Notes under the pieces: model-generated
Seen by the model: only the letters and a program-made list of their open reading frames with translations
The model's database searches: none
Told to the model about the DNA's origin: nothing
DNA from: Mucilaginibacter ginkgonis
GTDB lineage: Bacteria > Bacteroidota > Bacteroidia > Sphingobacteriales > Sphingobacteriaceae
NCBI RefSeq assembly: GCF_009754905.2
Contig: NZ_CP066775.1
Coordinates: forward strand, 3,038,001-3,102,000
Direction of reading: 5' to 3'
Length of the DNA stretch: 64,000 nucleotides
Position numbers and translations under genes: made by a program
Part shown: piece after piece, positions 1 through 64,000 of the stretch
How the letters are laid out: every line of letters starts with the position of its first letter
Position numbering within the stretch: position 1 is the first letter of the stretch

Positions 1-1455
1 CACCTTGTGCTGACCGCCTAATTTGCCGCGCAGTTTCATCCATTTTAAAAACGTGCCCTGCGGCGCTTTGTGTATCAACGGGCGATGCAGCGCCAGATCT
101 TTAAAACGCTTGGCATCATAATCCGAATTGAGTTTGCGCAGTGTTTGGTCGAGCAAGTCAACAAAGCGCTCAAACTCTGCAGGCTGCCGCTCAAACTCGA
201 TGATCCACTCATGCCCTCCCGACTTATTGTCAGAAAAATAAATGGGCCCGGCAGTGTATTCAGAAATTACAGCCCCCGTTTGGCGACAGGCTTCATCTAT
301 TGCACGGTCAGCATTATCAACAATTACTTCCTCACCAAAAGCGTTGATATAATGCTTGGTACGCCCGGTTATTTGTATCCTGTACGGCGCTAGTGATGTA
401 AACCGTACGGTATCGCCTATCATATATCGCCATAACCCGGAGTTGGTGCTGATGATCAACGCGTAGTTTTTATGAAGTTCTACTTCATCGAGCGTCAGCG
501 TTACAGGATGCTCTTCGCCAAGATGTTCCATAGGCAAAAACTCATAGAAAATGCCATAATCCAGCATCAATAGCATCTCACCGTGCTCTTCAAGGTCCTG
601 TATACCAAAAAAGCCTTCAGTCGCGTTGTAGGTTTCCATGTAAAACATGTTTTCCTTGGGGATCAGCTGCCTGAACTGCTCAAAATAAGGGGTAAAATTT
701 ACCGCCCCATGAAAGTACAATTCTAAATTAGGCCATACTTCTAACAGGTTCTTTTTGCCGGTTATTTCCAGTATGCGTTTAAAGAGAATAATGTTCCAGG
801 TAGGCACGCCACTTATACCCGTAACATTAGCGCCTATGGTAGCCCGGGCCATCTTTTCTATCTTCTCCTCAAAGTTTTCAATAAGCGCGATGTCCAATTT
901 CGGGATGCGATAAAATTCTGCCCAGAGTGGCAGGTTTTTCATGATCACGGCAGACAGATCGCCAAAAAATGTGTCGGCATTCATCTGACTGATCTGGTGG
1001 CTGCCGCCCAGGGTTAATATCTTACCGGTAGACACCCTGCTGTCGGGGTGATGGTTGCAATACAACGTGAATACATCCTTCCCGCCCTTAAAATGGCACT
1101 CTTCGAGCGACTCTTCACTTACCGGAATAAACTTACTACGATCATTAGTAGTACCTGATGATTTGGCAAACCATTTAATTTCCGACGGCCACAGAATTTG
1201 CTGCTCGCCTTTGAGCATGCGCTCTATATAGGGCTTTAAGGTGTCGTAGGTTTGTATGGGAACACGCTCTTTAAACTGGTGCAGGTGTTCGATACTTTTG
1301 TAATGATATTTTTTTCCCCACTCTGTATGCTCTGCTGCCGAGATCAGCTTTTCAAACCACTCTTCCTGTACCTCATTAGGGTATTTTTTGAACAGCTCTA
1401 TCTGGTGAATGCGTTTCTTCATCAACCAGTTAAAAACGGAGTTGAGTACGGTCAT
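1..1455 (-). CDS. GH3 family adenylate-forming protein (3' end outside window)
   Basis: The minus strand reads open for 485 codons from the ATG at 1455 to the window edge without a stop, so the C-terminus is missing. The protein starts MTVLNSVFNWLMKKRI and carries the ATP-binding motif SSGTT at about residues 99-103, followed by NDRSKFIP, plus a YNATEGFFG motif typical of GH3-type acyl-adenylating enzymes. Plant members conjugate amino acids to jasmonate or auxin; the substrate of the bacterial members is not established. It starts 12 bases after lptB ends, so it is probably the last gene of a recJ-lptB-GH3 operon. Family assignment is firm and reaction specificity is unknown. Confidence 0.88.
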   Translation of the reverse strand, partial: MTVLNSVFNWLMKKRIHQIELFKKYPNEVQEEWFEKLISAAEHTEWGKKYHYKSIEHLHQFKERVPIQTYDTLKPYIERMLKGEQQILWPSEIKWFAKSSGTTNDRSKFIPVSEESLEECHFKGGKDVFTLYCNHHPDSRVSTGKILTLGGSHQISQMNADTFFGDLSAVIMKNLPLWAEFYRIPKLDIALIENFEEKIEKMARATIGANVTGISGVPTWNIILFKRILEITGKKNLLEVWPNLELYFHGAVNFTPYFEQFRQLIPKENMFYMETYNATEGFFGIQDLEEHGEMLLMLDYGIFYEFLPMEHLGEEHPVTLTLDEVELHKNYALIISTNSGLWRYMIGDTVRFTSLAPYRIQITGRTKHYINAFGEEVIVDNADRAIDEACRQTGAVISEYTAGPIYFSDNKSGGHEWIIEFERQPAEFERFVDLLDQTLRKLNSDYDAKRFKDLALHRPLIHKAPQGTFLKWMKLRGKLGGQHKV

Positions 1456-1467
1456 TCAGCGAGAAGA

Positions 1468-2208
1468 TTAAGGTGCAAAGGTTTTTCTTTTTAGCACAAA
1501 GTTGGCGCCCAGGTAAACTTTACGCACCATCTCATTTGCTGCAAGCACCTCGGGTACACCAGATTCCAGTATCTTACCTTCAAAAAGCAAGTACGCCCTG
1601 TCCGTGATCGACAAGGTTTCCTGTACGTTGTGGTCTGTAATTAAGATACCAATGTTGCGGTGCTTTAATTTAGCAACCATGCTTTGAATTTCTTCAACAG
1701 CGATAGGGTCTACGCCGGCAAAAGGTTCATCAAGCAGGATGAAATTGGGCTCGGCCGCCAAAGCGCGGGCAATCTCGGTGCGGCGGCGTTCGCCACCGGA
1801 TAACAGGTCGCCACGGTTGCGGCGCACCTTGTGCAGGCTAAACTCGTCTATCAGTGACTCCAGTTTCTCCTGCTGGCGCACCTTGTCCATGTTGCCCATC
1901 TCCAACACGGCTTTTATATTATCTTCTACCGTGAGTTTTCTAAAAACAGATGCTTCCTGCGCCAGGTAGCCAATGCCTTTTTGCGCGCGTCGGTACATGG
2001 CATCGCCGGTAATATCTTCGTCGTCTAAAAAAATGCGGCCCTCGTTAGGTTTTATCAAGCCCACGATCATGTAAAAAGAGGTGGTTTTACCGGCTCCATT
2101 AGGGCCCAGCAGACCAACAATTTCGCCCTGCGCTACATCGAAAGACACATCGTTTACAACAGTGCGCTGTTTATATTTTTTTAAAAGGTGCTCTGCACGT
2201 AGGATCAT
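1468..2208 (-). CDS. lptB: LPS export ABC transporter ATP-binding protein LptB
   Basis: A 246-residue ABC ATPase of the usual LptB length. Walker A is GPNGAGKTT at about residues 35-43, the signature is LSGGERRR near 139, and Walker B is [13 protein letters not shown]. The [10 protein letters not shown] stretch after the signature and the [11 protein letters not shown]-loop region are typical of LptB. It powers lipopolysaccharide extraction from the inner membrane with LptF/LptG, which are not in this window. The start lies 7 bases after the recJ stop, consistent with co-transcription. The family call is strong; the exact LPS partner genes must lie elsewhere. Confidence 0.95.
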
Positions 2209-2215
2209 AATTGGT

Positions 2216-3937
2216 TTACTGCTGCGCAGCTTGTCTTATTCCTTTAATATTGAGTTGCAAAGTACGCTTATCGCGCCAAACATTTTCTTCAATACAATAA
2301 CAAATGTCAAATGGCCGGTCTTGTTTTAAATCGCGAATCCATGAGTGTTGCCCGAACGCGATACACTCAAACATTGCCGAACCATCCTGCTGAACGAACA
2401 TTTTTAAGTGTTCGCTGCCAACCAATAACGGCTGTCCGCATATTCTTACCCCTTTCGACAAGAACACAGGCGTCATATTAGCGGGGCCAAACGGACCGAA
2501 CTGGCTTAAAACCCTATAAAATTTTGAGTTTATTTGCGACAGTTTGATTTCGGCATCGATCTTTATCTCGGGAATCAACTGTTCATCAGTTATCGTTGCG
2601 CCAACAACCTCTTCAAAACGGTCTATAAAGGCTAGAACATTTTCGGGCGGCATGGTTAATCCTGCCGCATACATGTGGCCGCCATATTGCGTAAGCAAGT
2701 CGCTGCAATTACTAAGCGCTTCATATAGATCAAATCCGTAAACAGAACGCGCGGAGCCGGCCACATGCCCGTTAGAACGCGTTAATACAATTGTCGGGCG
2801 GTAATATTTTTCGGTTAGCCGCGAAGCCACAATACCTATCACACCTTTATGCCAGCGCTCATTAAATACTACGGTAGATTTTTTGGCAACAAGCGCCGCA
2901 TCGCTTTTAATCATACTTAAAGCCTCGTCTGTAATGGTCTGGTCATGGCCTTTACGTTCGGCATTGTGGCCATTGATCAACGCGCCGATGTCGCCGGCGT
3001 TAAGCACATCATCGGATATCAGCAGGGCTACCGCATGTTTGGCGTCGGCTATACGGCCTGCCGCGTTAATTCGCGGGCCGATGCTGAATACCACGTCGGA
3101 TATATTTACGCGTTCTTTCTTACCTGCAATCTCCATCAAGGTCTTTATACCCGTGCAGGGCTCGCTATTTAACTTTTGGAGGCCAAAGTAAGCCAGCGTG
3201 CGGTTCTCGCCGGTAATGTGTACAATATCGCAAGCAATGCTCACGGCTACAAGGTCCATATAGCAGGCAATGCTTTCAAACGGGATCCCATTCTTTTCGG
3301 CATAAGCCTGCACCAGTTTAAAGCCAATGCCACAACCCGAAAGCTCTTTGTAAGGATATTCACAATCCGCGCGCTTTGGGTCTAAAACGCCTATCGCCTT
3401 CGGCAGATCACCTCCCGGAAGATGGTGGTCGCAAATAATAAAATCTATCCCTAAACTGTTGGCATAATCTATCTTATCTACCGATTTTATACCGCAGTCT
3501 AAAGCAATGATCAGCGAATAGCTGTTTTCCGCAGCATAGTCTATTCCTTGAGTAGAAATGCCATAGCCCTCTTTATACCTGTCGGGAATGTAATAGCTAA
3601 TGTTGGTAGTACGCTTTGAGAAGAAACTGTAAACCAAGGCTACGGCAGTGGTCCCGTCCACATCGTAGTCACCATAGATCAGAATTTTTTCTTCTTTTTC
3701 CAAGGCAGTTTCAATCCTCTCGATTGCCTTTTCCATATCCTGCATTAAAAAAGGATCGTGCAGGTGGCGGATATCCGGCCGGAAAAAATGCTTTGCTTCC
3801 TCGAAAGACTTGATCTCGCGCTGTAAAAGCAGGGCTGCTAAAACGGGATCGATGCTTAGTGCTTCAGCCAGTTGCTGTATCACGTCGTCATCGGGCATTT
3901 TAAGCCGCGCCCATCGTTTTTGTATATCTTCGCCCAC
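2216..3937 (-). CDS. recJ: single-stranded-DNA-specific exonuclease RecJ
   Basis: A 573-residue DHH-superfamily nuclease of normal RecJ length. Visible motifs are DYDVDGT at about residues 90-96, ALDCGI near 145-150, the DHH motif in CDHHLPGG near 170, and the DHHA1 domain with [10 protein letters not shown] further on. RecJ degrades single-stranded DNA 5' to 3' in recombinational and mismatch repair. It is the first gene of the recJ-lptB-GH3 unit and has a -7 promoter element (3976-3983) 38 bases upstream. The gene diverges from the MBL hydrolase at 4008. No anomalies seen. Confidence 0.95.
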
Positions 3938-3975
3938 GGTTTAGTAAATATAATTAGCGGCTGGTTTATTAAAAA

Positions 3976-3983
3976 CAAAGGTA
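3976..3983 (-). promoter_or_regulatory. Bacteroidota -7 promoter element for recJ
   Basis: On the minus strand this reads TACCTTTG, a perfect match to the TAnnTTTG consensus, 38 bases upstream of the recJ start. No clear -33 TTG was found at the expected distance, so this is a single-element call. Confidence 0.5.
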
Positions 3984-4007
3984 AGCCCAAAAAAGTATAT
4001 AAAAGAT

Positions 4008-4781
4008 ATGGCGGCGGTTTTTGCTCTCAAAGAAGGTTCATACTCTGTAGACTCGACTAAGAAATTTATCCCTTTCGACCCCGAGAAAGACGATTTTAAA
4101 TCCCGCCCGGGTTCAATCTTCATACATGTAAACCCCTTTCTTATCAAAACAGAAAAAGACCTTATTCTTTTGGATAGCGGCTTAGGTTATGCGGCCGAAG
4201 ATGGCGAACTCTTTTTATATAAGCACATCCGCAACGCAGGGTTCGATCCGGAAGATGTTACACTCGTATTGATGTCGCATCTGCATTATGATCATTCGGG
4301 CGGATTAGTTAAAGAAAAAAACGGCAGGCTGGAACCCGCATTTCCGCAGGCTCAGCATGTGATACAACGGGGCGAATGGGAAACTGCATTTTCAGGCAAG
4401 TCATCGTCATACCACACAAATATATTTGATGCCTTGCAGCGTTCTGCAGATTTGCATTTTGTTGAAGGCGACGGGGAACTGAAGCCGGGTATCACTTATC
4501 AACTATCAGGCGGACACTGCCCTTATCACCAGGTGTTTTTGATTGAGGAAGGTGATACAAAATTTTTCTTTGGCGGAGACGAACTGCCTGAGCCCGAACA
4601 ACTGATCAGGAAGTTTATTGCCAAGTATGATTACAATGGACGCAAGGCTATGGAATTGCGCGAAATTTACGGACATGAGGCTGCAGAGGATAACCGTACC
4701 TGCTTATTTTACCATGCTAAACGTATGCCTGTCGGCAAAGTACAAATGCAAGGCGATGCCTTTACAGTTGTACCAGCTTAA
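4008..4781 (+). CDS. MBL-fold metallo-hydrolase
   Basis: A 257-residue cytoplasmic metallo-beta-lactamase-fold protein without a signal peptide. The metal-binding motif HLHYDH is at about residues 91-96, with LDSGLG before it and a further histidine in GGHCPYHQ. The fold covers lactonases, hydrolases and nucleases; the layout resembles the AHL-lactonase/hydrolase branch, but the substrate cannot be read from sequence. The stop codon overlaps the stop of the convergent response regulator: both use the same TTAA tetranucleotide. It diverges from recJ, so the 70-base gap holds both promoters. Confidence 0.85.
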   Translation: MAAVFALKEGSYSVDSTKKFIPFDPEKDDFKSRPGSIFIHVNPFLIKTEKDLILLDSGLGYAAEDGELFLYKHIRNAGFDPEDVTLVLMSHLHYDHSGGLVKEKNGRLEPAFPQAQHVIQRGEWETAFSGKSSSYHTNIFDALQRSADLHFVEGDGELKPGITYQLSGGHCPYHQVFLIEEGDTKFFFGGDELPEPEQLIRKFIAKYDYNGRKAMELREIYGHEAAEDNRTCLFYHAKRMPVGKVQMQGDAFTVVPA

Positions 4782-5194
4782 GCCTGCTCTTCTTTTACAA
4801 AAAGCTCTTTGATCTTATCTATGTTGAGTGGCTTCGATACGAAATCTTTTACCAGCGCATAAGATTTTGCTTTGTTAATATCGTTGCTAAACACCGAAGA
4901 TGAAATGATAAATATTTTGGTCTTCGATTCCGGGTCGATATCCAACGCTTTATACTCGTCTAAAAACTCCCAGCCATTCATCACAGGCATATTTATATCC
5001 AAAAGGATATAGTCAGGAAGCTGCTGGCCCTGATTTTTAAGTTCTACCAATTTATCTATGGCCAGTTTGCCATTAAGGGCCGAACTGATCTCACTGCTGA
5101 CAACCGCTTTTTTGATCAGCTTCACCGAAATAAAGTTGTTGATCTCGTCGTCGTCAACTAGCATAATATTCACAGGCCGCTGCTCATTATTCAT
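4778..5194 (-). CDS. single-domain response regulator (CheY-like receiver)
   Basis: A 138-residue stand-alone receiver domain. The acidic pocket is in IMLVDDDEINN near residue 14, the phospho-acceptor Asp in YILLDINMP, the conserved Ser in IISSS, and the Lys in FVSKPL. There is no output domain, so it likely works through protein contacts downstream of a histidine kinase, none of which is nearby. This type with a VDDDEINN start is common in Bacteroidota. Its 3' end overlaps the convergent hydrolase gene by four bases. Confidence 0.92.
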   Translation of the reverse strand: MNNEQRPVNIMLVDDDEINNFISVKLIKKAVVSSEISSALNGKLAIDKLVELKNQGQQLPDYILLDINMPVMNGWEFLDEYKALDIDPESKTKIFIISSSVFSNDINKAKSYALVKDFVSKPLNIDKIKELFVKEEQA

Positions 5195-5387
5195 ATGCGG
5201 TTATACGTATAGAATGTTTAAAAAGTTTTATTCTCAAAAGTGATAAAATTAACGGCTTAACCAAATAAATGGCTTGTTTTTATTTATACCAGCCGTTACA
5301 AATCCTCTTAAAATACATAATTGGTTGATTTATAAACCTAAGTTAATTTGTTGTAACAATTTTTTACTTTGCTTTGCCAATTACACA

Positions 5388-6947
5388 ATGATGAAAAAAT
5401 TATTACCACTTGCCTTTGCCTTTATATTTTTAACTAATGTTAAAGCCCAGGTTAAGACGCCTGCGGAGGTTTTCCCGGGTTTGTTTGCCGCCGTGCAAAT
5501 GGCACACCTGTATCCTGATGGTAAAACATTTGCCGATGCAATGCCTAAACGACCTGCCAAAGAAATACTGGCCGACTATAACCGTTTGAAAAATTCGCCC
5601 GGTTTCAACTTAAAACAATTTGCCGACCAGAATTTCGAAATACCTCTATCAGTAACCTCGGGCTTTGTGAGCGACATTTCTGCTGGGGTTAGAAAACACA
5701 TTGACACCCTGTGGAACGTATTGCAACGCAAAGCGGATAAAGACAAAGAAGGGTCGCGCATTAATTTGCCCTACCGTTACATTGTTCCCGGGGGGCGTTT
5801 CCGCGAATCTTACTACTGGGATACCTATTTTACCATGCAGGGCCTTGAGGAAAGCGGCCGCTGGGATGTGATAGAGAACATGGTGAAGAACTTTGCCTAT
5901 GTGATAGACACTTACGGCCATATCCCCAATGGTATGCGCACGTATTACATCAGCCGTTCACAGCCGCCGTTCTTTGCATTGATGGTAGAATTACTGGCCA
6001 AGCACAAGGGCAACAAAACCATCACGAAGTATCTGCCGGAACTATTAAAGGAATACAAATACTGGATGGATGGCGTTGGCGGGGTTAAAGTAAATAGCGC
6101 GCTGAGGCATGTGGTTAAAATGCCCGATGGCTCTATCCTGAACCGTTATTGTGACGCAAGCCGCACGCCAAGGGAAGAATCATACCGCGAAGATATACTG
6201 GCTGCACAACAAAGCAAGCAAAAGGCTGCCGATTATTACCAGAATGCACGTTCGGCGGCAGAATCGGGGTGGGATTTTTGCAGCCGATGGTTTGTTGACG
6301 GCAAGCACCTTACTACTATACAAACTACTAAACTGGTACCTGTTGATTTAAACTGTTTACTATATCATTTAGAACAGGTACTGGCACGCTCATATTCGCT
6401 TCGCGGAGATGCAATCACCGGCAAGATCTATCTGGCAAGGGCAGACGCGCGTAGGAAGAGCCTGATGAAATTCTGCTGGAACGAAGCCGAAGGCATTTAT
6501 CAGGATTATAACTGGACAACGCACAAGAAATCGCCATGGTTAACCATCGCCACAACATCACCGCTGTTTTTCAACGTGGCAACGCCCCACCAGGCAGACA
6601 AAATAGCCGTTGCTGTAGAAAACAAACTGCTGCAGCCGGGCGGCATAGCTTGTACCATGTTTAATACCGGTGAGCAATGGGACAGGCCGAACGGCTGGGC
6701 ACCACTGGAGTTTATGGCCATAATGGGGCTGCGCGCTTATGGAAAAGACAAATTAGCAGAAGTTGCCGCCCTGCGCTGGATCAAGCTTAACAAGTCGGCA
6801 TTTGAGAGTACAGGTAAGCTGCTGGAAAAATATAACATCGAAAACGTTGACGTATCAGTAGGCGGCGGGGGTGAATACCCTTTGCAAGACGGTTTCGGCT
6901 GGACCAATGGTGTGCTGCTAAAACTGATGAATATTTATAAGCAGTAG
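5388..6947 (+). CDS. treA: periplasmic trehalase (GH37)
   Basis: Hydrolyses trehalose to two glucose units. Both GH37 signatures are present: PGGRFRESYYWDTY near residues 134-147 and QWDRPNGWAP near residue 430. The chosen ATG at 5388 gives MMKKLLPLAFAFIFLTNVKAQ, a clear Sec signal peptide; an in-frame ATG at 5274 would add 38 residues that bury the signal peptide and is rejected. A promoter-like TTTG at 5347 and TACTTTG at 5365 sit between the two candidate starts and support the downstream one. The C-terminal glycine-rich VGGGGEYPLQDGFGWTNG is also typical. Mature length of about 500 residues fits the family. Confidence 0.93.
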   Translation: MMKKLLPLAFAFIFLTNVKAQVKTPAEVFPGLFAAVQMAHLYPDGKTFADAMPKRPAKEILADYNRLKNSPGFNLKQFADQNFEIPLSVTSGFVSDISAGVRKHIDTLWNVLQRKADKDKEGSRINLPYRYIVPGGRFRESYYWDTYFTMQGLEESGRWDVIENMVKNFAYVIDTYGHIPNGMRTYYISRSQPPFFALMVELLAKHKGNKTITKYLPELLKEYKYWMDGVGGVKVNSALRHVVKMPDGSILNRYCDASRTPREESYREDILAAQQSKQKAADYYQNARSAAESGWDFCSRWFVDGKHLTTIQTTKLVPVDLNCLLYHLEQVLARSYSLRGDAITGKIYLARADARRKSLMKFCWNEAEGIYQDYNWTTHKKSPWLTIATTSPLFFNVATPHQADKIAVAVENKLLQPGGIACTMFNTGEQWDRPNGWAPLEFMAIMGLRAYGKDKLAEVAALRWIKLNKSAFESTGKLLEKYNIENVDVSVGGGGEYPLQDGFGWTNGVLLKLMNIYKQ

Positions 6948-7075
6948 GCTGAATGGGCTTGCGCGCGATTGTATCTCATGCTTAATATGGGGTCGACGTT
7001 TTAAACAGCGAAAAGAGTTAACCACTCACTATAAATGAAGGCAAAAGAACATTGGGGATTATTGTGCACTTTAGA

Positions 7076-8446
7076 TTATTTTAGAACTTTCCATAGCAAA
7101 TAGGATGGGTTTTCTTTAAGGCTTTGTTTATACTCTAAATAGGTTTTATATCCTGATGCGCCAGCAATTGCCGCCGCAAGAAGACTCCAACCACCAGTCA
7201 TTACAGAGCCAGTCAGTCCCCCTATTAAAATTGTCCCGTCTAGTAATGATTTCTTTTTTAGTGCAGATAATTTACCATTAATCTTTTTTACGCCGGTTTC
7301 ACCTAACTCATGTAAAATATTTTCCTGTCGTTCTTTTAATTCCTTATCATCGGAAACAAAGCGAAGTTCGCGAAATTGGCGTTCTAGCTCAATTCTAAAA
7401 TTGGTAAAAACATCCTGATCGTAGTTGCGAATGTCCATGAGTTTCTGAACATCAACATTATCAATAAAAGGCAAATCTAGATTTAATACCTGCTTGGCAG
7501 TTACAGACTGCGGTGTTTCTTTGTGATCAAAGCTCTTAATAAGTAGATCGGCGGTAAATTGTTGTTCGGTAATATATGTTGCCTTTAAACTCTCAGCAAT
7601 ACCAATCTCTTGATATACTCTATCAACTAGATTTATAGCGGTTCTATTAATAGATTGCTTAACCCATCCTTGCCACTCTTCTTTACTAACAGGATAATCG
7701 GCCAATCGCATTCTTGTTTCAAAAACATTGGGTTTCTCTGTTGGAAGATACTCTTGGAGGAAATAATGATAAATCATTCCATTTTTAAATTTATCGTCAC
7801 CAAATCCAATGTGAATGCCTGGCGTAAAATCCAATTCATGTAATAACTGCCAGCCTCCTTTACTAGTTGCCTTCATTGAATTAACAACAGCATTTTCTTT
7901 GCAAAACTGGTGGATTGCTGGAGGCAAATCATTTTCAAAGAAAACTGGTGAATAATAAACCGGAGTATGCTCTTGAGGCTCAAATACCCAACTTGCAGGA
8001 ATTAGTTTTACGTAATCTCCTGAGACCATTGGAGTTATTTTTTTGAGCTTTAAAAGTGCTTTTACAAGGCTATTCCTATCAAGGCTATTTTCATTCTTAT
8101 AGCCGAGATAGGATCCCATGACAATACTTTGCGCACTTTTCTCATAAGCGAGTTTAAACAACGGATCATCAAGAATAAATTGTTCAATATAGAAAGCGCT
8201 TTTCGTTAATGTTTTTTCTGGAATATCGTCTATTGTAGAAAATACCTTTAAAGATGATTGCTTTGAAACAATGTCAAGGAAGATTTCATTTTTATGCGAC
8301 AGTATGTAATTACGATAATTTTCAAGTTCCCTTTTTATCTCATTATCTGAATAATTTTTAAAACTGCTTGTTAAAAATGTCTCTTCGAAAAAAAAACTAT
8401 TCGCTAAAAAATCATAAGATATGCAACCCATATTTAAAGTTAGCAT
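7076..8446 (-). CDS. orphan hypothetical protein with C-terminal hydrophobic segment
   Basis: I do not recognise this 456-residue protein. It has no signal peptide. The first 400 residues are mixed and rich in charged helices, including a stretch around DIRNYDQDVFTNFRIELERQ (about residues 336-355) that looks like a long amphipathic helix. Residues about 401-430 (LLDGTILIGGLTGS onward) form a glycine- and alanine-rich hydrophobic stretch that could insert in a membrane, followed by a basic tail. Codons are visibly AT-rich compared with the trehalase and gcvP on either side, suggesting horizontal acquisition. It stands alone between unrelated genes, with a repeat fragment and a hairpin upstream. 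A role in defence or stress is possible but only by analogy to such orphan islands. Confidence 0.75.
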   Translation of the reverse strand: MLTLNMGCISYDFLANSFFFEETFLTSSFKNYSDNEIKRELENYRNYILSHKNEIFLDIVSKQSSLKVFSTIDDIPEKTLTKSAFYIEQFILDDPLFKLAYEKSAQSIVMGSYLGYKNENSLDRNSLVKALLKLKKITPMVSGDYVKLIPASWVFEPQEHTPVYYSPVFFENDLPPAIHQFCKENAVVNSMKATSKGGWQLLHELDFTPGIHIGFGDDKFKNGMIYHYFLQEYLPTEKPNVFETRMRLADYPVSKEEWQGWVKQSINRTAINLVDRVYQEIGIAESLKATYITEQQFTADLLIKSFDHKETPQSVTAKQVLNLDLPFIDNVDVQKLMDIRNYDQDVFTNFRIELERQFRELRFVSDDKELKERQENILHELGETGVKKINGKLSALKKKSLLDGTILIGGLTGSVMTGGWSLLAAAIAGASGYKTYLEYKQSLKENPSYLLWKVLK

Positions 8447-8500
8447 AATGACTTGTTTAAATAACTAATTCAATTTGAATAAGTGTAACTCGATAATACG

Positions 8501-8526
8501 TCATGTCAGCCTGAGCCTGTCGAAAG
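8501..8526. repeat. dispersed repeat fragment (CTTCGACAGGCTCAG type)
   Basis: The minus strand reads GCTTTCGACAGGCTCAGG followed by CTGACATGA. Nearly the same words appear at 25197-25220 in the opposite orientation, showing at least two copies in this window. This word is familiar as an intergenic repeat core in Bacteroidota genomes. Confidence 0.6.
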
Positions 8527-8717
8527 CATAATATAATGTGATAACAACAAATCCTTCGTACCCTACAATTGCCTTGCAATTTACCTGTTTCAGTGGCACC
8601 AATTTGTCAGCTAAAAAGCAGCCTACTGACAAAATAGTGCTTGCAGGTAAACGCTGTAACGGGCTGATAATTAATAAAGAGCGAAACCTTGTCATATACT
8701 TAAAAGTAAGGAACGCC

Positions 8718-8750
8718 TGTTTCAACTGTTTCACCTGAAACAGTGAAACA
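8718..8750. repeat. inverted repeat with TGTTTC-ACCT-GAAACA core
   Basis: A hairpin-capable sequence: the inner palindrome TGTTTCACCTGAAACA (8727-8742) is flanked by a second TGTTTC/GAAACA pair. It lies in the 371-base gap (8447-8817) between the orphan gene and gcvP. The rest of that gap holds a dispersed repeat fragment, a gcvP terminator and no convincing gene. The core matches the 46659 palindrome in design. Confidence 0.6.
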
Positions 8751-8768
8751 CCCGCGAAATCGTGTCAC

Positions 8769-8797
8769 AAAAAAAGCTCCGCCTGTGCAGGGGAGCT
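8769..8797 (-). terminator. intrinsic terminator of gcvP
   Basis: Read on the minus strand this is an AGCTCC/GGAGCT hairpin with an extended inner stem, followed directly by a run of seven T residues, 20 bases after the gcvP stop. Confidence 0.85.
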
Positions 8798-8817
8798 ATG
8801 CAAATAATATGGTGATT

Positions 8818-11727
8818 TCAGGTGCCGTATTCTGGCGTGGTAACTTCGCTTTCTTCAAATTCGTAATCTGTCAACGGCGGGCAAGAGCAGATCAATGTAC
8901 GGTCGCCGTAAGTGTCATTTACCCTGCCTACAGACGGCCAGAATTTATACTGCGCCACATAAGGCAGCGGGAAGGCGGCTTTCTGGCGGGTATAAGGATG
9001 CTCCCATTCATTTGCCGTAATTACAGCAGCTGTATGTGGTGCATTCTTCAACGGGTTATCGGTTTTATCTGACACTTCTTTCTGAACGTCATCTATCTCA
9101 TGACGGATCGCGATCATCGCGTCGCAGAAACGATCCAACTCGTGCTTAGGTTCAGATTCGGTCGGCTCAACCATCACAGTCCCTGCAACCGGGAAGGACA
9201 CCGTAGGCGCGTGGAAGCCGTAGTCCATCAAACGTTTAGCAATATCGGTAACCTCTATGCCAAAGTTTTTAAACGCGCGGCAATCCAGGATCATCTCATG
9301 AGCGCAACGGCCATGCGAGCCGGTGTACAATACAGGGTAGTGCTGCTCTAAACGCGACTTGATATAGTTAGCGTTTAAGATGGCGTAACGTGTAGCGTTA
9401 GTAAGACCGTCACCGCCCATCATGGCGATGTAGGCGTGCGAGATTATCAATATAGATGCAGATCCCCATGGCGCTGCGGATACAGCCGGGATGGATTTGC
9501 CTTTGTCAATATCTACCACGGCATGGCCGGGCAGGTAAGGCACGAGGTGCGCTGCTACGCCGATTGGACCCATGCCTGGGCCACCGCCGCCGTGAGGTAT
9601 GCAGAACGTTTTGTGCAGGTTAAGGTGGCAAACGTCGGCACCAATATTTGCCGGGCTGGTTAAGCCAACCTGCGCGTTCATATTAGCACCGTCCATATAA
9701 ACCTGTCCGCCGTTTTGGTGAATGATCTCGCATATTTCTATGATAGACTCTTCGAACACACCATGGGTTGACGGGTAGGTCACCATGAGGCAAGACAGCT
9801 CGTCTTTGTATTGCTCGGCGCGGGCTTTAAGATCGGCAACGTCAATGTTGCCATTCTCGTCACATTTTACAACAACGATCTTCATCCCGGCCATTGCCGC
9901 CGAAGCAGGGTTGGTACCATGCGCCGAAGACGGGATCAAGGCAATGTTACGTTGGGTATCGCCACGGTTGTGGTGGTAGGCGCGGATAACCATTAAGCCT
10001 GCGTATTCGCCCTGAGCGCCGGCATTTGGCTGCAAGCTCATGGCGGCGAAGCCCGTGATCTCGCTCAGCCAGTCATTCAACTCGCTAAACAGTTGCATAT
10101 AACCTCCAACCTGGTCGGCCGGCGCAAAGGGGTGCATCTTGCTAAACTCTGCCCAGGTAACCGGCACCATCTCTGTTGTGGCGTTCAGTTTCATGGTACA
10201 AGAACCTAATGCTATCATAGAGTGGCAAAGCGAAAGGTCTTTAGCTTCTAACGATTTGACATAACGCAGCATCTCATGCTCTGAGTGATGCGAATTGAAT
10301 ACCGGGTGATCAAGATATTCGCTTGTACGCTGCAAGCCGGCAGGGATAATGGTATCAATATTAGCCTGCAGGCTTTCAAAACCGGCATCATTAAGGGTTT
10401 TACCTTTAACTTTGGCAAAGAAGCGCACTATGGTCTCAACGTCCTTTACGCTGGTGGTCTCGTCCAATGAGATGGTGACTACAGAACCTTTGTAATGCAG
10501 GTTCACCTCATTGTTCAATGCCTCACTGTGGATAGGACCTGCCAGATCGCCCAGGTCAAACTTTAATGTATCAAAATAGGCATCATTTAACTGCTGATAG
10601 CCTAGCGCGTTTAGCGATTTGGCCAGCAAAACAGATAAACCATGTATACGTTCGGCGATCAATTTTACACCCTGCGGACCGTGGTAAACCGCGTACATGC
10701 CGGCCATGATAGCCAGCAAGGCCTGTGCGGTACAAATGTTTGAAGTTGCTTTATCGCGGCGGATGTGCTGCTCGCGGGTTTGTAAAGCCATGCGCAAAGC
10801 ATAGTCGCCGGCGCTATCAATGGTTACGCCAATGATACGGCCCGGTATCGACCTCTTATATTCTTCTTTAGTAGCAAAAAACGCGGCATGCGGGCCACCA
10901 AAGCCCATTGGCACTCCAAAACGCTGTGAAGTACCAACCACGATATCGGCACCCCATTCGCCCGGAGGCGTTAACAGCACCAGGCTCATCAGGTCGGCAA
11001 CAACAGTTAACTTGATGTTTTTACTATGAGCGGCAGCGGCAAAATCTTTATAGTCATATACTACGCCATCACCTGCCGGATATTGTACAATAGCACCGAA
11101 CATATCCTCGGTCAGTTCAACCGTACGGTGGTCGCCCACCTGCAGTTTGATGCCATAGGGTTCTGAACGGGTTTTAAGGATGTCTATAGTTTGCGGGAAA
11201 ACTTCTTCGGAAACAAAGAACACATTCGCTTTTTGATTTTTACGCAAGCTGTACTGCATAAACATGGCCTCGGCGGCGGCAGTGCCTTCGTCCAGTAAAG
11301 ACGCATTGGCTATTTCCATTCCCGTAAGGCTGATCACCATTGTCTGGAAATTCAACAATGCCTGTAAACGGCCCTGGGCTATCTCGGCCTGATAAGGGGT
11401 GTACTGCGTATACCATCCCGGGTTTTCCAAGATGTTTCGCTGGATAACACCCGGAACTATTACATCATAATACCCCTGGCCTATGTAGCTCTTGAACACC
11501 CGGTTTTTCGACGCGGTTTGTTTAAGTGTGTTCAGGTAATCGAACTCGCTTTTAGCAGCAGGCAAATTCAATGGCTTTTTAAGCCTGATCTTTGCAGGTA
11601 TGGTCTGATCTATCAGGTCGTCAAGCGAGCTTGCACCAACGGCTTTTAACATTTTGGCGGTGTCAGCCTCGTTTGGCGCAATATGCCTGCCCTGAAATTT
11701 TTCCTGATAATTGATGTTAATACTCAT
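8818..11727 (-). CDS. gcvP: glycine dehydrogenase (decarboxylating), P-protein
   Basis: A 969-residue single-chain P-protein of the glycine cleavage system: it decarboxylates glycine and passes the aminomethyl group to lipoyl H-protein. The N-terminal half starts [14 protein letters not shown] and the PLP-binding lysine is in [16 protein letters not shown] at about residue 703. The [20 protein letters not shown] block is also standard. gcvT and gcvH are not adjacent, as is usual in Bacteroidota. It has a good promoter (11756-11786) and its own terminator, so it is monocistronic. Confidence 0.97.
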
Positions 11728-11755
11728 GTGCGGGTTACCCTCTGAATTTAAAGTG

Positions 11756-11786
11756 CAAATGTAAGTTTTTGCAAGGGTAAAGGCAA
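11756..11786 (-). promoter_or_regulatory. gcvP promoter (-33 TTG and -7 TACATTTG)
   Basis: On the minus strand TTG (11784-11786) is followed after 20 bases by TACATTTG (11756-11763), a perfect Bacteroidota sigma-ABfr-type arrangement, with a leader of roughly 20 bases before the gcvP ATG. Confidence 0.7.
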
Positions 11787-11823
11787 TTGGCTATGTCACA
11801 ATACCATAGTTATTGCCATGTGT

Positions 11824-12582
11824 TTACACTTCGCCTTCGGCGGGTATTTCTTCTGCAGTTTTAATGCCCGACAAGCGCGCAAGATACATTTGAATGGTAG
11901 TTTCTAACCCAAAATATAGGGCATCGCTTATCAAAGCATGGCCTATGCTTACTTCCAGCAAACCGGGTATGTTTTCTGCAAAGTACGCAAGGTTGTTTAA
12001 ATCCAGGTCGTGGCCGGCGTTAAGCCCAAGGTTTACTTTCTGTGCCGTTTGCGCCGCCTTAACATAATCAGCAATGGATGCCTCTTTGCCCTCGGTGTAT
12101 TTGGTAGCATACCCCTCTGTGTACAGTTCAATGCGATCGGTACCCGTTTCGGCGGCAGCTTCTACCATTTCTGTTTGCGGGTCAACAAACAGCGAAACCC
12201 GGATTCCCTGATCTTTAAATTTCTTTACGGTTTCTGTCAGATACACTTTATTGGCTATCGTGTCCCAGCCATGGTTTGATGTTAGCTGGCCAAGCGCATC
12301 TGGCACCAATGTTACCTGATGCGGTTTTATATTGAGCACCAGGTCTACAAATTTCTGTTCCTGGCAATTGCCCTCTATATTAAATTCTGTAGTTACAATA
12401 TCTTTAAGCGCATAAACGTCGGCATAGCGAATGTGGCGTTCATCGGGGCGGGGGTGAACTGTTATACCTTGCGCACCAAAGGCTTCGCAATCGCGGGCAA
12501 CTTTTAAAAGATCGGGGTTATTTCCGCCACGTGAATTTCTAAGCGTGGCGATCTTGTTTACATTTACAGAAAGGCGAGTCAT
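11824..12582 (-). CDS. pdxJ: pyridoxine 5'-phosphate synthase PdxJ
   Basis: Condenses 1-deoxyxylulose 5-phosphate with 3-amino-2-oxopropyl phosphate in de novo vitamin B6 synthesis. The start at 12582 gives [20 protein letters not shown], the family N-terminus with the conserved [10 protein letters not shown] block; an open frame continues 32 codons further upstream but would add an unrelated extension. Other family motifs are [23 protein letters not shown] and [11 protein letters not shown]. At 252 residues it is close to the usual length. It diverges from the polysaccharide-deacetylase-like gene. Confidence 0.95.
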
Positions 12583-12682
12583 CGGCATCGGAAATTTTTT
12601 TAAGGTTGATGTATTAGCAAGTATATAACATCGCAAACATTTTTCTGATTGGTTTATTTGAAAATGACACCAATCCAAGCTT

Positions 12683-13669
12683 ATGCGATTTAAATGTTTA
12701 CTATTATTAGTCCTATTTTTTATATTCTCAAACGCCCGTGGTCAGGCCAATTTTGAGCATATAATTAATTACAGTGTGTATTACGGGTGGGCGCACAATG
12801 CCCCGCAGGATTGGGTTGTTTTAAGAAAATTCGAGAACCGTGGGAAGCCTTATTTTCTGATGGTCAACCCTCAAACGCTGCAAACTAAAGTCGACGAGCC
12901 GGCAGCCTATCAATTCAAACCGATGACTTTGCCTCAACTGCGCGGCATGTTTAAGAATTCGGCGTATGCAAGGGCACTTGGCGAAGCAGAGAAAAAATCC
13001 GTGATGATACAGAATGCCGGTATTGAGCGCGGTATCCCTACAGAGATGGGCATTAGTCTTACGGCAGACCTTTGCCCGTCTCACAGGCCGCTGGACAAGC
13101 GGATATTCACAGACATGATCAGCGGCTTTCAAAAAGTTGAGCGCCCGGTACCCATTGCGCTGTCTATTTCGGGCGTCTGGATGCAGCGACATCAGGCAGA
13201 TTTGCAGTGGCTTAAACAGTTACAGCAAAAACAAGAGATCTATATCACTTGGGTAAACCACTCTTTTACGCACAGGGTAAGTGCGAGCCGCCCGCTAAAA
13301 GAGAATTTCCTGCTAGAGCCGGGCACCAACATCAGCTACGAAGTTTTAGAAACAGAAAAACTGATGCTTAAAGAGGGATTGCTTCCATCTGTATTCTTTC
13401 GTTTCCCGGGTCTGGTATCAGACCAGCAACTGGTTTACGCGATCACAAATTTCGGGTTGATCCCAATAGGGACAGACGCATGGCTTGCCAAGGGCCAGCA
13501 TCCACAGGCAGGCAGCATTGTATTGATACATGGCAATGGGAATGAACCCGTAGGCGTTGCAGAATTCATAAAATTGCTACAACAAAAAGCACCATCCATC
13601 GCAAAAAAACAGTGGCTGTTGTACGACTTGCGCGAGACGGTAGACGAGGAGTTTGAAGGAAGCCATTGA
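12683..13669 (+). CDS. secreted polysaccharide-deacetylase-like protein
   Basis: A 328-residue exported protein with signal peptide [20 protein letters not shown]. The NodB-like fold is suggested by TADLCPS (first aspartate motif), the metal-binding pair in [14 protein letters not shown] (arginine motif) and the late VLIHGNG histidine. Such enzymes remove acetyl groups from peptidoglycan or other surface polysaccharides. The N-terminal region of about 80 residues before the first motif has no recognisable domain. Substrate is unknown. It is divergent from pdxJ and followed 49 bases later by the YbjQ gene. Confidence 0.75.
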
Positions 13670-13718
13670 TTTGTAACATATTGACAGGCTGCTTGTCTAA
13701 ATAAAAAACAATCATAAC

Positions 13719-14048
13719 ATGGACCATACATTAATAACCACCAGTACAGGTTTAGAAGGTTACAAAGTTATTAAACATTTAGGCGTTGTACGCGGCATAA
13801 CAGTACGCAGCCGCAGTGTTTTGGGTAATATGGCAGGCGGCTTCCAGGCTCTGTTTGGCGGGCAGCTATCTATTTATACAGAGCTTTGCGAAAATGCCCG
13901 CGAAGAAGCATACCAGTTACTGATACAACACGCGCAAGCTATTGGTGCCAATGGCATCATAAATATGCGTTACGATGCCAATGAAATTATGCAGGGTGTT
14001 ACCGAAGTGCTTGCCTACGGTACCGCGGTAGTGGTGGGGAAGGCATAA
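13719..14048 (+). CDS. YbjQ/UPF0145 family protein
   Basis: A 109-residue protein of the family formerly called DUF74 or heavy-metal-binding domain. Family features are GITVRSRS near residues 27-34, the glycine-rich GNMAGGFQALFGG, the REEAYQLLIQHAQAIGANGI helix, and the C-terminal YGTAVVV strand. Members form pentameric barrels; the biological role is unclear. It ends just before a strong terminator and is probably transcribed alone or with the upstream deacetylase. Confidence 0.9.
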   Translation: MDHTLITTSTGLEGYKVIKHLGVVRGITVRSRSVLGNMAGGFQALFGGQLSIYTELCENAREEAYQLLIQHAQAIGANGIINMRYDANEIMQGVTEVLAYGTAVVVGKA

Positions 14049-14076
14049 CGCTTCCCGATTTACGATAACTGAATAC

Positions 14077-14108
14077 AAGTCCGAAATTTTAGTATTTCGG
14101 ACTTTTTT
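14077..14108 (+). terminator. intrinsic terminator after YbjQ gene
   Basis: Perfect 11-base stem AAGTCCGAAAT/ATTTCGGACTT with a six-base loop, running straight into a T-tract. Confidence 0.9.
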
Positions 14109-14161
14109 ATGACTATATAAACTTGATAATGCCGGCATTGGTGTCTAAATTTATTTAGAAG

Positions 14162-14189
14162 ACGCTCCTTGATAATCAACCAGGAGCGT
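14162..14189 (+). promoter_or_regulatory. hairpin in leader of Kelch gene
   Basis: Arms ACGCTCCT/AGGAGCGT flank a smaller palindrome TTGATAATCAA, 22 bases before the Kelch start. There is no T-run, so a terminator is unlikely; an operator or 5' leader structure fits better. Function unproven. Confidence 0.45.
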
Positions 14190-14211
14190 AACCTTTATAA
14201 ATCCATACTTC

Positions 14212-15204
14212 ATGAAAAAGCATAAATTAACACTCGCGGCACTTTTGCTTTTTAGCATCGTACAAATAGGCTTTGCGCAAAAACCGGCACAACCCTTTTT
14301 GAAATTTGACGATGCGCCAAATATGCCTTACCGACTGCTTTGGCCGGCAGTGGTAAACAGCGGACCGAGTATTTACGCCATAAACGGCTATGCTGTTTAC
14401 GCAGGCGGGTATAGTTCAAATATCCTTGAATTTAATACTGCAACCCAAAAGTGGAAAACCGTAAGTAACGGTATGGGTTATAAAGCGCAGTCAGAGGCAG
14501 CTTATGTCTCATCTACCAACACTACTTATGTTTTTGGCGGGGTAAAGTTCGGCGGCAACTCCGTTTACCGCGAAGTGCAAAAGATAGATATGGCGAGCGG
14601 CGCAATTACAACGCTGCACATCTCTAACCCAATGGCGTCCGCCTATGGCACCGCCTTGGAATATGATGGCAACATTTATATTTTGGGTGGCACGGCTGAT
14701 GACAAACACACCATTAATTCGACTTACAAATTTGAGCCAGCTACGCAGAAATTTACCAAGCTGGCAGATATGCCCGAGAGCCTGGAAACGGCCGGGGCGC
14801 TAGTAAACGGTGTGATCTACACTTTTGGCGGATACGATCAGTTCTTAAAACGGATGTCGACCACCATATCAGCTTATGACATTAAAGCTAACAAGTGGGC
14901 TGTCGTGGGTAAACTGCCCGATGCCGTATCAGCGAATAGTGTTGCTGTGTATAGAAACCTCATTTTTGTGATAGGCGGATACGATAAGGAAAACTTTCTG
15001 GGTTATTACGATACTGAAAGTAAAACATTTACCAAGCTGCACTCTAACTTTGAGGGGCGCCGTGCTGCCGGTGCAGCCGTTGTTGGGGATAAACTTTACG
15101 TGTTTGGAGGTGCGTCCAGGTTTGCATTAATGCACGGCACCAAATCTGTACAGGTGGCAGATCTTAAACAGTTCGCAAAATCTTATACCGCTGACTTTAA
15201 GTAA
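14212..15204 (+). CDS. exported Kelch-repeat beta-propeller protein
   Basis: A 330-residue protein with signal peptide ending GFAQ (about residue 23). At least five Kelch-like blades are visible, each with a YxFGG, YILGG or VIGG turn (YVFGGVKFGG, YILGGTADD, YTFGGYDQF, FVIGGYDKE, YVFGGASRF) followed by W or F spaced as in Kelch motifs. Such propellers act as binding modules or as sialic-acid mutarotases (NanM type); no catalytic assignment is possible here. It is followed after six bases by the SRPBCC gene, suggesting co-expression. Confidence 0.88.
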   Translation: MKKHKLTLAALLLFSIVQIGFAQKPAQPFLKFDDAPNMPYRLLWPAVVNSGPSIYAINGYAVYAGGYSSNILEFNTATQKWKTVSNGMGYKAQSEAAYVSSTNTTYVFGGVKFGGNSVYREVQKIDMASGAITTLHISNPMASAYGTALEYDGNIYILGGTADDKHTINSTYKFEPATQKFTKLADMPESLETAGALVNGVIYTFGGYDQFLKRMSTTISAYDIKANKWAVVGKLPDAVSANSVAVYRNLIFVIGGYDKENFLGYYDTESKTFTKLHSNFEGRRAAGAAVVGDKLYVFGGASRFALMHGTKSVQVADLKQFAKSYTADFK

Positions 15205-15210
15205 AATTTA

Positions 15211-15669
15211 ATGAGCAGTGCCGATTTTACAACAGCATTTATAGTTAAGCAAAGTCCGGAAGAAGTATTTAACGCCATAAATAATGTGCGTGGCTGGTGG
15301 ACCGAAGGTGTTACCGGGCAAACGGAAAATTTAAACGATGAGTTTTCCGTCCGGTTTTGGGATGTACATTACTCAAACCAAAAAATCGTTGAAGTGACCC
15401 CTAATCATAAAGTGGTATGGCTGGTAACAGACAGCAAACTTACTTTTATTGAGGATGAAAATGAATGGACCGGCAGCCGCATTGTTTTCGATATCAACCC
15501 GCATGAAGATGGAACGGAGATGCGCTTTACGCAGGTTGGATTACAACCATACGTCGAGTGCTATGATGCCTGCTCAAATGCCTGGACAGGGTATATACAA
15601 AACAGCTTAAAATATCTGATAACCACAGGCATAGGGAAACCGACAACAAAAAAGGAATTGGAAAGTTAA
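15211..15669 (+). CDS. SRPBCC (AHSA1/START-like) domain protein
   Basis: A 152-residue cytoplasmic protein of the Activator-of-Hsp90-like SRPBCC fold. Family features are the early FIVKQSPEEVFNAINNVRGWW, the EVTPNHKVVWLVTDS strand and the C-terminal helix with AWTGYIQNSLKYLITTG. These proteins bind hydrophobic ligands; specific function is unknown. Start chosen at the first ATG, six bases after the Kelch stop. It ends in a shared bidirectional terminator with ahcY. Confidence 0.85.
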   Translation: MSSADFTTAFIVKQSPEEVFNAINNVRGWWTEGVTGQTENLNDEFSVRFWDVHYSNQKIVEVTPNHKVVWLVTDSKLTFIEDENEWTGSRIVFDINPHEDGTEMRFTQVGLQPYVECYDACSNAWTGYIQNSLKYLITTGIGKPTTKKELES

Positions 15670-15680
15670 TTGCATCCAAT

Positions 15681-15713
15681 AAAAAAGCGCCTCGGTTTCC
15701 CGACGCGCTTTTT
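15681..15713. terminator. bidirectional terminator between SRPBCC gene and ahcY
   Basis: Stem AAAAAGCGC/GCGCTTTTT with T-runs on both strands, between convergent genes. Confidence 0.85.
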
Positions 15714-15730
15714 GAATTTTCAATTTCTAC

Positions 15731-17047
15731 TTAGTAACGGTAGTATTCCGGTTTGAACGGACCTTCTACAGTTACGCCGATATATTCAGCTTGATCCTGA
15801 TCAAGTACTTCCAGCTCTACACCAATTTTAGCCAGATGTAAACGGGCAACTTTCTCGTCAAGGTGTTTAGGCAATACATAAACCTGGTTCTCATATTTGC
15901 CCGGGTTTGTCCAAAGCTCTAATTGTGCTAAGGTTTGGTTGGTGAATGAGTTACTCATTACAAAGCTTGGGTGGCCGGTAGCACAACCTAAGTTTACCAA
16001 ACGGCCTTCGGCCAATATGATCACGTCTTTACCTTCAACGTTGTACTTATCAACCTGCGGTTTGATCTCAACCTTAGTTAAGCCATAAGCACCGTTTAAC
16101 CAAGCCATATCGATCTCATTATCAAAGTGACCGATGTTACAAACGATAGCCTTATCTTTCAACGCGCGGAAGTGTTTTTCACGAACGATGTTTTTATTAC
16201 CTGTAGCAGTTACAACTATATCTGCTTCAGCTATAGCGGTATCCAGTTTTTTAACTTCATAACCTTCCATAGCTGCTTGTAGAGCACAGATAGGATCAAT
16301 TTCGGTTACGATAACACGTACACCCGCGTTGCGCAAAGAATCTGCAGAACCTTTACCAACATCACCATAACCACAAACAACAGCTACTTTACCAGCCATC
16401 ATTACGTCAGTAGCGCGTCGAATTGCGTCTACTAATGACTCGCGGCAGCCGTACTTGTTATCGAATTTTGATTTAGTTACAGAGTCGTTGATGTTAATAG
16501 CCGGAATTGGCAATGTACCTGCTTTAACGCGCTCATATAAACGGTGTACACCGGTAGTAGTTTCTTCAGAAAGGCCTTTAATGCCTGCAACTAATTCAGG
16601 ATAACGGTCAAGAACCATATTGGTTAAGTCGCCGCCGTCATCAAGGATCATGTTTAGCGGCTGGCGGTCCTCGCCAAAGAATAAAGTTTGCTCGATACAC
16701 CAGTCAAACTCCTCCTCATTCATACCTTTCCAGGCATAAACAGAGATACCTGCGTCGGCAATAGCTGCAGCTGCATGGTCTTGGGTTGAAAAAATGTTAC
16801 AAGAAGACCAGGTAACTTCTGCGCCTAAAGCTTTAAGCGTTTCAATTAAAACAGCGGTTTGGATGGTCATATGCAGACAACCTGCAATACGCGCACCTTT
16901 TAACGGCTGTGACGGCCCATATTCTGCACGAAGCGCCATTAAGCCCGGCATTTCTGCCTCGGCCAGTTCAATTTCTTTACGGCCCCATGAAGCTAATGAC
17001 GGGTCCTTAACTTTACTTTTTACAAATGTTGTCTCTACTGATGACAT
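15731..17047 (-). CDS. ahcY: adenosylhomocysteinase
   Basis: Cleaves S-adenosylhomocysteine to adenosine and homocysteine, relieving methyltransferase inhibition. The 438-residue protein has the NAD-binding loop [14 protein letters not shown], the substrate-site blocks [14 protein letters not shown] and [27 protein letters not shown] with the catalytic lysine, GHFDNEID, and the C-terminal [10 protein letters not shown] that contributes to the neighbouring subunit's NAD site. Length and motifs are all standard. No riboswitch is visible in the short leader. Confidence 0.97.
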
Positions 17048-17069
17048 GATTTTTCAATTTTAATTACCG

Positions 17070-17077
17070 CAAAATTA
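17070..17077 (-). promoter_or_regulatory. -7 promoter element for ahcY
   Basis: Minus strand TAATTTTG matches TAnnTTTG, 22 bases upstream of the ahcY ATG. A -33 element is not obvious. Confidence 0.5.
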
Positions 17078-17123
17078 GTTATTAACATGCTGTAAATAAA
17101 ACCATCAGCCAAAGCAGCGCAAT

Positions 17124-18017
17124 TTATTCGCTTAGGGTAAGATATTGCTGCGGGTTTACTGCCCGGCCGTTACGCCTTACTTCATAGTGTAAATGGGGAC
17201 CTGTTGAGCGGCCTGTTGAACCAACTTTGCCAATTACCTCGCCAACGGTAACACTTTGACCTTCATGAACGCTAATACGCGACAGGTGCCCATACCATGT
17301 TTGCACACCATTTGCGTGCTGAATGCGCACGCAATTACCGTATCCGCCCGCACGACCTGTAAAGACAATGCGGCCGCTTGCCGTGCACTTAACCGGGTCG
17401 CCTACCTGCCCGCGGAAATCCAGACCGGGGTGAAATTCATTACGGCCAAAATCAAATGGGTTACCTCTATAGCCAAAGAAAGAAGTAAAACTGCTGATAC
17501 GCGGATAACCCATTGGCACCATTGCAACGTTGTTTACCAATAGCTCCAGGTAACGGTTATACTTGGCATATAGCTGTATGTTTGATGCCTTCTTAGAAGG
17601 GTTTGCTGATATACTTGCCGTTACACCTCTGAAAGAAACGCTCTTTAATCCGCGGCGACCCAGGTAATCGTTTATCTTTTTAAGCTTTCCTTGTATACCG
17701 TCTATGTAGCTTAATGCTTTTGTGTTGCTGCTATCTGTAGCGGCTGTCAAGGCCTCAAGGCGTGTAGTGCCTGCATCCAGCTGGCTGCGCAGGGCCACAA
17801 CCTGAGTTGAAAGCCTGTAATTTTCTTCGGCCTGTGCTACGCCGTTATCATATAAACGTTTTACACTATAGGTCAATCCGGCAGCTAAACTAAATGCTAT
17901 AACCAGCGTAAATCTTAATCTGTTAAAATGCTTGGCTTTTACTTGCAGTACTTTGGCGTTAGATCCGTTTTCATCAAATACTCCGTCCACACCTAAATCT
18001 CTTCGTTTTAAGTTCAT
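17124..18017 (-). CDS. M23 (LytM-type) peptidase, membrane-anchored
   Basis: A murein endopeptidase-type protein. From the ATG at 18017 it begins MNLKRRDLGVDGV, then a single transmembrane helix (LRFTLVIAFSLAAGLTYSV), a short coiled coil and a C-terminal LytM domain. Zinc ligands are the His and Asp of HPGLDF and the second HxH of GPHLHYEV; GHLSRISVHEGQSV is the usual intervening block. An in-frame ATG 39 bases upstream would add MCKRPLIKNLDYC, which is not typical. All catalytic residues are present, so it may be an active cell-wall hydrolase rather than a regulator. Confidence 0.9.
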   Translation of the reverse strand: MNLKRRDLGVDGVFDENGSNAKVLQVKAKHFNRLRFTLVIAFSLAAGLTYSVKRLYDNGVAQAEENYRLSTQVVALRSQLDAGTTRLEALTAATDSSNTKALSYIDGIQGKLKKINDYLGRRGLKSVSFRGVTASISANPSKKASNIQLYAKYNRYLELLVNNVAMVPMGYPRISSFTSFFGYRGNPFDFGRNEFHPGLDFRGQVGDPVKCTASGRIVFTGRAGGYGNCVRIQHANGVQTWYGHLSRISVHEGQSVTVGEVIGKVGSTGRSTGPHLHYEVRRNGRAVNPQQYLTLSE

Positions 18018-18132
18018 ACAATAATCTAAATTTTTAATCAGGGGGCGCTTGCACATTGCCGGGCAAGCTCAAAAATAACGTCAACTTAATGTTAATATTT
18101 TAGCGCCTAAAAATATTTATTAGCGGTTTAGT

Positions 18133-18140
18133 TACTTTTG
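18133..18140 (+). promoter_or_regulatory. -7 promoter element for bacilliredoxin gene
   Basis: TACTTTTG is a perfect TAnnTTTG match 20 bases upstream of the ATG at 18161. Confidence 0.55.
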
Positions 18141-18160
18141 TATTCCAAATATAAAAAAAG

Positions 18161-18574
18161 ATGATGTATCCAGAATATTTAGTGGCCCCGATGAGGGCCG
18201 AGTTGACAAACGAAGGTTTTGAAGAACTTTTGAATGCCGATGCTGTAAAAGAAGCCGTTGAAAGCGAAGGCACTACGTTTGTTATGGTGAATTCTGTTTG
18301 TGGCTGTGCTGCCGCGAACGCCCGCCCTGCTGCGCGCATGGCAGCTAAGAATGGCAAACGCCCGAACAAATTAGTTACAGTTTTTGCGGGTATGGAAAAA
18401 GACGCTGTTGATGCTGCCCGCAATTATATGTTGCCTTACCCGCCGTCTTCGCCATCTATGGCGTTGTTTAAAGACGGTAAACTGGTGCACATTATCGAGC
18501 GCCATCAAATTGAAGGCCGCCCGGCACAAATGATCGCCGATAACCTTGTTCACGCGTTTGACCAGTACTGCTAA
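18161..18574 (+). CDS. BrxA/BrxB family bacilliredoxin
   Basis: A 137-residue thioredoxin-fold protein of the YphP/YqiW family. The redox CGC motif is in NSVCGCAAANARP with cysteines at about residues 47 and 49. Bacillus members remove bacillithiol from mixed disulfides; whether this host makes bacillithiol cannot be judged from the window. A second in-frame ATG immediately follows the first, so the start could be three bases later. It has its own promoter element and terminator and is therefore likely monocistronic. Confidence 0.92.
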   Translation: MMYPEYLVAPMRAELTNEGFEELLNADAVKEAVESEGTTFVMVNSVCGCAAANARPAARMAAKNGKRPNKLVTVFAGMEKDAVDAARNYMLPYPPSSPSMALFKDGKLVHIIERHQIEGRPAQMIADNLVHAFDQYC

Positions 18575-18593
18575 TCGTTTTTGATCAGATATT

Positions 18594-18625
18594 AAAAAGG
18601 CCGCCCTTATCGAGGCGGCCTTTTT
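18594..18625. terminator. bidirectional terminator between bacilliredoxin and S9 peptidase genes
   Basis: Strong stem AAAAAGGCCGCC/GGCGGCCTTTTT with T-runs on both strands, between convergent genes. Confidence 0.92.
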
Positions 18626-18632
18626 CGTATGA

Positions 18633-21098
18633 TTATTTTTTTAGCGTTTCGTCAAACATGTTGAGTATGCGCTTATACTCATCCGTCCAGCTGCTGGGTT
18701 GTACAAAGCCGTGGTCCTCTACCGGGTATGGCGCCAGCGACCAATTGTCTTTATGCAACTCTATCAACCGCTGGGTTAATCTTATAATGTCCTGGAAATT
18801 CACATTCTGGTCTACCATACCGTGGCACATCAATAACTTGCCCTTTAAACCATTCGCGAAATAGATAGGAGAGCTTGCCTTATAGGCGTTCTCATCTAAA
18901 TATGGTTCATTGAGAATATTGTCTGTGTAGCCATGATTATAATGCGCCCAATCTGTTACAGAACGCAAACCTGCTCCCGCGGCAAAAACATCGGGTGTAG
19001 TGAACATGGCCATCAGCGTGATGAATCCGCCGTACGAGCCACCATACAAGCCCACATGAGCCGGATTGACGCCATATTTATCAACCAATAGTTTTACACC
19101 GTCTACCTGGTCAGTCAAATCCTTACCTCCCATGTGGCGATAAATACCGGTCCGCCAATCGCGGCCATAGCCTGCGCTGCCGGTGTAGTCGATATCGAGC
19201 ACAGTATATCCTTGGTCGGCTAGTAGGTTATTGAACATATACTCATGCGAGTATGAACTCCACCAATAGTGCACGTTTTGCAGGTAACCTGCGCCATGAA
19301 CAAACACTACTGCCGGGCGCGACGGGTCAGGGTTTGCCGGTACATATAGTCTCGCGTAAACATCGCTGCCATAACGGTTTTTAAACGTGATCATTTGCGG
19401 ATCGCGCCATGGGTACGACTTAAATTCTGCAGTGACAGAATTGGTTACCTGCATGGGTTTTGCACCCGCTTTATTCGGCTGGATGTATAGTTCCCAGGGC
19501 TTATTTGAATACGAATAGCGGATAGCCAGCCATTTTTCATCGGGAGAAACCGATACCTCATTACCGCCTTTCATAGTGGTGATCTTAACGGGCGTGCCAC
19601 CATTTACAGATAATTTATAATAGTGGGTAATGCCCGGATGCTCCATATTACCAACGAAGTAAAACGACTTACGGTCGTTTGACAGGTCAAGCTGCTGCAC
19701 TTCCCATTTACCGGTGGTTAGCTGTTTCTTTTCACCGGTCGCGACATTTATCGTGTAAATATGTGAGTAACCACTCGCTTCGCTTTGAAAGTAGAACCGG
19801 TTATCATCTATCCAGCCAACGTTTCCGCCTGAGAATCCGCCACCGCCAATACCGGGGCCGCCTATCCATGCATTGTCATGCTGGCGGTCTAACTGGGTAA
19901 GCTTGCCGGTAGCAGGATCTAGTTTCATGATCCAGCGATCCTTATTGTCTTGTGCCGTTACAATAACGACGGCGTTTTTGCTGTCCTCACTCCAATAAGG
20001 GCCATGTACAACTACCTTGCGGTCTTCATTGCGTTTAGTGCGCTCTTCTAACTGCTTTGGATAATCTTTAACATAATCTGGCAGATCTTTTATGCCCGGT
20101 ACGTCTTTAGTGTCTATCGCGTAAACGGTGTCCCGCTGTGTGTCAAAAACAAATGATGCAGATGTTGCCTGCGGCGAACCAACCTTGGTACGGTTAGGAA
20201 TATCTTCTGTAAAACCACTTGCGGTGACATAATTAGGCACTTCTGTGATACGAGCGCCTTCGGCCTGTTTGATCAAACGGTAGGTGATATAGCGATTATC
20301 AGGACTAACGAAAACAGAATTAACAGTTTGGTCGCCAACGCCTATTTCGCGCAGCTGTTTAGGCCGCAAACTTCGGCGGTCGGCAGCTTCTTCTTTATCC
20401 AGCTTCGCTTTTTCTTTGATCACATCGAATAGTTCAAGTTGTTCAGCCTTCAACCATCTCGATTGCTGGGTCTCTCCACCTGCTGTAGCAGCAGTTGCGC
20501 CCGCGCGGGGCCCGCCGGCAGCGCCACCACCAAAACCACCTGCACCGCCACGGCGTCCCTGTACGACATCAGCAGTCGCAGCAACGGTAGGCCCGTTCTT
20601 GGTGAAGTTGGTCAGCTGTATCAATTGGCCGTTTGCAAGGCTTATCGAATACAAATTGTCTGCTTTCACGAAGATAATGTGGCTTTCGTCCCCGCTGAAA
20701 ACTGCGTTGCTTTCGCGGTCTGTTGTGCGGGTTAGTTGCGTGGTTTTATCCGTTTTGTAATTGCTTAAGTAAATGTCGCCGTTGTGTTCGTAGGCTTTAA
20801 CTGTATGGTTTTTATTCCACACACCGTTGCCGGGCAAGGCATCCCGGCGCTCATCAATGCTTACTTTTTGCGGTTTAATGTCTGTGGGGGTGATGCTGTA
20901 AAGCGCGTCGCGGTCGGCATTCTCGGGGTTCCAGTTAAAATATATTTTTTTGCTGTCATCGCTCCAGCGGATGTTTGATGGCGCCGTACCCATCCACTTT
21001 GGGTCGCGCATTATTTTTTCGACAGTAAGTTTGCCCAGCGTTTGCGCAAATGAAGTTCCGCAGGTTACACATAAAGCCAGGGTAAAGATTTTCCTCAT
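18633..21098 (-). CDS. secreted S9 family prolyl-oligopeptidase-type peptidase (DPP IV-like)
   Basis: The ATG at 21098 gives signal peptide MRKIFTLALCVTCGTSFAQ; a longer frame adds 15 residues before it and is rejected. An N-terminal beta-propeller region is followed by a C-terminal alpha/beta-hydrolase with nucleophile in GGSYGG (Ser at about residue 688), acidic residue in MVDQNVNF and catalytic His in VEDHGF. A Gly/Ala-rich low-complexity insert (about residues 180-210) interrupts the propeller. Likely a periplasmic exopeptidase. It is the second of two tandem S9 genes, 82 bases after the first. Confidence 0.93.
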   Translation of the reverse strand: MRKIFTLALCVTCGTSFAQTLGKLTVEKIMRDPKWMGTAPSNIRWSDDSKKIYFNWNPENADRDALYSITPTDIKPQKVSIDERRDALPGNGVWNKNHTVKAYEHNGDIYLSNYKTDKTTQLTRTTDRESNAVFSGDESHIIFVKADNLYSISLANGQLIQLTNFTKNGPTVAATADVVQGRRGGAGGFGGGAAGGPRAGATAATAGGETQQSRWLKAEQLELFDVIKEKAKLDKEEAADRRSLRPKQLREIGVGDQTVNSVFVSPDNRYITYRLIKQAEGARITEVPNYVTASGFTEDIPNRTKVGSPQATSASFVFDTQRDTVYAIDTKDVPGIKDLPDYVKDYPKQLEERTKRNEDRKVVVHGPYWSEDSKNAVVIVTAQDNKDRWIMKLDPATGKLTQLDRQHDNAWIGGPGIGGGGFSGGNVGWIDDNRFYFQSEASGYSHIYTINVATGEKKQLTTGKWEVQQLDLSNDRKSFYFVGNMEHPGITHYYKLSVNGGTPVKITTMKGGNEVSVSPDEKWLAIRYSYSNKPWELYIQPNKAGAKPMQVTNSVTAEFKSYPWRDPQMITFKNRYGSDVYARLYVPANPDPSRPAVVFVHGAGYLQNVHYWWSSYSHEYMFNNLLADQGYTVLDIDYTGSAGYGRDWRTGIYRHMGGKDLTDQVDGVKLLVDKYGVNPAHVGLYGGSYGGFITLMAMFTTPDVFAAGAGLRSVTDWAHYNHGYTDNILNEPYLDENAYKASSPIYFANGLKGKLLMCHGMVDQNVNFQDIIRLTQRLIELHKDNWSLAPYPVEDHGFVQPSSWTDEYKRILNMFDETLKK

Positions 21099-21180
21099 AT
21101 AGATTATGTTAAAAAGGGAATGCAAGTTAAACAGTTGTGTCACTTGTGGCGCACACGCAATTTAATTGTTACATAGCAGG

Positions 21181-23346
21181 TTATTGAGCCTTAACTGTCT
21201 CAGGAATATATCTTCCAAAGAACTCATAAATACGCAGCATCTGGTCTAAGCGCTGGCGCACATTACCGCTGCGTACCAACTCATGCGTACCGCCCGGATG
21301 CTGCACATATTCAACAGGGCGGTTCAAAACCTTTAACGCCTTGTACATCATCTCGCCCTGAACAATGCCTGTGCGTAAGTCTGTTTCGCCATGCAGCATT
21401 AAGTATGGCGTAGTGATCTGGTTCACATAAGTGAATGGCGACTCGCGCGCTAATATCGGCCTGATGCTCTCTTCCCAGGGATAACCGCCGAAGTACATCG
21501 GCACCAGCTGCCATGCATTGCCCTCACCGAAGAACGTTGTGAGATCATAAACACCCCGCTGCGACGATATCGCTGTAAAGCGTTTGGTATGCCCCGCCAG
21601 CCAACCGGTTAGGTAGCCGGCATAAGAGCCGCCTGTAGCAACAGTTTTATCTTTATCGCCCCAGCCTTCGGCAAGCGCGCCATCAAGCGCGGCAAGTACA
21701 TCTTCCTGAGGGCCTGTGCCCCAGTCCTGGTAATTGGCTTTTAAAAAGTCGATGCCGTAACCGCCGGAGCCGCGCGGGTTTGAATAAACTACGCCGTAAC
21801 CATGCGCGCAAAAGAATTGATACTCATGCCACATGGTGCTCTCGCCCGGTCCCCACATGGCGGTTGGCCCACCGTGGATCTGCAGCATTACCGGATACTT
21901 CTTAGCCGGGTCGAAATTTGTAGGTTTCATCACCCAATATTCCACCTTCATACCCTTGCTGTTGGTATAAATTTTCTTTTCGGGATAACTGAGTTTTTTG
22001 CCAGCCAGCCATTCCGCATTAAGGGACGTCAATCTTTTCGGCGATGCATTGTTTAAGCCTGCGGTATACAGTTCGAATGGGTTAGCTACTTCGGTTTTTA
22101 CGTAGACTATTTTGTCTTTGCCGATGTCAAGGCTGCTCATACCTGCTTCGAAAGATGATAGTTGCTCAGGCTTTAGGTTTGCCAGGCTGGCTTTATAAAT
22201 TGGGATACCACCGTTAGATTGTGCGGTAAAATAAAGGCTTTTACTGTCGGCGGCCCAAACGGTTTGGGTGACGGACCTGTCGACAGGTATCTCCATCTTT
22301 TTTCCCGGATTCTCAAAATCATAGACCATTAATTTAGCGACATTGATCTGCATATTTTTGCCAACCTGGTACACCAAATACCTGCCGGATGGCGAAACAC
22401 TGCCGTTGCTTACAGTAGATCCTTCTTCCCTGATCAGCGCTTTAGGCGTGCCGCCGGCAAGCGACATCATGTAAACAGTATTGTCACGGTTACGATCTGG
22501 ATTGGCCAGCGTGTCCGCGTCGCCGGTCATGATGATGTTTTTGCCGTCAGGTGTAAAATAAGCCGAATTGTAACTATGGAAACCGAAGGTAAGCGGTTTA
22601 GCTACAGCGCCCGGCTTAGCGTCTATGAGCATATAATGGCCAAAATCGAAGTATGGTTCCGTTGAGGCTTCACCTTCAAAGTTGAGTTTGTTGAACACCT
22701 TTACTTTGTTATCAGCTTCGTCCTGGGTCAAGAAAGCACGTATCTCGTCCAGGTTGCCGTCGGGGTTTTGTTTAGCTTTTGTTGACAGCGGGTTTGTTTT
22801 ATAACCCGGCATTTCCATAGACCATCCCGGTACTTTTTTTCCCGGATTAAGGACCGAATCCTTAAGCATTTCGGGATAGCTTACATTTACAGAATACAAT
22901 ATCTTGCTACCATCTGGGGACCATTGCGGCGCGTTGGCTCCGCGGCTGTCGTTAGTCAGCTGCATGGCATCGCCGCCGTTAAGCGGCATAATAAATACCT
23001 GCGTTTTGTTTTTAGTAAGGCGAACAAATGCCAGCTTGCTATCATCCGGCGACCAGGCTGGTTGGTTGTTATTATTGCTGATCGCCGTTAAGGCCCTTGC
23101 TGGGGCGCTACCATCAACAGGGACGAGGTAAATCTGATTGCGATAGTTGTATTCCTTTTTATCATTCTCATCAGGTACAATGGACGTAACGGTAAAAGCA
23201 ACCCATTTGCCGCTGTGTGAAATGGTAGCACCACGCAGTTGTTTTATCTTAGTCATATCTTTAACCTGGATATACTGGCTGTTTTGCTGCGCTTTGGTTG
23301 CAAGTACCGTTAAGGAAATAAAAAAAATAAGCAGGCCTTTTTTCAT
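21181..23346 (-). CDS. secreted S9 family peptidase (acylaminoacyl-peptidase-like)
   Basis: A 721-residue exported protein starting MKKGLLIFFISLTVLATKAQ. A WD/PD40-type propeller (for example QWSPDGSKILYSV) precedes the hydrolase domain with nucleophile in GGSYAG, acidic residue in GETDLRT and His in GGTHELVR. The domain order and RGSGGYGIDF oxyanion region match acylaminoacyl peptidases or DPP5. It is distinct from the neighbouring S9 enzyme rather than a duplicate. A start alternative is not needed. Confidence 0.93.
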   Translation of the reverse strand: MKKGLLIFFISLTVLATKAQQNSQYIQVKDMTKIKQLRGATISHSGKWVAFTVTSIVPDENDKKEYNYRNQIYLVPVDGSAPARALTAISNNNNQPAWSPDDSKLAFVRLTKNKTQVFIMPLNGGDAMQLTNDSRGANAPQWSPDGSKILYSVNVSYPEMLKDSVLNPGKKVPGWSMEMPGYKTNPLSTKAKQNPDGNLDEIRAFLTQDEADNKVKVFNKLNFEGEASTEPYFDFGHYMLIDAKPGAVAKPLTFGFHSYNSAYFTPDGKNIIMTGDADTLANPDRNRDNTVYMMSLAGGTPKALIREEGSTVSNGSVSPSGRYLVYQVGKNMQINVAKLMVYDFENPGKKMEIPVDRSVTQTVWAADSKSLYFTAQSNGGIPIYKASLANLKPEQLSSFEAGMSSLDIGKDKIVYVKTEVANPFELYTAGLNNASPKRLTSLNAEWLAGKKLSYPEKKIYTNSKGMKVEYWVMKPTNFDPAKKYPVMLQIHGGPTAMWGPGESTMWHEYQFFCAHGYGVVYSNPRGSGGYGIDFLKANYQDWGTGPQEDVLAALDGALAEGWGDKDKTVATGGSYAGYLTGWLAGHTKRFTAISSQRGVYDLTTFFGEGNAWQLVPMYFGGYPWEESIRPILARESPFTYVNQITTPYLMLHGETDLRTGIVQGEMMYKALKVLNRPVEYVQHPGGTHELVRSGNVRQRLDQMLRIYEFFGRYIPETVKAQ

Positions 23347-23450
23347 GACGAGGAATGATTGATGGCTAAATATAATGGATTACTTTAAACTGTACGAAGA
23401 CGGAGATTACTATTTTAGATATAGTTGGAGCTCATTCGCCGTGAGGCTAT

Positions 23451-23606
23451 GTTCTTTTGTCTTAGCAACAAAAGAACCAAAAGTGCCAAGTCAGCGCAAG
23501 GCTTCTTTTGCCGCACAAGGCTTTCGCCCTGCAAAATTGCTGCTTCGGCCCTCAACCCCGCAGGCCTAGTCCCTGCAGCAATTTATCACCGAAGCTGCGC
23601 GCTGAC
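23451..23606. repeat. large nested inverted repeat, probable dispersed element
   Basis: The gap 23347-23664 has no credible gene. It holds three inverted pairs: GTTCTTTTGT/ACAAAAGAAC (23451-23477), an outer GTCAGCGC/GCGCTGAC pair (23490-23606), and an inner AAATTGCTGC/GCAGCAATTT pair (23534-23584). The nested design and GC content resemble a dispersed non-coding element I recall from Sphingobacteriaceae genomes; copy number cannot be judged here. Confidence 0.6.
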
Positions 23607-23664
23607 GTTCTAAGGTTGGATATGTTAGCCCTGAGTTTAGGACACCAATACGCGGCAGTCCGTA

Positions 23665-25146
23665 TTAGTACCCCAACCTCTTCAAGCCCTCTTTGGCCTT
23701 TTGTTCCACACTGTTTTCAAACTGATGGTTCTTAAAGGCAATAGCCATGTTGTAGTAGTGCGTGGCCTCGGGTTTATTTTTCTGCTCTTCGTAGATGTTA
23801 CCCATTTTTACTGCAGACATAGGCCCGTAATAGTAAGGCGTACCTTTGCCGGTGTTTATAGCCTGCTGATAGTTCTGCAAGGCATTAGCATTTTTGCCCA
23901 TAGCTTCGTAAACCCGGCCTAAACGATAATAGTAATCAGCCTTTTCGCCTGCTGAAGGGTAGCTTTCGGGGTTTTTACCGTCAAGGATATCCAGCGCTTT
24001 ATCATAATATCCACCATCGAATAATAACCTCGCCCTAAGCAGGTCGGCATTAGGCGTAGGGTTCGCGGCCTCTGTTAATGCTTGCTTGTCTTTGTCATTG
24101 AAAGAATACCCTTTTGCTTTTACCTGTTGAATATAGCTCTGATAGCCTTTGTTATCGCCGTGCAGCGCGGCGTCCCATGCTAAATGCAAATAAGTGTCCT
24201 TTACGTAACTGACACCTTTGTTCTCTGCTAAAAACCTGCGGAAGTAATCGTCGGCATTATTATCTAACCGGTTCATTTTAGCCACCGCCTCCAGATAGGT
24301 CAGGTAAGGGTAAGGCTGATACTCCCCGCCGTCGGGACGTTCGTTCAAACACTTTATAGCTTCGGAACTGTGACCGGTGCGCAGGCTCACAAACGCGCGC
24401 ACATAAGTTTTAAGCAAACTGCCGCTATCCATCTGTGCAATGTATTGATGCATTTTGATATACGCTGCCGGGTCGTTCAGCACATACGATTGTACATAGG
24501 TAAGATAGAATACCAGTTCGTCGTAGTACATAGCATAGCTTGTGTGCGGCAACTTTGAAGCCAGTTGCTGCAGACTATTTAAGCCCGTATTAATATTGCC
24601 TTTTACGCCGAAAAAGCTAAGCGCGCTTTTTAATGCGCCATCGGGCAAAGCACCCAGTAATACGTTAACGAGGCCTCTTGGGATATCGTCGGGTAAAAAG
24701 CCGGGGAACTTTTTATTGTTCGCGTTCAATAGTTTCCAGGCGCGATTGATCTCAAAACCTGCCGTTGTGTTTTCGCCAAAGCGCGAGTGGATCAATGCCC
24801 ATTGCAAGTTTACCTGCGCTAATGAAAAATTGTAATAAGGCGAATGGTCGTCCTCGTCTTCCAACAAGTTCAAGCGTTTAGATTTATTGTCTTTTAGCCT
24901 GTCAAAATCGGCTTTGCTTTCTGATGTGAGCAGCCAGAAGTAATCGTAATAATTATCAAGCAGGACGGTGATGGCATTATTGGGGCGCGCGGCCTTTTCC
25001 TGATCGATAAGCACACGGGCGCGTTTAAGTTTAAGACTTAAAATGTTGGTATAGGCTTGCTGGCAGTTGGCGTTAAAATCAAAGTTGGCAAAGGCGGTTG
25101 TTGTGCTTGCAAGAAAAAGTAAAAGGGCTAAAAGTTTTTTGGGCAT
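23665..25146 (-). CDS. exported tetratricopeptide-repeat protein
   Basis: A 493-residue protein with signal peptide MPKKLLALLLFLASTTTAFA. The C-terminal part has clear TPR helices (for example ADYYYRLGRVYEAMGKNANA, then NYQQAINTG and GNIYEEQKNKPEATHYYNMA). The N-terminal half is helical without a recognised domain. It likely works as a periplasmic scaffold or lipid/protein-binding adaptor; no function can be named. It is transcribed alone, with a repeat and another gene's terminator upstream. Confidence 0.85.
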   Translation of the reverse strand: MPKKLLALLLFLASTTTAFANFDFNANCQQAYTNILSLKLKRARVLIDQEKAARPNNAITVLLDNYYDYFWLLTSESKADFDRLKDNKSKRLNLLEDEDDHSPYYNFSLAQVNLQWALIHSRFGENTTAGFEINRAWKLLNANNKKFPGFLPDDIPRGLVNVLLGALPDGALKSALSFFGVKGNINTGLNSLQQLASKLPHTSYAMYYDELVFYLTYVQSYVLNDPAAYIKMHQYIAQMDSGSLLKTYVRAFVSLRTGHSSEAIKCLNERPDGGEYQPYPYLTYLEAVAKMNRLDNNADDYFRRFLAENKGVSYVKDTYLHLAWDAALHGDNKGYQSYIQQVKAKGYSFNDKDKQALTEAANPTPNADLLRARLLFDGGYYDKALDILDGKNPESYPSAGEKADYYYRLGRVYEAMGKNANALQNYQQAINTGKGTPYYYGPMSAVKMGNIYEEQKNKPEATHYYNMAIAFKNHQFENSVEQKAKEGLKRLGY

Positions 25147-25196
25147 GCAGATATTAATAAAGGCCGGGCAATTTGAGATGCCGAAGAATACGTGTA

Positions 25197-25258
25197 GCGC
25201 TTCGACAGGCTCAGCATGACATAGCTGAATAAGCTCCCTCGCTCTGCGCGGGATGACA
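25197..25258. repeat. dispersed repeat (CTTCGACAGGCTCAGCATGACA type)
   Basis: Contains the same core as 8501-8526 in inverse orientation and ends in CGCGGGATGACA. Together with the following terminator it fills the 177-base gap between the TPR gene and the zinc-ribbon gene. Confidence 0.6.
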
Positions 25259-25271
25259 AACCACTTGAAAA

Positions 25272-25304
25272 CAAAAAAGGCGCCCGTTAGCTAACGGACG
25301 CCTT
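25272..25304 (-). terminator. terminator of the DUF4199-to-zinc-ribbon operon
   Basis: On the minus strand the near-perfect stem AAGGCGTCCGTTAG/CTAACGGGCGCCTT is followed by six T residues, 20 bases after the zinc-ribbon gene stop. Confidence 0.88.
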
Positions 25305-25323
25305 AAATCTATAATTTTTTTAA

Positions 25324-26067
25324 TTATACGGCTTCGGTTTCCAGAGCTGTCTGCTCATCAACCAAAATACGGCCACAATGTTCGCAAACAATTATTTTTT
25401 TACGCTGACGGATGTCCGACTGGCGCTGAGGCGGGATCTGGTTAAAGCAGCCTGAGCATGAATCGCGCTGAATAGTTACAACAGCCAGGCCGTTTTTTGC
25501 ATTCTGGCGTAAACGGGTGTAAGCAGTCAACAAACGGGGCTCAATATTAGCGGTAGCTTTCTCTGCTTCAACATTTAAAGCTTCTTCATCTTTTTGTGTT
25601 TCAGCAGTAATGGTACCTAACTCGTCTTTCTTAACGTCAAGGTCTGTTTTGCGTGCCTCTAGATCAGCAGCAGCTTTTTCGTAAACCTGCGTTTTGTTGC
25701 TTATCTCATATTCAAACTCGCGAATCTTCTTTTCGCTCACCTGGATATCAAGGCCCTGGATCTCTATTTCTTTAGAGATCGCCTCATATTCGCGGTTGTT
25801 TTTTACCTCGTTAAGCTGGGTTTCGTATTTTTTAATATTAGCCTGCGCATCTTTGATCAGGTTTTTGCGGGTAACAATGTCGTCCTCAAGGTCATCAAGC
25901 TCGGCTTTGCTTTTTTGGATACGTGTTTCTAATTGTGCAACATCGTCTTCCAAATCGGCAACCTCCATTGGCAGCTCGCCGCGTACCTGGCGGATCCTGT
26001 CAATTTTGGTGTGTATAGTTTGTAGTTCGTATAAAGCTTTAAGCTTTTGTTCTACGGTTTGTTCCAT
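25324..26067 (-). CDS. C4-type zinc-ribbon coiled-coil protein
   Basis: A 247-residue protein with a long N-terminal coiled coil (about residues 5-175) and a C-terminal zinc ribbon with CSGC and CEHC pairs. This matches the CT398/FlgZ-like C4 zinc-ribbon family, universal in Bacteroidota and of uncertain function, perhaps nucleic-acid-related. The ATG at 26067 overlaps the Nif3 stop as TGATG, which argues for translational coupling. A TTG one codon upstream is unlikely to be used. Confidence 0.9.
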   Translation of the reverse strand: MEQTVEQKLKALYELQTIHTKIDRIRQVRGELPMEVADLEDDVAQLETRIQKSKAELDDLEDDIVTRKNLIKDAQANIKKYETQLNEVKNNREYEAISKEIEIQGLDIQVSEKKIREFEYEISNKTQVYEKAAADLEARKTDLDVKKDELGTITAETQKDEEALNVEAEKATANIEPRLLTAYTRLRQNAKNGLAVVTIQRDSCSGCFNQIPPQRQSDIRQRKKIIVCEHCGRILVDEQTALETEAV

Positions 26068-27164
26068 CAAATAAAATATTTTATGGGGTTTGTATTTATT
26101 TCTGTTAAGCGGAGGGCAAAGTTAGCAAATTTTTCTTTAATTTTTTCATACAATAAATGCTGCGTAAACTGCTCACTTTCAAAGTGCCCCACATCTGCTA
26201 TCACTATCTTTTTCTCGGCATCAAAAAACTCATGGTATTTGTAATCTGCAGTAATAAAAATGTCTGCACCCGCGGCAATGGCTTGCATTAACAGAAAGCC
26301 TCCGGCGCCGCCGCAAACGGCCACCTTTTTTACCGGCTTGCCACGGAGTTCTGTATGGCGAATCACAGTGGCGTCGAGGCTGTTCTTAATATGCCGCAGA
26401 TAGTCACTTTCAGAGATGCCATGCTCTATTTCTCCGATCATCCCCGAACCGATATCCTGGTACTGGTTCGTCAGCTGATAAAGGTCGTAAGCAACCTCTT
26501 CATAAGGATGCGCCAGGAATAAAGCCATCAATATTTTACTTTCCAGCCTTGCAGGATAGATCGTCTCGACACGCACCTCTGCTTCATGGTGTTGCTCGCC
26601 CGGTGTACCCACAAACGGATCTGTATTATCCCCGGGTTTAAAGGTGCCCGTACCATCCGCGTTGAAACTGCATTCGCTATAATCGCCTATCTGCCCTGCA
26701 CCTGCTTTAAATAATGCTTCGCGAACTTGTTTGGCTTGCAGCTGTGGTACATAAGTTACAAGTTTTTTGAGGATGCCTTGTTTTGGCGACAGGATACGGC
26801 AGTTAGTGAGCCCCAACCGCTGGCAAATGCGGCGGTTTACACCATCGGTAACGTTATCCAGATTGGTATGTATAGCGTAAAGCGCAATGTTACGGCGAAT
26901 GGCTTTCTCTACAACACGTTCTACATAAGTTTTGCCGTTAAACTTTTTTAAGCCTTTGAAAACAATAGGGTGGTGCGATACGATGACCTGGCAGCCGGTT
27001 GCTATGGCCTCGTCAACAACCTCTTCTGTACAATCGAGCGAGATCAATGCCTGGCTGATCTCCATGTCAGGCCTGCCAACGATCAATCCCGAGTTGTCAT
27101 ACTCTTCCTGGTATTGCGGCGGCGCGAGGGTTTCAAGGTAATTGATTAGTTCTGAAAGTTTCAT
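26067..27164 (-). CDS. Nif3-like dinuclear metal-centre protein
   Basis: A 365-residue NIF3/YqfO-type protein. Metal-binding blocks are VSHHPIVF (about residues 62-69), IHTNLDNV, and near the C-terminus DVGHFESEQF. The long middle insert with HPYEEVAYDLY is the CutA/PII-like domain found in Bacillus and Bacteroidota members. Related proteins have been linked to GTP cyclohydrolase-like or phosphatase activity, but function is not settled. It ends in TGATG with the zinc-ribbon gene and begins 15 bases after the TM2 gene. Confidence 0.93.
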   Translation of the reverse strand: MKLSELINYLETLAPPQYQEEYDNSGLIVGRPDMEISQALISLDCTEEVVDEAIATGCQVIVSHHPIVFKGLKKFNGKTYVERVVEKAIRRNIALYAIHTNLDNVTDGVNRRICQRLGLTNCRILSPKQGILKKLVTYVPQLQAKQVREALFKAGAGQIGDYSECSFNADGTGTFKPGDNTDPFVGTPGEQHHEAEVRVETIYPARLESKILMALFLAHPYEEVAYDLYQLTNQYQDIGSGMIGEIEHGISESDYLRHIKNSLDATVIRHTELRGKPVKKVAVCGGAGGFLLMQAIAAGADIFITADYKYHEFFDAEKKIVIADVGHFESEQFTQHLLYEKIKEKFANFALRLTEINTNPIKYFI

Positions 27165-27179
27165 TAAACAAACCCGGTA

Positions 27180-27536
27180 TTACACACCCATCCTGGCGAT
27201 CTCAATACTTTCGTAAGCCATTTTTTGGTTGTATTCGTTAGCAAGACTTTTGTGGTTTATCAGATCTATGATAGTGCCTATCAGGCAAAAACCACCGGTG
27301 AAAACATAAATGATGCCCATACCAATCTGCCCTACAACAAATCGCTGTACGCCGGCAATACCAATAAAACCAATCAGCGTGAATATCAATATGTCTTGCG
27401 GACTTTTACGGCGACCGTAGTAAAGATTTAAAAACGTTTGATTTTGCGACTCGGTTAAGCCGGTTGTCATTTGCCTTAAAAAACTAATCTCTTCAAAGGT
27501 TACTCCGGGGAATGAAGCATATGGGTTATTATTCAT
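27180..27536 (-). CDS. TM2 domain membrane protein
   Basis: A 118-residue protein. Residues about 45-100 form a TM2 domain: a basic RRKSPQDI entry, helix IFTLIGFIGIAGVQRFVVG, a GQIGMGI turn, and second helix YVFTGGFCLIGTIIDLI. Function of TM2 proteins in bacteria is unknown. The gene overlaps the upstream DUF2752 gene by eight bases. Confidence 0.9.
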   Translation of the reverse strand: MNNNPYASFPGVTFEEISFLRQMTTGLTESQNQTFLNLYYGRRKSPQDILIFTLIGFIGIAGVQRFVVGQIGMGIIYVFTGGFCLIGTIIDLINHKSLANEYNQKMAYESIEIARMGV

Positions 27537-27840
27537 GGCTGTAGGTTTTAAGTTCTTTAAATTTAAAGATTTGTATACAGATTAGAGACCATATGCGATA
27601 AAATGTTACAAAAAGTGCGGGTATACCCAGCCAATGTGCTTTAAGCGAATTGCCTATGTCGCCGTGAATCAAGTAACTTATGGCGTGGCCTATGCCACAG
27701 CCTGGGCACCAGGTAATGCCCATTAACCGCAGCGGGCATAAAACGAAATGGCTATCGCTGCCGGGGTTAGTTACTCCCAATGCCACGATAGCCATTAGCC
27801 AGAATATCAGTTCGAAATTATTTTTCAGCAGTTTAATCAA
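27529..27840 (-). CDS. DUF2752 membrane protein
   Basis: A 103-residue protein with the DUF2752 hallmark CPGCGIGHAISYLIHGD and an upstream LCPLRLMGITW. Two or three hydrophobic helices are visible. The family is small and often sits beside TM2 proteins, as here. The paired cysteines of CPGC might bind a metal or be redox-active, which is inference. Overlaps both neighbours by eight bases. Confidence 0.9.
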   Translation of the reverse strand: MIKLLKNNFELIFWLMAIVALGVTNPGSDSHFVLCPLRLMGITWCPGCGIGHAISYLIHGDIGNSLKAHWLGIPALFVTFYRIWSLICIQIFKFKELKTYSHE

Positions 27841-28243
27841 CTTGCTCCGGTTTGGTCATTAACAATAGCGAGGCTGCCAGGGCACTAAGCACACCAATAA
27901 GTAACGCCGCGAATATACGACCCGAGAAATCTTGCGTATTAGTTTTCTGACCGCCGATATAACTTACATACCAAATTCCCATTGCAATGGCTACAACGCC
28001 TGCAACAATTAGTATCTTAAAGCTTTGACCGAAAGCCTGCAGGAAACCAAACTTGCCGTTTGTTTCATTTTCGCGGTAGCTGCGTACGCCAAAGTATAAG
28101 CCAATAACAGGTATCAGAATAGAGAAATATTCAAAAGGTGCGGTTTTATCTGCCTGGGTATCGTAACCGGCCCAGTGCATGGCAAACAGCCAGCCGCCGC
28201 TTAAAATGCCTATAATTAAACCGTAAATGATAGCGTTTTTCAT
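27833..28243 (-). CDS. DUF4199 membrane protein
   Basis: A 136-residue inner-membrane protein with four predicted helices: residues about 5-25, 42-57, 72-90 and 108-125. The sequence around IPVIGLYFGVRSYRENE and GKFGFLQAFGQSFKI is typical of DUF4199, restricted to Bacteroidota. No function known. First gene of the operon DUF4199-DUF2752-TM2-Nif3-zinc ribbon. Confidence 0.88.
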   Translation of the reverse strand: MKNAIIYGLIIGILSGGWLFAMHWAGYDTQADKTAPFEYFSILIPVIGLYFGVRSYRENETNGKFGFLQAFGQSFKILIVAGVVAIAMGIWYVSYIGGQKTNTQDFSGRIFAALLIGVLSALAASLLLMTKPEQVD

Positions 28244-28325
28244 GGTAAAGTAGTGGTTAGTTAATGCAATTTATAGGTTGCAGGTTAAATTATACACTAA
28301 AAAGAATTTTTACTTACAGATTGTT

Positions 28326-29393
28326 TTATCTGCTCTTCATTTTTAACCGTCGCGCCGGCACACCCTCCATTGTGATCTTAACCGGCTGTATGTCGCCCTG
28401 CTTGTCGAAATACATTCTATCTATGCACACTTCGCGGTGGTTGCCGTCAGTTACACCTAGCGGCCGCCGATGATAGATCATGTACCAGTCATCCGTTCCG
28501 GGTATGTTCATTACAGAATTATGCCCCGCACCCGTTGCTATCGCAAGGTCTTGTTTCAGGATCTTCCCAACTCGCTTGAACGGGCCCATCGGCGAATCGC
28601 TTATGGCATATGCAACACTGTAATCGGGGCCTGTCCAGCCGCCTTCACTCCACATCAGGTAGTATTTACCTTTGCGTTTGATCATGTAAGGCCCTTCAAC
28701 ATAGTTATCCGGGGTAATAGATTTAAAAATGCTGCCATCAGCAAAAGGCACAAAACCTGTAAAGTCCGGCGTTAACTGGCCAATGTTGCAATGGCGCCAG
28801 CCGCCGTAGATGAGGTAGTATTTGCCATCAGTATCGTGAAAAACAAATTGGTCTATAGGTTGGGCGCCATTGTAAAACTTGTCAACCAATGGCTTGCCCA
28901 GGTAGTCGCGGTAAGGGCCTTCAGGTTTGTCAGCAACGCCGATACCGATACCGCCCGGCTGGTTATCATTCTGAATATCATTAGCGCCGAAAAACAGGTA
29001 ATATTTATTGCCTTTGTGAACGATAGCCGGTGCCCAGATGGCGTAGGCTGCCCACTTAAAATCTTTAATATCCAATATATGCGAATGTTTTTGCCAGGTC
29101 ACCAGGTCGGGAGACGAGAACGCGTCCAGAAATGTTTGCTTCAAATAGCCTTTGTTAATGGTGTTTTTCTGCAGCATCATTTGTTGTCCATTGAGCCCTG
29201 TTTGCTGGATGGTCTTCATCGTGTCGCCGGAGTAGGTAGGGAAGATCCAATATTGGTCGTTAACGATCAGGTTATCCGGGTCGGCATACCAACCCGGAAA
29301 TATGGGATTGCCTGAGGTTTTGGTTTGGGCAGAAGCAGTGAATAAGCCGCCGAACAACAATGAAATGGTTATAAAGCATTTGATGATTTTCAT
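28326..29393 (-). CDS. secreted glycoside hydrolase family 43 protein
   Basis: A 355-residue exported five-bladed propeller enzyme; signal peptide ends FTASAQ. The catalytic base Asp is in WYADPDN, the pKa-modulating Asp region is near WAPAIVHKG, and the acid Glu is in VEGPYMIKRKGKYYL. GH43 enzymes cleave arabinofuranosyl or xylosyl linkages in plant polysaccharides. There are no SusC/SusD neighbours, so this is not part of a visible polysaccharide-utilisation locus. A variant -7 element (TATCTTTA, 29401-29408) lies seven bases from the ATG. Confidence 0.9.
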   Translation of the reverse strand: MKIIKCFITISLLFGGLFTASAQTKTSGNPIFPGWYADPDNLIVNDQYWIFPTYSGDTMKTIQQTGLNGQQMMLQKNTINKGYLKQTFLDAFSSPDLVTWQKHSHILDIKDFKWAAYAIWAPAIVHKGNKYYLFFGANDIQNDNQPGGIGIGVADKPEGPYRDYLGKPLVDKFYNGAQPIDQFVFHDTDGKYYLIYGGWRHCNIGQLTPDFTGFVPFADGSIFKSITPDNYVEGPYMIKRKGKYYLMWSEGGWTGPDYSVAYAISDSPMGPFKRVGKILKQDLAIATGAGHNSVMNIPGTDDWYMIYHRRPLGVTDGNHREVCIDRMYFDKQGDIQPVKITMEGVPARRLKMKSR

Positions 29394-29452
29394 GGTTGGT
29401 TAAAGATAGGACTTATGAATTGCAATTTTCCACAGACAAAAACGCCGGTTTA

Positions 29453-29482
29453 TTGTTGCTACAACTGATAACCGTATCTTTG
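29453..29482 (+). promoter_or_regulatory. mfd promoter (TTG-N19-TATCTTTG)
   Basis: TTG at 29453-29455 and TATCTTTG at 29475-29482 are spaced 19 bases apart, a near-ideal Bacteroidota promoter. The start codon of mfd follows after only seven bases. Confidence 0.7.
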
Positions 29483-29489
29483 CACCGAA

Positions 29490-32400
29490 TTGAATATCCG
29501 TGATATATTAGAGCGCTACAAGGGTGATGAGCGCGTACAAACGCTGGCAAAAGCGTTGAATGCAGCGAAAAATCCCCGGGTTCAGCTGCGCGGGCTCGTT
29601 GGATCAAGCGATGCAACGGTGGCGGTAGCTTTGTGGTTTCTACAGCACCGGCACATGGTCTTTGTGCTGCCCGACCGCGAAGAAGCAGCGTATTTTCAGG
29701 CTGATATTGAGAATCTTATTGGTCAGGAAGTTTTATTGTTCCCCTCGTCATACCGTAAGCCTTTTGAGTTTACCCAGCCCGACAGCAGCAACGTTTTGGC
29801 CCGTGCCGAGGTGTTGAATGACCTGAACCATACGTCAGAGTACGGCAAACTGATCGTCACTTATCCCGAAGCTGTTGCCGAAAAGGTGATCGACCGCGCA
29901 TCACTCGAAAAAAACACGCTGGAGATTTCCGTCACCAATAACCTGAGCATCGATTTTATCAACGAGTTTTTAGTCGAGTATGACTTTGAGCGCGTCGACT
30001 TTGTTTATGAGCCCGGGCAATTTTCTGTTCGCGGCGGGATAGTCGATATTTTCTCATTTTCACACGATCTGCCATACCGGGTAGAGTTCTTTGGGGATTT
30101 TATTGAATCGATAAGGACCTTCGAGATTGAAAGCCAGCTATCTGTAGAACAGATCAAAAGCATCACCATTGTACCTAACGTACAGTCGAAGTTTTTAACT
30201 CAGAACAACATCTCCTTGCTCGAATATGCCGACCCGTCTACACAGGTTTGGATAAAGGATGTGCAGTTTACGCTGGATATTATCCAGGATGGTTATAAAA
30301 AAGCCACTCAATTATGGAAAGCTTTAGATGCTGATGAAAAGGCAAAAAACCCCGAGTGGATCGACCCTAAATATGGCTTCACTGACGAAAAATTGATTGC
30401 AGACCAGCTTCGCGATTTTGCTGTGGTTGAATTTGGCAAACAGTTTTTTTACAACGATGCAGCGCAGATCAATTTTGACATACGCCCGCAGCCATCGTTC
30501 AATAAAGACTTCAGCCTGCTGATCCATAATATCAAGAATAACGAGATAGATCATATTGAAAATTGCATCCTGACGGATTCGGCCAAGCAGGTAGAGCGTT
30601 TATATGCCATTTTTGATGACCTTGATAAATCGGTTAAGTTTACGCCAATAAATATTTCTATTCGGGAGGGCTTTGTAGACCGCGAACAAAAACTGGCTTG
30701 CTACACAGACCACCAGATATTTGACCGCTATTATAAATACAAACTACGAAAAGGTTATCAGCGCACGCAGGCCATTACGCTAAAAGAACTGCGCGAATTA
30801 AAGCCCGGCGACTTTGTGACCCACATAGACCATGGCATTGGCAAGTACAATGGCTTAGAGAAAGTGGAAGTGAACGGCAAAACGCAGGAGATGATCCGCT
30901 TGCTGTATGCTGATAATGACCTGTTGTATGTAAACATAAACTCACTAAACCGGATCTCGAAGTTTAGCGGTAAAGAAGGGGCGGTGCCAAAGCTGAACAA
31001 GTTAGGTACCGATACCTGGGAGCGGTTGAAGAAAACAACAAAAAAAAAAGTTAAGGACATAGCCCGCGACCTGATAAAGCTTTACGCCAAGCGAAAGCAG
31101 CAGGTAGGCACCGCGTTTCTTCCTGATAGCTACCTGCAGACAGAACTGGAGGCATCTTTTATTTACGAAGACACCCCCGACCAGGAAAAAGCTACCGCAG
31201 ATTTTAAAAAAGACATGGAATCGCCGCACCCAATGGACCGCCTCATTTGCGGCGATGTAGGCTTTGGTAAAACAGAGGTTGCTATCCGCGCAGCGTTCAA
31301 AGCGGTTGCAGACAGTAAGCAGGTTGCAGTATTGGTACCCACTACAATTCTTGCTGCCCAGCATTATAAAACTTTTACAGAAAGGCTCAAAGGATTTCCC
31401 TGCAATATTGATTATATCAACAGGTTTAAAACAACCAAGCAGATCAAAGACTCGCTGGCTAAACTTGCAGATGGAAAGATAGACATCATCATTGGTACAC
31501 ATCGCCTGGTAAGCAAGGATGTGAAGTTTAAAGACCTGGGGCTAATGATCATTGACGAAGAGCAAAAATTTGGTGTTACAACCAAAGAAAAGCTAAAGCA
31601 AATGCGTGTAAATGTAGATACACTTACGCTTACCGCCACACCAATACCACGTACACTGCATTTCTCTTTGATGGGCGCGCGTGACTTATCGATCATTTCT
31701 ACTCCGCCGCCAAATCGCCAGCCTGTAGTTACAGAACTGCACGTATTTAATGATAAGCTGATAAAAGAAGCGGTTGAACAGGAAATCGACCGCGGTGGGC
31801 AGATCTTCTTTATTCATAACCGCGTAGCCGACCTGCCTCAATTAGGCGGCATGATACGTAAGTTGGTGCCCAAGGCGCGCATCGGTATTGCGCACGGCCA
31901 GTTAGAGGGCGATGACCTGGAAGACGTAATGCTCAAATTTGTGGCGCATGAGTATGATGTACTGGTGGCTACAACCATTATCGAAGCCGGGCTTGACATA
32001 CCTAACGCTAATACGATCATTATTAACCACGCGCACATGTTTGGCTTAAGCGACCTGCACCAAATGCGCGGCCGTGTGGGCCGAAGCAATAAAAAAGCAT
32101 ATTGCTATTTGCTAAGTCCGCCGCTTTCAACATTGACACCCGAAGCGCGCAAGCGTTTGAGCGCTATCGAAGAGTTCAGCGATCTGGGTAGCGGATTTAA
32201 CGTGGCCATGCGCGACTTAGATATCCGCGGCAGCGGTAATTTGTTGGGTGCAGAACAAAGCGGCTTTATTGCAGAAATTGGCTTTGAGATGTATCATAAG
32301 ATCCTCGACGAAGCCATTCACGAGTTGAAGGACGAGGAGTTTAAAGAGGTATTTGCCGATGAGAAGCCGCGCCCTTTCATTTCTTTTACGCAGATAGACA

Positions 32401-32843
32401 CCGACCTGGAGATATTGATCCCGAACGAATATGTGACCAATCTTTCGGAGAGGTATAATCTATATACAGAAATATCTAAACTGGAGAACGAGGCCGAACT
32501 TGTGACATTTGAGCAACAGTTGCATGACCGTTTCGGGCCGATACCTCAACCGGTAACGGATCTGTTAAACACCGTTCGGTTGCAATGGCTGGGCAAAGCC
32601 ATCGGCTTTGAAAAGATATCGCTTAAAAAAAACGTACTGCGGGGTTATTTCATCAGCAACCAGCAGTCGCCATATTTTGAAACTGAAGCTTTTAAGCAGG
32701 TGCTAAACTATGTGCAGTACAACCCGCGCCGGGTGAATATGAAAGAAGTTAAAAACACGCTCCGCATTAGTATAGAAGGTGTAATGAGCATTACAGACGC
32801 CGTAGGATTGTTGAGCGAGATAGTGGGCGAAGTAACAGCTTAA
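29490..32843 (+). CDS. mfd: transcription-repair coupling factor Mfd
   Basis: Releases stalled RNA polymerase and recruits UvrAB. The 1117-residue protein has the UvrB-homology module at the N-terminus (LRGLVGSSDATVAVAL), a CarD-like polymerase-interaction domain around residues 433-490 (GDFVTHIDHGIGKY), and a RecG-like motor with Walker A CGDVGFGKTEVA near 587, DEEQ near 688, and TATPIPRTL. The start is a TTG at 29490 giving MNIRDILERYKG; no in-frame ATG fits. Its stop abuts the convergent hpt stop with no spacer. Confidence 0.96.
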   Translation: MNIRDILERYKGDERVQTLAKALNAAKNPRVQLRGLVGSSDATVAVALWFLQHRHMVFVLPDREEAAYFQADIENLIGQEVLLFPSSYRKPFEFTQPDSSNVLARAEVLNDLNHTSEYGKLIVTYPEAVAEKVIDRASLEKNTLEISVTNNLSIDFINEFLVEYDFERVDFVYEPGQFSVRGGIVDIFSFSHDLPYRVEFFGDFIESIRTFEIESQLSVEQIKSITIVPNVQSKFLTQNNISLLEYADPSTQVWIKDVQFTLDIIQDGYKKATQLWKALDADEKAKNPEWIDPKYGFTDEKLIADQLRDFAVVEFGKQFFYNDAAQINFDIRPQPSFNKDFSLLIHNIKNNEIDHIENCILTDSAKQVERLYAIFDDLDKSVKFTPINISIREGFVDREQKLACYTDHQIFDRYYKYKLRKGYQRTQAITLKELRELKPGDFVTHIDHGIGKYNGLEKVEVNGKTQEMIRLLYADNDLLYVNINSLNRISKFSGKEGAVPKLNKLGTDTWERLKKTTKKKVKDIARDLIKLYAKRKQQVGTAFLPDSYLQTELEASFIYEDTPDQEKATADFKKDMESPHPMDRLICGDVGFGKTEVAIRAAFKAVADSKQVAVLVPTTILAAQHYKTFTERLKGFPCNIDYINRFKTTKQIKDSLAKLADGKIDIIIGTHRLVSKDVKFKDLGLMIIDEEQKFGVTTKEKLKQMRVNVDTLTLTATPIPRTLHFSLMGARDLSIISTPPPNRQPVVTELHVFNDKLIKEAVEQEIDRGGQIFFIHNRVADLPQLGGMIRKLVPKARIGIAHGQLEGDDLEDVMLKFVAHEYDVLVATTIIEAGLDIPNANTIIINHAHMFGLSDLHQMRGRVGRSNKKAYCYLLSPPLSTLTPEARKRLSAIEEFSDLGSGFNVAMRDLDIRGSGNLLGAEQSGFIAEIGFEMYHKILDEAIHELKDEEFKEVFADEKPRPFISFTQIDTDLEILIPNEYVTNLSERYNLYTEISKLENEAELVTFEQQLHDRFGPIPQPVTDLLNTVRLQWLGKAIGFEKISLKKNVLRGYFISNQQSPYFETEAFKQVLNYVQYNPRRVNMKEVKNTLRISIEGVMSITDAVGLLSEIVGEVTA

Positions 32844-33386
32844 CTATTCCCCAACCAACCTGTAGATTTCCTTTAAATTTCGCCCTTGCTCTTTATAGTC
32901 CAGGCCGTAACCAACCACAAATTCATTGGCTATCTCGAATCCGGTGTAGGCCAATTCAGGTATTTGTATTTCGATAGCATCGGGTTTGGACAATAAAGTG
33001 CAAACTTTGATGGATGCCGGTTTTAAAACTTTTAGCCGCTCTACCAGGTAAGCCAAAGTATTGCCCGAGTCGATAATGTCTTCTGCAACAATGACGTGCC
33101 GGTCGCGAATATCTACGGCCAGTTCAATATCGCTGCGCACGTTCCGGGTTGTAGTGGTGCCGCCAAAGTAAGAAGCGAGTTTGGTAAACGTAACTTCACA
33201 AGGGATATCCACAGCACGCAGCAAATCTGCCATAAATATAAAGCTCCCATTAAGCACGCCTAAGAATAACGGGCTTTTACCATTATAGTCGCGGCTCAAT
33301 TCGCGGCCCAAAGCCTCTATACGGTTTTGTATTTCTAATTGGGTGATCAGCGTTTCAAACTCCAGGTCGGCTACCTTTACTTTCAT
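32844..33386 (-). CDS. hpt: hypoxanthine phosphoribosyltransferase
   Basis: A 180-residue purine-salvage enzyme: hypoxanthine or guanine plus PRPP to IMP or GMP. The PRPP-binding loop is VIVAEDIIDSGNTL (about residues 95-108), with the flexible-loop SYFGGTTTT before it and the base-binding FVVGYGLDYKEQGRNL near the C-terminus. Length and motifs are standard. The -7 element sits only four bases from the ATG. Confidence 0.95.
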   Translation of the reverse strand: MKVKVADLEFETLITQLEIQNRIEALGRELSRDYNGKSPLFLGVLNGSFIFMADLLRAVDIPCEVTFTKLASYFGGTTTTRNVRSDIELAVDIRDRHVIVAEDIIDSGNTLAYLVERLKVLKPASIKVCTLLSKPDAIEIQIPELAYTGFEIANEFVVGYGLDYKEQGRNLKEIYRLVGE

Positions 33387-33390
33387 AATT

Positions 33391-33398
33391 CAAAGCTA
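33391..33398 (-). promoter_or_regulatory. -7 promoter element for hpt, abutting start codon
   Basis: Minus strand TAGCTTTG matches TAnnTTTG, with a possible -33 TTG at 33422-33424. Only four bases separate it from the hpt ATG, implying a leaderless or nearly leaderless transcript. Confidence 0.6.
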
Positions 33399-33431
33399 TT
33401 ATTTAAATAAACCTGCACCCTCAATTAACTG

Positions 33432-33439
33432 TATCTTTA
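33432..33439 (+). promoter_or_regulatory. variant -7 element for M16 peptidase gene
   Basis: TATCTTTA, one mismatch to TAnnTTTG, ten bases before the ATG at 33450. It shares the 63-base gap with the divergent hpt promoter. Confidence 0.4.
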
Positions 33440-33449
33440 CACTCTTATT

Positions 33450-34691
33450 ATGGAATACCAGGTTTATACCTTGCCGAATGGGCTCCGTTTACTGCATCAT
33501 CCCGTAAATTCTAACATCACCCATTGCTGCATCGTTATCAATGCCGGCTCGCGCGATGAAAAGCCGGGCCAGGACGGTCTGGCGCACTTTATTGAACACC
33601 TGATATTTAAACACACCAAACGACGGAATACTTCGCAGATTTTAAACCGTCTGGAACTGGTTGGTGCCGACTTAAACGCTTATACTACTAAAGAATACAC
33701 TTGTGTGCATGCTTCTTTTTTAAATGAGCACTTAGAGCGTACGCTCGACCTTTTTGAGGACATTGTTTTCCATTCTACCTTCCCCGAAAATGAAATTGAA
33801 AAAGAGCGCGGTGTGATCCTTGATGAGATAGCGTCTTACCTTGATCAGCCCGAAGAAGCCATCCAGGACGATTTCGAAGGCCTTTTATTTGAAGGGCACA
33901 GCATGGGCTGCAATATATTAGGCGCGCCCGAAAGTGTGTCTGCACTATCGCAGCAAAATATCAAAGACTTTATTGCAGAGAATTACCTTCCGTCGCAGAT
34001 AGTGATAGGTGTATCGGGTAAATACCCGCCTGCGAAACTCACTAAGTTGGCAGAGAAATATTTCGGTCACCTGGCTTCCTCAGTTCCTGATAAAAAGCGC
34101 GTCGCCCCGCCGGTTTCAAAGCCCCAGCTTGTAAAGGCGGCAAAGCCAATCAATCAGACGCATTGCATTATGGGTTTGCAGGCATACCCATCAAATCACC
34201 CGCTTAAAAGCGCTTTGCTGCTGTTGAACAACCTTTTGGGCGGTATGGGTATGAGCAGCCGCTTGAACATGGAGATCCGCGAAAAATACGGAATTGCCTA
34301 TACTATTGAATCGTCTTACGTGCCTTTTACAGATACCGGCATCTTTAACATTTACTTTGGCACAGATGCCGAAAAAGCAGAAAGGGCATTGAAACTGGTG
34401 GGTAAAGAATTGAAAAAGCTGCGCGACAATAAGTTAGGGACAATACAGTTGCAGCAGGCTAAACAAAAGTTTTGCGGACAAATAGCGCTGGCCGAAGAGG
34501 GCCGAATGAGCTTGGTGATTTCCATGACCAAAAGCCTTCTTGATTTTAACCGGGTAGATTCTTTGGACGAAGTTATGGCTAAAATAAATGCTGTCACTGC
34601 CGATGAATTGCTGGAGATCAGCAACGAACTGCTCGATGAGTCTAAGATGGTTACGCTGATCTTTGAACCTGAAGAGGAGACAAAAAGTTAG
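33450..34691 (+). CDS. M16 family zinc peptidase
   Basis: A 413-residue pitrilysin-type peptidase resembling PqqL or mitochondrial processing peptidase. The inverted zinc motif is HFIEH (about residues 46-50) with the distal Glu in ERGVILDEI, all catalytic residues present. There is no signal peptide, so it is predicted to be cytoplasmic. The C-terminal half has the R/Y-type substrate motif region SSRLNMEIREKYGIAY. Divergent from hpt; downstream gap to 34809 holds only a repeat-like GTCATGCTGAGG fragment. Confidence 0.93.
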   Translation: MEYQVYTLPNGLRLLHHPVNSNITHCCIVINAGSRDEKPGQDGLAHFIEHLIFKHTKRRNTSQILNRLELVGADLNAYTTKEYTCVHASFLNEHLERTLDLFEDIVFHSTFPENEIEKERGVILDEIASYLDQPEEAIQDDFEGLLFEGHSMGCNILGAPESVSALSQQNIKDFIAENYLPSQIVIGVSGKYPPAKLTKLAEKYFGHLASSVPDKKRVAPPVSKPQLVKAAKPINQTHCIMGLQAYPSNHPLKSALLLLNNLLGGMGMSSRLNMEIREKYGIAYTIESSYVPFTDTGIFNIYFGTDAEKAERALKLVGKELKKLRDNKLGTIQLQQAKQKFCGQIALAEEGRMSLVISMTKSLLDFNRVDSLDEVMAKINAVTADELLEISNELLDESKMVTLIFEPEEETKS

Positions 34692-34808
34692 ATTTAACAA
34701 ATGTCATGCTGAGGTACTCAAGCATCGGCATTTACATTGTCCATTACGCCAAGCTTTAAATACGCGAGCGTTACGTTTACCTTCATTAATACTGGCGATA
34801 ATAACTTA

Positions 34809-35372
34809 TTAGGTTTTATTCTCCACCAAAAAAACCTTCGCTTCATAAACATCACCCAGCACCTCAACCCAACCACAAATGCACGCTTTAAGTCTGCCAC
34901 TTTTTAAAAGATATTGCGCTTGCTGAAAGATAAATTGTTGGTCGAATTCGGGTGTCACATAAAAGGCATGCTCGCCTTTAAAACCGTTACGGATACAAAT
35001 TTCGCCAATAACGATATTGGGCAATGTATAAACAAACAGTGCAGGGCTTGGTACGTCCTGTGCAGAGTGCCAGTACTTGATATCCGCGTCGAGGCTCGAA
35101 TTCGCGTTGGATAAGATTACACCAACCTCTTCTGCAGCGTAAAATTTAATATTGGTATCGCTCAACAAAACCTCCGCCGCAAGGAAACCCAACTTGCTCA
35201 GATTGTCCATCTTATAAAACTTTGGATAATTGATACCCAGGCTTTTATAATGGGACGCTAAAAACTCATGTGTGCTGGTTGGCATCTCCTCAAAGACCAC
35301 AGCATCTTTTTTCACAACAGTGCTATTGCTGATAGTACAGGAATCGGTGATATGTGGCTGGCCGGACATCAT
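34809..35372 (-). CDS. short ketosynthase-like protein lacking active site (possible chain-length factor)
   Basis: A 187-residue protein that matches the N-terminal half of a beta-ketoacyl synthase: FLAAEVLL, VGVILSNANSSLDADIKYW, PALFVYTLPNIVIGEI. At the position of the nucleophilic cysteine no SxACxSG motif occurs, and the C-terminal half with both histidines is missing. This resembles the short ketosynthase-like companions of aryl-polyene clusters. It starts at 35372 directly on the stop of the full ketosynthase gene (TAATG), so it is translationally coupled to it. It is the last gene of the operon. Partner role is inferred. Confidence 0.7.
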   Translation of the reverse strand: MMSGQPHITDSCTISNSTVVKKDAVVFEEMPTSTHEFLASHYKSLGINYPKFYKMDNLSKLGFLAAEVLLSDTNIKFYAAEEVGVILSNANSSLDADIKYWHSAQDVPSPALFVYTLPNIVIGEICIRNGFKGEHAFYVTPEFDQQFIFQQAQYLLKSGRLKACICGWVEVLGDVYEAKVFLVENKT

Positions 35373-36499
35373 TATTTACTAAGGATTAAAGCAGCGTTAC
35401 ATCCTCCAAAACCTGATGCCGTTTTTAACGCGTGTTTTATCTCTGCCGTCTTGTTAGTCGTGTTGATGCTTATAGGCGATGTCCCGGTTTCCTCAAAACC
35501 TAAAGTCGCGGTGATTAAGCTATGGCGCATACTTTCGGCGGCAAGTATGCTTTCGATCAACCCTGCTGCACCAAGCGTATGGCCATAAAAAGCTTTAACA
35601 CCGACGGTAGGCACGTGCTGTAAACCGGCGTTGGTAATGGCTTTTGCTTCCATATCATCGTTATAGGGTGTAGCTGTGCCGTGGGCCGATATCGTATCGA
35701 TGTCGCAGCTTGCTAACTCTGCTTCGTTCATGGCTTGTTGTATGGCAAACTCCAATTCCTCTCCGGTACGCGACGGTCCTGAAATATGGTTAGCGTCGTC
35801 AGATACTGCGCCGCCAGTTATCCTGATGTAGCCTGCATACTTTTCATCTCCGGATAAAATAACCGTTGCCGCGCCCTCGCCTAAATTTAATCCGTTGCGG
35901 CTGGCATCAAATGGTTTACAGCGTTCGCTGCTCAAAGCCTGGAAAGATTGAAACCCCGACACAACAAACTTTGATACAACATCTGCCCCGGTAACAACCA
36001 CACTTTGATAAACACCGGATTTGATCAGCCGCGCGGCTGTAATAATAGCCATCACGCCTGAAATACACGCGTTTGAAATTATGATGGGTTGAGTTCCAAA
36101 ACCGAAATAATCGGCCACTAACTTGGCAGACGTATTTAAGGATATGCGTTGCTGAAGTTCGGCCGTATTATCGTTTGTCTCGAGCAGACTGATGTTGCCT
36201 TTGGTTGTAGAAATGATCAACCCTGTTGTTGAACTTTTGGGGTCGATACCTGTGCCGCTTAACGCTTGTTGAACCGAAGCGATCAGCAGCTGTTCAAATT
36301 TGGTGTAATTAACGTTACTGCTTAATATTTGCCGCTCTTTGGGGAACAAAGATGCCGCGAGCTGAACATCGGAAAGGTCGGGGCGGTCATGAACCTGAAC
36401 GCCGGAGATGCCCTTTCTTATACTCACGAAGTTTACAGCGGTGGTGTCGCCCAGGGGCGAGAAAATATTGTCGGCAACCAGGTATACGTGCTTTGCCAT
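35372..36499 (-). CDS. beta-ketoacyl-ACP synthase (FabF/ApeO-like)
   Basis: A 375-residue ketosynthase with intact catalytic triad: Cys in ISNACISG at about residue 145, His in SAHGTATPYNDDME, and His in FYGHTLGAAGL. It is somewhat shorter than primary-metabolism FabF and is paired with the short inactive-looking homologue downstream, an arrangement typical of aryl-polyene ketosynthase/chain-length-factor pairs. It would extend an aryl or acyl starter with malonyl-ACP. Three bases separate it from the dehydratase gene. Confidence 0.85.
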   Translation of the reverse strand: MAKHVYLVADNIFSPLGDTTAVNFVSIRKGISGVQVHDRPDLSDVQLAASLFPKERQILSSNVNYTKFEQLLIASVQQALSGTGIDPKSSTTGLIISTTKGNISLLETNDNTAELQQRISLNTSAKLVADYFGFGTQPIIISNACISGVMAIITAARLIKSGVYQSVVVTGADVVSKFVVSGFQSFQALSSERCKPFDASRNGLNLGEGAATVILSGDEKYAGYIRITGGAVSDDANHISGPSRTGEELEFAIQQAMNEAELASCDIDTISAHGTATPYNDDMEAKAITNAGLQHVPTVGVKAFYGHTLGAAGLIESILAAESMRHSLITATLGFEETGTSPISINTTNKTAEIKHALKTASGFGGCNAALILSK

Positions 36500-36502
36500 C
36501 TA

Positions 36503-36916
36503 TCAGTCGGAAATAAATATTTTTAGTTCTGCACTCGCAATTAATTCACTATAGCAAAAAACCTTGCCCCAAACAACCGTTACACCCATAACCTCATCAA
36601 CTACATTAACTTCTGTTAAAAGTTGATCTCCTTGTGTAGGTAATCTTAAAACCTCAAAATTGTTTACCGCGCCGATAAACCCTTTTTTAACCGGCTCGTT
36701 GTTTTGACTAGCAATGAACCCGGCATATGCGGCAGCAGTTTGCGCCATATTTTCTAGCAATCCGCCTTCCTGAAAAATGCCATTGATGCACATCGGATTA
36801 TCGCCAATAATTTCAAACGAAGTTTTAGCGCTTTTATCATCAGCAAAAACCAACCCGTTAACCATCACAAATGGCTGCTGCTGCGGAATCAGAGTAGTGG
36901 CATCTTGTGGAAACAT
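36503..36916 (-). CDS. hotdog-fold beta-hydroxyacyl-ACP dehydratase-like protein (ApeP/FabZ type)
   Basis: A 137-residue single hotdog domain. PQQQPFVMVNGL at the N-terminus and LLENMAQTAAAYAG with the catalytic-helix glutamate resemble ApeP/FabZ-type dehydratases; the usual histidine next to PF is absent at the N-terminus. It would dehydrate hydroxyacyl intermediates to give conjugated double bonds. Lies three bases after fabG-type gene and three before the ketosynthase gene. Confidence 0.75.
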   Translation of the reverse strand: MFPQDATTLIPQQQPFVMVNGLVFADDKSAKTSFEIIGDNPMCINGIFQEGGLLENMAQTAAAYAGFIASQNNEPVKKGFIGAVNNFEVLRLPTQGDQLLTEVNVVDEVMGVTVVWGKVFCYSELIASAELKIFISD

Positions 36917-36919
36917 AAT

Positions 36920-37648
36920 TTAAGAATATAGTCCGCCGTTTACAGAGATCACCTGACCTGTGATGTAGCCTGCTTCGGGCGAAGCCAGGAAAACCGCAGC
37001 ATGGGCCACTTCATCCGGCGTACCAAAGCGCCTTACAGGTATTAAATTTTTTAACTCCTTTTCGTCCAGGCCTTCGGTCATATCAGTCTTGATAAATCCC
37101 GGCGCAATGGCGTTTACCGTGATTCCCTGGCGGCCTACTTCCTGCGCAAGTGCCTTGGTGGCACCGATGACACCGGCCTTCGCAGCCGAATAATTGGCTT
37201 GCCCCGGTTGACCTTTTAAACCTGATAGTGAAACCACGTTGATGATGCGACCGTAACGGTTCATCATCATATTTTCCAGAACAAGTTTGGTTGTGTAGAA
37301 AAAGCTGTTGAGGTTGGTATCCATTACGCCACTCCACTGCTCATCTGTCATCCAGGTCAGCAAACTGTCTCCACGGATGCCGGCATTATTAACCAGCACC
37401 TCTATGTGATGACCTGTATGCGCTTCTATCCAGCCACCTAGTTTACCGCGAATGTCTTCTTTATCGGCTACGTCGAATTGCAATAGTTCGCCTGTGCCGT
37501 TATTTTGTTGAATGGCGCTAAGTGTACTCTCTGCTTCTGTGGTATTGCTTTTAAAATTGACGAGCACGTGATAACCCATCGCCGCCATGCGCAGGCAAAT
37601 CGCCTTGCCAATCCCCCTCGATCCGCCGGTTACCAATGCGCACTTCAT
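36920..37648 (-). CDS. 3-oxoacyl-ACP reductase (FabG-like, SDR)
   Basis: A 242-residue short-chain dehydrogenase. NADPH-binding GGSRGIGKA at the N-terminus, NNAGI, the catalytic Ser in NVVSLSG and the YxxxK in YSAAKAG are all present. The C-terminal GQVISVNGG is typical of FabG. It is probably dedicated to the mini-cluster rather than primary lipid synthesis, judged by the operon. Three bases follow the ammonia-lyase stop. Confidence 0.88.
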   Translation of the reverse strand: MKCALVTGGSRGIGKAICLRMAAMGYHVLVNFKSNTTEAESTLSAIQQNNGTGELLQFDVADKEDIRGKLGGWIEAHTGHHIEVLVNNAGIRGDSLLTWMTDEQWSGVMDTNLNSFFYTTKLVLENMMMNRYGRIINVVSLSGLKGQPGQANYSAAKAGVIGATKALAQEVGRQGITVNAIAPGFIKTDMTEGLDEKELKNLIPVRRFGTPDEVAHAAVFLASPEAGYITGQVISVNGGLYS

Positions 37649-37651
37649 TTC

Positions 37652-39205
37652 TTAGTTGGTTATTGGTGCTATAAATGGTGTGGCTGTCTCTAAAAACTCG
37701 CGCACATTTTTCTGTGTCTTGTATTGCGGTGCGTCTTCAACAAAAACAGGGAATATTTCGCGCACGCGGTCATAAATTTCTGCAGATGCTGTCGATAACC
37801 GGTCGCGGCAACCCATGTGGTCGATCGCTTGCAGAATAGACATCAATTGAATGGTCAAAACCTCGAACGTATTGTCTATCACTTTCTTGGTCATAATAGC
37901 AGCGTTGCAGCCCATGCTCACCATGTCCTGGTTATCATTATTGTTCGGGATGCTATGCACATACATCGGGAAAGACAGCGTCTGATTTTCTGCCACGGTA
38001 GATACGGCGGTGAACTGTACGCCTTGCATACCAAAATTCAATCCCAACACGCCTAAATTCACAAACGGCGGGAATTTCTGGTTCAGCTTTTGATTTAGCA
38101 GATAATTCAACTGCCTTTCGGAAAGCATAGACAATTTGGTTATAGCTATTTTAAGCTTGTCCATTTCCAGGGACACATAATCGCCATGGAAGTTACCGCC
38201 GTGAAATACATTGTTATTAATGTGATCTATAACCGGGTTGTCATTTACCGAGTTGATCTCATTCTCTAACACAACGCCCGCGCTGTGGATAGTATCATAA
38301 ACAGGACCTAATATCTGGGTAACGCAACGAAGTGAATAGTATTCCTGCACCTTGTCTTCAAACACTTCCTGGTTAAGGTTATCGGGATTATATAGATGTT
38401 CTGACCGGCTGCGGATAAGTTTACTATCTTTCAATATCGCGCGCATCTGCGCGCCTATCTTACTTTGACCTGGGTGCAGTTTTACCACGTTCAGCTCATA
38501 GGAGTAATGGTCATCATAAGCCTCGACGATCTCATTCATCATTGATGACAGCAACACCGACCAGCTCAGCAACTTCTGCGCACGCAGTATATTTACCATC
38601 CCGATGCCGGTCATAGCAGAGGTACCGTTGATGATGGCCAACCCTTCGCGGCCCTCAATCTCAAGCGGAGCGATATTCAGCTCGGCGAAAACCTCCGTTG
38701 TTGGCCTCACTTCATTTTTATAGATAACTTCGCCTTCGCCGATAAGTGCCAGACCTAAATGGGCTAATTGTACCAGATCGCCGCTGGCACCCACGCCGCC
38801 ATGTTCAAAGACACACGGTGCCACGTCGTTATTAATGAGCTGGGTCAGTAATTCCAAAACCCTTGCCGGCACCCCTGATCGGGCTTTAATAAAGCTGTTT
38901 AGCCTGGCTACCATCAGCGCTTTAACCAAGTGGGTGGGCAATAAGTTTCCGCTGCCGGATGAATGGCTGCGTATCAAATTATATTGCAGTTGCAGCAAGC
39001 TGTCATCGCTTATTTTATATTGGGCCATTGGGCCAAAGCCCGTATTTATGCCATAGATAAGTTTGTTTGACGAGAAACTTTTAAGAAAATTATAGTTGGC
39101 TTCAACCTCTTCCAGAGCGGCCTTGTCTAATGTTACTCCTTGTTGATGAAAAATTATTTCAGAAAAATCTTGTAAGGGCAATTTACCTTGTCCAACAACT
39201 ATCAT
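37652..39205 (-). CDS. aromatic amino acid ammonia-lyase, tyrosine ammonia-lyase-like
   Basis: A 517-residue MIO-dependent lyase; the autocatalytic Ala-Ser-Gly is in GVGASGDLVQ at about residues 140-142. The active-site region INTGFGPMAQY and QYNLIRSHSSG, plus VHSIPNNNDNQDMVSMG, closely match my memory of the Flavobacterium johnsoniae tyrosine ammonia-lyase rather than classical HutH. That enzyme makes 4-coumarate for flexirubin. It is the first gene of a five-gene operon with fatty-acid-type elongation enzymes, and there are no hut genes nearby. Tyrosine specificity is inferred, not shown. Confidence 0.85.
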   Translation of the reverse strand: MIVVGQGKLPLQDFSEIIFHQQGVTLDKAALEEVEANYNFLKSFSSNKLIYGINTGFGPMAQYKISDDSLLQLQYNLIRSHSSGSGNLLPTHLVKALMVARLNSFIKARSGVPARVLELLTQLINNDVAPCVFEHGGVGASGDLVQLAHLGLALIGEGEVIYKNEVRPTTEVFAELNIAPLEIEGREGLAIINGTSAMTGIGMVNILRAQKLLSWSVLLSSMMNEIVEAYDDHYSYELNVVKLHPGQSKIGAQMRAILKDSKLIRSRSEHLYNPDNLNQEVFEDKVQEYYSLRCVTQILGPVYDTIHSAGVVLENEINSVNDNPVIDHINNNVFHGGNFHGDYVSLEMDKLKIAITKLSMLSERQLNYLLNQKLNQKFPPFVNLGVLGLNFGMQGVQFTAVSTVAENQTLSFPMYVHSIPNNNDNQDMVSMGCNAAIMTKKVIDNTFEVLTIQLMSILQAIDHMGCRDRLSTASAEIYDRVREIFPVFVEDAPQYKTQKNVREFLETATPFIAPITN

Positions 39206-39289
39206 GCGCAGATTCTAATGGTATATAAAACGGGTAAATTTAGAAAATAAATCGGTTTGCCGTTGGTCTTTGGCGAACTTAGGCAGCGC

Positions 39290-39892
39290 TTACGATTTGA
39301 ATTTTATACAGCCGCGCGCTTTATCTATCGCCTTAAAAAATTCAGCCCCTTTGTCGTTGGTTAAGCAGACAGCGGTGATGGCACCCGTGCGGTTTTTTTG
39401 CAGTACAATGATCAGCGCATAACGGTAATGGCGGGTCTCTGCCGAATCGTTCAAGTTTACCAGATACGATTTGCCCTCATCTGCCTGGTACTGGTTCAAT
39501 ATACGCGGACTAAGGTTACGCACAAAATAATCATTATCAGCGCTAAAGTTGCTGATCTGGTCTTTGGCAAGGCTTAAATAAGCCGAGTCGGCCATTCCTC
39601 TGTAATGCCGGGCTAGTTTTTTATAAGAACGCACTGCAAACCATATTTCGAAATCAGAACCTACAGGTGCCATTCCATAGTCCATTTCATTATCATCAGG
39701 CAAACGGTTGTTCAGTTCTTTAAATCCTTCGGGAAGATTAAAAGTAATGCCGGCTTCTGTAGTTGCCTTGATAAAAGATTTTAATTGCCTGCTTTGATTA
39801 AGCGGCTGGGTTTGTGCACGGGCAATGCCTGCTGTAACAAGCAGGGTCACTATAACAAATATTTGTTTAAATTGCCTCAGAGTAGGTCTCAT
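39290..39892 (-). CDS. exported hypothetical protein
   Basis: About 200 residues from the ATG at 39892, which gives signal peptide MRPTLRQFKQIFVIVTLLVT followed by an AGIARAQ cleavage region; a longer frame adds ten residues that look non-native. The mature part has a GITFNLPEGF strand and no recognised domain. It sits between the ammonia-lyase operon and the divergent APC permease. Function unknown. Confidence 0.7.
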   Translation of the reverse strand: MRPTLRQFKQIFVIVTLLVTAGIARAQTQPLNQSRQLKSFIKATTEAGITFNLPEGFKELNNRLPDDNEMDYGMAPVGSDFEIWFAVRSYKKLARHYRGMADSAYLSLAKDQISNFSADNDYFVRNLSPRILNQYQADEGKSYLVNLNDSAETRHYRYALIIVLQKNRTGAITAVCLTNDKGAEFFKAIDKARGCIKFKS

Positions 39893-39998
39893 TGCACTTT
39901 CAGGTAATCGGCTGCGAGCCAAAAGCCTTAACGAATATAAGTGTTTTAATGTTTCGCAATACTTTCTTACAAACTTTAATTTTTAACCAATTTGATAA

Positions 39999-41327
39999 AT
40001 GGGTATAAAACCACGGCTTAACCGGTTTGACCTTACCATAATAGTTGTCAGCCTCATTATAGGCATGGGCATCTTTAAATCTGCCAATGAAGTTGCCAAC
40101 CGCGCCGGCCAAACCTGGGTGTTTTTCGCTGCCTGGATTTTCGGCGGGCTGGTAAGCCTTTGCGGCGCGTTAACATTTGCAGAGATTGGCGCCCGTTATC
40201 CGAATACCGGCGGTTTTTATAAAGTTTTCTCTTACTGTTATCACCCGGCGTTCGCCTTTATGATCAATTGGGTATTGGTGATCAGCAACGCTGCATCTGT
40301 AGCGGCGGTGGCCATCATTGGCGCAGAGTACATCAACCCCATGATCATGCCGGCAAGCTTACAAAATGATACCGGTGTAAAGATCATGACCATAGGCTCG
40401 GTACTTATTCTATATGTCGTTAACTTTCTGGGTATAAAAACCAGCGCGCGTACACAAAATGTGCTCACCATTTTAAAGGTGGCCATGATCGTAGTGCTGT
40501 GTACACTGATCTTTAAAAGCAATGTTACGCCGAATGCCATTAAGCCGTTGATACATCACGGCAGTTTGATCACATCCTTCGGCTTAAGTCTGGTCGCTAT
40601 ATTCTTTACTTATGGCGGCTATCAGCAAACCATCAACTTTGGCGGGGATATCATAGATGCCAAACGCAATATTCCGAAAGCGATAACCGCAGGGATGTTA
40701 ATTGTGATATTCCTTTACCTGAGCATCAATTACGCGTACTATCATGTTTTAGGATTAGGCGGTATGCAGAGTACCACAGCCTTAGCGGCAAATTTGGCGG
40801 GGGTGTTGTTCGGCAACATCGGTTATAAGTTCTTCTCCATCATGATGTTTGGCTCTGTGCTGGCTTACATTAACGTGAACGTGATGTCTAACCCGCGCGT
40901 TTATTACGCCATGGCCGAAGACGGCGTACTGCCGAAGATCTTTATGCGCGTAAACCCACGCACCCAGATACAGGAATTTGGCATGAGCTTTTTTGTGGCG
41001 GCTATCCTCATCGTGCTGCTGCTTAACGTCTCTTTTTCTAAGATGCTGAACTATGTAATGTTTTTTGATACCATAGGTCTGTCAATGGCCGCGGTATCGA
41101 TATTCATCCTGCGAAACAAAACAAAAGAACTGGATGGCACCGGAATTTATACCATCAAATGGTTTCCGCTTATACCGCTTATATTTATCATCAGCTACTG
41201 GTTTGTGACCATCAACATTTTTGCCGACAATCCTTTTGCCGCGCTAATCTGTTTAAGCGTTTTCGTGGCCGGATTGATCATTTACTACATCAGCACGTAT
41301 TTTAAAAGGAAAGCCAACGCGGCTTAA
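39999..41327 (+). CDS. APC-superfamily amino acid permease
   Basis: A 442-residue inner-membrane transporter with about twelve hydrophobic helices. The N-terminal GMGIFKSANEVANRAG and the GALTFAEIGARYPNTGG block are hallmark amino acid-polyamine-organocation permease motifs. Substrate is not predictable; an aromatic or sulfur amino acid is possible from context. The gene is eight bases before a PLP enzyme gene, suggesting an operon. Confidence 0.9.
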   Translation: MGIKPRLNRFDLTIIVVSLIIGMGIFKSANEVANRAGQTWVFFAAWIFGGLVSLCGALTFAEIGARYPNTGGFYKVFSYCYHPAFAFMINWVLVISNAASVAAVAIIGAEYINPMIMPASLQNDTGVKIMTIGSVLILYVVNFLGIKTSARTQNVLTILKVAMIVVLCTLIFKSNVTPNAIKPLIHHGSLITSFGLSLVAIFFTYGGYQQTINFGGDIIDAKRNIPKAITAGMLIVIFLYLSINYAYYHVLGLGGMQSTTALAANLAGVLFGNIGYKFFSIMMFGSVLAYINVNVMSNPRVYYAMAEDGVLPKIFMRVNPRTQIQEFGMSFFVAAILIVLLLNVSFSKMLNYVMFFDTIGLSMAAVSIFILRNKTKELDGTGIYTIKWFPLIPLIFIISYWFVTINIFADNPFAALICLSVFVAGLIIYYISTYFKRKANAA

Positions 41328-41335
41328 TTACGCCT

Positions 41336-42496
41336 ATGGAACTCTCTTATATTTTAAATGAACTTGGCGAAGACAGGGACCAATACTTTAACGCTGTCGC
41401 ACCGCCAATTATACAAACCAGCAATTTCGCGTTTAAAACCGTTGCCGACTTCCGTAAGGCTTTAGGAAATGAGTTTGATGCCGATCTGTATTCGCGCGGC
41501 AATAACCCTACGCTGAATATCTTGCGTAAAAAGTTGGCCGCATTGGATGGTGCCGAGGATGCTTTAGTCTTCAGCAGCGGGATTGGTGCTATCTCCGTGC
41601 CGATCCTTTCCTTGTTAAAGCAAGGTGATCATGTTATATCGGTAGAAAACCCCTACAGCTGGACGATAAAGCTGTTCAATAATTTTCTGCCCAAATTTGG
41701 CATCACCACTACCTTTATTGACGGACGGGATGTAGCAAACTTTGAGCAAGCCGTACAACCCAACACCCGGCTCATTTACCTGGAAAGCCCGAATACTTTT
41801 AGTTACGATATTCAAGATCTGGCGGCTATTGCCGCGCTGGCAAAGCCGCGTGGGATACTGACAATGATCGACAACAGTTATTGCACGCCATTATATCAGC
41901 AGCCCATAAAATTAGGGATCGACCTGGTAGCGCAATCGGCAACAAAATATATCGGCGGCCACTCAGACGTGGTGGCGGGCGTTGTCACCGGCAGCCGGGA
42001 AATCATTACTAAGATATTTCATAATGAGTTTATGAATATCGGCCCGTCACTGTCGCCACATGCGGCATGGCTGCTCATACGCGGGTTGCGCACGCTCCCG
42101 CTACGCCTGCAACGTAGCTTCGAGTCGGCCAAGATTGTTATTGAATGGCTAAGCAAACACACCGCGGTTGCCGAAGTGCTTTGGCCTTTCGCGGATGGCT
42201 TTGCACAGGCAGATCTTGCGCGCCAGCAAATGAATGGCTGCGGTGGGTTGTTCAGCTTTATTTTGAAGGATTCATCTTTCGATAAGATCGAGAAATTCTG
42301 CAACAGTTTGCAGCATATCCTTATGGCCGTATCATGGGGCGGGCACGAGAGTCTGGTGATCCCGTCCATTGCCGGGGTGCCCGCTAAAGATTATGATCCT
42401 GCTAACCGCCGGCATCAATTGATACGCATGTACGTAGGTTTAGAAGAACCTGAATATTTGATCAGGGATTTGGAAAAGGCCATTAATGGATTATAA
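41336..42496 (+). CDS. PLP-dependent transsulfuration-family enzyme (Cys/Met metabolism)
   Basis: A 386-residue member of the cystathionine gamma-synthase/lyase family. The PLP lysine is in AQSATKYIGGHSD, with YSRGNNPT near the N-terminus, SSGIGAISVPIL and the C-terminal RMYVGLEEPEYLIRDL block. It could be a methionine or cystathionine gamma-lyase or a synthase; the family cannot be split with confidence by eye. Its coupling to an amino acid permease favours a catabolic role. Confidence 0.88.
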   Translation: MELSYILNELGEDRDQYFNAVAPPIIQTSNFAFKTVADFRKALGNEFDADLYSRGNNPTLNILRKKLAALDGAEDALVFSSGIGAISVPILSLLKQGDHVISVENPYSWTIKLFNNFLPKFGITTTFIDGRDVANFEQAVQPNTRLIYLESPNTFSYDIQDLAAIAALAKPRGILTMIDNSYCTPLYQQPIKLGIDLVAQSATKYIGGHSDVVAGVVTGSREIITKIFHNEFMNIGPSLSPHAAWLLIRGLRTLPLRLQRSFESAKIVIEWLSKHTAVAEVLWPFADGFAQADLARQQMNGCGGLFSFILKDSSFDKIEKFCNSLQHILMAVSWGGHESLVIPSIAGVPAKDYDPANRRHQLIRMYVGLEEPEYLIRDLEKAINGL

Positions 42497-42531
42497 AAGT
42501 GTCTTCGTATATTTAAATTTATAAAACACTT

Positions 42532-44058
42532 ATGTCGTTAGAAGAATATTGGAAATCGCTTGGCTTTCTATCTAATCCTTTTCAGTTTTCAAATGCTGAT
42601 AAGGAAGTAGAATTTTTAAGTGAATATTTTATAAAACCAGACTACTTTGAAGATGTTTGGGGAGACCCTTATAATCCAGTCTCTAATATAATTTACGCTC
42701 CAAGGGGTGGCGGTAAAACTGCCCAACGCATTATGATTGAAAAACGCGCGAAATTAACGGACGATATTTTAACGATTACCTATACGAATCATGATTTAAG
42801 TCAGGTTGTCGATATCAATCACGTTGATTTGCAATATCATTTGACTTATCTAAACCGCCTCATGTTACTTGCGTTTTTCAGTCGAATTGAAACTGACGAT
42901 TTAAAATTTGCATTCGCTTTTAACCTTACTGAAAGACAATACATATATAAGCTAGCACGGATCTACCTTTATGAAACACCTGCATCTTTTCCGAATCAGG
43001 CAATAGCATCTCTGAAGACAATTAGTGATCACGCAATTGGATTATGGAATAATTTTAAAGAACCCATTGCTAACATTATCAGACAAATATCCAAGGCCAA
43101 GGGTATAGAAATAGATTTATCAAAAGTAGAGATTGATAAAAAACTAGTGATGAGTCATAAAGACAACTTTATGAATATATCCTCTCTACTTAGAAGAGTT
43201 GGCTACAAAAGCTTGATGGTGTTAATTGATAAGGTTGATGAACAGAGCCTAACAGGAAACAACCCAGAAGCCAGTTTTAAACTAATTGAGGTACTGCTAA
43301 AGGATTTAGAGTTGATTGAAACGCCGTTTGTGTCATTTAAATTTTTTTTGTGGGATGCAATCAAACAATACACTGTGGTAGCAGCCCGTCCCGATAGAGT
43401 TTTTCCATATGATTTAAAGTGGACGTGGAGCCAAATGCAGGAAATGCTAAACCAAAGGGTTAAATCATACAGTAAAGGTAAGGTGACTGAGTTTCTGTCA
43501 TTGGTACCTTCAACCAAAATGCTTGGAAGAATCATCTTGTTTTCCGAACTCTCCCCAAGAGATTGCATAAGAATTTGCAATCGTATACTTTCAGAACAAT
43601 TTAAAACAGATCCAACATCAAAGGTTTTTACTGAAGATGTAATTAATCAATCATTGGAAATATTTTGTAAAGAAAAAGCGCAAGAACTGATTACAAACGC
43701 TAACAATTTGCGGTATTTAACTAAAACAAACAGGGTATCCTTTACCATTGAAGATTTGGTGAAAAATAAGGTCGCTTCTGATTCACCGGCAGTGCGAAAC
43801 ATAATTTATCCATGGACGACGGCTGGCTATTTAAAAAAAATCGGTCTTCAAAGTAGAAAGCACGCAAAAGCGGTAAATGAATATGCTTTTCAAGATATAA
43901 GACTTGCTTATATGGCCTGCCCAACGCTAACAATTGAGGAGTTTGTTCGGTCCAAGGCTTATAGATGTAGAATTGCCTCTTGCCGTGAAGTATTTTATAG
44001 AGATTTTGATTCGGGTGATTATACTTGCCCCCAATGCAACACGGCGGCATATTCCTAA
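42532..44058 (+). CDS. orphan P-loop ATPase with C-terminal zinc ribbon
   Basis: A 508-residue protein. The start SLGFLSNPF is typical of STAND/ORC-like ATPases. Walker A APRGGGKT is at residues 56-63 and a Walker B-like LMVLIDKVDE at about 228-237. The C-terminus has a zinc ribbon with cysteines near 479, 484, 499 and 502. Residues between look helical. Codons are visibly AT-rich compared with flanking genes, and the gene is alone between a PLP enzyme and aconitase, suggesting horizontal gain. Similar orphan ATPases occur in defence islands, but no partner effector gene is adjacent. The specific family is not certain. Confidence 0.8.
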   Translation: MSLEEYWKSLGFLSNPFQFSNADKEVEFLSEYFIKPDYFEDVWGDPYNPVSNIIYAPRGGGKTAQRIMIEKRAKLTDDILTITYTNHDLSQVVDINHVDLQYHLTYLNRLMLLAFFSRIETDDLKFAFAFNLTERQYIYKLARIYLYETPASFPNQAIASLKTISDHAIGLWNNFKEPIANIIRQISKAKGIEIDLSKVEIDKKLVMSHKDNFMNISSLLRRVGYKSLMVLIDKVDEQSLTGNNPEASFKLIEVLLKDLELIETPFVSFKFFLWDAIKQYTVVAARPDRVFPYDLKWTWSQMQEMLNQRVKSYSKGKVTEFLSLVPSTKMLGRIILFSELSPRDCIRICNRILSEQFKTDPTSKVFTEDVINQSLEIFCKEKAQELITNANNLRYLTKTNRVSFTIEDLVKNKVASDSPAVRNIIYPWTTAGYLKKIGLQSRKHAKAVNEYAFQDIRLAYMACPTLTIEEFVRSKAYRCRIASCREVFYRDFDSGDYTCPQCNTAAYS

Positions 44059-44063
44059 AAACA

Positions 44064-44091
44064 AAGCGCCCTTGCTTTCGCAAAGGCGCTT
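44064..44091. terminator. hairpin after orphan ATPase gene
   Basis: AAGCGCC-TTGC/GCAA-GGCGCTT forms a strong stem just after the ATPase stop. The T-tract is weak on the plus strand, so efficiency is uncertain. Confidence 0.6.
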
Positions 44092-44101
44092 GATATTCTT
44101 A

Positions 44102-44158
44102 GTTCCCTCTCTTTCGGAAGTCCCGATAGCTATCGGGAGGGGAGAGGTCGATTTGGGG
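44102..44158. repeat. dispersed repeat with CCCGATAGCTATCGGG palindrome
   Basis: CCTCTCTTTCGGAAGT followed by the perfect 16-base palindrome at 44122-44137 and GGGGAGAGGTCGATT. It fills the gap up to the aconitase stop. The GGGGAGAGGTC word recurs, on the opposite strand, at about 49259-49280. Confidence 0.6.
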
Positions 44159-46423
44159 TTAAGCCTGCTGCCTGCGGATAATGTTCAACGCGCCGCCTGC
44201 TTTAAACCATTCTATCTGCTGTGCATTGTAGGTATGGTTAACCGGGAATGAATCCGTTGAACCGTCTGCATGGTGCAATACAACTTCTAACTGTTTGCCA
44301 GGCGTAAAGGTGGTCAAGCCCAGGATGTCGATCACGTCATCTTCCTGTACTTTTTCGTAATCTGCCGTATCGGCGAAGGTGATGCCCAGCATACCTTGTT
44401 TTTTCAAATTGGTTTCGTGGATACGGGCAAATGATTTTACCAATATGGCACGTACGCCTAAGTGGCGTGGCTCCATTGCCGCGTGCTCGCGAGATGAACC
44501 TTCACCGTAGTTTTCGTCGCCCACAACAACGGTACCAATGCCATGCGCTTTGTAATCGCGCTGAGTTGCAGGAACCGGTCCGTATTCGCCGGTCAGTTCA
44601 TTTTTAACCGAGTCAGGACTGTTATTGAAGTAGTTGATCGCACCGATCAGCATATTATTAGAAATGTTGTCCAGGTGGCCGCGGAACTTCAACCACGGGC
44701 CGGCCATAGAAATGTGGTCGGTAGTACATTTGCCTTTGGCTTTGATCAGCAGGCGAAGGCCTGTAATGTCTGTACCTTCCCAGGGCGCAAACGGGTCAAG
44801 CAGTTGCAAACGTGAAGAATTCGGATCAACGATCACTTCAACCGTGCTGCCGTCTTCTGCAGGTGCCTGGTAGCCGGCATCTTCAACCGCGAAACCTTTT
44901 ACCGGCAGCTCTATACCCATCGGCTCGTCAAATTTCACCTGCTCGCCGTTTTGGTTGGTCAGGGTATCTGTCAACGGGTTGAAAGTTAGATCGCCCGCGA
45001 TAGCGAAAGCGGTGACAATTTCCGGAGAGGCTACAAACGCGTGTGTATTTGGGTTACCATCCTGGCGTTTAGCAAAGTTGCGGTTAAACGATGTGATGAT
45101 GGAGTTTTTGCGGGTAGGGTCGTCGGTATGACGTGCCCACTGACCGATACAAGGTCCGCAGGCGTTAGCCAAAACCACACCGCCGATCTGCTCGAAGGTG
45201 TTCAGGTATCCGTCGCGTTCCACGGTGTAACGTACCAGTTCTGAACCTGGTGTTACGGTATACTCAGCCTGTGCTTTCAGGTTTTTATCTGTTGCCTGCT
45301 GCGCTATAGACGCCGCACGGGTGATGTCTTCGTAAGACGAATTGGTACATGAACCTATCAGGCCCACTTCCAACCTTTCGGGCCAGCCGTTTTCTTTAAC
45401 CGCTGCCGCGAATTTTGATATCGGCCAAGCCAAATCGGGGGTGAACGGACCGTTAACGTGTGGCTCCAATTCGCTCAGGTTGATCTCTATTACCTGGTCA
45501 AAATAAGCGGAAGGATTCGCGTAAACTTCCTCGTCGCCTGTAAGGTGTTCTTTTATGGCATTAGCCGCGTCTGCTATCTCAGCACGTTTGGTACCGCGCA
45601 GGTAAGCTTCCGCTTTTTCATCATAACCGAAGATCGACGTAGTTGCACCTATCTCTGCACCCATGTTACAGATGGTTCCTTTGCCTGTCGCAGACAGTGA
45701 ACGCGCGCCTTCGCCAAAGTATTCTACAATAGCGCCGGTACCGCCTTTAACGGTCAAGATGCCTGCTACTTTCAGGATAACGTCTTTAGCTGATGCCCAG
45801 CCTGATAATTTACCTGTGAGGTGGACGCCTATCAGTTTAGGGAATTTTAGCTCCCAAGGTAAGCCGGCCATTACGTCGCAGGCATCGGCACCGCCAACAC
45901 CAATAGCGATCATACCCAAGCCACCTGCGTTAGGTGTATGTGAGTCAGTACCGATCATCATACCACCCGGGAAAGCATAGTTCTCTAATACTACCTGGTG
46001 AATAATACCTGCACCCGGTTTCCAGAAACCGATGCCATATTTATCAGAAACCGACGACAAGAAATCATAAACTTCTTTATTGATGTCCTTCGCGGTAGAA
46101 AGATCTGTATCTGCGCCAATTTTGGCTTGTATCAGGTGATCGCAATGCACTGTAGATGGTACGGCAACCTGCGGGCGGCCTGCCTGCATAAACTGCAATA
46201 GCGCCATTTGCGCGGTAGCATCCTGCATGGCCACGCGATCTGGTGCAAAGTCTACATAGTCTGTACCGCGCTGGTAAGTCTGTGAAGCTTCGCCGCCGGA
46301 AAGGTGGGCGTATAATATCTTTTCGGTTAAGGTTAGTGATTTACCGGTCGCCTGGCGGGCCGCGTTAATGCGGCTGTTGTAGCGATCGTAAACCCTTTTA
46401 ATCATGTCTAAATCAAAAGCCAT
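44159..46423 (-). CDS. acn: aconitate hydratase (mitochondrial-type)
   Basis: A 754-residue TCA-cycle enzyme that interconverts citrate and isocitrate. The [4Fe-4S] ligand cysteines are in [11 protein letters not shown] and ACGPCIGQW. Active-site blocks [28 protein letters not shown] and [17 protein letters not shown] are all present. The N-terminus [15 protein letters not shown] matches the mitochondrial-type branch common in Bacteroidota. The 434-base gap upstream carries its promoter region but no clean TAnnTTTG. Confidence 0.95.
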
Positions 46424-46857
46424 TGTATTTGATTTTTAAAAGTAAAACGTAGAAAATCCGGCAGGAAAGTTCCAATCGGACTAATTCGGCGAATGTACAA
46501 AATTTAACAGGCAAAAGGGATATTGGGTTTGCGCAATCGTTATTTAGATGCGTTTTAAATAATGTCAGCAGGTATGGCCTAACTGCTCCGCACTCTGGTA
46601 GAAAAAGCAGTTTGACAAGACAGAAGGTCTGTGAAGGGTAGTGGCATTGATTTGCCAGTGTAACACCTGTTACAGATGTGTGACACTTTTTGACGAATTT
46701 TGGCAAAAGTGAAACAATGACATTATCATGCATGGTTGATTATCAGCTTCTTGCAACGCTGACATGATAGCGTCAGATACCAATAAGTCAGTATTTGGTA
46801 GAGAATCTGTCACATGTTACACCCGTCCATCAGCTGACGGATTAGTGAATTGAGCAT
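46424..46857. other. 434-base intergenic region with palindromes, no gene
   Basis: Between aconitase and the DUF1835 gene. Open frames here have no family resemblance. It holds the palindrome TGTAACACCTGTTACA (46659-46674), a degenerate relative TGTCACATGTTACA (46809-46822), and a CCGTC/GACGG hairpin near 46824-46842. Nothing resembling an RNA gene was found. Confidence 0.5.
46659..46674. repeat. 16-base palindrome TGTAAC-ACCT-GTTACA
   Basis: Perfect six-base arms with an ACCT centre. It differs from the 8727-8742 palindrome only by a compensating pair of changes (TT/AA swapped to AA/TT). Confidence 0.65.
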
Positions 46858-47628
46858 TTACAGCCCCAGTTTATCGAGATAGATATCAATCTGTTTATCG
46901 CCCATCCCGTATATCGAGTTATCTTTCCAAAATGCCTCATAGATGGCGGGCCGGGATGTAATTCCGCTATTATAAATCTCCAGCAGCGTTTGCTCGATGT
47001 AGTTATACCCAGCAGCGTTAACCTCTAAGCGTTTTACATGTGCCTCCATAGCCGGTTTAAGCGCATGCAAGCTGCCCCAGAATGAATTCGTGATAAGCCA
47101 GGTCTTTAGATTTTCTGCATCGCCCGCGATATATAATTGCCAGGCTTCAGCAGCGAGTTTAAAGTCGTAATCCGTAAGCTGAATGCGGTCATCGAATAAC
47201 GTTTCTAACTGCCCGCCACTAAGCTGACCAAGTCCGCGGAAGTTGTCAACGCCCGGAACGGTATCAGGGCAAATTAGGTGTACCGCGCGTTCTGACAGGT
47301 CGGTTTGCTGGTTAAGCATTTGCATTACGCCCAGCAGGTTCACCTGGCAAAATAAATCAAACTCGAACCATAGGTTTATCTCATCGTATGGCTCATTGAT
47401 CTTTGCCAGTTCCGTTGCTTCCCAGTTAAAATATTCCTGCTCAGAAGCATTATACGTATTGCTGATCCATTGCGCACGCATTTTCCAAAACCCGGCATCC
47501 AGTGTGTTTGCAACCGGCCCTTCGGACAAAGTTTCCCGCCAGATGAGGGTATCGCCCTCAATACCGCAATCTATAAAACCGGGTAAGGTTGCGTCGCCGT
47601 TGAGAATGTGTAAGGTTTGAGAATTCAT
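46858..47628 (-). CDS. DUF1835 domain protein
   Basis: A 256-residue protein starting MNSQTLHILNGDATLP, with LIWRETLSEGPV typical of DUF1835. The C-terminal IYGMGDKQIDIYLDKLGL matches the companion DUF3658-like region. DUF1835 proteins are widespread and functionally uncharacterised. The gene begins eight bases after the DNA ligase stop, so it is most likely part of the exonuclease-ligase operon. Confidence 0.85.
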   Translation of the reverse strand: MNSQTLHILNGDATLPGFIDCGIEGDTLIWRETLSEGPVANTLDAGFWKMRAQWISNTYNASEQEYFNWEATELAKINEPYDEINLWFEFDLFCQVNLLGVMQMLNQQTDLSERAVHLICPDTVPGVDNFRGLGQLSGGQLETLFDDRIQLTDYDFKLAAEAWQLYIAGDAENLKTWLITNSFWGSLHALKPAMEAHVKRLEVNAAGYNYIEQTLLEIYNSGITSRPAIYEAFWKDNSIYGMGDKQIDIYLDKLGL

Positions 47629-47636
47629 GGATATAG

Positions 47637-49256
47637 TTATTCCCCCAATAAAGCTTTCAGCGTATCTATACTGTCCGCCTCTTCTTTGGGTTTATCTTGC
47701 CGCCAGCGCAAGATACGCGGAAAGCGCAACGCCACGCCAGATTTATGCCTGTTGGATTTATTAATACCCTCGAATCCTATCTCGAAAACCAACTCGGGTT
47801 TTACTGTACGCACCGGCCCGAACTTCTCCAGCGTATTACGTTTGATGAAATAATCCACCTTGTTGATCTCGGCATCAGTCAAACCTGAATAAGCTTTGGC
47901 AAACGGCACCAGCTTGTCGCCGTCCCATACGGCAAAGGTGTAATCAGTGTAGAGGTCTGCACGGCGGCCATGGCCTTTTTGCGCGTAGATCATCACCGCA
48001 TCTACTGATAGCGGGTCTATTTTCCACTTCCACCAATCCCCGCGGCGGCGGCCCACCTGGTAGGTGGCGCTCTTGCGTTTCAGCATGATACCTTCGGCTA
48101 TTTTCTCGCGCGATTGTCCACGGATTACTGCCAACTCATCCCACGAATTGAAAGTAATCAGCGGTGATATATTGAAGATGTTGGGATGAGGCGTTTGGCC
48201 GTGCAGCTCTTCCAAAAGCACGCGTCTTTCGGATTGGGTTTTGTAGCGAATATCCTCACCTGCATATTCCACGCAATCATATGCGATGAGCGAAACCGGG
48301 CTGTCTTCCAATATCTTTTTTGATAAATTCTTCCGCCCGATACGCGTTTGCAAAACAGCAAAGGGCAGGGGCAAGCCATCCCTAAAACTTAGTATCTCAC
48401 CATCTATCACTGTGCCGTTGGGCCAGGCTTGCATAAAAGGATGCAATTCGGGGAATTTTTCGGTAGCCAGGTCTTCGCCCCGGCTCCAAATAAATAATTG
48501 CCCATCGCGTTTGATCAATTGTGCACGTATACCGTCCCATTTCCATTCTGCCTGCCAGTCGGCAGCATCGCCCAGTGAGTTTTGCAGATCCTCTACGGAT
48601 TTCTGCACGGTTGAAGTTTCCTGGATGGGATAAGCCAAAAAGAACGGATAAGGCCTGGAGATGTCGTCTGCGGCTTGCTGCGGCTCAGCCAATTGGGCAT
48701 AAGTGTAGTCCTCAGGCGCCCAGTTACCCATAATGCGGTGGGTCATTACATTGGTATCAAGGCCTGCAATGTCGGCCAATGCCTTAACCACCAGGTTTTG
48801 TGATACCCCCACACGAAAGCTTCCCGTAAGCAATTTGTTAAATACAAAGCGTTCTTGCGTATCTAAATTATTCCAGGCGTTTTGCAGCCAGGCTTTTTTC
48901 TCATCGTCGGTTGCTGCAGCGATGGCATTTATCTCCGCGATCCATTCAGTTAACGTTTTACTGTTTGTCGATTCTGTATTCTGCGGAAAAAGCAATGCCA
49001 TGGTTTCGGCAAGATCGCCTACAACATGGTAACTCTCTTCAAACAACCAGGCAGGGATATTGAGCGACTCAATAGCCCACAACCGCACATTGGTACTGTT
49101 AATTGGCCTGCGTGGTTTGCGCCCGGTAAACAATGCCAGCATGTGCATCTTATCCGTATCGGGCACACGGTTAAAGTAATCCTTCAGGATCTTAACCTTC
49201 TCATTGGTTTTGTTGGTCTCATCCAGTGAGAGAAAAAGTTGGGCGAAAGCTTTCAT
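47637..49256 (-). CDS. ATP-dependent DNA ligase (cisplatin-damage-response type)
   Basis: A 539-residue ligase. The adenylated lysine lies in EWKWDGIRAQL (Lys at about residue 239), followed by WSRGEDLATEKFPEL and GEILSF, and motif V/VI region EGIMLKRKSATYQVGRRRGDWWKWK. Length and context match the ligase that accompanies an MBL-fold exonuclease in a known repair cassette. The start overlaps the exonuclease stop by four bases (ATGA), arguing for coupling. No primase or nuclease domain is fused, so it is not LigD. Confidence 0.92.
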   Translation of the reverse strand: MKAFAQLFLSLDETNKTNEKVKILKDYFNRVPDTDKMHMLALFTGRKPRRPINSTNVRLWAIESLNIPAWLFEESYHVVGDLAETMALLFPQNTESTNSKTLTEWIAEINAIAAATDDEKKAWLQNAWNNLDTQERFVFNKLLTGSFRVGVSQNLVVKALADIAGLDTNVMTHRIMGNWAPEDYTYAQLAEPQQAADDISRPYPFFLAYPIQETSTVQKSVEDLQNSLGDAADWQAEWKWDGIRAQLIKRDGQLFIWSRGEDLATEKFPELHPFMQAWPNGTVIDGEILSFRDGLPLPFAVLQTRIGRKNLSKKILEDSPVSLIAYDCVEYAGEDIRYKTQSERRVLLEELHGQTPHPNIFNISPLITFNSWDELAVIRGQSREKIAEGIMLKRKSATYQVGRRRGDWWKWKIDPLSVDAVMIYAQKGHGRRADLYTDYTFAVWDGDKLVPFAKAYSGLTDAEINKVDYFIKRNTLEKFGPVRTVKPELVFEIGFEGINKSNRHKSGVALRFPRILRWRQDKPKEEADSIDTLKALLGE

Positions 49257-50347
49257 GCGATCCCCGACCTCTCCCCGGCCCTCTCTTTTTGTTCAACATC
49301 AGATTCAGTGCTTTCTTTTTGTTCTCCTTCAGCAGGTTGAGGAGGCTCACCTTCATCATCTTCTGCGCCGTAAAGTGTATGCACCTCGCGGGCGTTAAAA
49401 CCAATCTCACTTAAATATCTCGTAAAGCTGGCGGTGTAGCCATGGGTGAGGTACACACACTCGCAGTCAGTAGCATCAATGGCACTGATAAGCCCGGTCC
49501 AGTCGGCATGGTCAGACAACACGAAGCCTCGGTCGGCAGCTCGGCGGCGCTTCGCGCCGCGAATGGCCATCCAGCCCGAGCAGTAGCCAAAACTATACGG
49601 CCCGAACTTACGCATCCAGGGCGTACCAACAGACGAAGGCGGCGCCAGGATGATACCTTTACGTACTTCATCTTTTATAGACTCTTTGGTGATGCGCTCC
49701 GTAGGATTTAAAATGATACCATTTCTTCGCAGCGCCTCATTGGTATTTTCAATTACACCATGGGTATATACTTTGCCGATGCTGAGATCAAGGTTTTGTA
49801 AGATGCGCTGCGCCTTACCAAGCGAGTAACCCGCTACAACGGTAGCCAACCCCCGTTCCACGTTATGCCGCCACCAATTGTTCATATCATCGAAAATCTG
49901 CGCCTGAGGCTTCCATTGGTAAACCGGCATCCCAAACGTGCATTCTGATATAAATTGATGGCACCGTACAGGTTCAAACGGCGCGCAAACACCATCGTCC
50001 TCGGTTTTATAATCGCCGGAAACCACCCAAACCTCGCCCTGGTATTCTATTCTTATTTGTGCCGAACCAATGACATGCCCTGCCGGGAACATGGAAATTT
50101 CCACGCCATTCTTCATCACCTTTTCACCGTATTCAACCGTTTGCAGGTTTATCTCGCCAAGCCGGTGGAGCATTACTTCGCGCGATAAGTGGTGAGCCAG
50201 GTAACGCTTATGACCGGGATAAGAGTGATCTGCATGGGCGTGAGTAATCACCGCGTCATCAACAGGCTTCCACGGGTCAACGTAAAACTTCCCTTTAGCG
50301 CAATAGATGCCCCTGTCCGTAAATTCAAGCAAAGGTGCTCTTGGCAT
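49253..50347 (-). CDS. ligase-associated MBL-fold DNA exonuclease
   Basis: About 364 residues from the ATG at 50347 (MPRAPLLEFTDRGIYC). Metal ligands HAHADH are near residue 33, and the beta-CASP-type region has GYSLGKAQRILQNL and LSDHADW. It belongs to the exonuclease family found with ATP-dependent ligases; an Artemis/SNM1-like role in end trimming is inferred. The tail after YGAEDDEG is a low-complexity acidic stretch, and its last residues are encoded by a dispersed repeat word. Upstream start adds eight residues of weak support. Confidence 0.9.
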   Translation of the reverse strand: MPRAPLLEFTDRGIYCAKGKFYVDPWKPVDDAVITHAHADHSYPGHKRYLAHHLSREVMLHRLGEINLQTVEYGEKVMKNGVEISMFPAGHVIGSAQIRIEYQGEVWVVSGDYKTEDDGVCAPFEPVRCHQFISECTFGMPVYQWKPQAQIFDDMNNWWRHNVERGLATVVAGYSLGKAQRILQNLDLSIGKVYTHGVIENTNEALRRNGIILNPTERITKESIKDEVRKGIILAPPSSVGTPWMRKFGPYSFGYCSGWMAIRGAKRRRAADRGFVLSDHADWTGLISAIDATDCECVYLTHGYTASFTRYLSEIGFNAREVHTLYGAEDDEGEPPQPAEGEQKESTESDVEQKERAGERSGIA

Positions 50348-50465
50348 ATAGCAATAACGGCGCTTACGCACATTAGTTTTAAAGCGGCGATGAACACATT
50401 ATTGATGTCGTAAATCACCCGTTATTTTGTCGGGTTCAATACTTACACGATTATCGGTCTCAACT

Positions 50466-50473
50466 TACATTTG
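50466..50473 (+). promoter_or_regulatory. -7 promoter element for VOC/DinB operon
   Basis: TACATTTG perfectly matches TAnnTTTG, 22 bases before the ATG at 50496. It lies inside a longer possible reading frame and therefore helps to decide the start. Confidence 0.6.
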
Positions 50474-50495
50474 TATCATACCAAACAATAAAAAT

Positions 50496-50903
50496 ATGGC
50501 AACTCAAATTTTTGTTAACCTGCCGGTTAAAGACCTTGACAAGTCAATGTCTTTTTTTGAGGCCCTGGGCTATCACTTTAATCCGCAGTTCACTAATGAC
50601 CAGGCAGCATGTATGGTGATCAGCGATACCATTTATGCTATGCTGGTAACACATCCTTTCTTTGCTACCTTTACCGATAAGGCCATTGCGGACGCTACCC
50701 AAACTACAGAAGTGCTGGTTTGCCTTTCTGCGGAAAGCAAAGACGCGGTGAATAGCATGGTAGAGAAAGCGGTGAACGCAGGTGGCAAAACAACGCGGCA
50801 ACCAACAGACTACGGCTGGATGTATGGTTGGGGATTTAATGACCTTGACGGACACATCTGGGAAGTTGCCTGGATGGATATAGCAAACATGCCAAAACCA
50901 TAA
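50496..50903 (+). CDS. VOC (glyoxalase-like) family protein
   Basis: A 135-residue protein with one VOC domain. MATQIFVNLPVKDLDKSMSFFEALGY and the C-terminal GWGFNDLDGHIWEVAWMD with the metal-site glutamate are typical. The start at 50496 is chosen because the promoter element lies just upstream, making an ATG at 50427 impossible to transcribe. Enzyme activity is unknown. Co-transcribed with the DinB gene four bases downstream. Confidence 0.9.
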   Translation: MATQIFVNLPVKDLDKSMSFFEALGYHFNPQFTNDQAACMVISDTIYAMLVTHPFFATFTDKAIADATQTTEVLVCLSAESKDAVNSMVEKAVNAGGKTTRQPTDYGWMYGWGFNDLDGHIWEVAWMDIANMPKP

Positions 50904-50907
50904 CACC

Positions 50908-51405
50908 ATGAATAAATTAGCAAAAGAATTTAAAGCTGTAAGTTTAGATCTGAAACAAACGATCCATAATTTCGATGACGAGCAGTTTAATAAAGTGCCG
51001 GGCATAGGCGGCTGGACGGCGGGCCAGGCCGCTGAGCACATCCATAAATCGATGCGCGGACTTCCGCTGTTACTAATGCGCAATACCGTGCCATCAACAC
51101 GCGAACCGGAGCAGCATGTAAAAACTTTGCGGGACATGTTTCTTGATTTTGAGGCGAAGTATGAGGCAGCGCCGGCATTGCAACCATCGACAGACCATCA
51201 TGACAAAGATGATCTGGAGCAGAAGATCGTTTCTATATTGGATAAACTTGCAGAAATCGCCGCGACAGAAGACCTTACTCAATTGTGTACCGGCTTTGAA
51301 TTCCCTACCATAGGTCAGCTTACGCGCAGCGAAATGCTCAATTTTACCAGTGCGCATACGCAAAGGCACATCCACCAGATGAAAAAGATCAAAGAAGTTT
51401 TATAA
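50908..51405 (+). CDS. DinB family protein
   Basis: A 165-residue four-helix DinB/YfiT-type protein. Metal-ligand His residues are visible in GQAAEHIHKS and at the C-terminal SAHTQRHIHQM. The family includes bacillithiol and mycothiol transferases as well as proteins of unknown activity. Given the bacilliredoxin gene elsewhere in this window, a thiol transferase is one possibility. Ends at a strong terminator. Confidence 0.88.
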   Translation: MNKLAKEFKAVSLDLKQTIHNFDDEQFNKVPGIGGWTAGQAAEHIHKSMRGLPLLLMRNTVPSTREPEQHVKTLRDMFLDFEAKYEAAPALQPSTDHHDKDDLEQKIVSILDKLAEIAATEDLTQLCTGFEFPTIGQLTRSEMLNFTSAHTQRHIHQMKKIKEVL

Positions 51406-51416
51406 CCAATTTCTTG

Positions 51417-51457
51417 TAAACGAACACAGCCCGCAAGTTGCGGGCTGTGTTCGTTTA
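51417..51457. terminator. bidirectional terminator between DinB gene and tail-specific protease
   Basis: Perfect 19-base arms TAAACGAACACAGCCCGCA with a three-base loop. Faces two convergent genes and is followed by T-rich sequence on both strands. Confidence 0.9.
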
Positions 51458-51470
51458 TGTTAAACTATTA

Positions 51471-53606
51471 TTATGGATCGACCTTTGTTGGTGCAGCGGT
51501 CATCTTATTTCCCATGCTGGCATAATCAGTAACGATTTGGCCCGCTTCATATTTTAAGAAATCAAGGTCTTCATTCTTAGGGCGCGGAGCTCCCTTTTTC
51601 AATGGCTGTAAGCCCATCGCAACCCGGCGCTGATTATCATGCTCAAGGCTGCGTGCTTCGTCGGCATCACGTTTTTGCTTCAATTGCTGTTCATTAAGGG
51701 TGATGCTTTTTTCAGCATCCCGTTTTTTGAAATCGGCGATATCTTCCAGCAAATATTTATAGCTCACGTTGTTTGCCATACGGCTGTTGTGCATTTGCTT
51801 TAAAGTTGGCAATACGGCGCTAAAGTCGCCCACTTTGCTGTACGGGCTTGGCTGTATCATATCGTATGGTAACGCGGATGGTTCGGTATCTTCGCCATAT
51901 TTATCCAATGGGATAATTGCCGGGAAGCTAATGTCAGGTGTAACACCTTTATGCTGCGTACTGCCGCCGCTGATGCGGTAAAACTTGGCCATTGTCAAAT
52001 TCAACTGACCAAATTTAGACTGTGAGCCTGCAACCTTTTGTTTATTGGTTACACGGGCGATCATGTCGCTAACCGATGGGCTGATCACCTGGTCAAGGTC
52101 AATTACACTTTGTACAGTGCCCTTACCGTAAGTCTGGGTTCCGATAATTAAAGCGCGCCCATAATCTTGCATGGCACCTGCAAATATCTCTGATGCTGAT
52201 GCGCTGAATCGGTCTGTTAAAACTGCCATCGGACCTGTCCATGCTATTGCCGGATCTTCGTCCTGGTCAACTTCAATTTTATTTTTTACATCCCTAACCT
52301 GTACAACCGGACCTGTTTTAATGAACAAGCCGCTTAGATCGATTGCCTCCACCAAAGAGCCGCCGCCATTTTGGCGAAGGTCCATTACTACGCCATCAAC
52401 GTTTTGCCTCTTTAATGTATCCAGGATTAGCTTAACGTCACGGGTGGTGCTTTTATAATTAGGGTCACCGGCTTTGTAAGCGGCAAAATCAATATAAAAC
52501 GCCGGTACATTTATGATGCCTATTTTATACGTGCGGCCATTCTCGTTATAAGTTTTAATTTCTTTCTTTACCGACTGATCCTGCACCACAATTTTTTCGC
52601 GAACCAACTCTACCACGTGTGGCTTATCTGCCAGGCTTTTTCCTTTTGACAATAATTTCAATCGAACCAAGGTTCCCTTCGCGCCACGTATTAACGTTAT
52701 CGCGTTATCAACCCTCCAGCCAATAATATCCTGAAACTCGCCGTTGGCGCCCTGGGCTACCGCGACTATACGGTCGTCAACATAGATCTGCTTGCTCTTG
52801 TCTGCCGGCCCGCCCGGAACAATACTTTTTATAGTTACATAATCATTTTCCGATGCGAGTGTAGCCCCAATACCTTCCAGTGTCTTAGACATCTCAATAT
52901 TGAACTGCGCAGCATTTGCCGGGTTGAAGTAGGTTGTGTGCGGATCGATAGAATTAGTCACCGCGTCCATAAAGAATTGAAAAACGTCCTGGTTGTTCAG
53001 TTTATTAAACTGACTTATCAGGTTCTCGTAACGCTTTTTGAGCGTCTCTTTATTTTTGGCTTCATCTGCGCTGGCCAACCTAAGATTTAACAAGTCGTAT
53101 TTTACACGTTTTGTCCACAAGACATTCATGTCTGCTTCTGAAGCGACAAAAGGCAGGCTATCACGGTCGTAAACAAAGTCCTCATTCTGGTTGAAATCGA
53201 ATTTGTTGTTCAATTGCGAAAGTGAATATTTGATGCGATCGTTATAACGTTTCTTGTACACGTTAAACATTTGGAATACATCATTGAGATTACCTTCCTG
53301 AATGTCATCGTCCAGTTTCAATTTATAAGTTTCAAATTGTTTTACATCTGATGCTAACAGGTAGTTGTGGTTTTCATCTAAAGATTTGAGGTAACGGTTA
53401 TAAATGATCTTGGACAAAGAATCATCAAGCGGAACCTTTTTATAATTATAACGGCTGATGAGGCTAGCCACTTCCTTTAATACCACGCTTTGTTGCGCAT
53501 CGGGCTGCAGATCTCCGGGTGTAGTAACAGGCACTTTTTGGCTTGGAGCGGCATTGCAGGCCAGAGCGGCGCCCAGCACAACCAGCATATAAAATCTCTT
53601 GAACAT
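51471..53606 (-). CDS. prc: tail-specific (carboxy-terminal processing) protease, lipoprotein
   Basis: A 711-residue S41 protease from the ATG at 53606; MFKRFYMLVVLGAALACNA ends in a lipobox-like AALAC, so it is probably a periplasmic lipoprotein. An upstream start would push this inward by 13 residues. PDZ domain lies around GGPADKSKQIYVDDRIVAVA. The catalytic Ser is in DRFSASASEIFAGA and Lys in GTQTYGKGTVQ. The DUF3340-type C-terminus is present. It removes or trims misfolded or processed periplasmic proteins. Confidence 0.93.
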   Translation of the reverse strand: MFKRFYMLVVLGAALACNAAPSQKVPVTTPGDLQPDAQQSVVLKEVASLISRYNYKKVPLDDSLSKIIYNRYLKSLDENHNYLLASDVKQFETYKLKLDDDIQEGNLNDVFQMFNVYKKRYNDRIKYSLSQLNNKFDFNQNEDFVYDRDSLPFVASEADMNVLWTKRVKYDLLNLRLASADEAKNKETLKKRYENLISQFNKLNNQDVFQFFMDAVTNSIDPHTTYFNPANAAQFNIEMSKTLEGIGATLASENDYVTIKSIVPGGPADKSKQIYVDDRIVAVAQGANGEFQDIIGWRVDNAITLIRGAKGTLVRLKLLSKGKSLADKPHVVELVREKIVVQDQSVKKEIKTYNENGRTYKIGIINVPAFYIDFAAYKAGDPNYKSTTRDVKLILDTLKRQNVDGVVMDLRQNGGGSLVEAIDLSGLFIKTGPVVQVRDVKNKIEVDQDEDPAIAWTGPMAVLTDRFSASASEIFAGAMQDYGRALIIGTQTYGKGTVQSVIDLDQVISPSVSDMIARVTNKQKVAGSQSKFGQLNLTMAKFYRISGGSTQHKGVTPDISFPAIIPLDKYGEDTEPSALPYDMIQPSPYSKVGDFSAVLPTLKQMHNSRMANNVSYKYLLEDIADFKKRDAEKSITLNEQQLKQKRDADEARSLEHDNQRRVAMGLQPLKKGAPRPKNEDLDFLKYEAGQIVTDYASMGNKMTAAPTKVDP

Positions 53607-53675
53607 ATCTTTTACTGTATTTAAACCGAGGGTGTTATCAAACATTGATAAGAAACTATGAAACGCTAAAGTATA

Positions 53676-53704
53676 TAAAAAGAGACAGCCACAAAGCTGT
53701 CTCT
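53676..53704 (-). terminator. terminator of the 53783-54379 gene
   Basis: Minus strand stem AGAGACAGC/GCTGTCTCT with a six-base loop, followed by TTTTTATA. Confidence 0.85.
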
Positions 53705-53782
53705 CATTTTTACTAATACAATATTACGTTATAATGTTTCAAATATTGTCAAGAAGCATTGCCGGTGGCGCAGCAATGGCTA

Positions 53783-54379
53783 TCAGTTTACTGACGCTGT
53801 TTCTGCTTTGGCGTTGCTGGCGTAGCGTAACTCTGTTTTGGTGTTGAGCACACGGCTAAGCTGAATGGCTTTCAACTTTTTTTCTACGCTGATCACGTCT
53901 GTCAACCAGCCATGTGCCGATGCCATGTCGCGCGCCTCGAACAGGTCGTCCTGGGCAAGGACGAAATCGCCTATCTTCGATTTAACTTCAGCGAGATTAA
54001 GCAGGTTACTGATGGTTAGCTTATCGTTGTTTTGCTGACGCGATAACATGTTGCTTTGCAAAAAGAACCACTTGGCTTCTGAGTACCTGCCTTGTTGAAT
54101 ATACAATTGTGCAAGCTCGCTAAAATTGTAACTAGCCAAGTCATAAACCCTAAAGCGCATATTATGCTGAGCGGTTTTCATCACTGTATTTTCGGCAAGC
54201 TCTAAGCTGTACTCGCTCTGCGCAAGGTAAGTCCGTTTTAATTTAACGACCTTATTTACCTTTTTAGAAAATCCCTTAATGGTATTATCCGTAACCGGGC
54301 TGAGCTGAGGGTAACGCTCATTTTTTGCCGAAGCAGACATAGTTAAAGCACAAAAACAAACAAGTAGGATTGCCTTCAT
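53783..54379 (-). CDS. exported TPR-like protein
   Basis: A 198-residue protein with signal peptide ending SASA (about residue 18). Three helical pairs resemble TPRs, e.g. SYNFSELAQLYIQQGRYSEA and ISNLLNLAEVKSKIGDFVLA. No catalytic domain. Function unknown. Its -7 element is embedded in an AT-rich palindrome, so it is likely regulated. It has its own terminator. Confidence 0.8.
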   Translation of the reverse strand: MKAILLVCFCALTMSASAKNERYPQLSPVTDNTIKGFSKKVNKVVKLKRTYLAQSEYSLELAENTVMKTAQHNMRFRVYDLASYNFSELAQLYIQQGRYSEAKWFFLQSNMLSRQQNNDKLTISNLLNLAEVKSKIGDFVLAQDDLFEARDMASAHGWLTDVISVEKKLKAIQLSRVLNTKTELRYASNAKAETASVN

Positions 54380-54404
54380 AAATTTTTTGCCCTGGGTTTA
54401 ATCA

Positions 54405-54449
54405 AATTAATTAGTAAGCAAATATAATAAATCGTTTGCTTAATTAATT
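54405..54449 (-). promoter_or_regulatory. palindrome enclosing -7 element of the 54379 gene
   Basis: AATTAATTA...AAGCAAA pairs with TTTGCTTAATTAATT around a 12-base loop. The minus strand carries TATATTTG (54419-54426), a perfect TAnnTTTG, within it. Could be an operator or, less likely, a weak terminator of the upstream isoaspartyl peptidase gene. Confidence 0.5.
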
Positions 54450-54476
54450 ATCATCAACACGTAAATATAGCAGTTA

Positions 54477-55319
54477 CTAATTGAAAACCTGCACGTTGCC
54501 ATCATGACTTGCCCACACCATGTACGGATGTGTGTCGGCATGAAAAACATCGCCATTCTTCGCAATACCTATCACGCCGGCAAAGCCATCGTAAGGCTTC
54601 ATTTCATCAAGCGTTTTCTTAGTCGCCGCTTCAATAGTAAATCCGTCGGTAACCCTGGTTACAATGGTAGACGCTACGGAAGCGCTTACAATATCCTCTC
54701 CCACGCCCGTGCAAGAGATTCCGGCAAATTGATTAGCATAATTACCTGCCGTTGTCGCTGAGTCGCTCACGCGCCCAGGCATTTCAAATCCCTTGCCGCC
54801 TGTCGACGTTCCGGCTGCAATATTCCCCTCAGCGTCCAGCGCCACACAGCCAACCGTTCCCAAGCGGATGGAATCGCTAAGCTTCTTTTCGTATTCCTGC
54901 CTGCGCTGCGAAATTTCGGGGTTGTAATGTTCAAAGCCATGTTCTCGTGCAAAATCTTGTCCGCCTGTGCCGCTCAGCACGCGGTCAGGGAATGCCATCA
55001 ACTTTTCCGCAACCTGGATGGGGTTTTTTATGTCCTCAACATTTATCACGCCGGACAGCTTTTGCGTTTTTCCATCCATTAATGCGGCACTAAGCCTGAT
55101 CTTCCCATCGCTTTGTATCTGCGAGCCTGTACCTGCATTAAAGAGGTCGCAGTCCTCCAACAAAGAAACTGTGTAAACCACGGTTTCCGTAGCAGTATGT
55201 GTTTGTAAATACTCGTAACCTTTGGTCACGATATCACGCAAAGCCTCCTGTTTCGCCTTTTTGACTTCCTGGTTGGTAAGCGATTCGCTAAAAAATCCGC
55301 CGTGTATAATGAGTTTCAT
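54477..55319 (-). CDS. isoaspartyl peptidase/L-asparaginase (Ntn hydrolase)
   Basis: A 280-residue plant-type asparaginase. The nucleophilic Thr after self-cleavage is T155 in RLGTVGCVALD, followed by STGGKGFEMPGRVSDS and CTGVGEDI typical of the family. Here it sits next to cyanophycinase, so it probably hydrolyses beta-Asp-Arg dipeptides released from cyanophycin, yielding aspartate and arginine. Starts just before a dispersed repeat that separates it from cphB. Confidence 0.93.
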   Translation of the reverse strand: MKLIIHGGFFSESLTNQEVKKAKQEALRDIVTKGYEYLQTHTATETVVYTVSLLEDCDLFNAGTGSQIQSDGKIRLSAALMDGKTQKLSGVINVEDIKNPIQVAEKLMAFPDRVLSGTGGQDFAREHGFEHYNPEISQRRQEYEKKLSDSIRLGTVGCVALDAEGNIAAGTSTGGKGFEMPGRVSDSATTAGNYANQFAGISCTGVGEDIVSASVASTIVTRVTDGFTIEAATKKTLDEMKPYDGFAGVIGIAKNGDVFHADTHPYMVWASHDGNVQVFN

Positions 55320-55323
55320 TTAA

Positions 55324-55414
55324 CCTCTTCCTAACCCTCTCCAAAGGAGAGGGAACTAAAATTTACTAACATCCCCAACCTCAAGCCCTCTCCTTTGGAG
55401 AGGGTTGGGTGAGG
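55324..55414. repeat. inverted dispersed repeat between cphB and isoaspartyl peptidase genes
   Basis: AACCCTCTCCAAAGGAGAGGG and CCCTCTCCTTTGGAGAGGGTT form opposite ends of an element with outer CCTC/GAGG ends. It fills essentially the whole gap and reaches the cphB stop. Confidence 0.65.
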
Positions 55415-56326
55415 CTACCTGTCAGGTGCCTGCAAATAAACGCCGTCTTCTACAAGCACAGCTTTTTTAATAAATAGTTTTTTCTGCTCCAGATCGTATT
55501 TGTCAAAAATGGACATCACATGCACGCGCAAGCTTTCTATAGAAATTGGCGAACCCAATTCGACATTATAAATATTGGTTTCTACAATGTTGCGTCCATC
55601 AACCAAAATAATCAACCCGGAACCTATTGCTTCCATCATGTAACCTTCGGTTATGAGCAAGCCTGTGTCTTCACCCAAACCAATGCCCAGGATACCCGGG
55701 TTACTGGCAACCGCATAAAATAAGCGGCCAATGCGGCCGCGCTGTACAAAGTGTGTATCAATAAAGACCGAGTCTATGAAACCAAGGCCTGCGGTGATCT
55801 GAACCTCGCCTTTTATCAAAGCCTCGTTAGCTTGCCCGCGATAGATCATATTCGCTGACGCGGCCGCGGCGCCGGCAGATGTGCCTGCTATAACGAAAGC
55901 TTCGTCCTGGTAGCGCTGTTTTAATATCTGCAGAAATTGCGTGCCGCCAAATATAGAGGTGAGGCGCAGCTGGTCGCCGCCGCTGAACATCACTACATCT
56001 GCTTTGCGGATACGTTCAAGGTATTCCTCTTTGCCGGCATCTTCGCGTGTGCGGATGTCGAGGATATTTACGTTGATGACGTTTAACTGATTAAAAGCCT
56101 GGATATATTCTACGCCAACCAGTTCGGGTATTTGCGAAGCCGTGGTAATTACTTCCACATGTACGCCTTCTTCTTTGCCGGATTCTGTTATAATGCGGCG
56201 AAGTATCCCGCGCTCGAAAAATTTAAGTCTATTAAGCGGCTGATTGGTGTATTCAAGCGCGCCTAAACTACTACCCATGTCAACCGCACCGCCAATTATG
56301 ATTAATTTCCCTTTGGGTGCTGCCAT
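55415..56326 (-). CDS. cphB: cyanophycinase
   Basis: A 303-residue serine exopeptidase related to dipeptidase E. The nucleophile is S150 in AGTSAGAAAA, and the catalytic His is probably in IDTHFVQRGRIGRL (about residue 192). GGAVDMG at the N-terminus and MFSGGDQLRL are family features. It cuts cyanophycin to beta-Asp-Arg dipeptides. Divergent from cphA and upstream of the isoaspartyl peptidase gene, giving a compact synthesis/degradation locus. No signal peptide, consistent with acting on cytoplasmic granules. Confidence 0.95.
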   Translation of the reverse strand: MAAPKGKLIIIGGAVDMGSSLGALEYTNQPLNRLKFFERGILRRIITESGKEEGVHVEVITTASQIPELVGVEYIQAFNQLNVINVNILDIRTREDAGKEEYLERIRKADVVMFSGGDQLRLTSIFGGTQFLQILKQRYQDEAFVIAGTSAGAAAASANMIYRGQANEALIKGEVQITAGLGFIDSVFIDTHFVQRGRIGRLFYAVASNPGILGIGLGEDTGLLITEGYMMEAIGSGLIILVDGRNIVETNIYNVELGSPISIESLRVHVMSIFDKYDLEQKKLFIKKAVLVEDGVYLQAPDR

Positions 56327-56477
56327 TTTGTTGTCCTCTATTACAAATTAACAAAAAAAGCGGGTAAAGCAGCCGGTTTTAAAACAAATATTGCAATTCT
56401 GGCTTAAAAGTTTTTATCGCGTTACGCCAATTAGTAGCTTTAGAATTATAACTACTACCATCACTTGTCAAACTACT

Positions 56478-59099
56478 ATGAAAATTGAAAATATACAGGT
56501 ACTTCGCGGCCCAAACATCTGGAGCACCAGCCGAAAAAAATTGATTCAAATGAGGCTAAATCTCGAAGAGATGGAGCACAAGCCTACCAACAAGATAGAT
56601 GGTTTTTATGAAAGGCTTAAAGCGCTTATTCCTTCTTTATATAATCACCGTTGTTCTCCCGGGGTGCCTGGTGGATTTTTTCAGCGGATCGAGTCGGGCA
56701 CCTGGATGGGCCATGTGATAGAGCATATTGCTTTGGAAACACAAACCCTGGCGGGTATGAACACGGGTTTTGGCCGCACCCGCGAAACGCATACGCCCGG
56801 TACTTACAATGTAGTATTTAATTACCTGGAAGAGAAGGTGGGTATTTTCGCGGCCGAGTCGGCAGTGCGAATCGCAGAAGCACTGATCGCAGGCGAAGAA
56901 TATGATCTGGAAAAAGACATCCAGCAAATGCGCGAGATACGCGAGCATACACGCCTCGGTCCGAGTACAGGTTCTATCGTAGAGGAAGCTATTGCAAGAG
57001 ACATCCCCTGGATAAGACTCAACAATCAGTCGCTGGTACAATTGGGCTACGGTAAAAACCAGGTACGCATCCGAGCGACGATGACAGAGAAAACCAGCAG
57101 TATAGCCGTTGATCTGGCGGGCAATAAGGACGAGACAAAACGCATTTTACAGGAACACGCCATCCCGGTTGCCAAAGGCATGACCATTACCGCGGCCCAC
57201 GAAGTGCCGCAGGCAATCCGTAAAATTGGTTTCCCATTGGTGTTTAAACCATTGGATGGCAACCACGGCCGCGGCGCTACGATCAACGTAAAAACAGAAG
57301 AAGAGGCCATTGCAGCTTTTGAATATGCTGCCCGCATTTCGCGCAGGGTAATAGTCGAAAAGTTTATCACCGGATATGATTTCCGGGTGCTGGTGATAGA
57401 TAATAAGATGGTAGCCGCGGCGCTGCGTAAACCAGCTCATGTGCAAGGCGATGGCGCACTTACTATCCAACAGCTGATAGACAAAGAAAACTCTGACCCG
57501 CGCCGGGGCTATGGCCATGAAAATGTGCTGACCGAAATTGCTGTAGACCGGGATACACTCGATCTCCTAAAAAAGAGGGATTATACTTTGGAAACCATTC
57601 CGCCGGCAGGAGAGATCGTTTTCTTAAAATCAACTGCTAACTTGAGCACAGGCGGTACGTCTGTAGATGTTACTGACCATGTACACCCGCTTAACGTGTT
57701 CATTTGTGAGCGCATTTCACAGGTAATAGGGTTAGATATTTGCGGCATAGACATCATGGCCGAGAACCTGGAAGAGCCGCTAACAGAAAATGGCGGCGTG
57801 GTGCTGGAAGTAAATGCAGCCCCGGGCTTCCGGATGCATATCGCCCCGAGCGAAGGCCTGCCGAGAAATGTTGCGGGCCATGTAATAGATATGCTGTACC
57901 CGCCGGGCAAATCGGCCAGGATACCTATCATTGCTACCACCGGTACCAACGGAAAGACCACTACAACGCGCTTAATTGCGCACCTCATTAAAAATGGGGG
58001 CTATCAGGTCGGCTTTACCACATCGGACGGTATCTATGTGCAAAACACCATGATGCTAAAAGGTGATACTACCGGGCCAAAAAGCACTGAGTTTATTTTA
58101 AAAGATCCTTCCGTAAACTTCGCCGTTTTAGAGACGGCTCGTGGCGGCATTCTGCGCAATGGCCTTGGATTTAGCAAATGCGATATCGGCGTAATTACCA
58201 ACATTCAGGAAGATCACTTGGGTATATCAGACATTCATAACCTGGATGACCTTACCCGTGTTAAGGAAGTAGTGATCAACGCCGTTAAAAAAGATGGTTG
58301 GGGTGTATTAAATGCAGACAATCCTTATTGTGTGAAGATAGGCAAGCGTGCAGATTGTAAGGTGGCCTATTTTAGCATGAGCGAAAGTAACCCGGTAATA
58401 AAAGCGCATTGCGCCAAGGGCGGTATCGCTTGTATCTGCGAAAACGGATACATAACCATTCAACGCGGCGACTGGAAGATACGCGTACAACGTACAGGGC
58501 TTATCCCGCTTACATTTGGCGGTACAGTGTCATTCATGATTGAAAATGTGATGGCGGCAACGCTCGCTGCCTACCTTTGGGGCATCAAGACTGAAGAGAT
58601 AAAGACGTCCTTAACTACATTTATCCCGTCCGCGGCGCAAACCCCGGGCCGCATGAACATCTTTAATTTTAAAGACTTCCGCTTTATGGTCGATTTTGCG
58701 CACAATCCTGATGGTTATCACGGTGTAAAAGAGTTTTTAAAGTCAGTTGATTCGCCGCAAAAGATAGGCTTGATTGCCGGCACGGGCGACCGTCGCGACG
58801 ACGATATTCGCGAGTTGGGCGTTATCGCAGCAGATATGTTTGACCATATCTTGCTTCGTCAGGAAAATCATACCAGAGGCCGTACGCGTGAAAATATTTT
58901 AGGGCTGATGGAAGAAGGTATACGCTCGGTAAAACCCGACATACCTGTTGAATGGCTCACTGCTGACCAGGATCCGATCGCATATACCATAAGCCTGGCT
59001 AAACCCGGCGCGTTTATCACCACGCTAAGCGATGCTGTAGATAATGCGGTAGAGCTAGTACAAAACGCACAGGAAAAAGAAAGGCATAACGGGTTGTAG
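56478..59099 (+). CDS. cphA: cyanophycin synthetase
   Basis: About 873 residues from the ATG at 56478 (MKIENIQVLRGPNIWS), the usual CphA N-terminus; the open frame extends 29 codons further up without family similarity. The order is an N-terminal domain with GIWS-like start, an ATP-grasp domain (FPLVFKPLDGNHGRGATI near residue 252) and a Mur-ligase-like domain with ATTGTNGKTTTTRL near 485. It makes the Asp backbone with Arg side chains from free amino acids and ATP. Both catalytic centres look intact. A variant -7 (TAGCTTTA, 56435-56442) lies upstream. Confidence 0.96.
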   Translation: MKIENIQVLRGPNIWSTSRKKLIQMRLNLEEMEHKPTNKIDGFYERLKALIPSLYNHRCSPGVPGGFFQRIESGTWMGHVIEHIALETQTLAGMNTGFGRTRETHTPGTYNVVFNYLEEKVGIFAAESAVRIAEALIAGEEYDLEKDIQQMREIREHTRLGPSTGSIVEEAIARDIPWIRLNNQSLVQLGYGKNQVRIRATMTEKTSSIAVDLAGNKDETKRILQEHAIPVAKGMTITAAHEVPQAIRKIGFPLVFKPLDGNHGRGATINVKTEEEAIAAFEYAARISRRVIVEKFITGYDFRVLVIDNKMVAAALRKPAHVQGDGALTIQQLIDKENSDPRRGYGHENVLTEIAVDRDTLDLLKKRDYTLETIPPAGEIVFLKSTANLSTGGTSVDVTDHVHPLNVFICERISQVIGLDICGIDIMAENLEEPLTENGGVVLEVNAAPGFRMHIAPSEGLPRNVAGHVIDMLYPPGKSARIPIIATTGTNGKTTTTRLIAHLIKNGGYQVGFTTSDGIYVQNTMMLKGDTTGPKSTEFILKDPSVNFAVLETARGGILRNGLGFSKCDIGVITNIQEDHLGISDIHNLDDLTRVKEVVINAVKKDGWGVLNADNPYCVKIGKRADCKVAYFSMSESNPVIKAHCAKGGIACICENGYITIQRGDWKIRVQRTGLIPLTFGGTVSFMIENVMAATLAAYLWGIKTEEIKTSLTTFIPSAAQTPGRMNIFNFKDFRFMVDFAHNPDGYHGVKEFLKSVDSPQKIGLIAGTGDRRDDDIRELGVIAADMFDHILLRQENHTRGRTRENILGLMEEGIRSVKPDIPVEWLTADQDPIAYTISLAKPGAFITTLSDAVDNAVELVQNAQEKERHNGL

Positions 59100-59109
59100 A
59101 TAGAAATTG

Positions 59110-59189
59110 TTGTCATTCTGAACGTAGTGAAGGATCTTATGCGTAACTGCATAAACGCATAAGATCCTTCGTTTCACTCATGATGACAA
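59110..59189. repeat. inverted repeat between convergent cphA and hisS
   Basis: TGTCATTCTGAACGTAGTGA and its imperfect inverse flank a perfect GGATCTTATGCG/CGCATAAGATCC stem. It resembles dispersed intergenic repeats and may serve as a bidirectional terminator. Confidence 0.65.
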
Positions 59190-59201
59190 ATTATATTTTA
59201 A

Positions 59202-60572
59202 TTACTTCACCTTCGCCAATATCTGCTCTTTAGTCAGCTTTTCCTGATGGCCGCTCTGCATGTCTTTGAAAGTGAGATGGCCGCTTTCAATTTCGTCGCT
59301 GCCTATTACGATAACGTAGGGAATGTTTTTAGCATTACCGTAGTCGAATTGCTTTTTGATCTTAGTTCCCGACGGGTAAAGTTCCGCATTCACACCTTCG
59401 GCACGAAGGTGCTGCAAGAGCGGCAACGCATAAACCTCGCCGCCTTTGTCAAATGTGCAGATCAATACTTTTGTAGTTTGGGTGCTGCCTTCAGGGAACA
59501 AGCCGAGCTCTTTCAACACGTCATATATACGGTCGGCACCAAAAGAGATACCTGCCCCTGTTAAGCCTTTTAAGCCAAACATGCCGGTAAGGTCGTCATA
59601 ACGGCCGCCACCGCCTATGCTCCCCATAGTCGTCTCATTCGTTTTCACTTCGAAGATGGCGCCGGTATAGTAATTCAATCCCCGGGCAAGGGTGATATCC
59701 AATTCCAATGTAGCCCGTTTTAGTTTTATATTGTTGATATACTCAAGAATCTCTTCAATCTCTTCACAACCTTTTAGCCCAGTTGCTGATGCTGCAAGCA
59801 CATGCTTAAGCTTGTTTAGTTTGTCGTAATTACCGCCTTCTAACAAGATGATCGGTTCAAGCTTGTCTATATCTTCTCTGGTGAAACCCTTTGTAAGCAA
59901 TTCGTCTACCACACCATTCAATCCAATTTTATCAAGCTTGTCTATGGCAACCGTCATGTCAACGATCAGCCCGGGCTTGCCGATGATCTCTGCAATGCCT
60001 GCCAGTATTTTTCGATTATTGATCTTGATGGTAAAATCTTGAAGTCCAAGGTTTGATAAGGCTTCATCGTAGATCATGACAAATTCTGCTTCATTGAGCA
60101 ATGAATCAGATCCTACCACATCAGCATCGCATTGATAAAACTCACGGTAACGGCCTTTCTGCGGGCGATCGGCCCGCCAAACAGGCTGCACCTGGAAACG
60201 CTTGAACGGCATCGTGATCTCGTTTTGATGCATTACCACATAGCGCGCGAAAGGAACAGTAAGATCGTAGCGCAAGGCTTTTTCTGAAATTGAAGAGGTG
60301 GCCTGGTTAGAATTGCGTGTTTCAAGCGCCGCCGCATCGGCCTTGGCTAAATAATCGCCGCTGTTCAAGACTTTAAAAATCAATTTATCACCTTCATCGC
60401 CGTATTTACCTGTCAATGTCGAAAGGTTTTCCATCGTTGGGGTTTCTATTTGCTGATAGCCGTACTTGCGGAAAACGCTTTTAATGGTATCGAAAATATA
60501 ATTACGCTTCACCATCTCGGCAGGCGAGAAATCGCGGGTCCCTTTGGGTACGGTTGGTTTTACAGCAGCCAT
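59202..60572 (-). CDS. hisS: histidyl-tRNA synthetase
   Basis: A 456-residue class II synthetase that charges tRNA-His. N-terminal [10 protein letters not shown], motif 2 [22 protein letters not shown], the HisA-type [14 protein letters not shown], and motif 3 GISFGADRI are present. The ATG at 60572 must be right because the conserved KGTRDF begins near residue 10, although a -7 element lies only four bases upstream. No anticodon-binding truncation. Confidence 0.96.
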
Positions 60573-60576
60573 GCGG

Positions 60577-60584
60577 CAAAGGTA
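60577..60584 (-). promoter_or_regulatory. -7 promoter element for hisS, abutting start codon
   Basis: Minus strand TACCTTTG, perfect TAnnTTTG, four bases before the hisS ATG, so the transcript is probably leaderless. Confidence 0.6.
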
Positions 60585-60627
60585 AAAATTTGACAGGTTA
60601 ATCGGCTAAATGGTTAGCTTAGCAATT

Positions 60628-61127
60628 ATGGCAATCATTTTTGAGACCGAACGCTTTATAATCAGAGAATATCTTCCGGCAGATCTGGATGATTTCGTTC
60701 GCTTACTTACAGACCCCGAGGTGAAAGTTTATCTGCCTCAGCGAAGCAGGGAAGAATGGTCAACAATTTTCAACGCCAATCTGGATTTTTATAAAAGCAA
60801 CCCGGGCCTGGGCCGTTGGGGCGTAGAAGATAAACGGACCGGCAAACTGGTCGCAAATGCTATGCTGTTACCCAGCCGGGAGAGTTTAGAAGGTCATGAG
60901 GTGGGTTACTCCCTTGAAAAGTTTTATGGGGAAACGGCGCCGGGACTGAGATAACAAAGGGAATTGTTGATTACGCTTTCAATCAAAAAGGCGTAGACTT
61001 AGTTTACGCGGTCACTGTGCCTGAAAATATCGGGTCGAGAAAAGTTTTGGAGAAAGCCGGCTTTGCAGACAAGGGCATTATAGACTTTTTGGCTATGCAC
61101 CTATCTTTCTATCAGATAACATCTTGA
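60628..61127 (+). pseudogene. GNAT acetyltransferase with frameshift
   Basis: Begins MAIIFETERFIIREYLPADL, a typical GNAT start; an ATG at 60610 adds six residues. The frame ends prematurely at 60954 after KFYGETAPGLR. Restoring one T between 60927 and 60928 gives KFYWGNGAGTEITKGIVDYA, the usual acetyl-CoA-binding block, which then reads through ENIGSRKVLEKAGF to a stop at 61127. So the gene is disrupted by a single-base deletion, or the assembly has an error. Confidence 0.85.
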
Positions 61128-61154
61128 CAATTTGTTTTTTATTTGTTCATTTGT

Positions 61155-61173
61155 GTTTAGAATCATTCTAAAC
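61155..61173. promoter_or_regulatory. Fur-like palindromic operator
   Basis: GTTTAGAATCATTCTAAAC is a perfect 9-1-9 palindrome seven bases before the DUF6607 start. The 7-1-7 layout resembles Fur-type iron boxes; DUF6607 genes are often found near heme or iron uptake genes. Regulator identity is inference. Confidence 0.5.
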
Positions 61174-61180
61174 TAAAATC

Positions 61181-62101
61181 ATGAAACGAATAATTATTGC
61201 TGTAATTCTTAGCCTATCAGTAGCTTATGTAAGTGCACAATCTAAGTTTGAGCAAGACCGCAAAGCCATTGAGGCACTGGCAGGTTTTTACAAGGTAACG
61301 TTTAATTACGCCGAAACCTTCGCGCCCGACACGGCGTACAAATATCATCCGAGATATAATTCATGGGGTTATGAATGGGCTGTAATTGCAGAAGATTCTC
61401 TAAAGAAAATCGTAATACAACACCTGCTGGTTGTTGGCGATAGTACCGTAATAAAACACTGGCGCGAGGATTGGGAATATGAAAGCCCAGCTATGTTATC
61501 GTTTGATAAAGACAACACTTGAAAACGGGTGACGTTGCCTGCAGCCGATGTAAAAGGCCGCTGGGTACAGCGCGTTTATCAGGTGGATGATAGCCCGCGT
61601 TATGAAGGAATTGGCACATGGGTACATGTTGACGGCCGCCACGAATGGCATAGCGAAACAGACTCGCCTTTGCCACGCCGCGAGTTTACCAAGCGCAGCG
61701 ATTATAATGTTCTACGCCGCGGCAACCGCATTTATCTGACAGGTAATGGCTGGATGTTTGAGCAGGACAATAAGAAAATAGTGCGCACACCTGCTGGTGA
61801 TAAGCTGCTGGCCCAGGAAAAAGGCTACGAAGAGTTTACCAAGGCAGACCCTGCTAAGTTTTCCTACGCGCAACAATGGTGGAAAAGCCAGCAAAGTTAC
61901 TGGAATGATGTCCGTTTAGTTTGGGATTCTGTTTACGCGGCAAATCCAACAGTAAAAATTGAAGGCAAGAAAGATGGAAAGGTGCTTTACGAACATCTAT
62001 TTGATCTTGGTGACAGATCTGTCAAGGAGCATTGGGATGCAGCTAAAAATAAGTCAGAAGTGCGCAAAGTGATAGATAGGTATTTGATAAAGGGCGTATA
62101 A
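61181..62101 (+). pseudogene. DUF6607 family exported protein interrupted by in-frame TGA
   Basis: Signal peptide MKRIIIAVILSLSVAYVSAQ, then DUF6607 features (WREDWEYESPAM, then VKGRWVQRVYQVDDSPRYEG, WVHVDGRHEW, PLPRREFTKRSDYNV). A TGA at 61520-61522 stops the frame after DNT, but the same frame continues without shift to 62101. A TGG codon there (DNTWKRV) would restore a 306-residue protein. Either a recent nonsense mutation or a base-call error; programmed readthrough is less likely. Confidence 0.85.
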
Positions 62102-62108
62102 AAACCAA

Positions 62109-62177
62109 GTCATGCCCAACTTGTTTCGGCATCTCACATCCCAGTCAGGAGGGATCCCGAAACAAGTTCGGGATGAC
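62109..62177. repeat. inverted dispersed repeat (CCCGAAACAAGTTCGGGATGAC type)
   Basis: Imperfect arms GTCATGCCCAACTTGTTTCG and CGAAACAAGTTCGGGATGAC flank a short centre, in the gap between the broken DUF6607 gene and oxyR. Confidence 0.65.
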
Positions 62178-62186
62178 CCCATTCTT

Positions 62187-63122
62187 CTAAATATCTATCA
62201 TCTCTTTCTTCTTTTTGGTTCGTAAGCGTTTGGGGATAAAATCGAGTATCTCGTTCTTAAGCGAATCTATCATGCGGCGTTTTACAAAATTCTTTTGTGT
62301 TACCAGACTTATTTCACGGGCTGGCTCCGGCGATTTGAAATAGCGCACCTTGTCGAGCTGCTTTTCCGTTAGTTCGCTTAAGGCCAGTTCGGGTAATATA
62401 GTCATACCGTCGTTTTGGTCAACCATACGTTTTAGGGTCTCGATACTACCAGTATTATACTCCAGATGCTGAAAGCCACGGCTGCTTTTGCGGCGCTGAC
62501 AAACGTTTAATACCTGGTCGCGCATGCAATGGCCCTCGTTTAACAGCCACAATTCACTCATTTCTATATCGTCCGGAGTAATATGTTTCTTTGGAGCGAG
62601 GCGGCTGTTCTTGGCAACGTAGGCCACGAAGTTTTCGTAAAAAAGCGGCGTTTCTGTTAGTGATGCCTCATGCAACGGAGTAGATAGTATCCCGCAATCC
62701 AGCACACCTGATTTTATTTGATGAATGATCTGTTCTGTGGTTTGTTCCCATACCATCAGTTTTACCTGAGGATACTTCGCCATGAATTTGCTGATGAGCT
62801 TGGGTAGCAAATAGGGTGCGACAGTCGGGATGATCCCGATCTTCAATTCGCCAGCCAAGTCCTTTTGCCTGTCTGTGATGATCTCCTTTATTTTCTGGTG
62901 CTCTGCAAGTAAAACACGAGCCTGAACGATGATATCTTCGCCAATTTCAGTAGGAACTACTGGTTGTTTACTGCGGTCGAATATTTTGACGCCAAGCGTA
63001 TCTTCTAACTTTTGTACCTGCATACTTAATGTAGGCTGGGTTACGAAGCATTTTTCTGCAGCGGCAACAAAACTGCGATAGGTGTCAACGGCTACAACAT
63101 ACTCTAACTGGGTAACAGTCAT
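62187..63122 (-). CDS. oxyR: hydrogen peroxide-responsive LysR regulator OxyR
   Basis: A 311-residue LysR-type regulator. The ATG at 63122 (MTVTQLEYVVAVDTYRSF) places the redox cysteines exactly at 199 and 208 in EGHCMRDQVLNVC, as in E. coli OxyR; an upstream TTG would shift them. N-terminal winged helix-turn-helix is followed by the usual effector domain. It activates peroxide-defence genes, none of which is in this window. Its promoter carries a long palindrome overlapping the -7 element, suggesting autoregulation. Confidence 0.93.
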   Translation of the reverse strand: MTVTQLEYVVAVDTYRSFVAAAEKCFVTQPTLSMQVQKLEDTLGVKIFDRSKQPVVPTEIGEDIIVQARVLLAEHQKIKEIITDRQKDLAGELKIGIIPTVAPYLLPKLISKFMAKYPQVKLMVWEQTTEQIIHQIKSGVLDCGILSTPLHEASLTETPLFYENFVAYVAKNSRLAPKKHITPDDIEMSELWLLNEGHCMRDQVLNVCQRRKSSRGFQHLEYNTGSIETLKRMVDQNDGMTILPELALSELTEKQLDKVRYFKSPEPAREISLVTQKNFVKRRMIDSLKNEILDFIPKRLRTKKKKEMIDI

Positions 63123-63125
63123 AAA

Positions 63126-63159
63126 AAAATCGATATCTTTTTTCAAAGATATCGATTTT
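63126..63159 (-). promoter_or_regulatory. oxyR promoter/operator palindrome
   Basis: Perfect 15-base arms AAAATCGATATCTTT/AAAGATATCGATTTT with a TTTC centre, four bases from the oxyR start. The minus strand contains TATCTTTG (63144-63151), a perfect -7 element, so an operator directly overlaps the promoter. Confidence 0.7.
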
Positions 63160-63180
63160 GATTATAACAATTAACAATGC

Positions 63181-64000
63181 CTATTCCACAGTTACTGATT
63201 TTGCAAGGTTTCTTGGCTGGTCTACATTGCAGCCACGTAAAACCGCGATATGATATGACAATAACTGCAGCGGGATAGTTGCCAAAAGCGGCACAAATGC
63301 TTCTGACACTTCCGGTATCTCAATGGTATGTTCTGCCATATCGCGCACAATTGTATCGCCTTCAGTTACTATGGCAATAACGCGGCCGCCACGGGCTTTC
63401 ACTTCCTGGATGTTAGAAATTACTTTCTCATAAGAAGAATTTTGCGTGGCGATAAACACAACCGGCATATCCGCGTCTATTAAGGCGATAGGCCCGTGCT
63501 TCATCTCTGCAGCAGGATAACCTTCTGCGTGAATGTAGGATATTTCTTTAAGCTTTAAAGCACCCTCCAAGGCGACCGGAAACGAGCTTCCGCGACCCAG
63601 GAATAAACAGTTTGAAGCATCTTTATATTCTTCGCTAATTGTTTTGATGTGATCATTCGCCGCAAAGGTTTTTTGTATCAGCGCAGGGATGTTGTTTAGC
63701 TCTGTAAGGTATTCAATCAGCTTGCTTTCTGTAATAGCACCGCGTTGCTGTGCTGTATAAAACGCTAGCATGGTAAGTGCCGTAACCTGTGCCGTAAATG
63801 CTTTTGTTGATGCCACACCAATTTCCGGACCGGCATGTGTATAAACGCCGGCATGGCTTAGGCGTGGAATTGATGCTCCCACTACATTGCAGATACCAAA
63901 TATTGTGGCACCCCGTTCTTTTGCCAATTCAATAGCAGCCATCGTATCAGCTGTTTCTCCTGATTGCGATATTGCAATAACAACATCCTTTTCAGTAATT
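63181..64000 (-). CDS. glmS: glucosamine-6-phosphate synthase, C-terminal isomerase part (5' end outside window)
   Basis: The frame is open to the right edge, reading ITEKDVVIAISQSGETADT before MAAIELAKERGATIFG. Two SIS domains are represented: SQSGETADT of the first, and LGRGSSFPVALEGALKLKEI, HAEGYPAAEMKHGPIALID and the C-terminal DQPRNLAKSVTVE of the second. GlmS makes glucosamine 6-phosphate from fructose 6-phosphate and glutamine for wall and LPS synthesis. The glutaminase domain lies outside. No ribozyme can be judged as the leader is not visible. Confidence 0.95.
   Translation of the reverse strand, partial: ITEKDVVIAISQSGETADTMAAIELAKERGATIFGICNVVGASIPRLSHAGVYTHAGPEIGVASTKAFTAQVTALTMLAFYTAQQRGAITESKLIEYLTELNNIPALIQKTFAANDHIKTISEEYKDASNCLFLGRGSSFPVALEGALKLKEISYIHAEGYPAAEMKHGPIALIDADMPVVFIATQNSSYEKVISNIQEVKARGGRVIAIVTEGDTIVRDMAEHTIEIPEVSEAFVPLLATIPLQLLSYHIAVLRGCNVDQPRNLAKSVTVE

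Follow-up and report, generated by a model that had tools for sequence, protein, structure and literature searches.

Flexirubin is a yellow-orange pigment of many Bacteroidetes. The flexirubin clusters of C. pinensis and F. johnsoniae resemble the gene set that we describe here for Mucilaginibacter ginkgonis in that all contain FlxA, FlxB, FlxY, several ketosynthases, dehydratases and DarB. As given in the available parts of PMC3992019, biochemical work on C. pinensis showed that its FlxA and FlxY yield 4-coumarate and 4-coumaroyl-CoA, and the dar genes of that species (Cpin_6850/6851) lie far from flx (Cpin_1853-1877), so that the two are separate there as well. Compared with these long clusters, the set here is compact, lacking LPLAT and a full-length RND/MMPL exporter, and is spread over four loci, with one cut within the polyene operon. 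Neither an LPLAT nor a full-length RND exporter match of the long type was found in 8 of the 11 genomes examined. Aryl-polyene (Ape) systems are known from Xenorhabdus, Acinetobacter and E. coli; like our locus as we predict it, they combine a half-size chain-length factor accompanying a ketosynthase with a two-protein dehydratase. In the accessible portions of the respective reports, the half-size factor pairs with the catalytic ketosynthase (ApeO:ApeC; PMC8358021), the dehydratase ApeI/ApeP has one active site (PMC8041823) and the starter is 4-hydroxybenzoate (PMC8253772). Here, by contrast, the starter would be 4-coumarate derived from tyrosine, and dar genes are present.

The window that we analyzed, a stretch of 64,000 nucleotides, contains a five-gene operon (Table 1) that we read, with a probability of roughly 90% for the explanation as a whole, as flxA-flxB-dehydratase subunit-ketosynthase-chain-length factor, whose products would supply the starter and some of the elongation enzymes for the aryl-polyene moiety of a flexirubin, within a set that was split when about 76 kb were inverted. 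The first three intergenic gaps are 3 bases each and the final two ORFs share 1 base, exactly the tight spacing that a sequence-only reading had described. Order and sequence are conserved in relatives, which rules out chance as an explanation of the five-gene arrangement. The lyase scores 836.2 bits against the NCBIfam FlxA model (NF053541, cut-off 700) and the reductase 383.5 bits against the FlxB model (NF053542, cut-off 340), and the lyase is 82-83% identical to its counterparts in M. polytrichastri and M. agri. The elongation enzymes beside this tyrosine ammonia-lyase (TAL)-type protein are of the aryl-polyene type, as had been proposed.

Table 1. Features of the operon, its junctions and its distant partners (plain positions refer to the window; positions prefixed C1 refer to the genome contig and lie outside the window)
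Feature	Position	Strand	Remarks
FlxA (TAL-like), 517 aa	37652-39205	-	ORF call
FlxB, SDR-family beta-ketoacyl-ACP reductase, 242 aa	36920-37648	-	NCBIfam match
Hotdog dehydratase subunit, 137 aa	36503-36916	-	Glu present, usual His absent
Catalytic ketosynthase, 375 aa	35372-36499	-	Cys145/His273/His307 intact
Half-size ketosynthase-like protein (KSs), 187 aa	34809-35372	-	Lacks catalytic Cys; predicted chain-length factor
Proximal inversion junction, M16 gene/KSs gene	34692-34808	.	Synteny, junction letters
M16 peptidase gene, outside the pathway; flanks proximal junction	33450-34691	+	Pfam PF00675/PF05193
Distal inversion junction	C1:3148323-3148452		
His-bearing dehydratase subunit, predicted partner	C1:3150662-3151066		About 76 kb from the operon
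DarB with DarG/DarH	C1:3153374-3156331		NCBIfam matches
FlxY, 4-coumarate-CoA ligase	C1:3588385-3589659 (3.59 Mb)		661.4 bits (cut-off 520)

The genes missing from the operon are present elsewhere in the genome, a single contig of 3.70 Mb from the Mucilaginibacter group that is rated 99.99% complete. A locus 71-85 kb from the operon encodes DarB (623.9 bits, cut-off 550), the flexirubin DarG (195.9 bits, cut-off 170), DarH (454.5 bits, cut-off 300), an ACP, a ketosynthase pair, the second dehydratase subunit and an ABC transporter. Adjoining DarB is a 299-aa ORF that matches nothing in NCBIfam and nothing significant in Pfam; its neighborhood is kept in relatives, and by position we take the protein to be DarA. 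An accessory SDR-dehydratase-ketosynthase-ACP-PPTase set lies at 3.23 Mb, and FlxY is encoded farther along the same contig. Thus ACP, ketosynthase/chain-length-factor pairs and polyene dehydratases are all present. The earlier reading had noted correctly that ligase and dialkylresorcinol genes are absent from the operon site, and the search that it proposed for an unlinked ACP, 4-coumarate ligase and darB recovered all three on this contig. The operon is not, as it had supposed, an orphan, since FlxY, DarB, DarG and DarH all exceed their cut-offs.

The catalytic ketosynthase has its triad conserved in 25 of 25 aligned rows and finds ApeO (6qsp_A, E 1.9e-31) among its PDB matches. KSs reaches 18.8 bits against FabF and 18.0 bits against PF00109, the latter under the cut-off, its sequence retrieves only chance antibody matches from the PDB, and its profile retrieves a single weak one (6kxd_B, E 0.62). 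A relation to ApeC was not detected by sequence or profile search, a difference from the Ape systems. The predicted structure (pLDDT 74) aligns to the N-terminal half of FabF, and in Foldseek it matches the chain-length-factor chains 6kxd/e/f_B (ishigamide) and 6qsp_B (ApeC), the latter at rank 10 in Foldseek and not among the 50 matches listed by VIA-align. The model points to an ApeC-type half-size chain-length factor: one thiolase-fold half that lacks the catalytic Cys, encoded beside the catalytic ketosynthase with which it is predicted to pair.

A similar division of labor is suggested for the dehydratase. The operon subunit has no Pfam match and scores weakly against FabZ (32.6 bits, cut-off 113), and its profile matches FabZ structures in the PDB (E 2.1e-6). 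Glu is conserved in all 25 aligned rows and the GHFP/GHYP motif occurs in none; four rows have another His in the 20 columns preceding the Glu, that of genome G033 being a GH near the usual place. In the distant partner the pattern is complementary, with His in 14 of 14 rows and the acid replaced by Gln in 13; the exception, again G033, has Asp and therefore fits the pattern of complementary halves uncleanly. The partner profile matches 6qsr_A (E 1.3e-6), 6qsr being, as we take it, the ApeI:ApeP complex. No ApeP chain is among the matches listed for the operon subunit, so the comparison with ApeP rests on the residue pattern and on the partner's match to 6qsr_A. We predict that the two proteins form an ApeI/ApeP-type heterodimer with complementary active-site halves. 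With its Glu and no catalytic His in its dehydratase, the operon can hardly function alone.

How these parts came to be apart is suggested by gene order in relatives. The compact clusters of M. agri, M. polytrichastri and four further genomes of the genus (G013, G018, G025 and G033) contain the same genes, with the five operon genes in identical order, and in all six the operon runs on without interruption into KS1b-KS2b-DHb and the dar operon; in a lichen MAG it is continuous at least to KS1b, where the contig ends. Unlike in these clusters, the operon here is cut off and KSs is shorter. In all 11 relatives searched, the genes for the M16 protease and peptide deformylase (Pdf) lie side by side on the same strand, whereas here they flank the two new junctions, which exchange partners. 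This separation argues that a segment of about 76 kb was inverted reciprocally, probably severing the operon from the other parts of the pathway. One breakpoint would lie between KSs and the ketosynthase gene that follows it in relatives, the other between M16 and Pdf. The two breakpoints share no repeat (their longest common stretch is 7 bases, as in shuffles). One inversion does not suffice for the whole gene order: in G033, M16, Pdf and the cluster stand in the order expected before the inversion, yet with other genes in between, and the block upstream of the lyase gene in M. polytrichastri is oriented as here, unlike that in M. agri. In the partly available literature on flexirubin inversion or rearrangement and on Mucilaginibacter flexirubin clusters we found no such split, which is a weak absence.

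The inversion appears to have left the end of the KSs gene altered. The protein extends 2 residues past the FLVE motif, compared with 16-26 in 27 of 28 relatives, and is thus 14-24 residues shorter than in those 27; the shortened end sits at the junction, and no remnant of the lost codons was seen by eye in six frames at the distal junction. It is possible, though unlikely, that the pathway is a remnant that has stopped yielding flexirubin. Decay could account for the shortened chain-length factor and for the raised rate of change of three proteins (own-to-M. agri distance ratios of 1.29 for KSs, 1.33 for the operon dehydratase and 1.40 for the ACP), and the 255 bases upstream of flxA contain no Bacteroidetes promoter motif with two or fewer mismatches. 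Against this, the other ten of the 13 proteins evolve at near the relatives' rate (0.94-1.12), the remaining ORFs identified for the pathway have their normal length, and the two ketosynthases and two dehydratase subunits checked retain their catalytic residues. Moreover, a promoter-like TTTG-N19-CATATTTG (one mismatch) stands 45 bases ahead of the first gene of the severed second half; in three relatives the corresponding spacer has no such site with up to two mismatches. We consider it doubtful that the pathway makes a flexirubin of altered polyene length, with the chain-length factor trimmed, the halves on separate promoters about 76 kb apart and ABC export in place of LPLAT/RND. ABC transport of flexirubin would in any case have precedent, as the available text of PMC9606717 considers ABC-2 transporters in connection with the clusters of Dyadobacter and F. 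johnsoniae.

That the inversion is an assembly error is very unlikely. M. agri and the lichen MAG have palindromic repeats of the TGTCATTGCGAG type between KSs and KS1b, and similar ones in the region could in principle favor a misjoin, but joining across repeats would keep gene ends intact, yet the end of KSs is changed and shortened. Both junctions also fit one reciprocal event in a near-complete, one-contig genome.

There is still less reason to suppose that the operon yields a separate hydroxycinnamate-derived polyene without dialkylresorcinol. Here it and the dar genes are physically separate, but in relatives the two form one block, and its gene families are curated as flexirubin. We reject a stand-alone pathway, since other loci, and not the operon, encode the ligase, the ACP and the His-bearing dehydratase subunit.

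The lyase itself scores 531 bits as an aromatic lyase, and its MIO motif is presumably the A-S-G within GGVGASGDL. It is the only Lyase_aromatic match in the genome, so that neither a second TAL nor any other aromatic ammonia-lyase was found by profile search; nor was urocanase (PF01175), for which control matches were obtained in five of 14 genomes, four over the cut-off. These two absences argue that the enzyme does not serve histidine breakdown. In a tree of 68 retained rows (38 in no named group; the window duplicate and rows outside 400-650 aa dropped), it adjoins the lyases of M. agri, M. polytrichastri and the lichen MAG, with support of 75/56 for the Flx/Hut split; rows L003-L032 used the longest ORF and are weak, and the branches of L027 and L026 are aberrant. 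We therefore reject, as scarcely credible, a histidine ammonia-lyase beside an unrelated fatty-acid operon: Pfam alone does not separate the two activities and the HutH models give 414.7 and 431 bits, but both scores fall under their cut-offs (539 and 524) whereas FlxA exceeds its own, and the missing urocanase and the tree position agree. The TAL-like assignment of the sequence-only reading holds up. Neither of the two observations that it had named as refuting its proposal was made: the lyase groups with FlxA and not with HutH, and the genome shows no second TAL that another cluster could carry.

For the flexirubin pathway as a whole we propose that FlxA would deaminate tyrosine to 4-coumarate, which FlxY, encoded about 0.5 Mb away, would activate. 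Ketosynthase/chain-length-factor pairs, FlxB and the two-protein dehydratase would then extend this starter on ACP to a polyene acid. DarA and DarB would produce the dialkylresorcinol, DarH or DarG may couple the two, and the ester may leave the cell by the ABC transporter.

In summary, the operon belongs to the well-known flexirubin pathway. Of the suggestion that it was a compact polyene locus or a split cluster with new chemistry, the split cluster is right, while the stand-alone polyene and the new chemistry are unsupported. It is still notable that the operon is cut, that the chain-length factor is truncated and that the compact set has no LPLAT or RND exporter. A seemingly incomplete pigment operon can be completed by unlinked loci, and adjacency-based cluster finders may therefore miss or misname such a pathway. 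Further, the strain is a natural experiment on whether flexirubin can still be made with a split operon and a shortened chain-length factor, and its compact set hints at a smaller gene complement for flexirubin.

The five minus-strand ORFs that the sequence-only reading had described as an operon lie exactly where it placed them, and their claimed tight spacing, 3-base gaps and one 1-base overlap, was borne out. The first gene product passes the NCBIfam flexirubin model for FlxA (836 bits, curated cut-off 700) and falls below both HutH cut-offs, and the second passes that for FlxB (383.5 bits, curated cut-off 340). Nothing else in the 3.70-Mb, one-contig genome matches the aromatic-lyase family, so no second TAL turned up. 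A 68-row tree places the lyase in a group supported at 100/100 with those from M. agri, M. polytrichastri and a lichen MAG, and urocanase, which the same search does find in control genomes, gave no match in this one. HutH identity is ruled out by the low HutH scores, the missing urocanase and the tree position; judged by its sequence, the enzyme is a tyrosine ammonia-lyase (TAL), as had been proposed. FlxA of C. pinensis is reported to make 4-coumarate from tyrosine; its specificity for tyrosine exceeded that for phenylalanine 1010-fold, and histidine gave no detectable product (PMC3992019).

The fourth ORF is a ketosynthase (KS) that keeps Cys145, His273 and His307 in 25/25 aligned rows. The fifth, KSs, is half-size and ketosynthase-like and lacks the catalytic Cys. 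Modelled with AlphaFold (pLDDT 74, pTM 0.75), it aligns in VIA to FabF-type ketosynthases over their N-terminal half (Z up to 14.0); the best Foldseek match is the ishigamide-pair chain-length factor (E 5e-7), with ApeC of ApeO:ApeC at rank 10 (E 3e-5). ApeC is likewise described as half-size (PMC8358021).

The absence of ACP, ligase and dar genes noted earlier holds at the operon but not for the genome: a search for unlinked partners found ACP, the 4-coumarate ligase FlxY, DarB and a probable DarA elsewhere on the same contig, C1.

Positions of features (C1, contig of this genome, on which the window spans 3038001-3102000; L and G, loci and genomes of relatives)
Feature	Position	Strand or score
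flxA, flxB, hotdog dehydratase subunit (DHhot), KS, KSs	window 34809-39205	minus
KS1b, KS2b, second hotdog dehydratase (DHb)	C1:3148453-3157729	one strand
ACP, ABC permease, ABC ATPase, DarH, DarG, DarB, probable DarA, 160-aa protein	C1:3148453-3157729	opposite strand
SDR, dehydratase, KS, ACP, PPTase set	C1:3229097-3232707	
FlxY	C1:3588385	661 bits, cut-off 520
Two exact TGTCATGCTGAG copies	window 25210-25221, 34702-34713	
Segment upstream of flxA	window 39206-46857	
M. agri-type upstream neighbour	window 46858-47628	
Palindromic TGTCATTGCGAG...CTCGCAATGACA, KSs-KS1b spacer (M. agri, lichen MAG)	L057:14499-14640, L091:11563-11720	
TAL-KS cluster of G010	L036/L037, G010:C2:1726420-1732473	
Long flexirubin type (G012, G030, G019)	L042/L043, L049/L050, L053	

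A set of the SDR-to-PPTase type adjoins the dar operon in five relatives (G010, G025, G033, G013, G018). FlxY adjoins a hydrolase gene whose relative in locus L089 sits beside AcpS and a ligase. FlxY is not adjacent to the operon in three relatives either: M. polytrichastri has 333 kb between the two, and in M. agri and the lichen MAG they are on different contigs. In this comparison only the break behind the window operon is therefore particular to this genome.

In G025, G033, G013, G018, M. polytrichastri and M. agri the operon is followed without interruption by KS1b-KS2b-DHb and the converging dar operon; the lichen MAG shows it continuing into KS1b, at which the contig stops. The genes for an M16 protease and peptide deformylase (Pdf) are same-strand neighbours in 11/11 relatives searched, with 13 to 861 bases between matches. 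Here the operon end adjoins M16 and KS1b adjoins Pdf, and both operon and Pdf are reversed relative to their outer flanks. Two broken adjacencies that swap partners are the signature of one reciprocal inversion. Compared with M. agri, the blocks flanking each junction keep their gene order and are turned the way an inversion predicts. Compared with M. polytrichastri, the Pdf side fits too, but the block upstream of TAL is oriented as here, so these species also differ by a further local rearrangement. Both relatives have the cluster upstream of M16 and about 86 kb between KS1b and M16; in G033 the order is M16-Pdf...TAL...KS1b, with other genes interposed. These genomes therefore differ by more than one event.

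The second TGTCATGCTGAG copy lies within the proximal inversion junction; allowing up to 1 mismatch, 0.22 are expected in the window, and 2/100 shuffles had as many. The palindromes of the KSs-KS1b spacer are of a kind repeated in both genomes that carry them. About 7.6 kb separates flxA from its M. agri-type upstream neighbour. This stretch encodes an amino-acid permease, a 508-aa P-loop protein that resembles ORC-CDC6 (20.5 bits, below cut-off) and two enzymes identified by eye, a PLP enzyme and an aconitase; a hypothetical gene lies there too.

The dehydratase probably consists of two proteins. The third ORF of the operon encodes a hotdog protein, FabZ-like but divergent, in which the catalytic Glu is present in 25/25 rows, GHFP/GHYP in 0/25 and another His nearby in 4/25; the subunit about 76 kb off has His in 14/14, with the acid replaced by Gln in 13/14. 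G033 is the exception on both sides (GH in the window-type subunit, Asp in the partner). The partner's profile matches 6qsr_A, the ApeI:ApeP complex. ApeI/ApeP dehydratases are described as heterodimers with a single active site (PMC8041823). In G010 TAL is followed directly by KS, and FlxB and both dehydratase subunits are jointly absent from this locus, which fits the subunits being partners.

In the pathway we propose, FlxA would convert tyrosine to 4-coumarate and FlxY would activate it. Elongation on ACP would use two ketosynthase/chain-length-factor pairs, putatively KS with KSs and KS1b with the Cys-less KS2b, with reduction by FlxB and dehydration by the two-protein dehydratase. DarA/DarB would supply the dialkylresorcinol, as reported for C. 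pinensis (PMC3992019); DarH/DarG may join it to the polyene, and the ABC pair may export the product.

KS1b has lost its upstream operon. KSs stops 2 residues past the conserved FLVE motif, where 27/28 relatives have 16-26 (for the one remaining row the motif match fell elsewhere). A Bacteroidetes-type promoter-like site, TTTG-N19-CATATTTG, lies 45 bases before the KS1b start, with 1 mismatch to TTTG-N19-TAnnTTTG. The KS1b spacers of M. agri, M. polytrichastri and the lichen MAG hold no such site with up to 2 mismatches. The motif was sought after the fact; with the spacing fixed at 19 bases and no more than 1 mismatch allowed, chance gives 10.85 matches in 64 kb, both strands counted. Scaled to this spacer, that is about 0.01, or about 0.04 when all four spacings tried are included. 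Another such site (1 mismatch, 20-base spacing) belongs to the dar operon. Ten of 13 comparable pathway proteins change, against outgroups, at rates near those of M. agri; KSs (own/M. agri ratio 1.29), DHhot (1.33) and ACP (1.40) are faster. With near-normal rates and promoter-like sites on one side and the shortened KSs and three fast proteins on the other, the pathway is probably, though not certainly, functional.

LPLAT and a full-length RND/MMPL exporter match occur together in 3/11 genomes examined (G012, G030, G019); the other eight, ours included, show neither, only weak partial exporter matches. The long flexirubin type of those three also carries further genes, and two cluster types thus coexist in one genus. 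Earlier work already considered ABC-2 transporters in connection with flexirubin clusters (PMC9606717). Such clusters are common across Bacteroidetes (PMC9248904 counts 268 BGCs in 252 strains), and separate flx and dar loci, as here, were already known in C. pinensis, so the pathway is of a known kind: of the alternatives first offered, the split cluster stands and new chemistry is not supported. Three features were less to be expected: the break within the polyene operon, the shortening of the chain-length factor and the compact cluster type.
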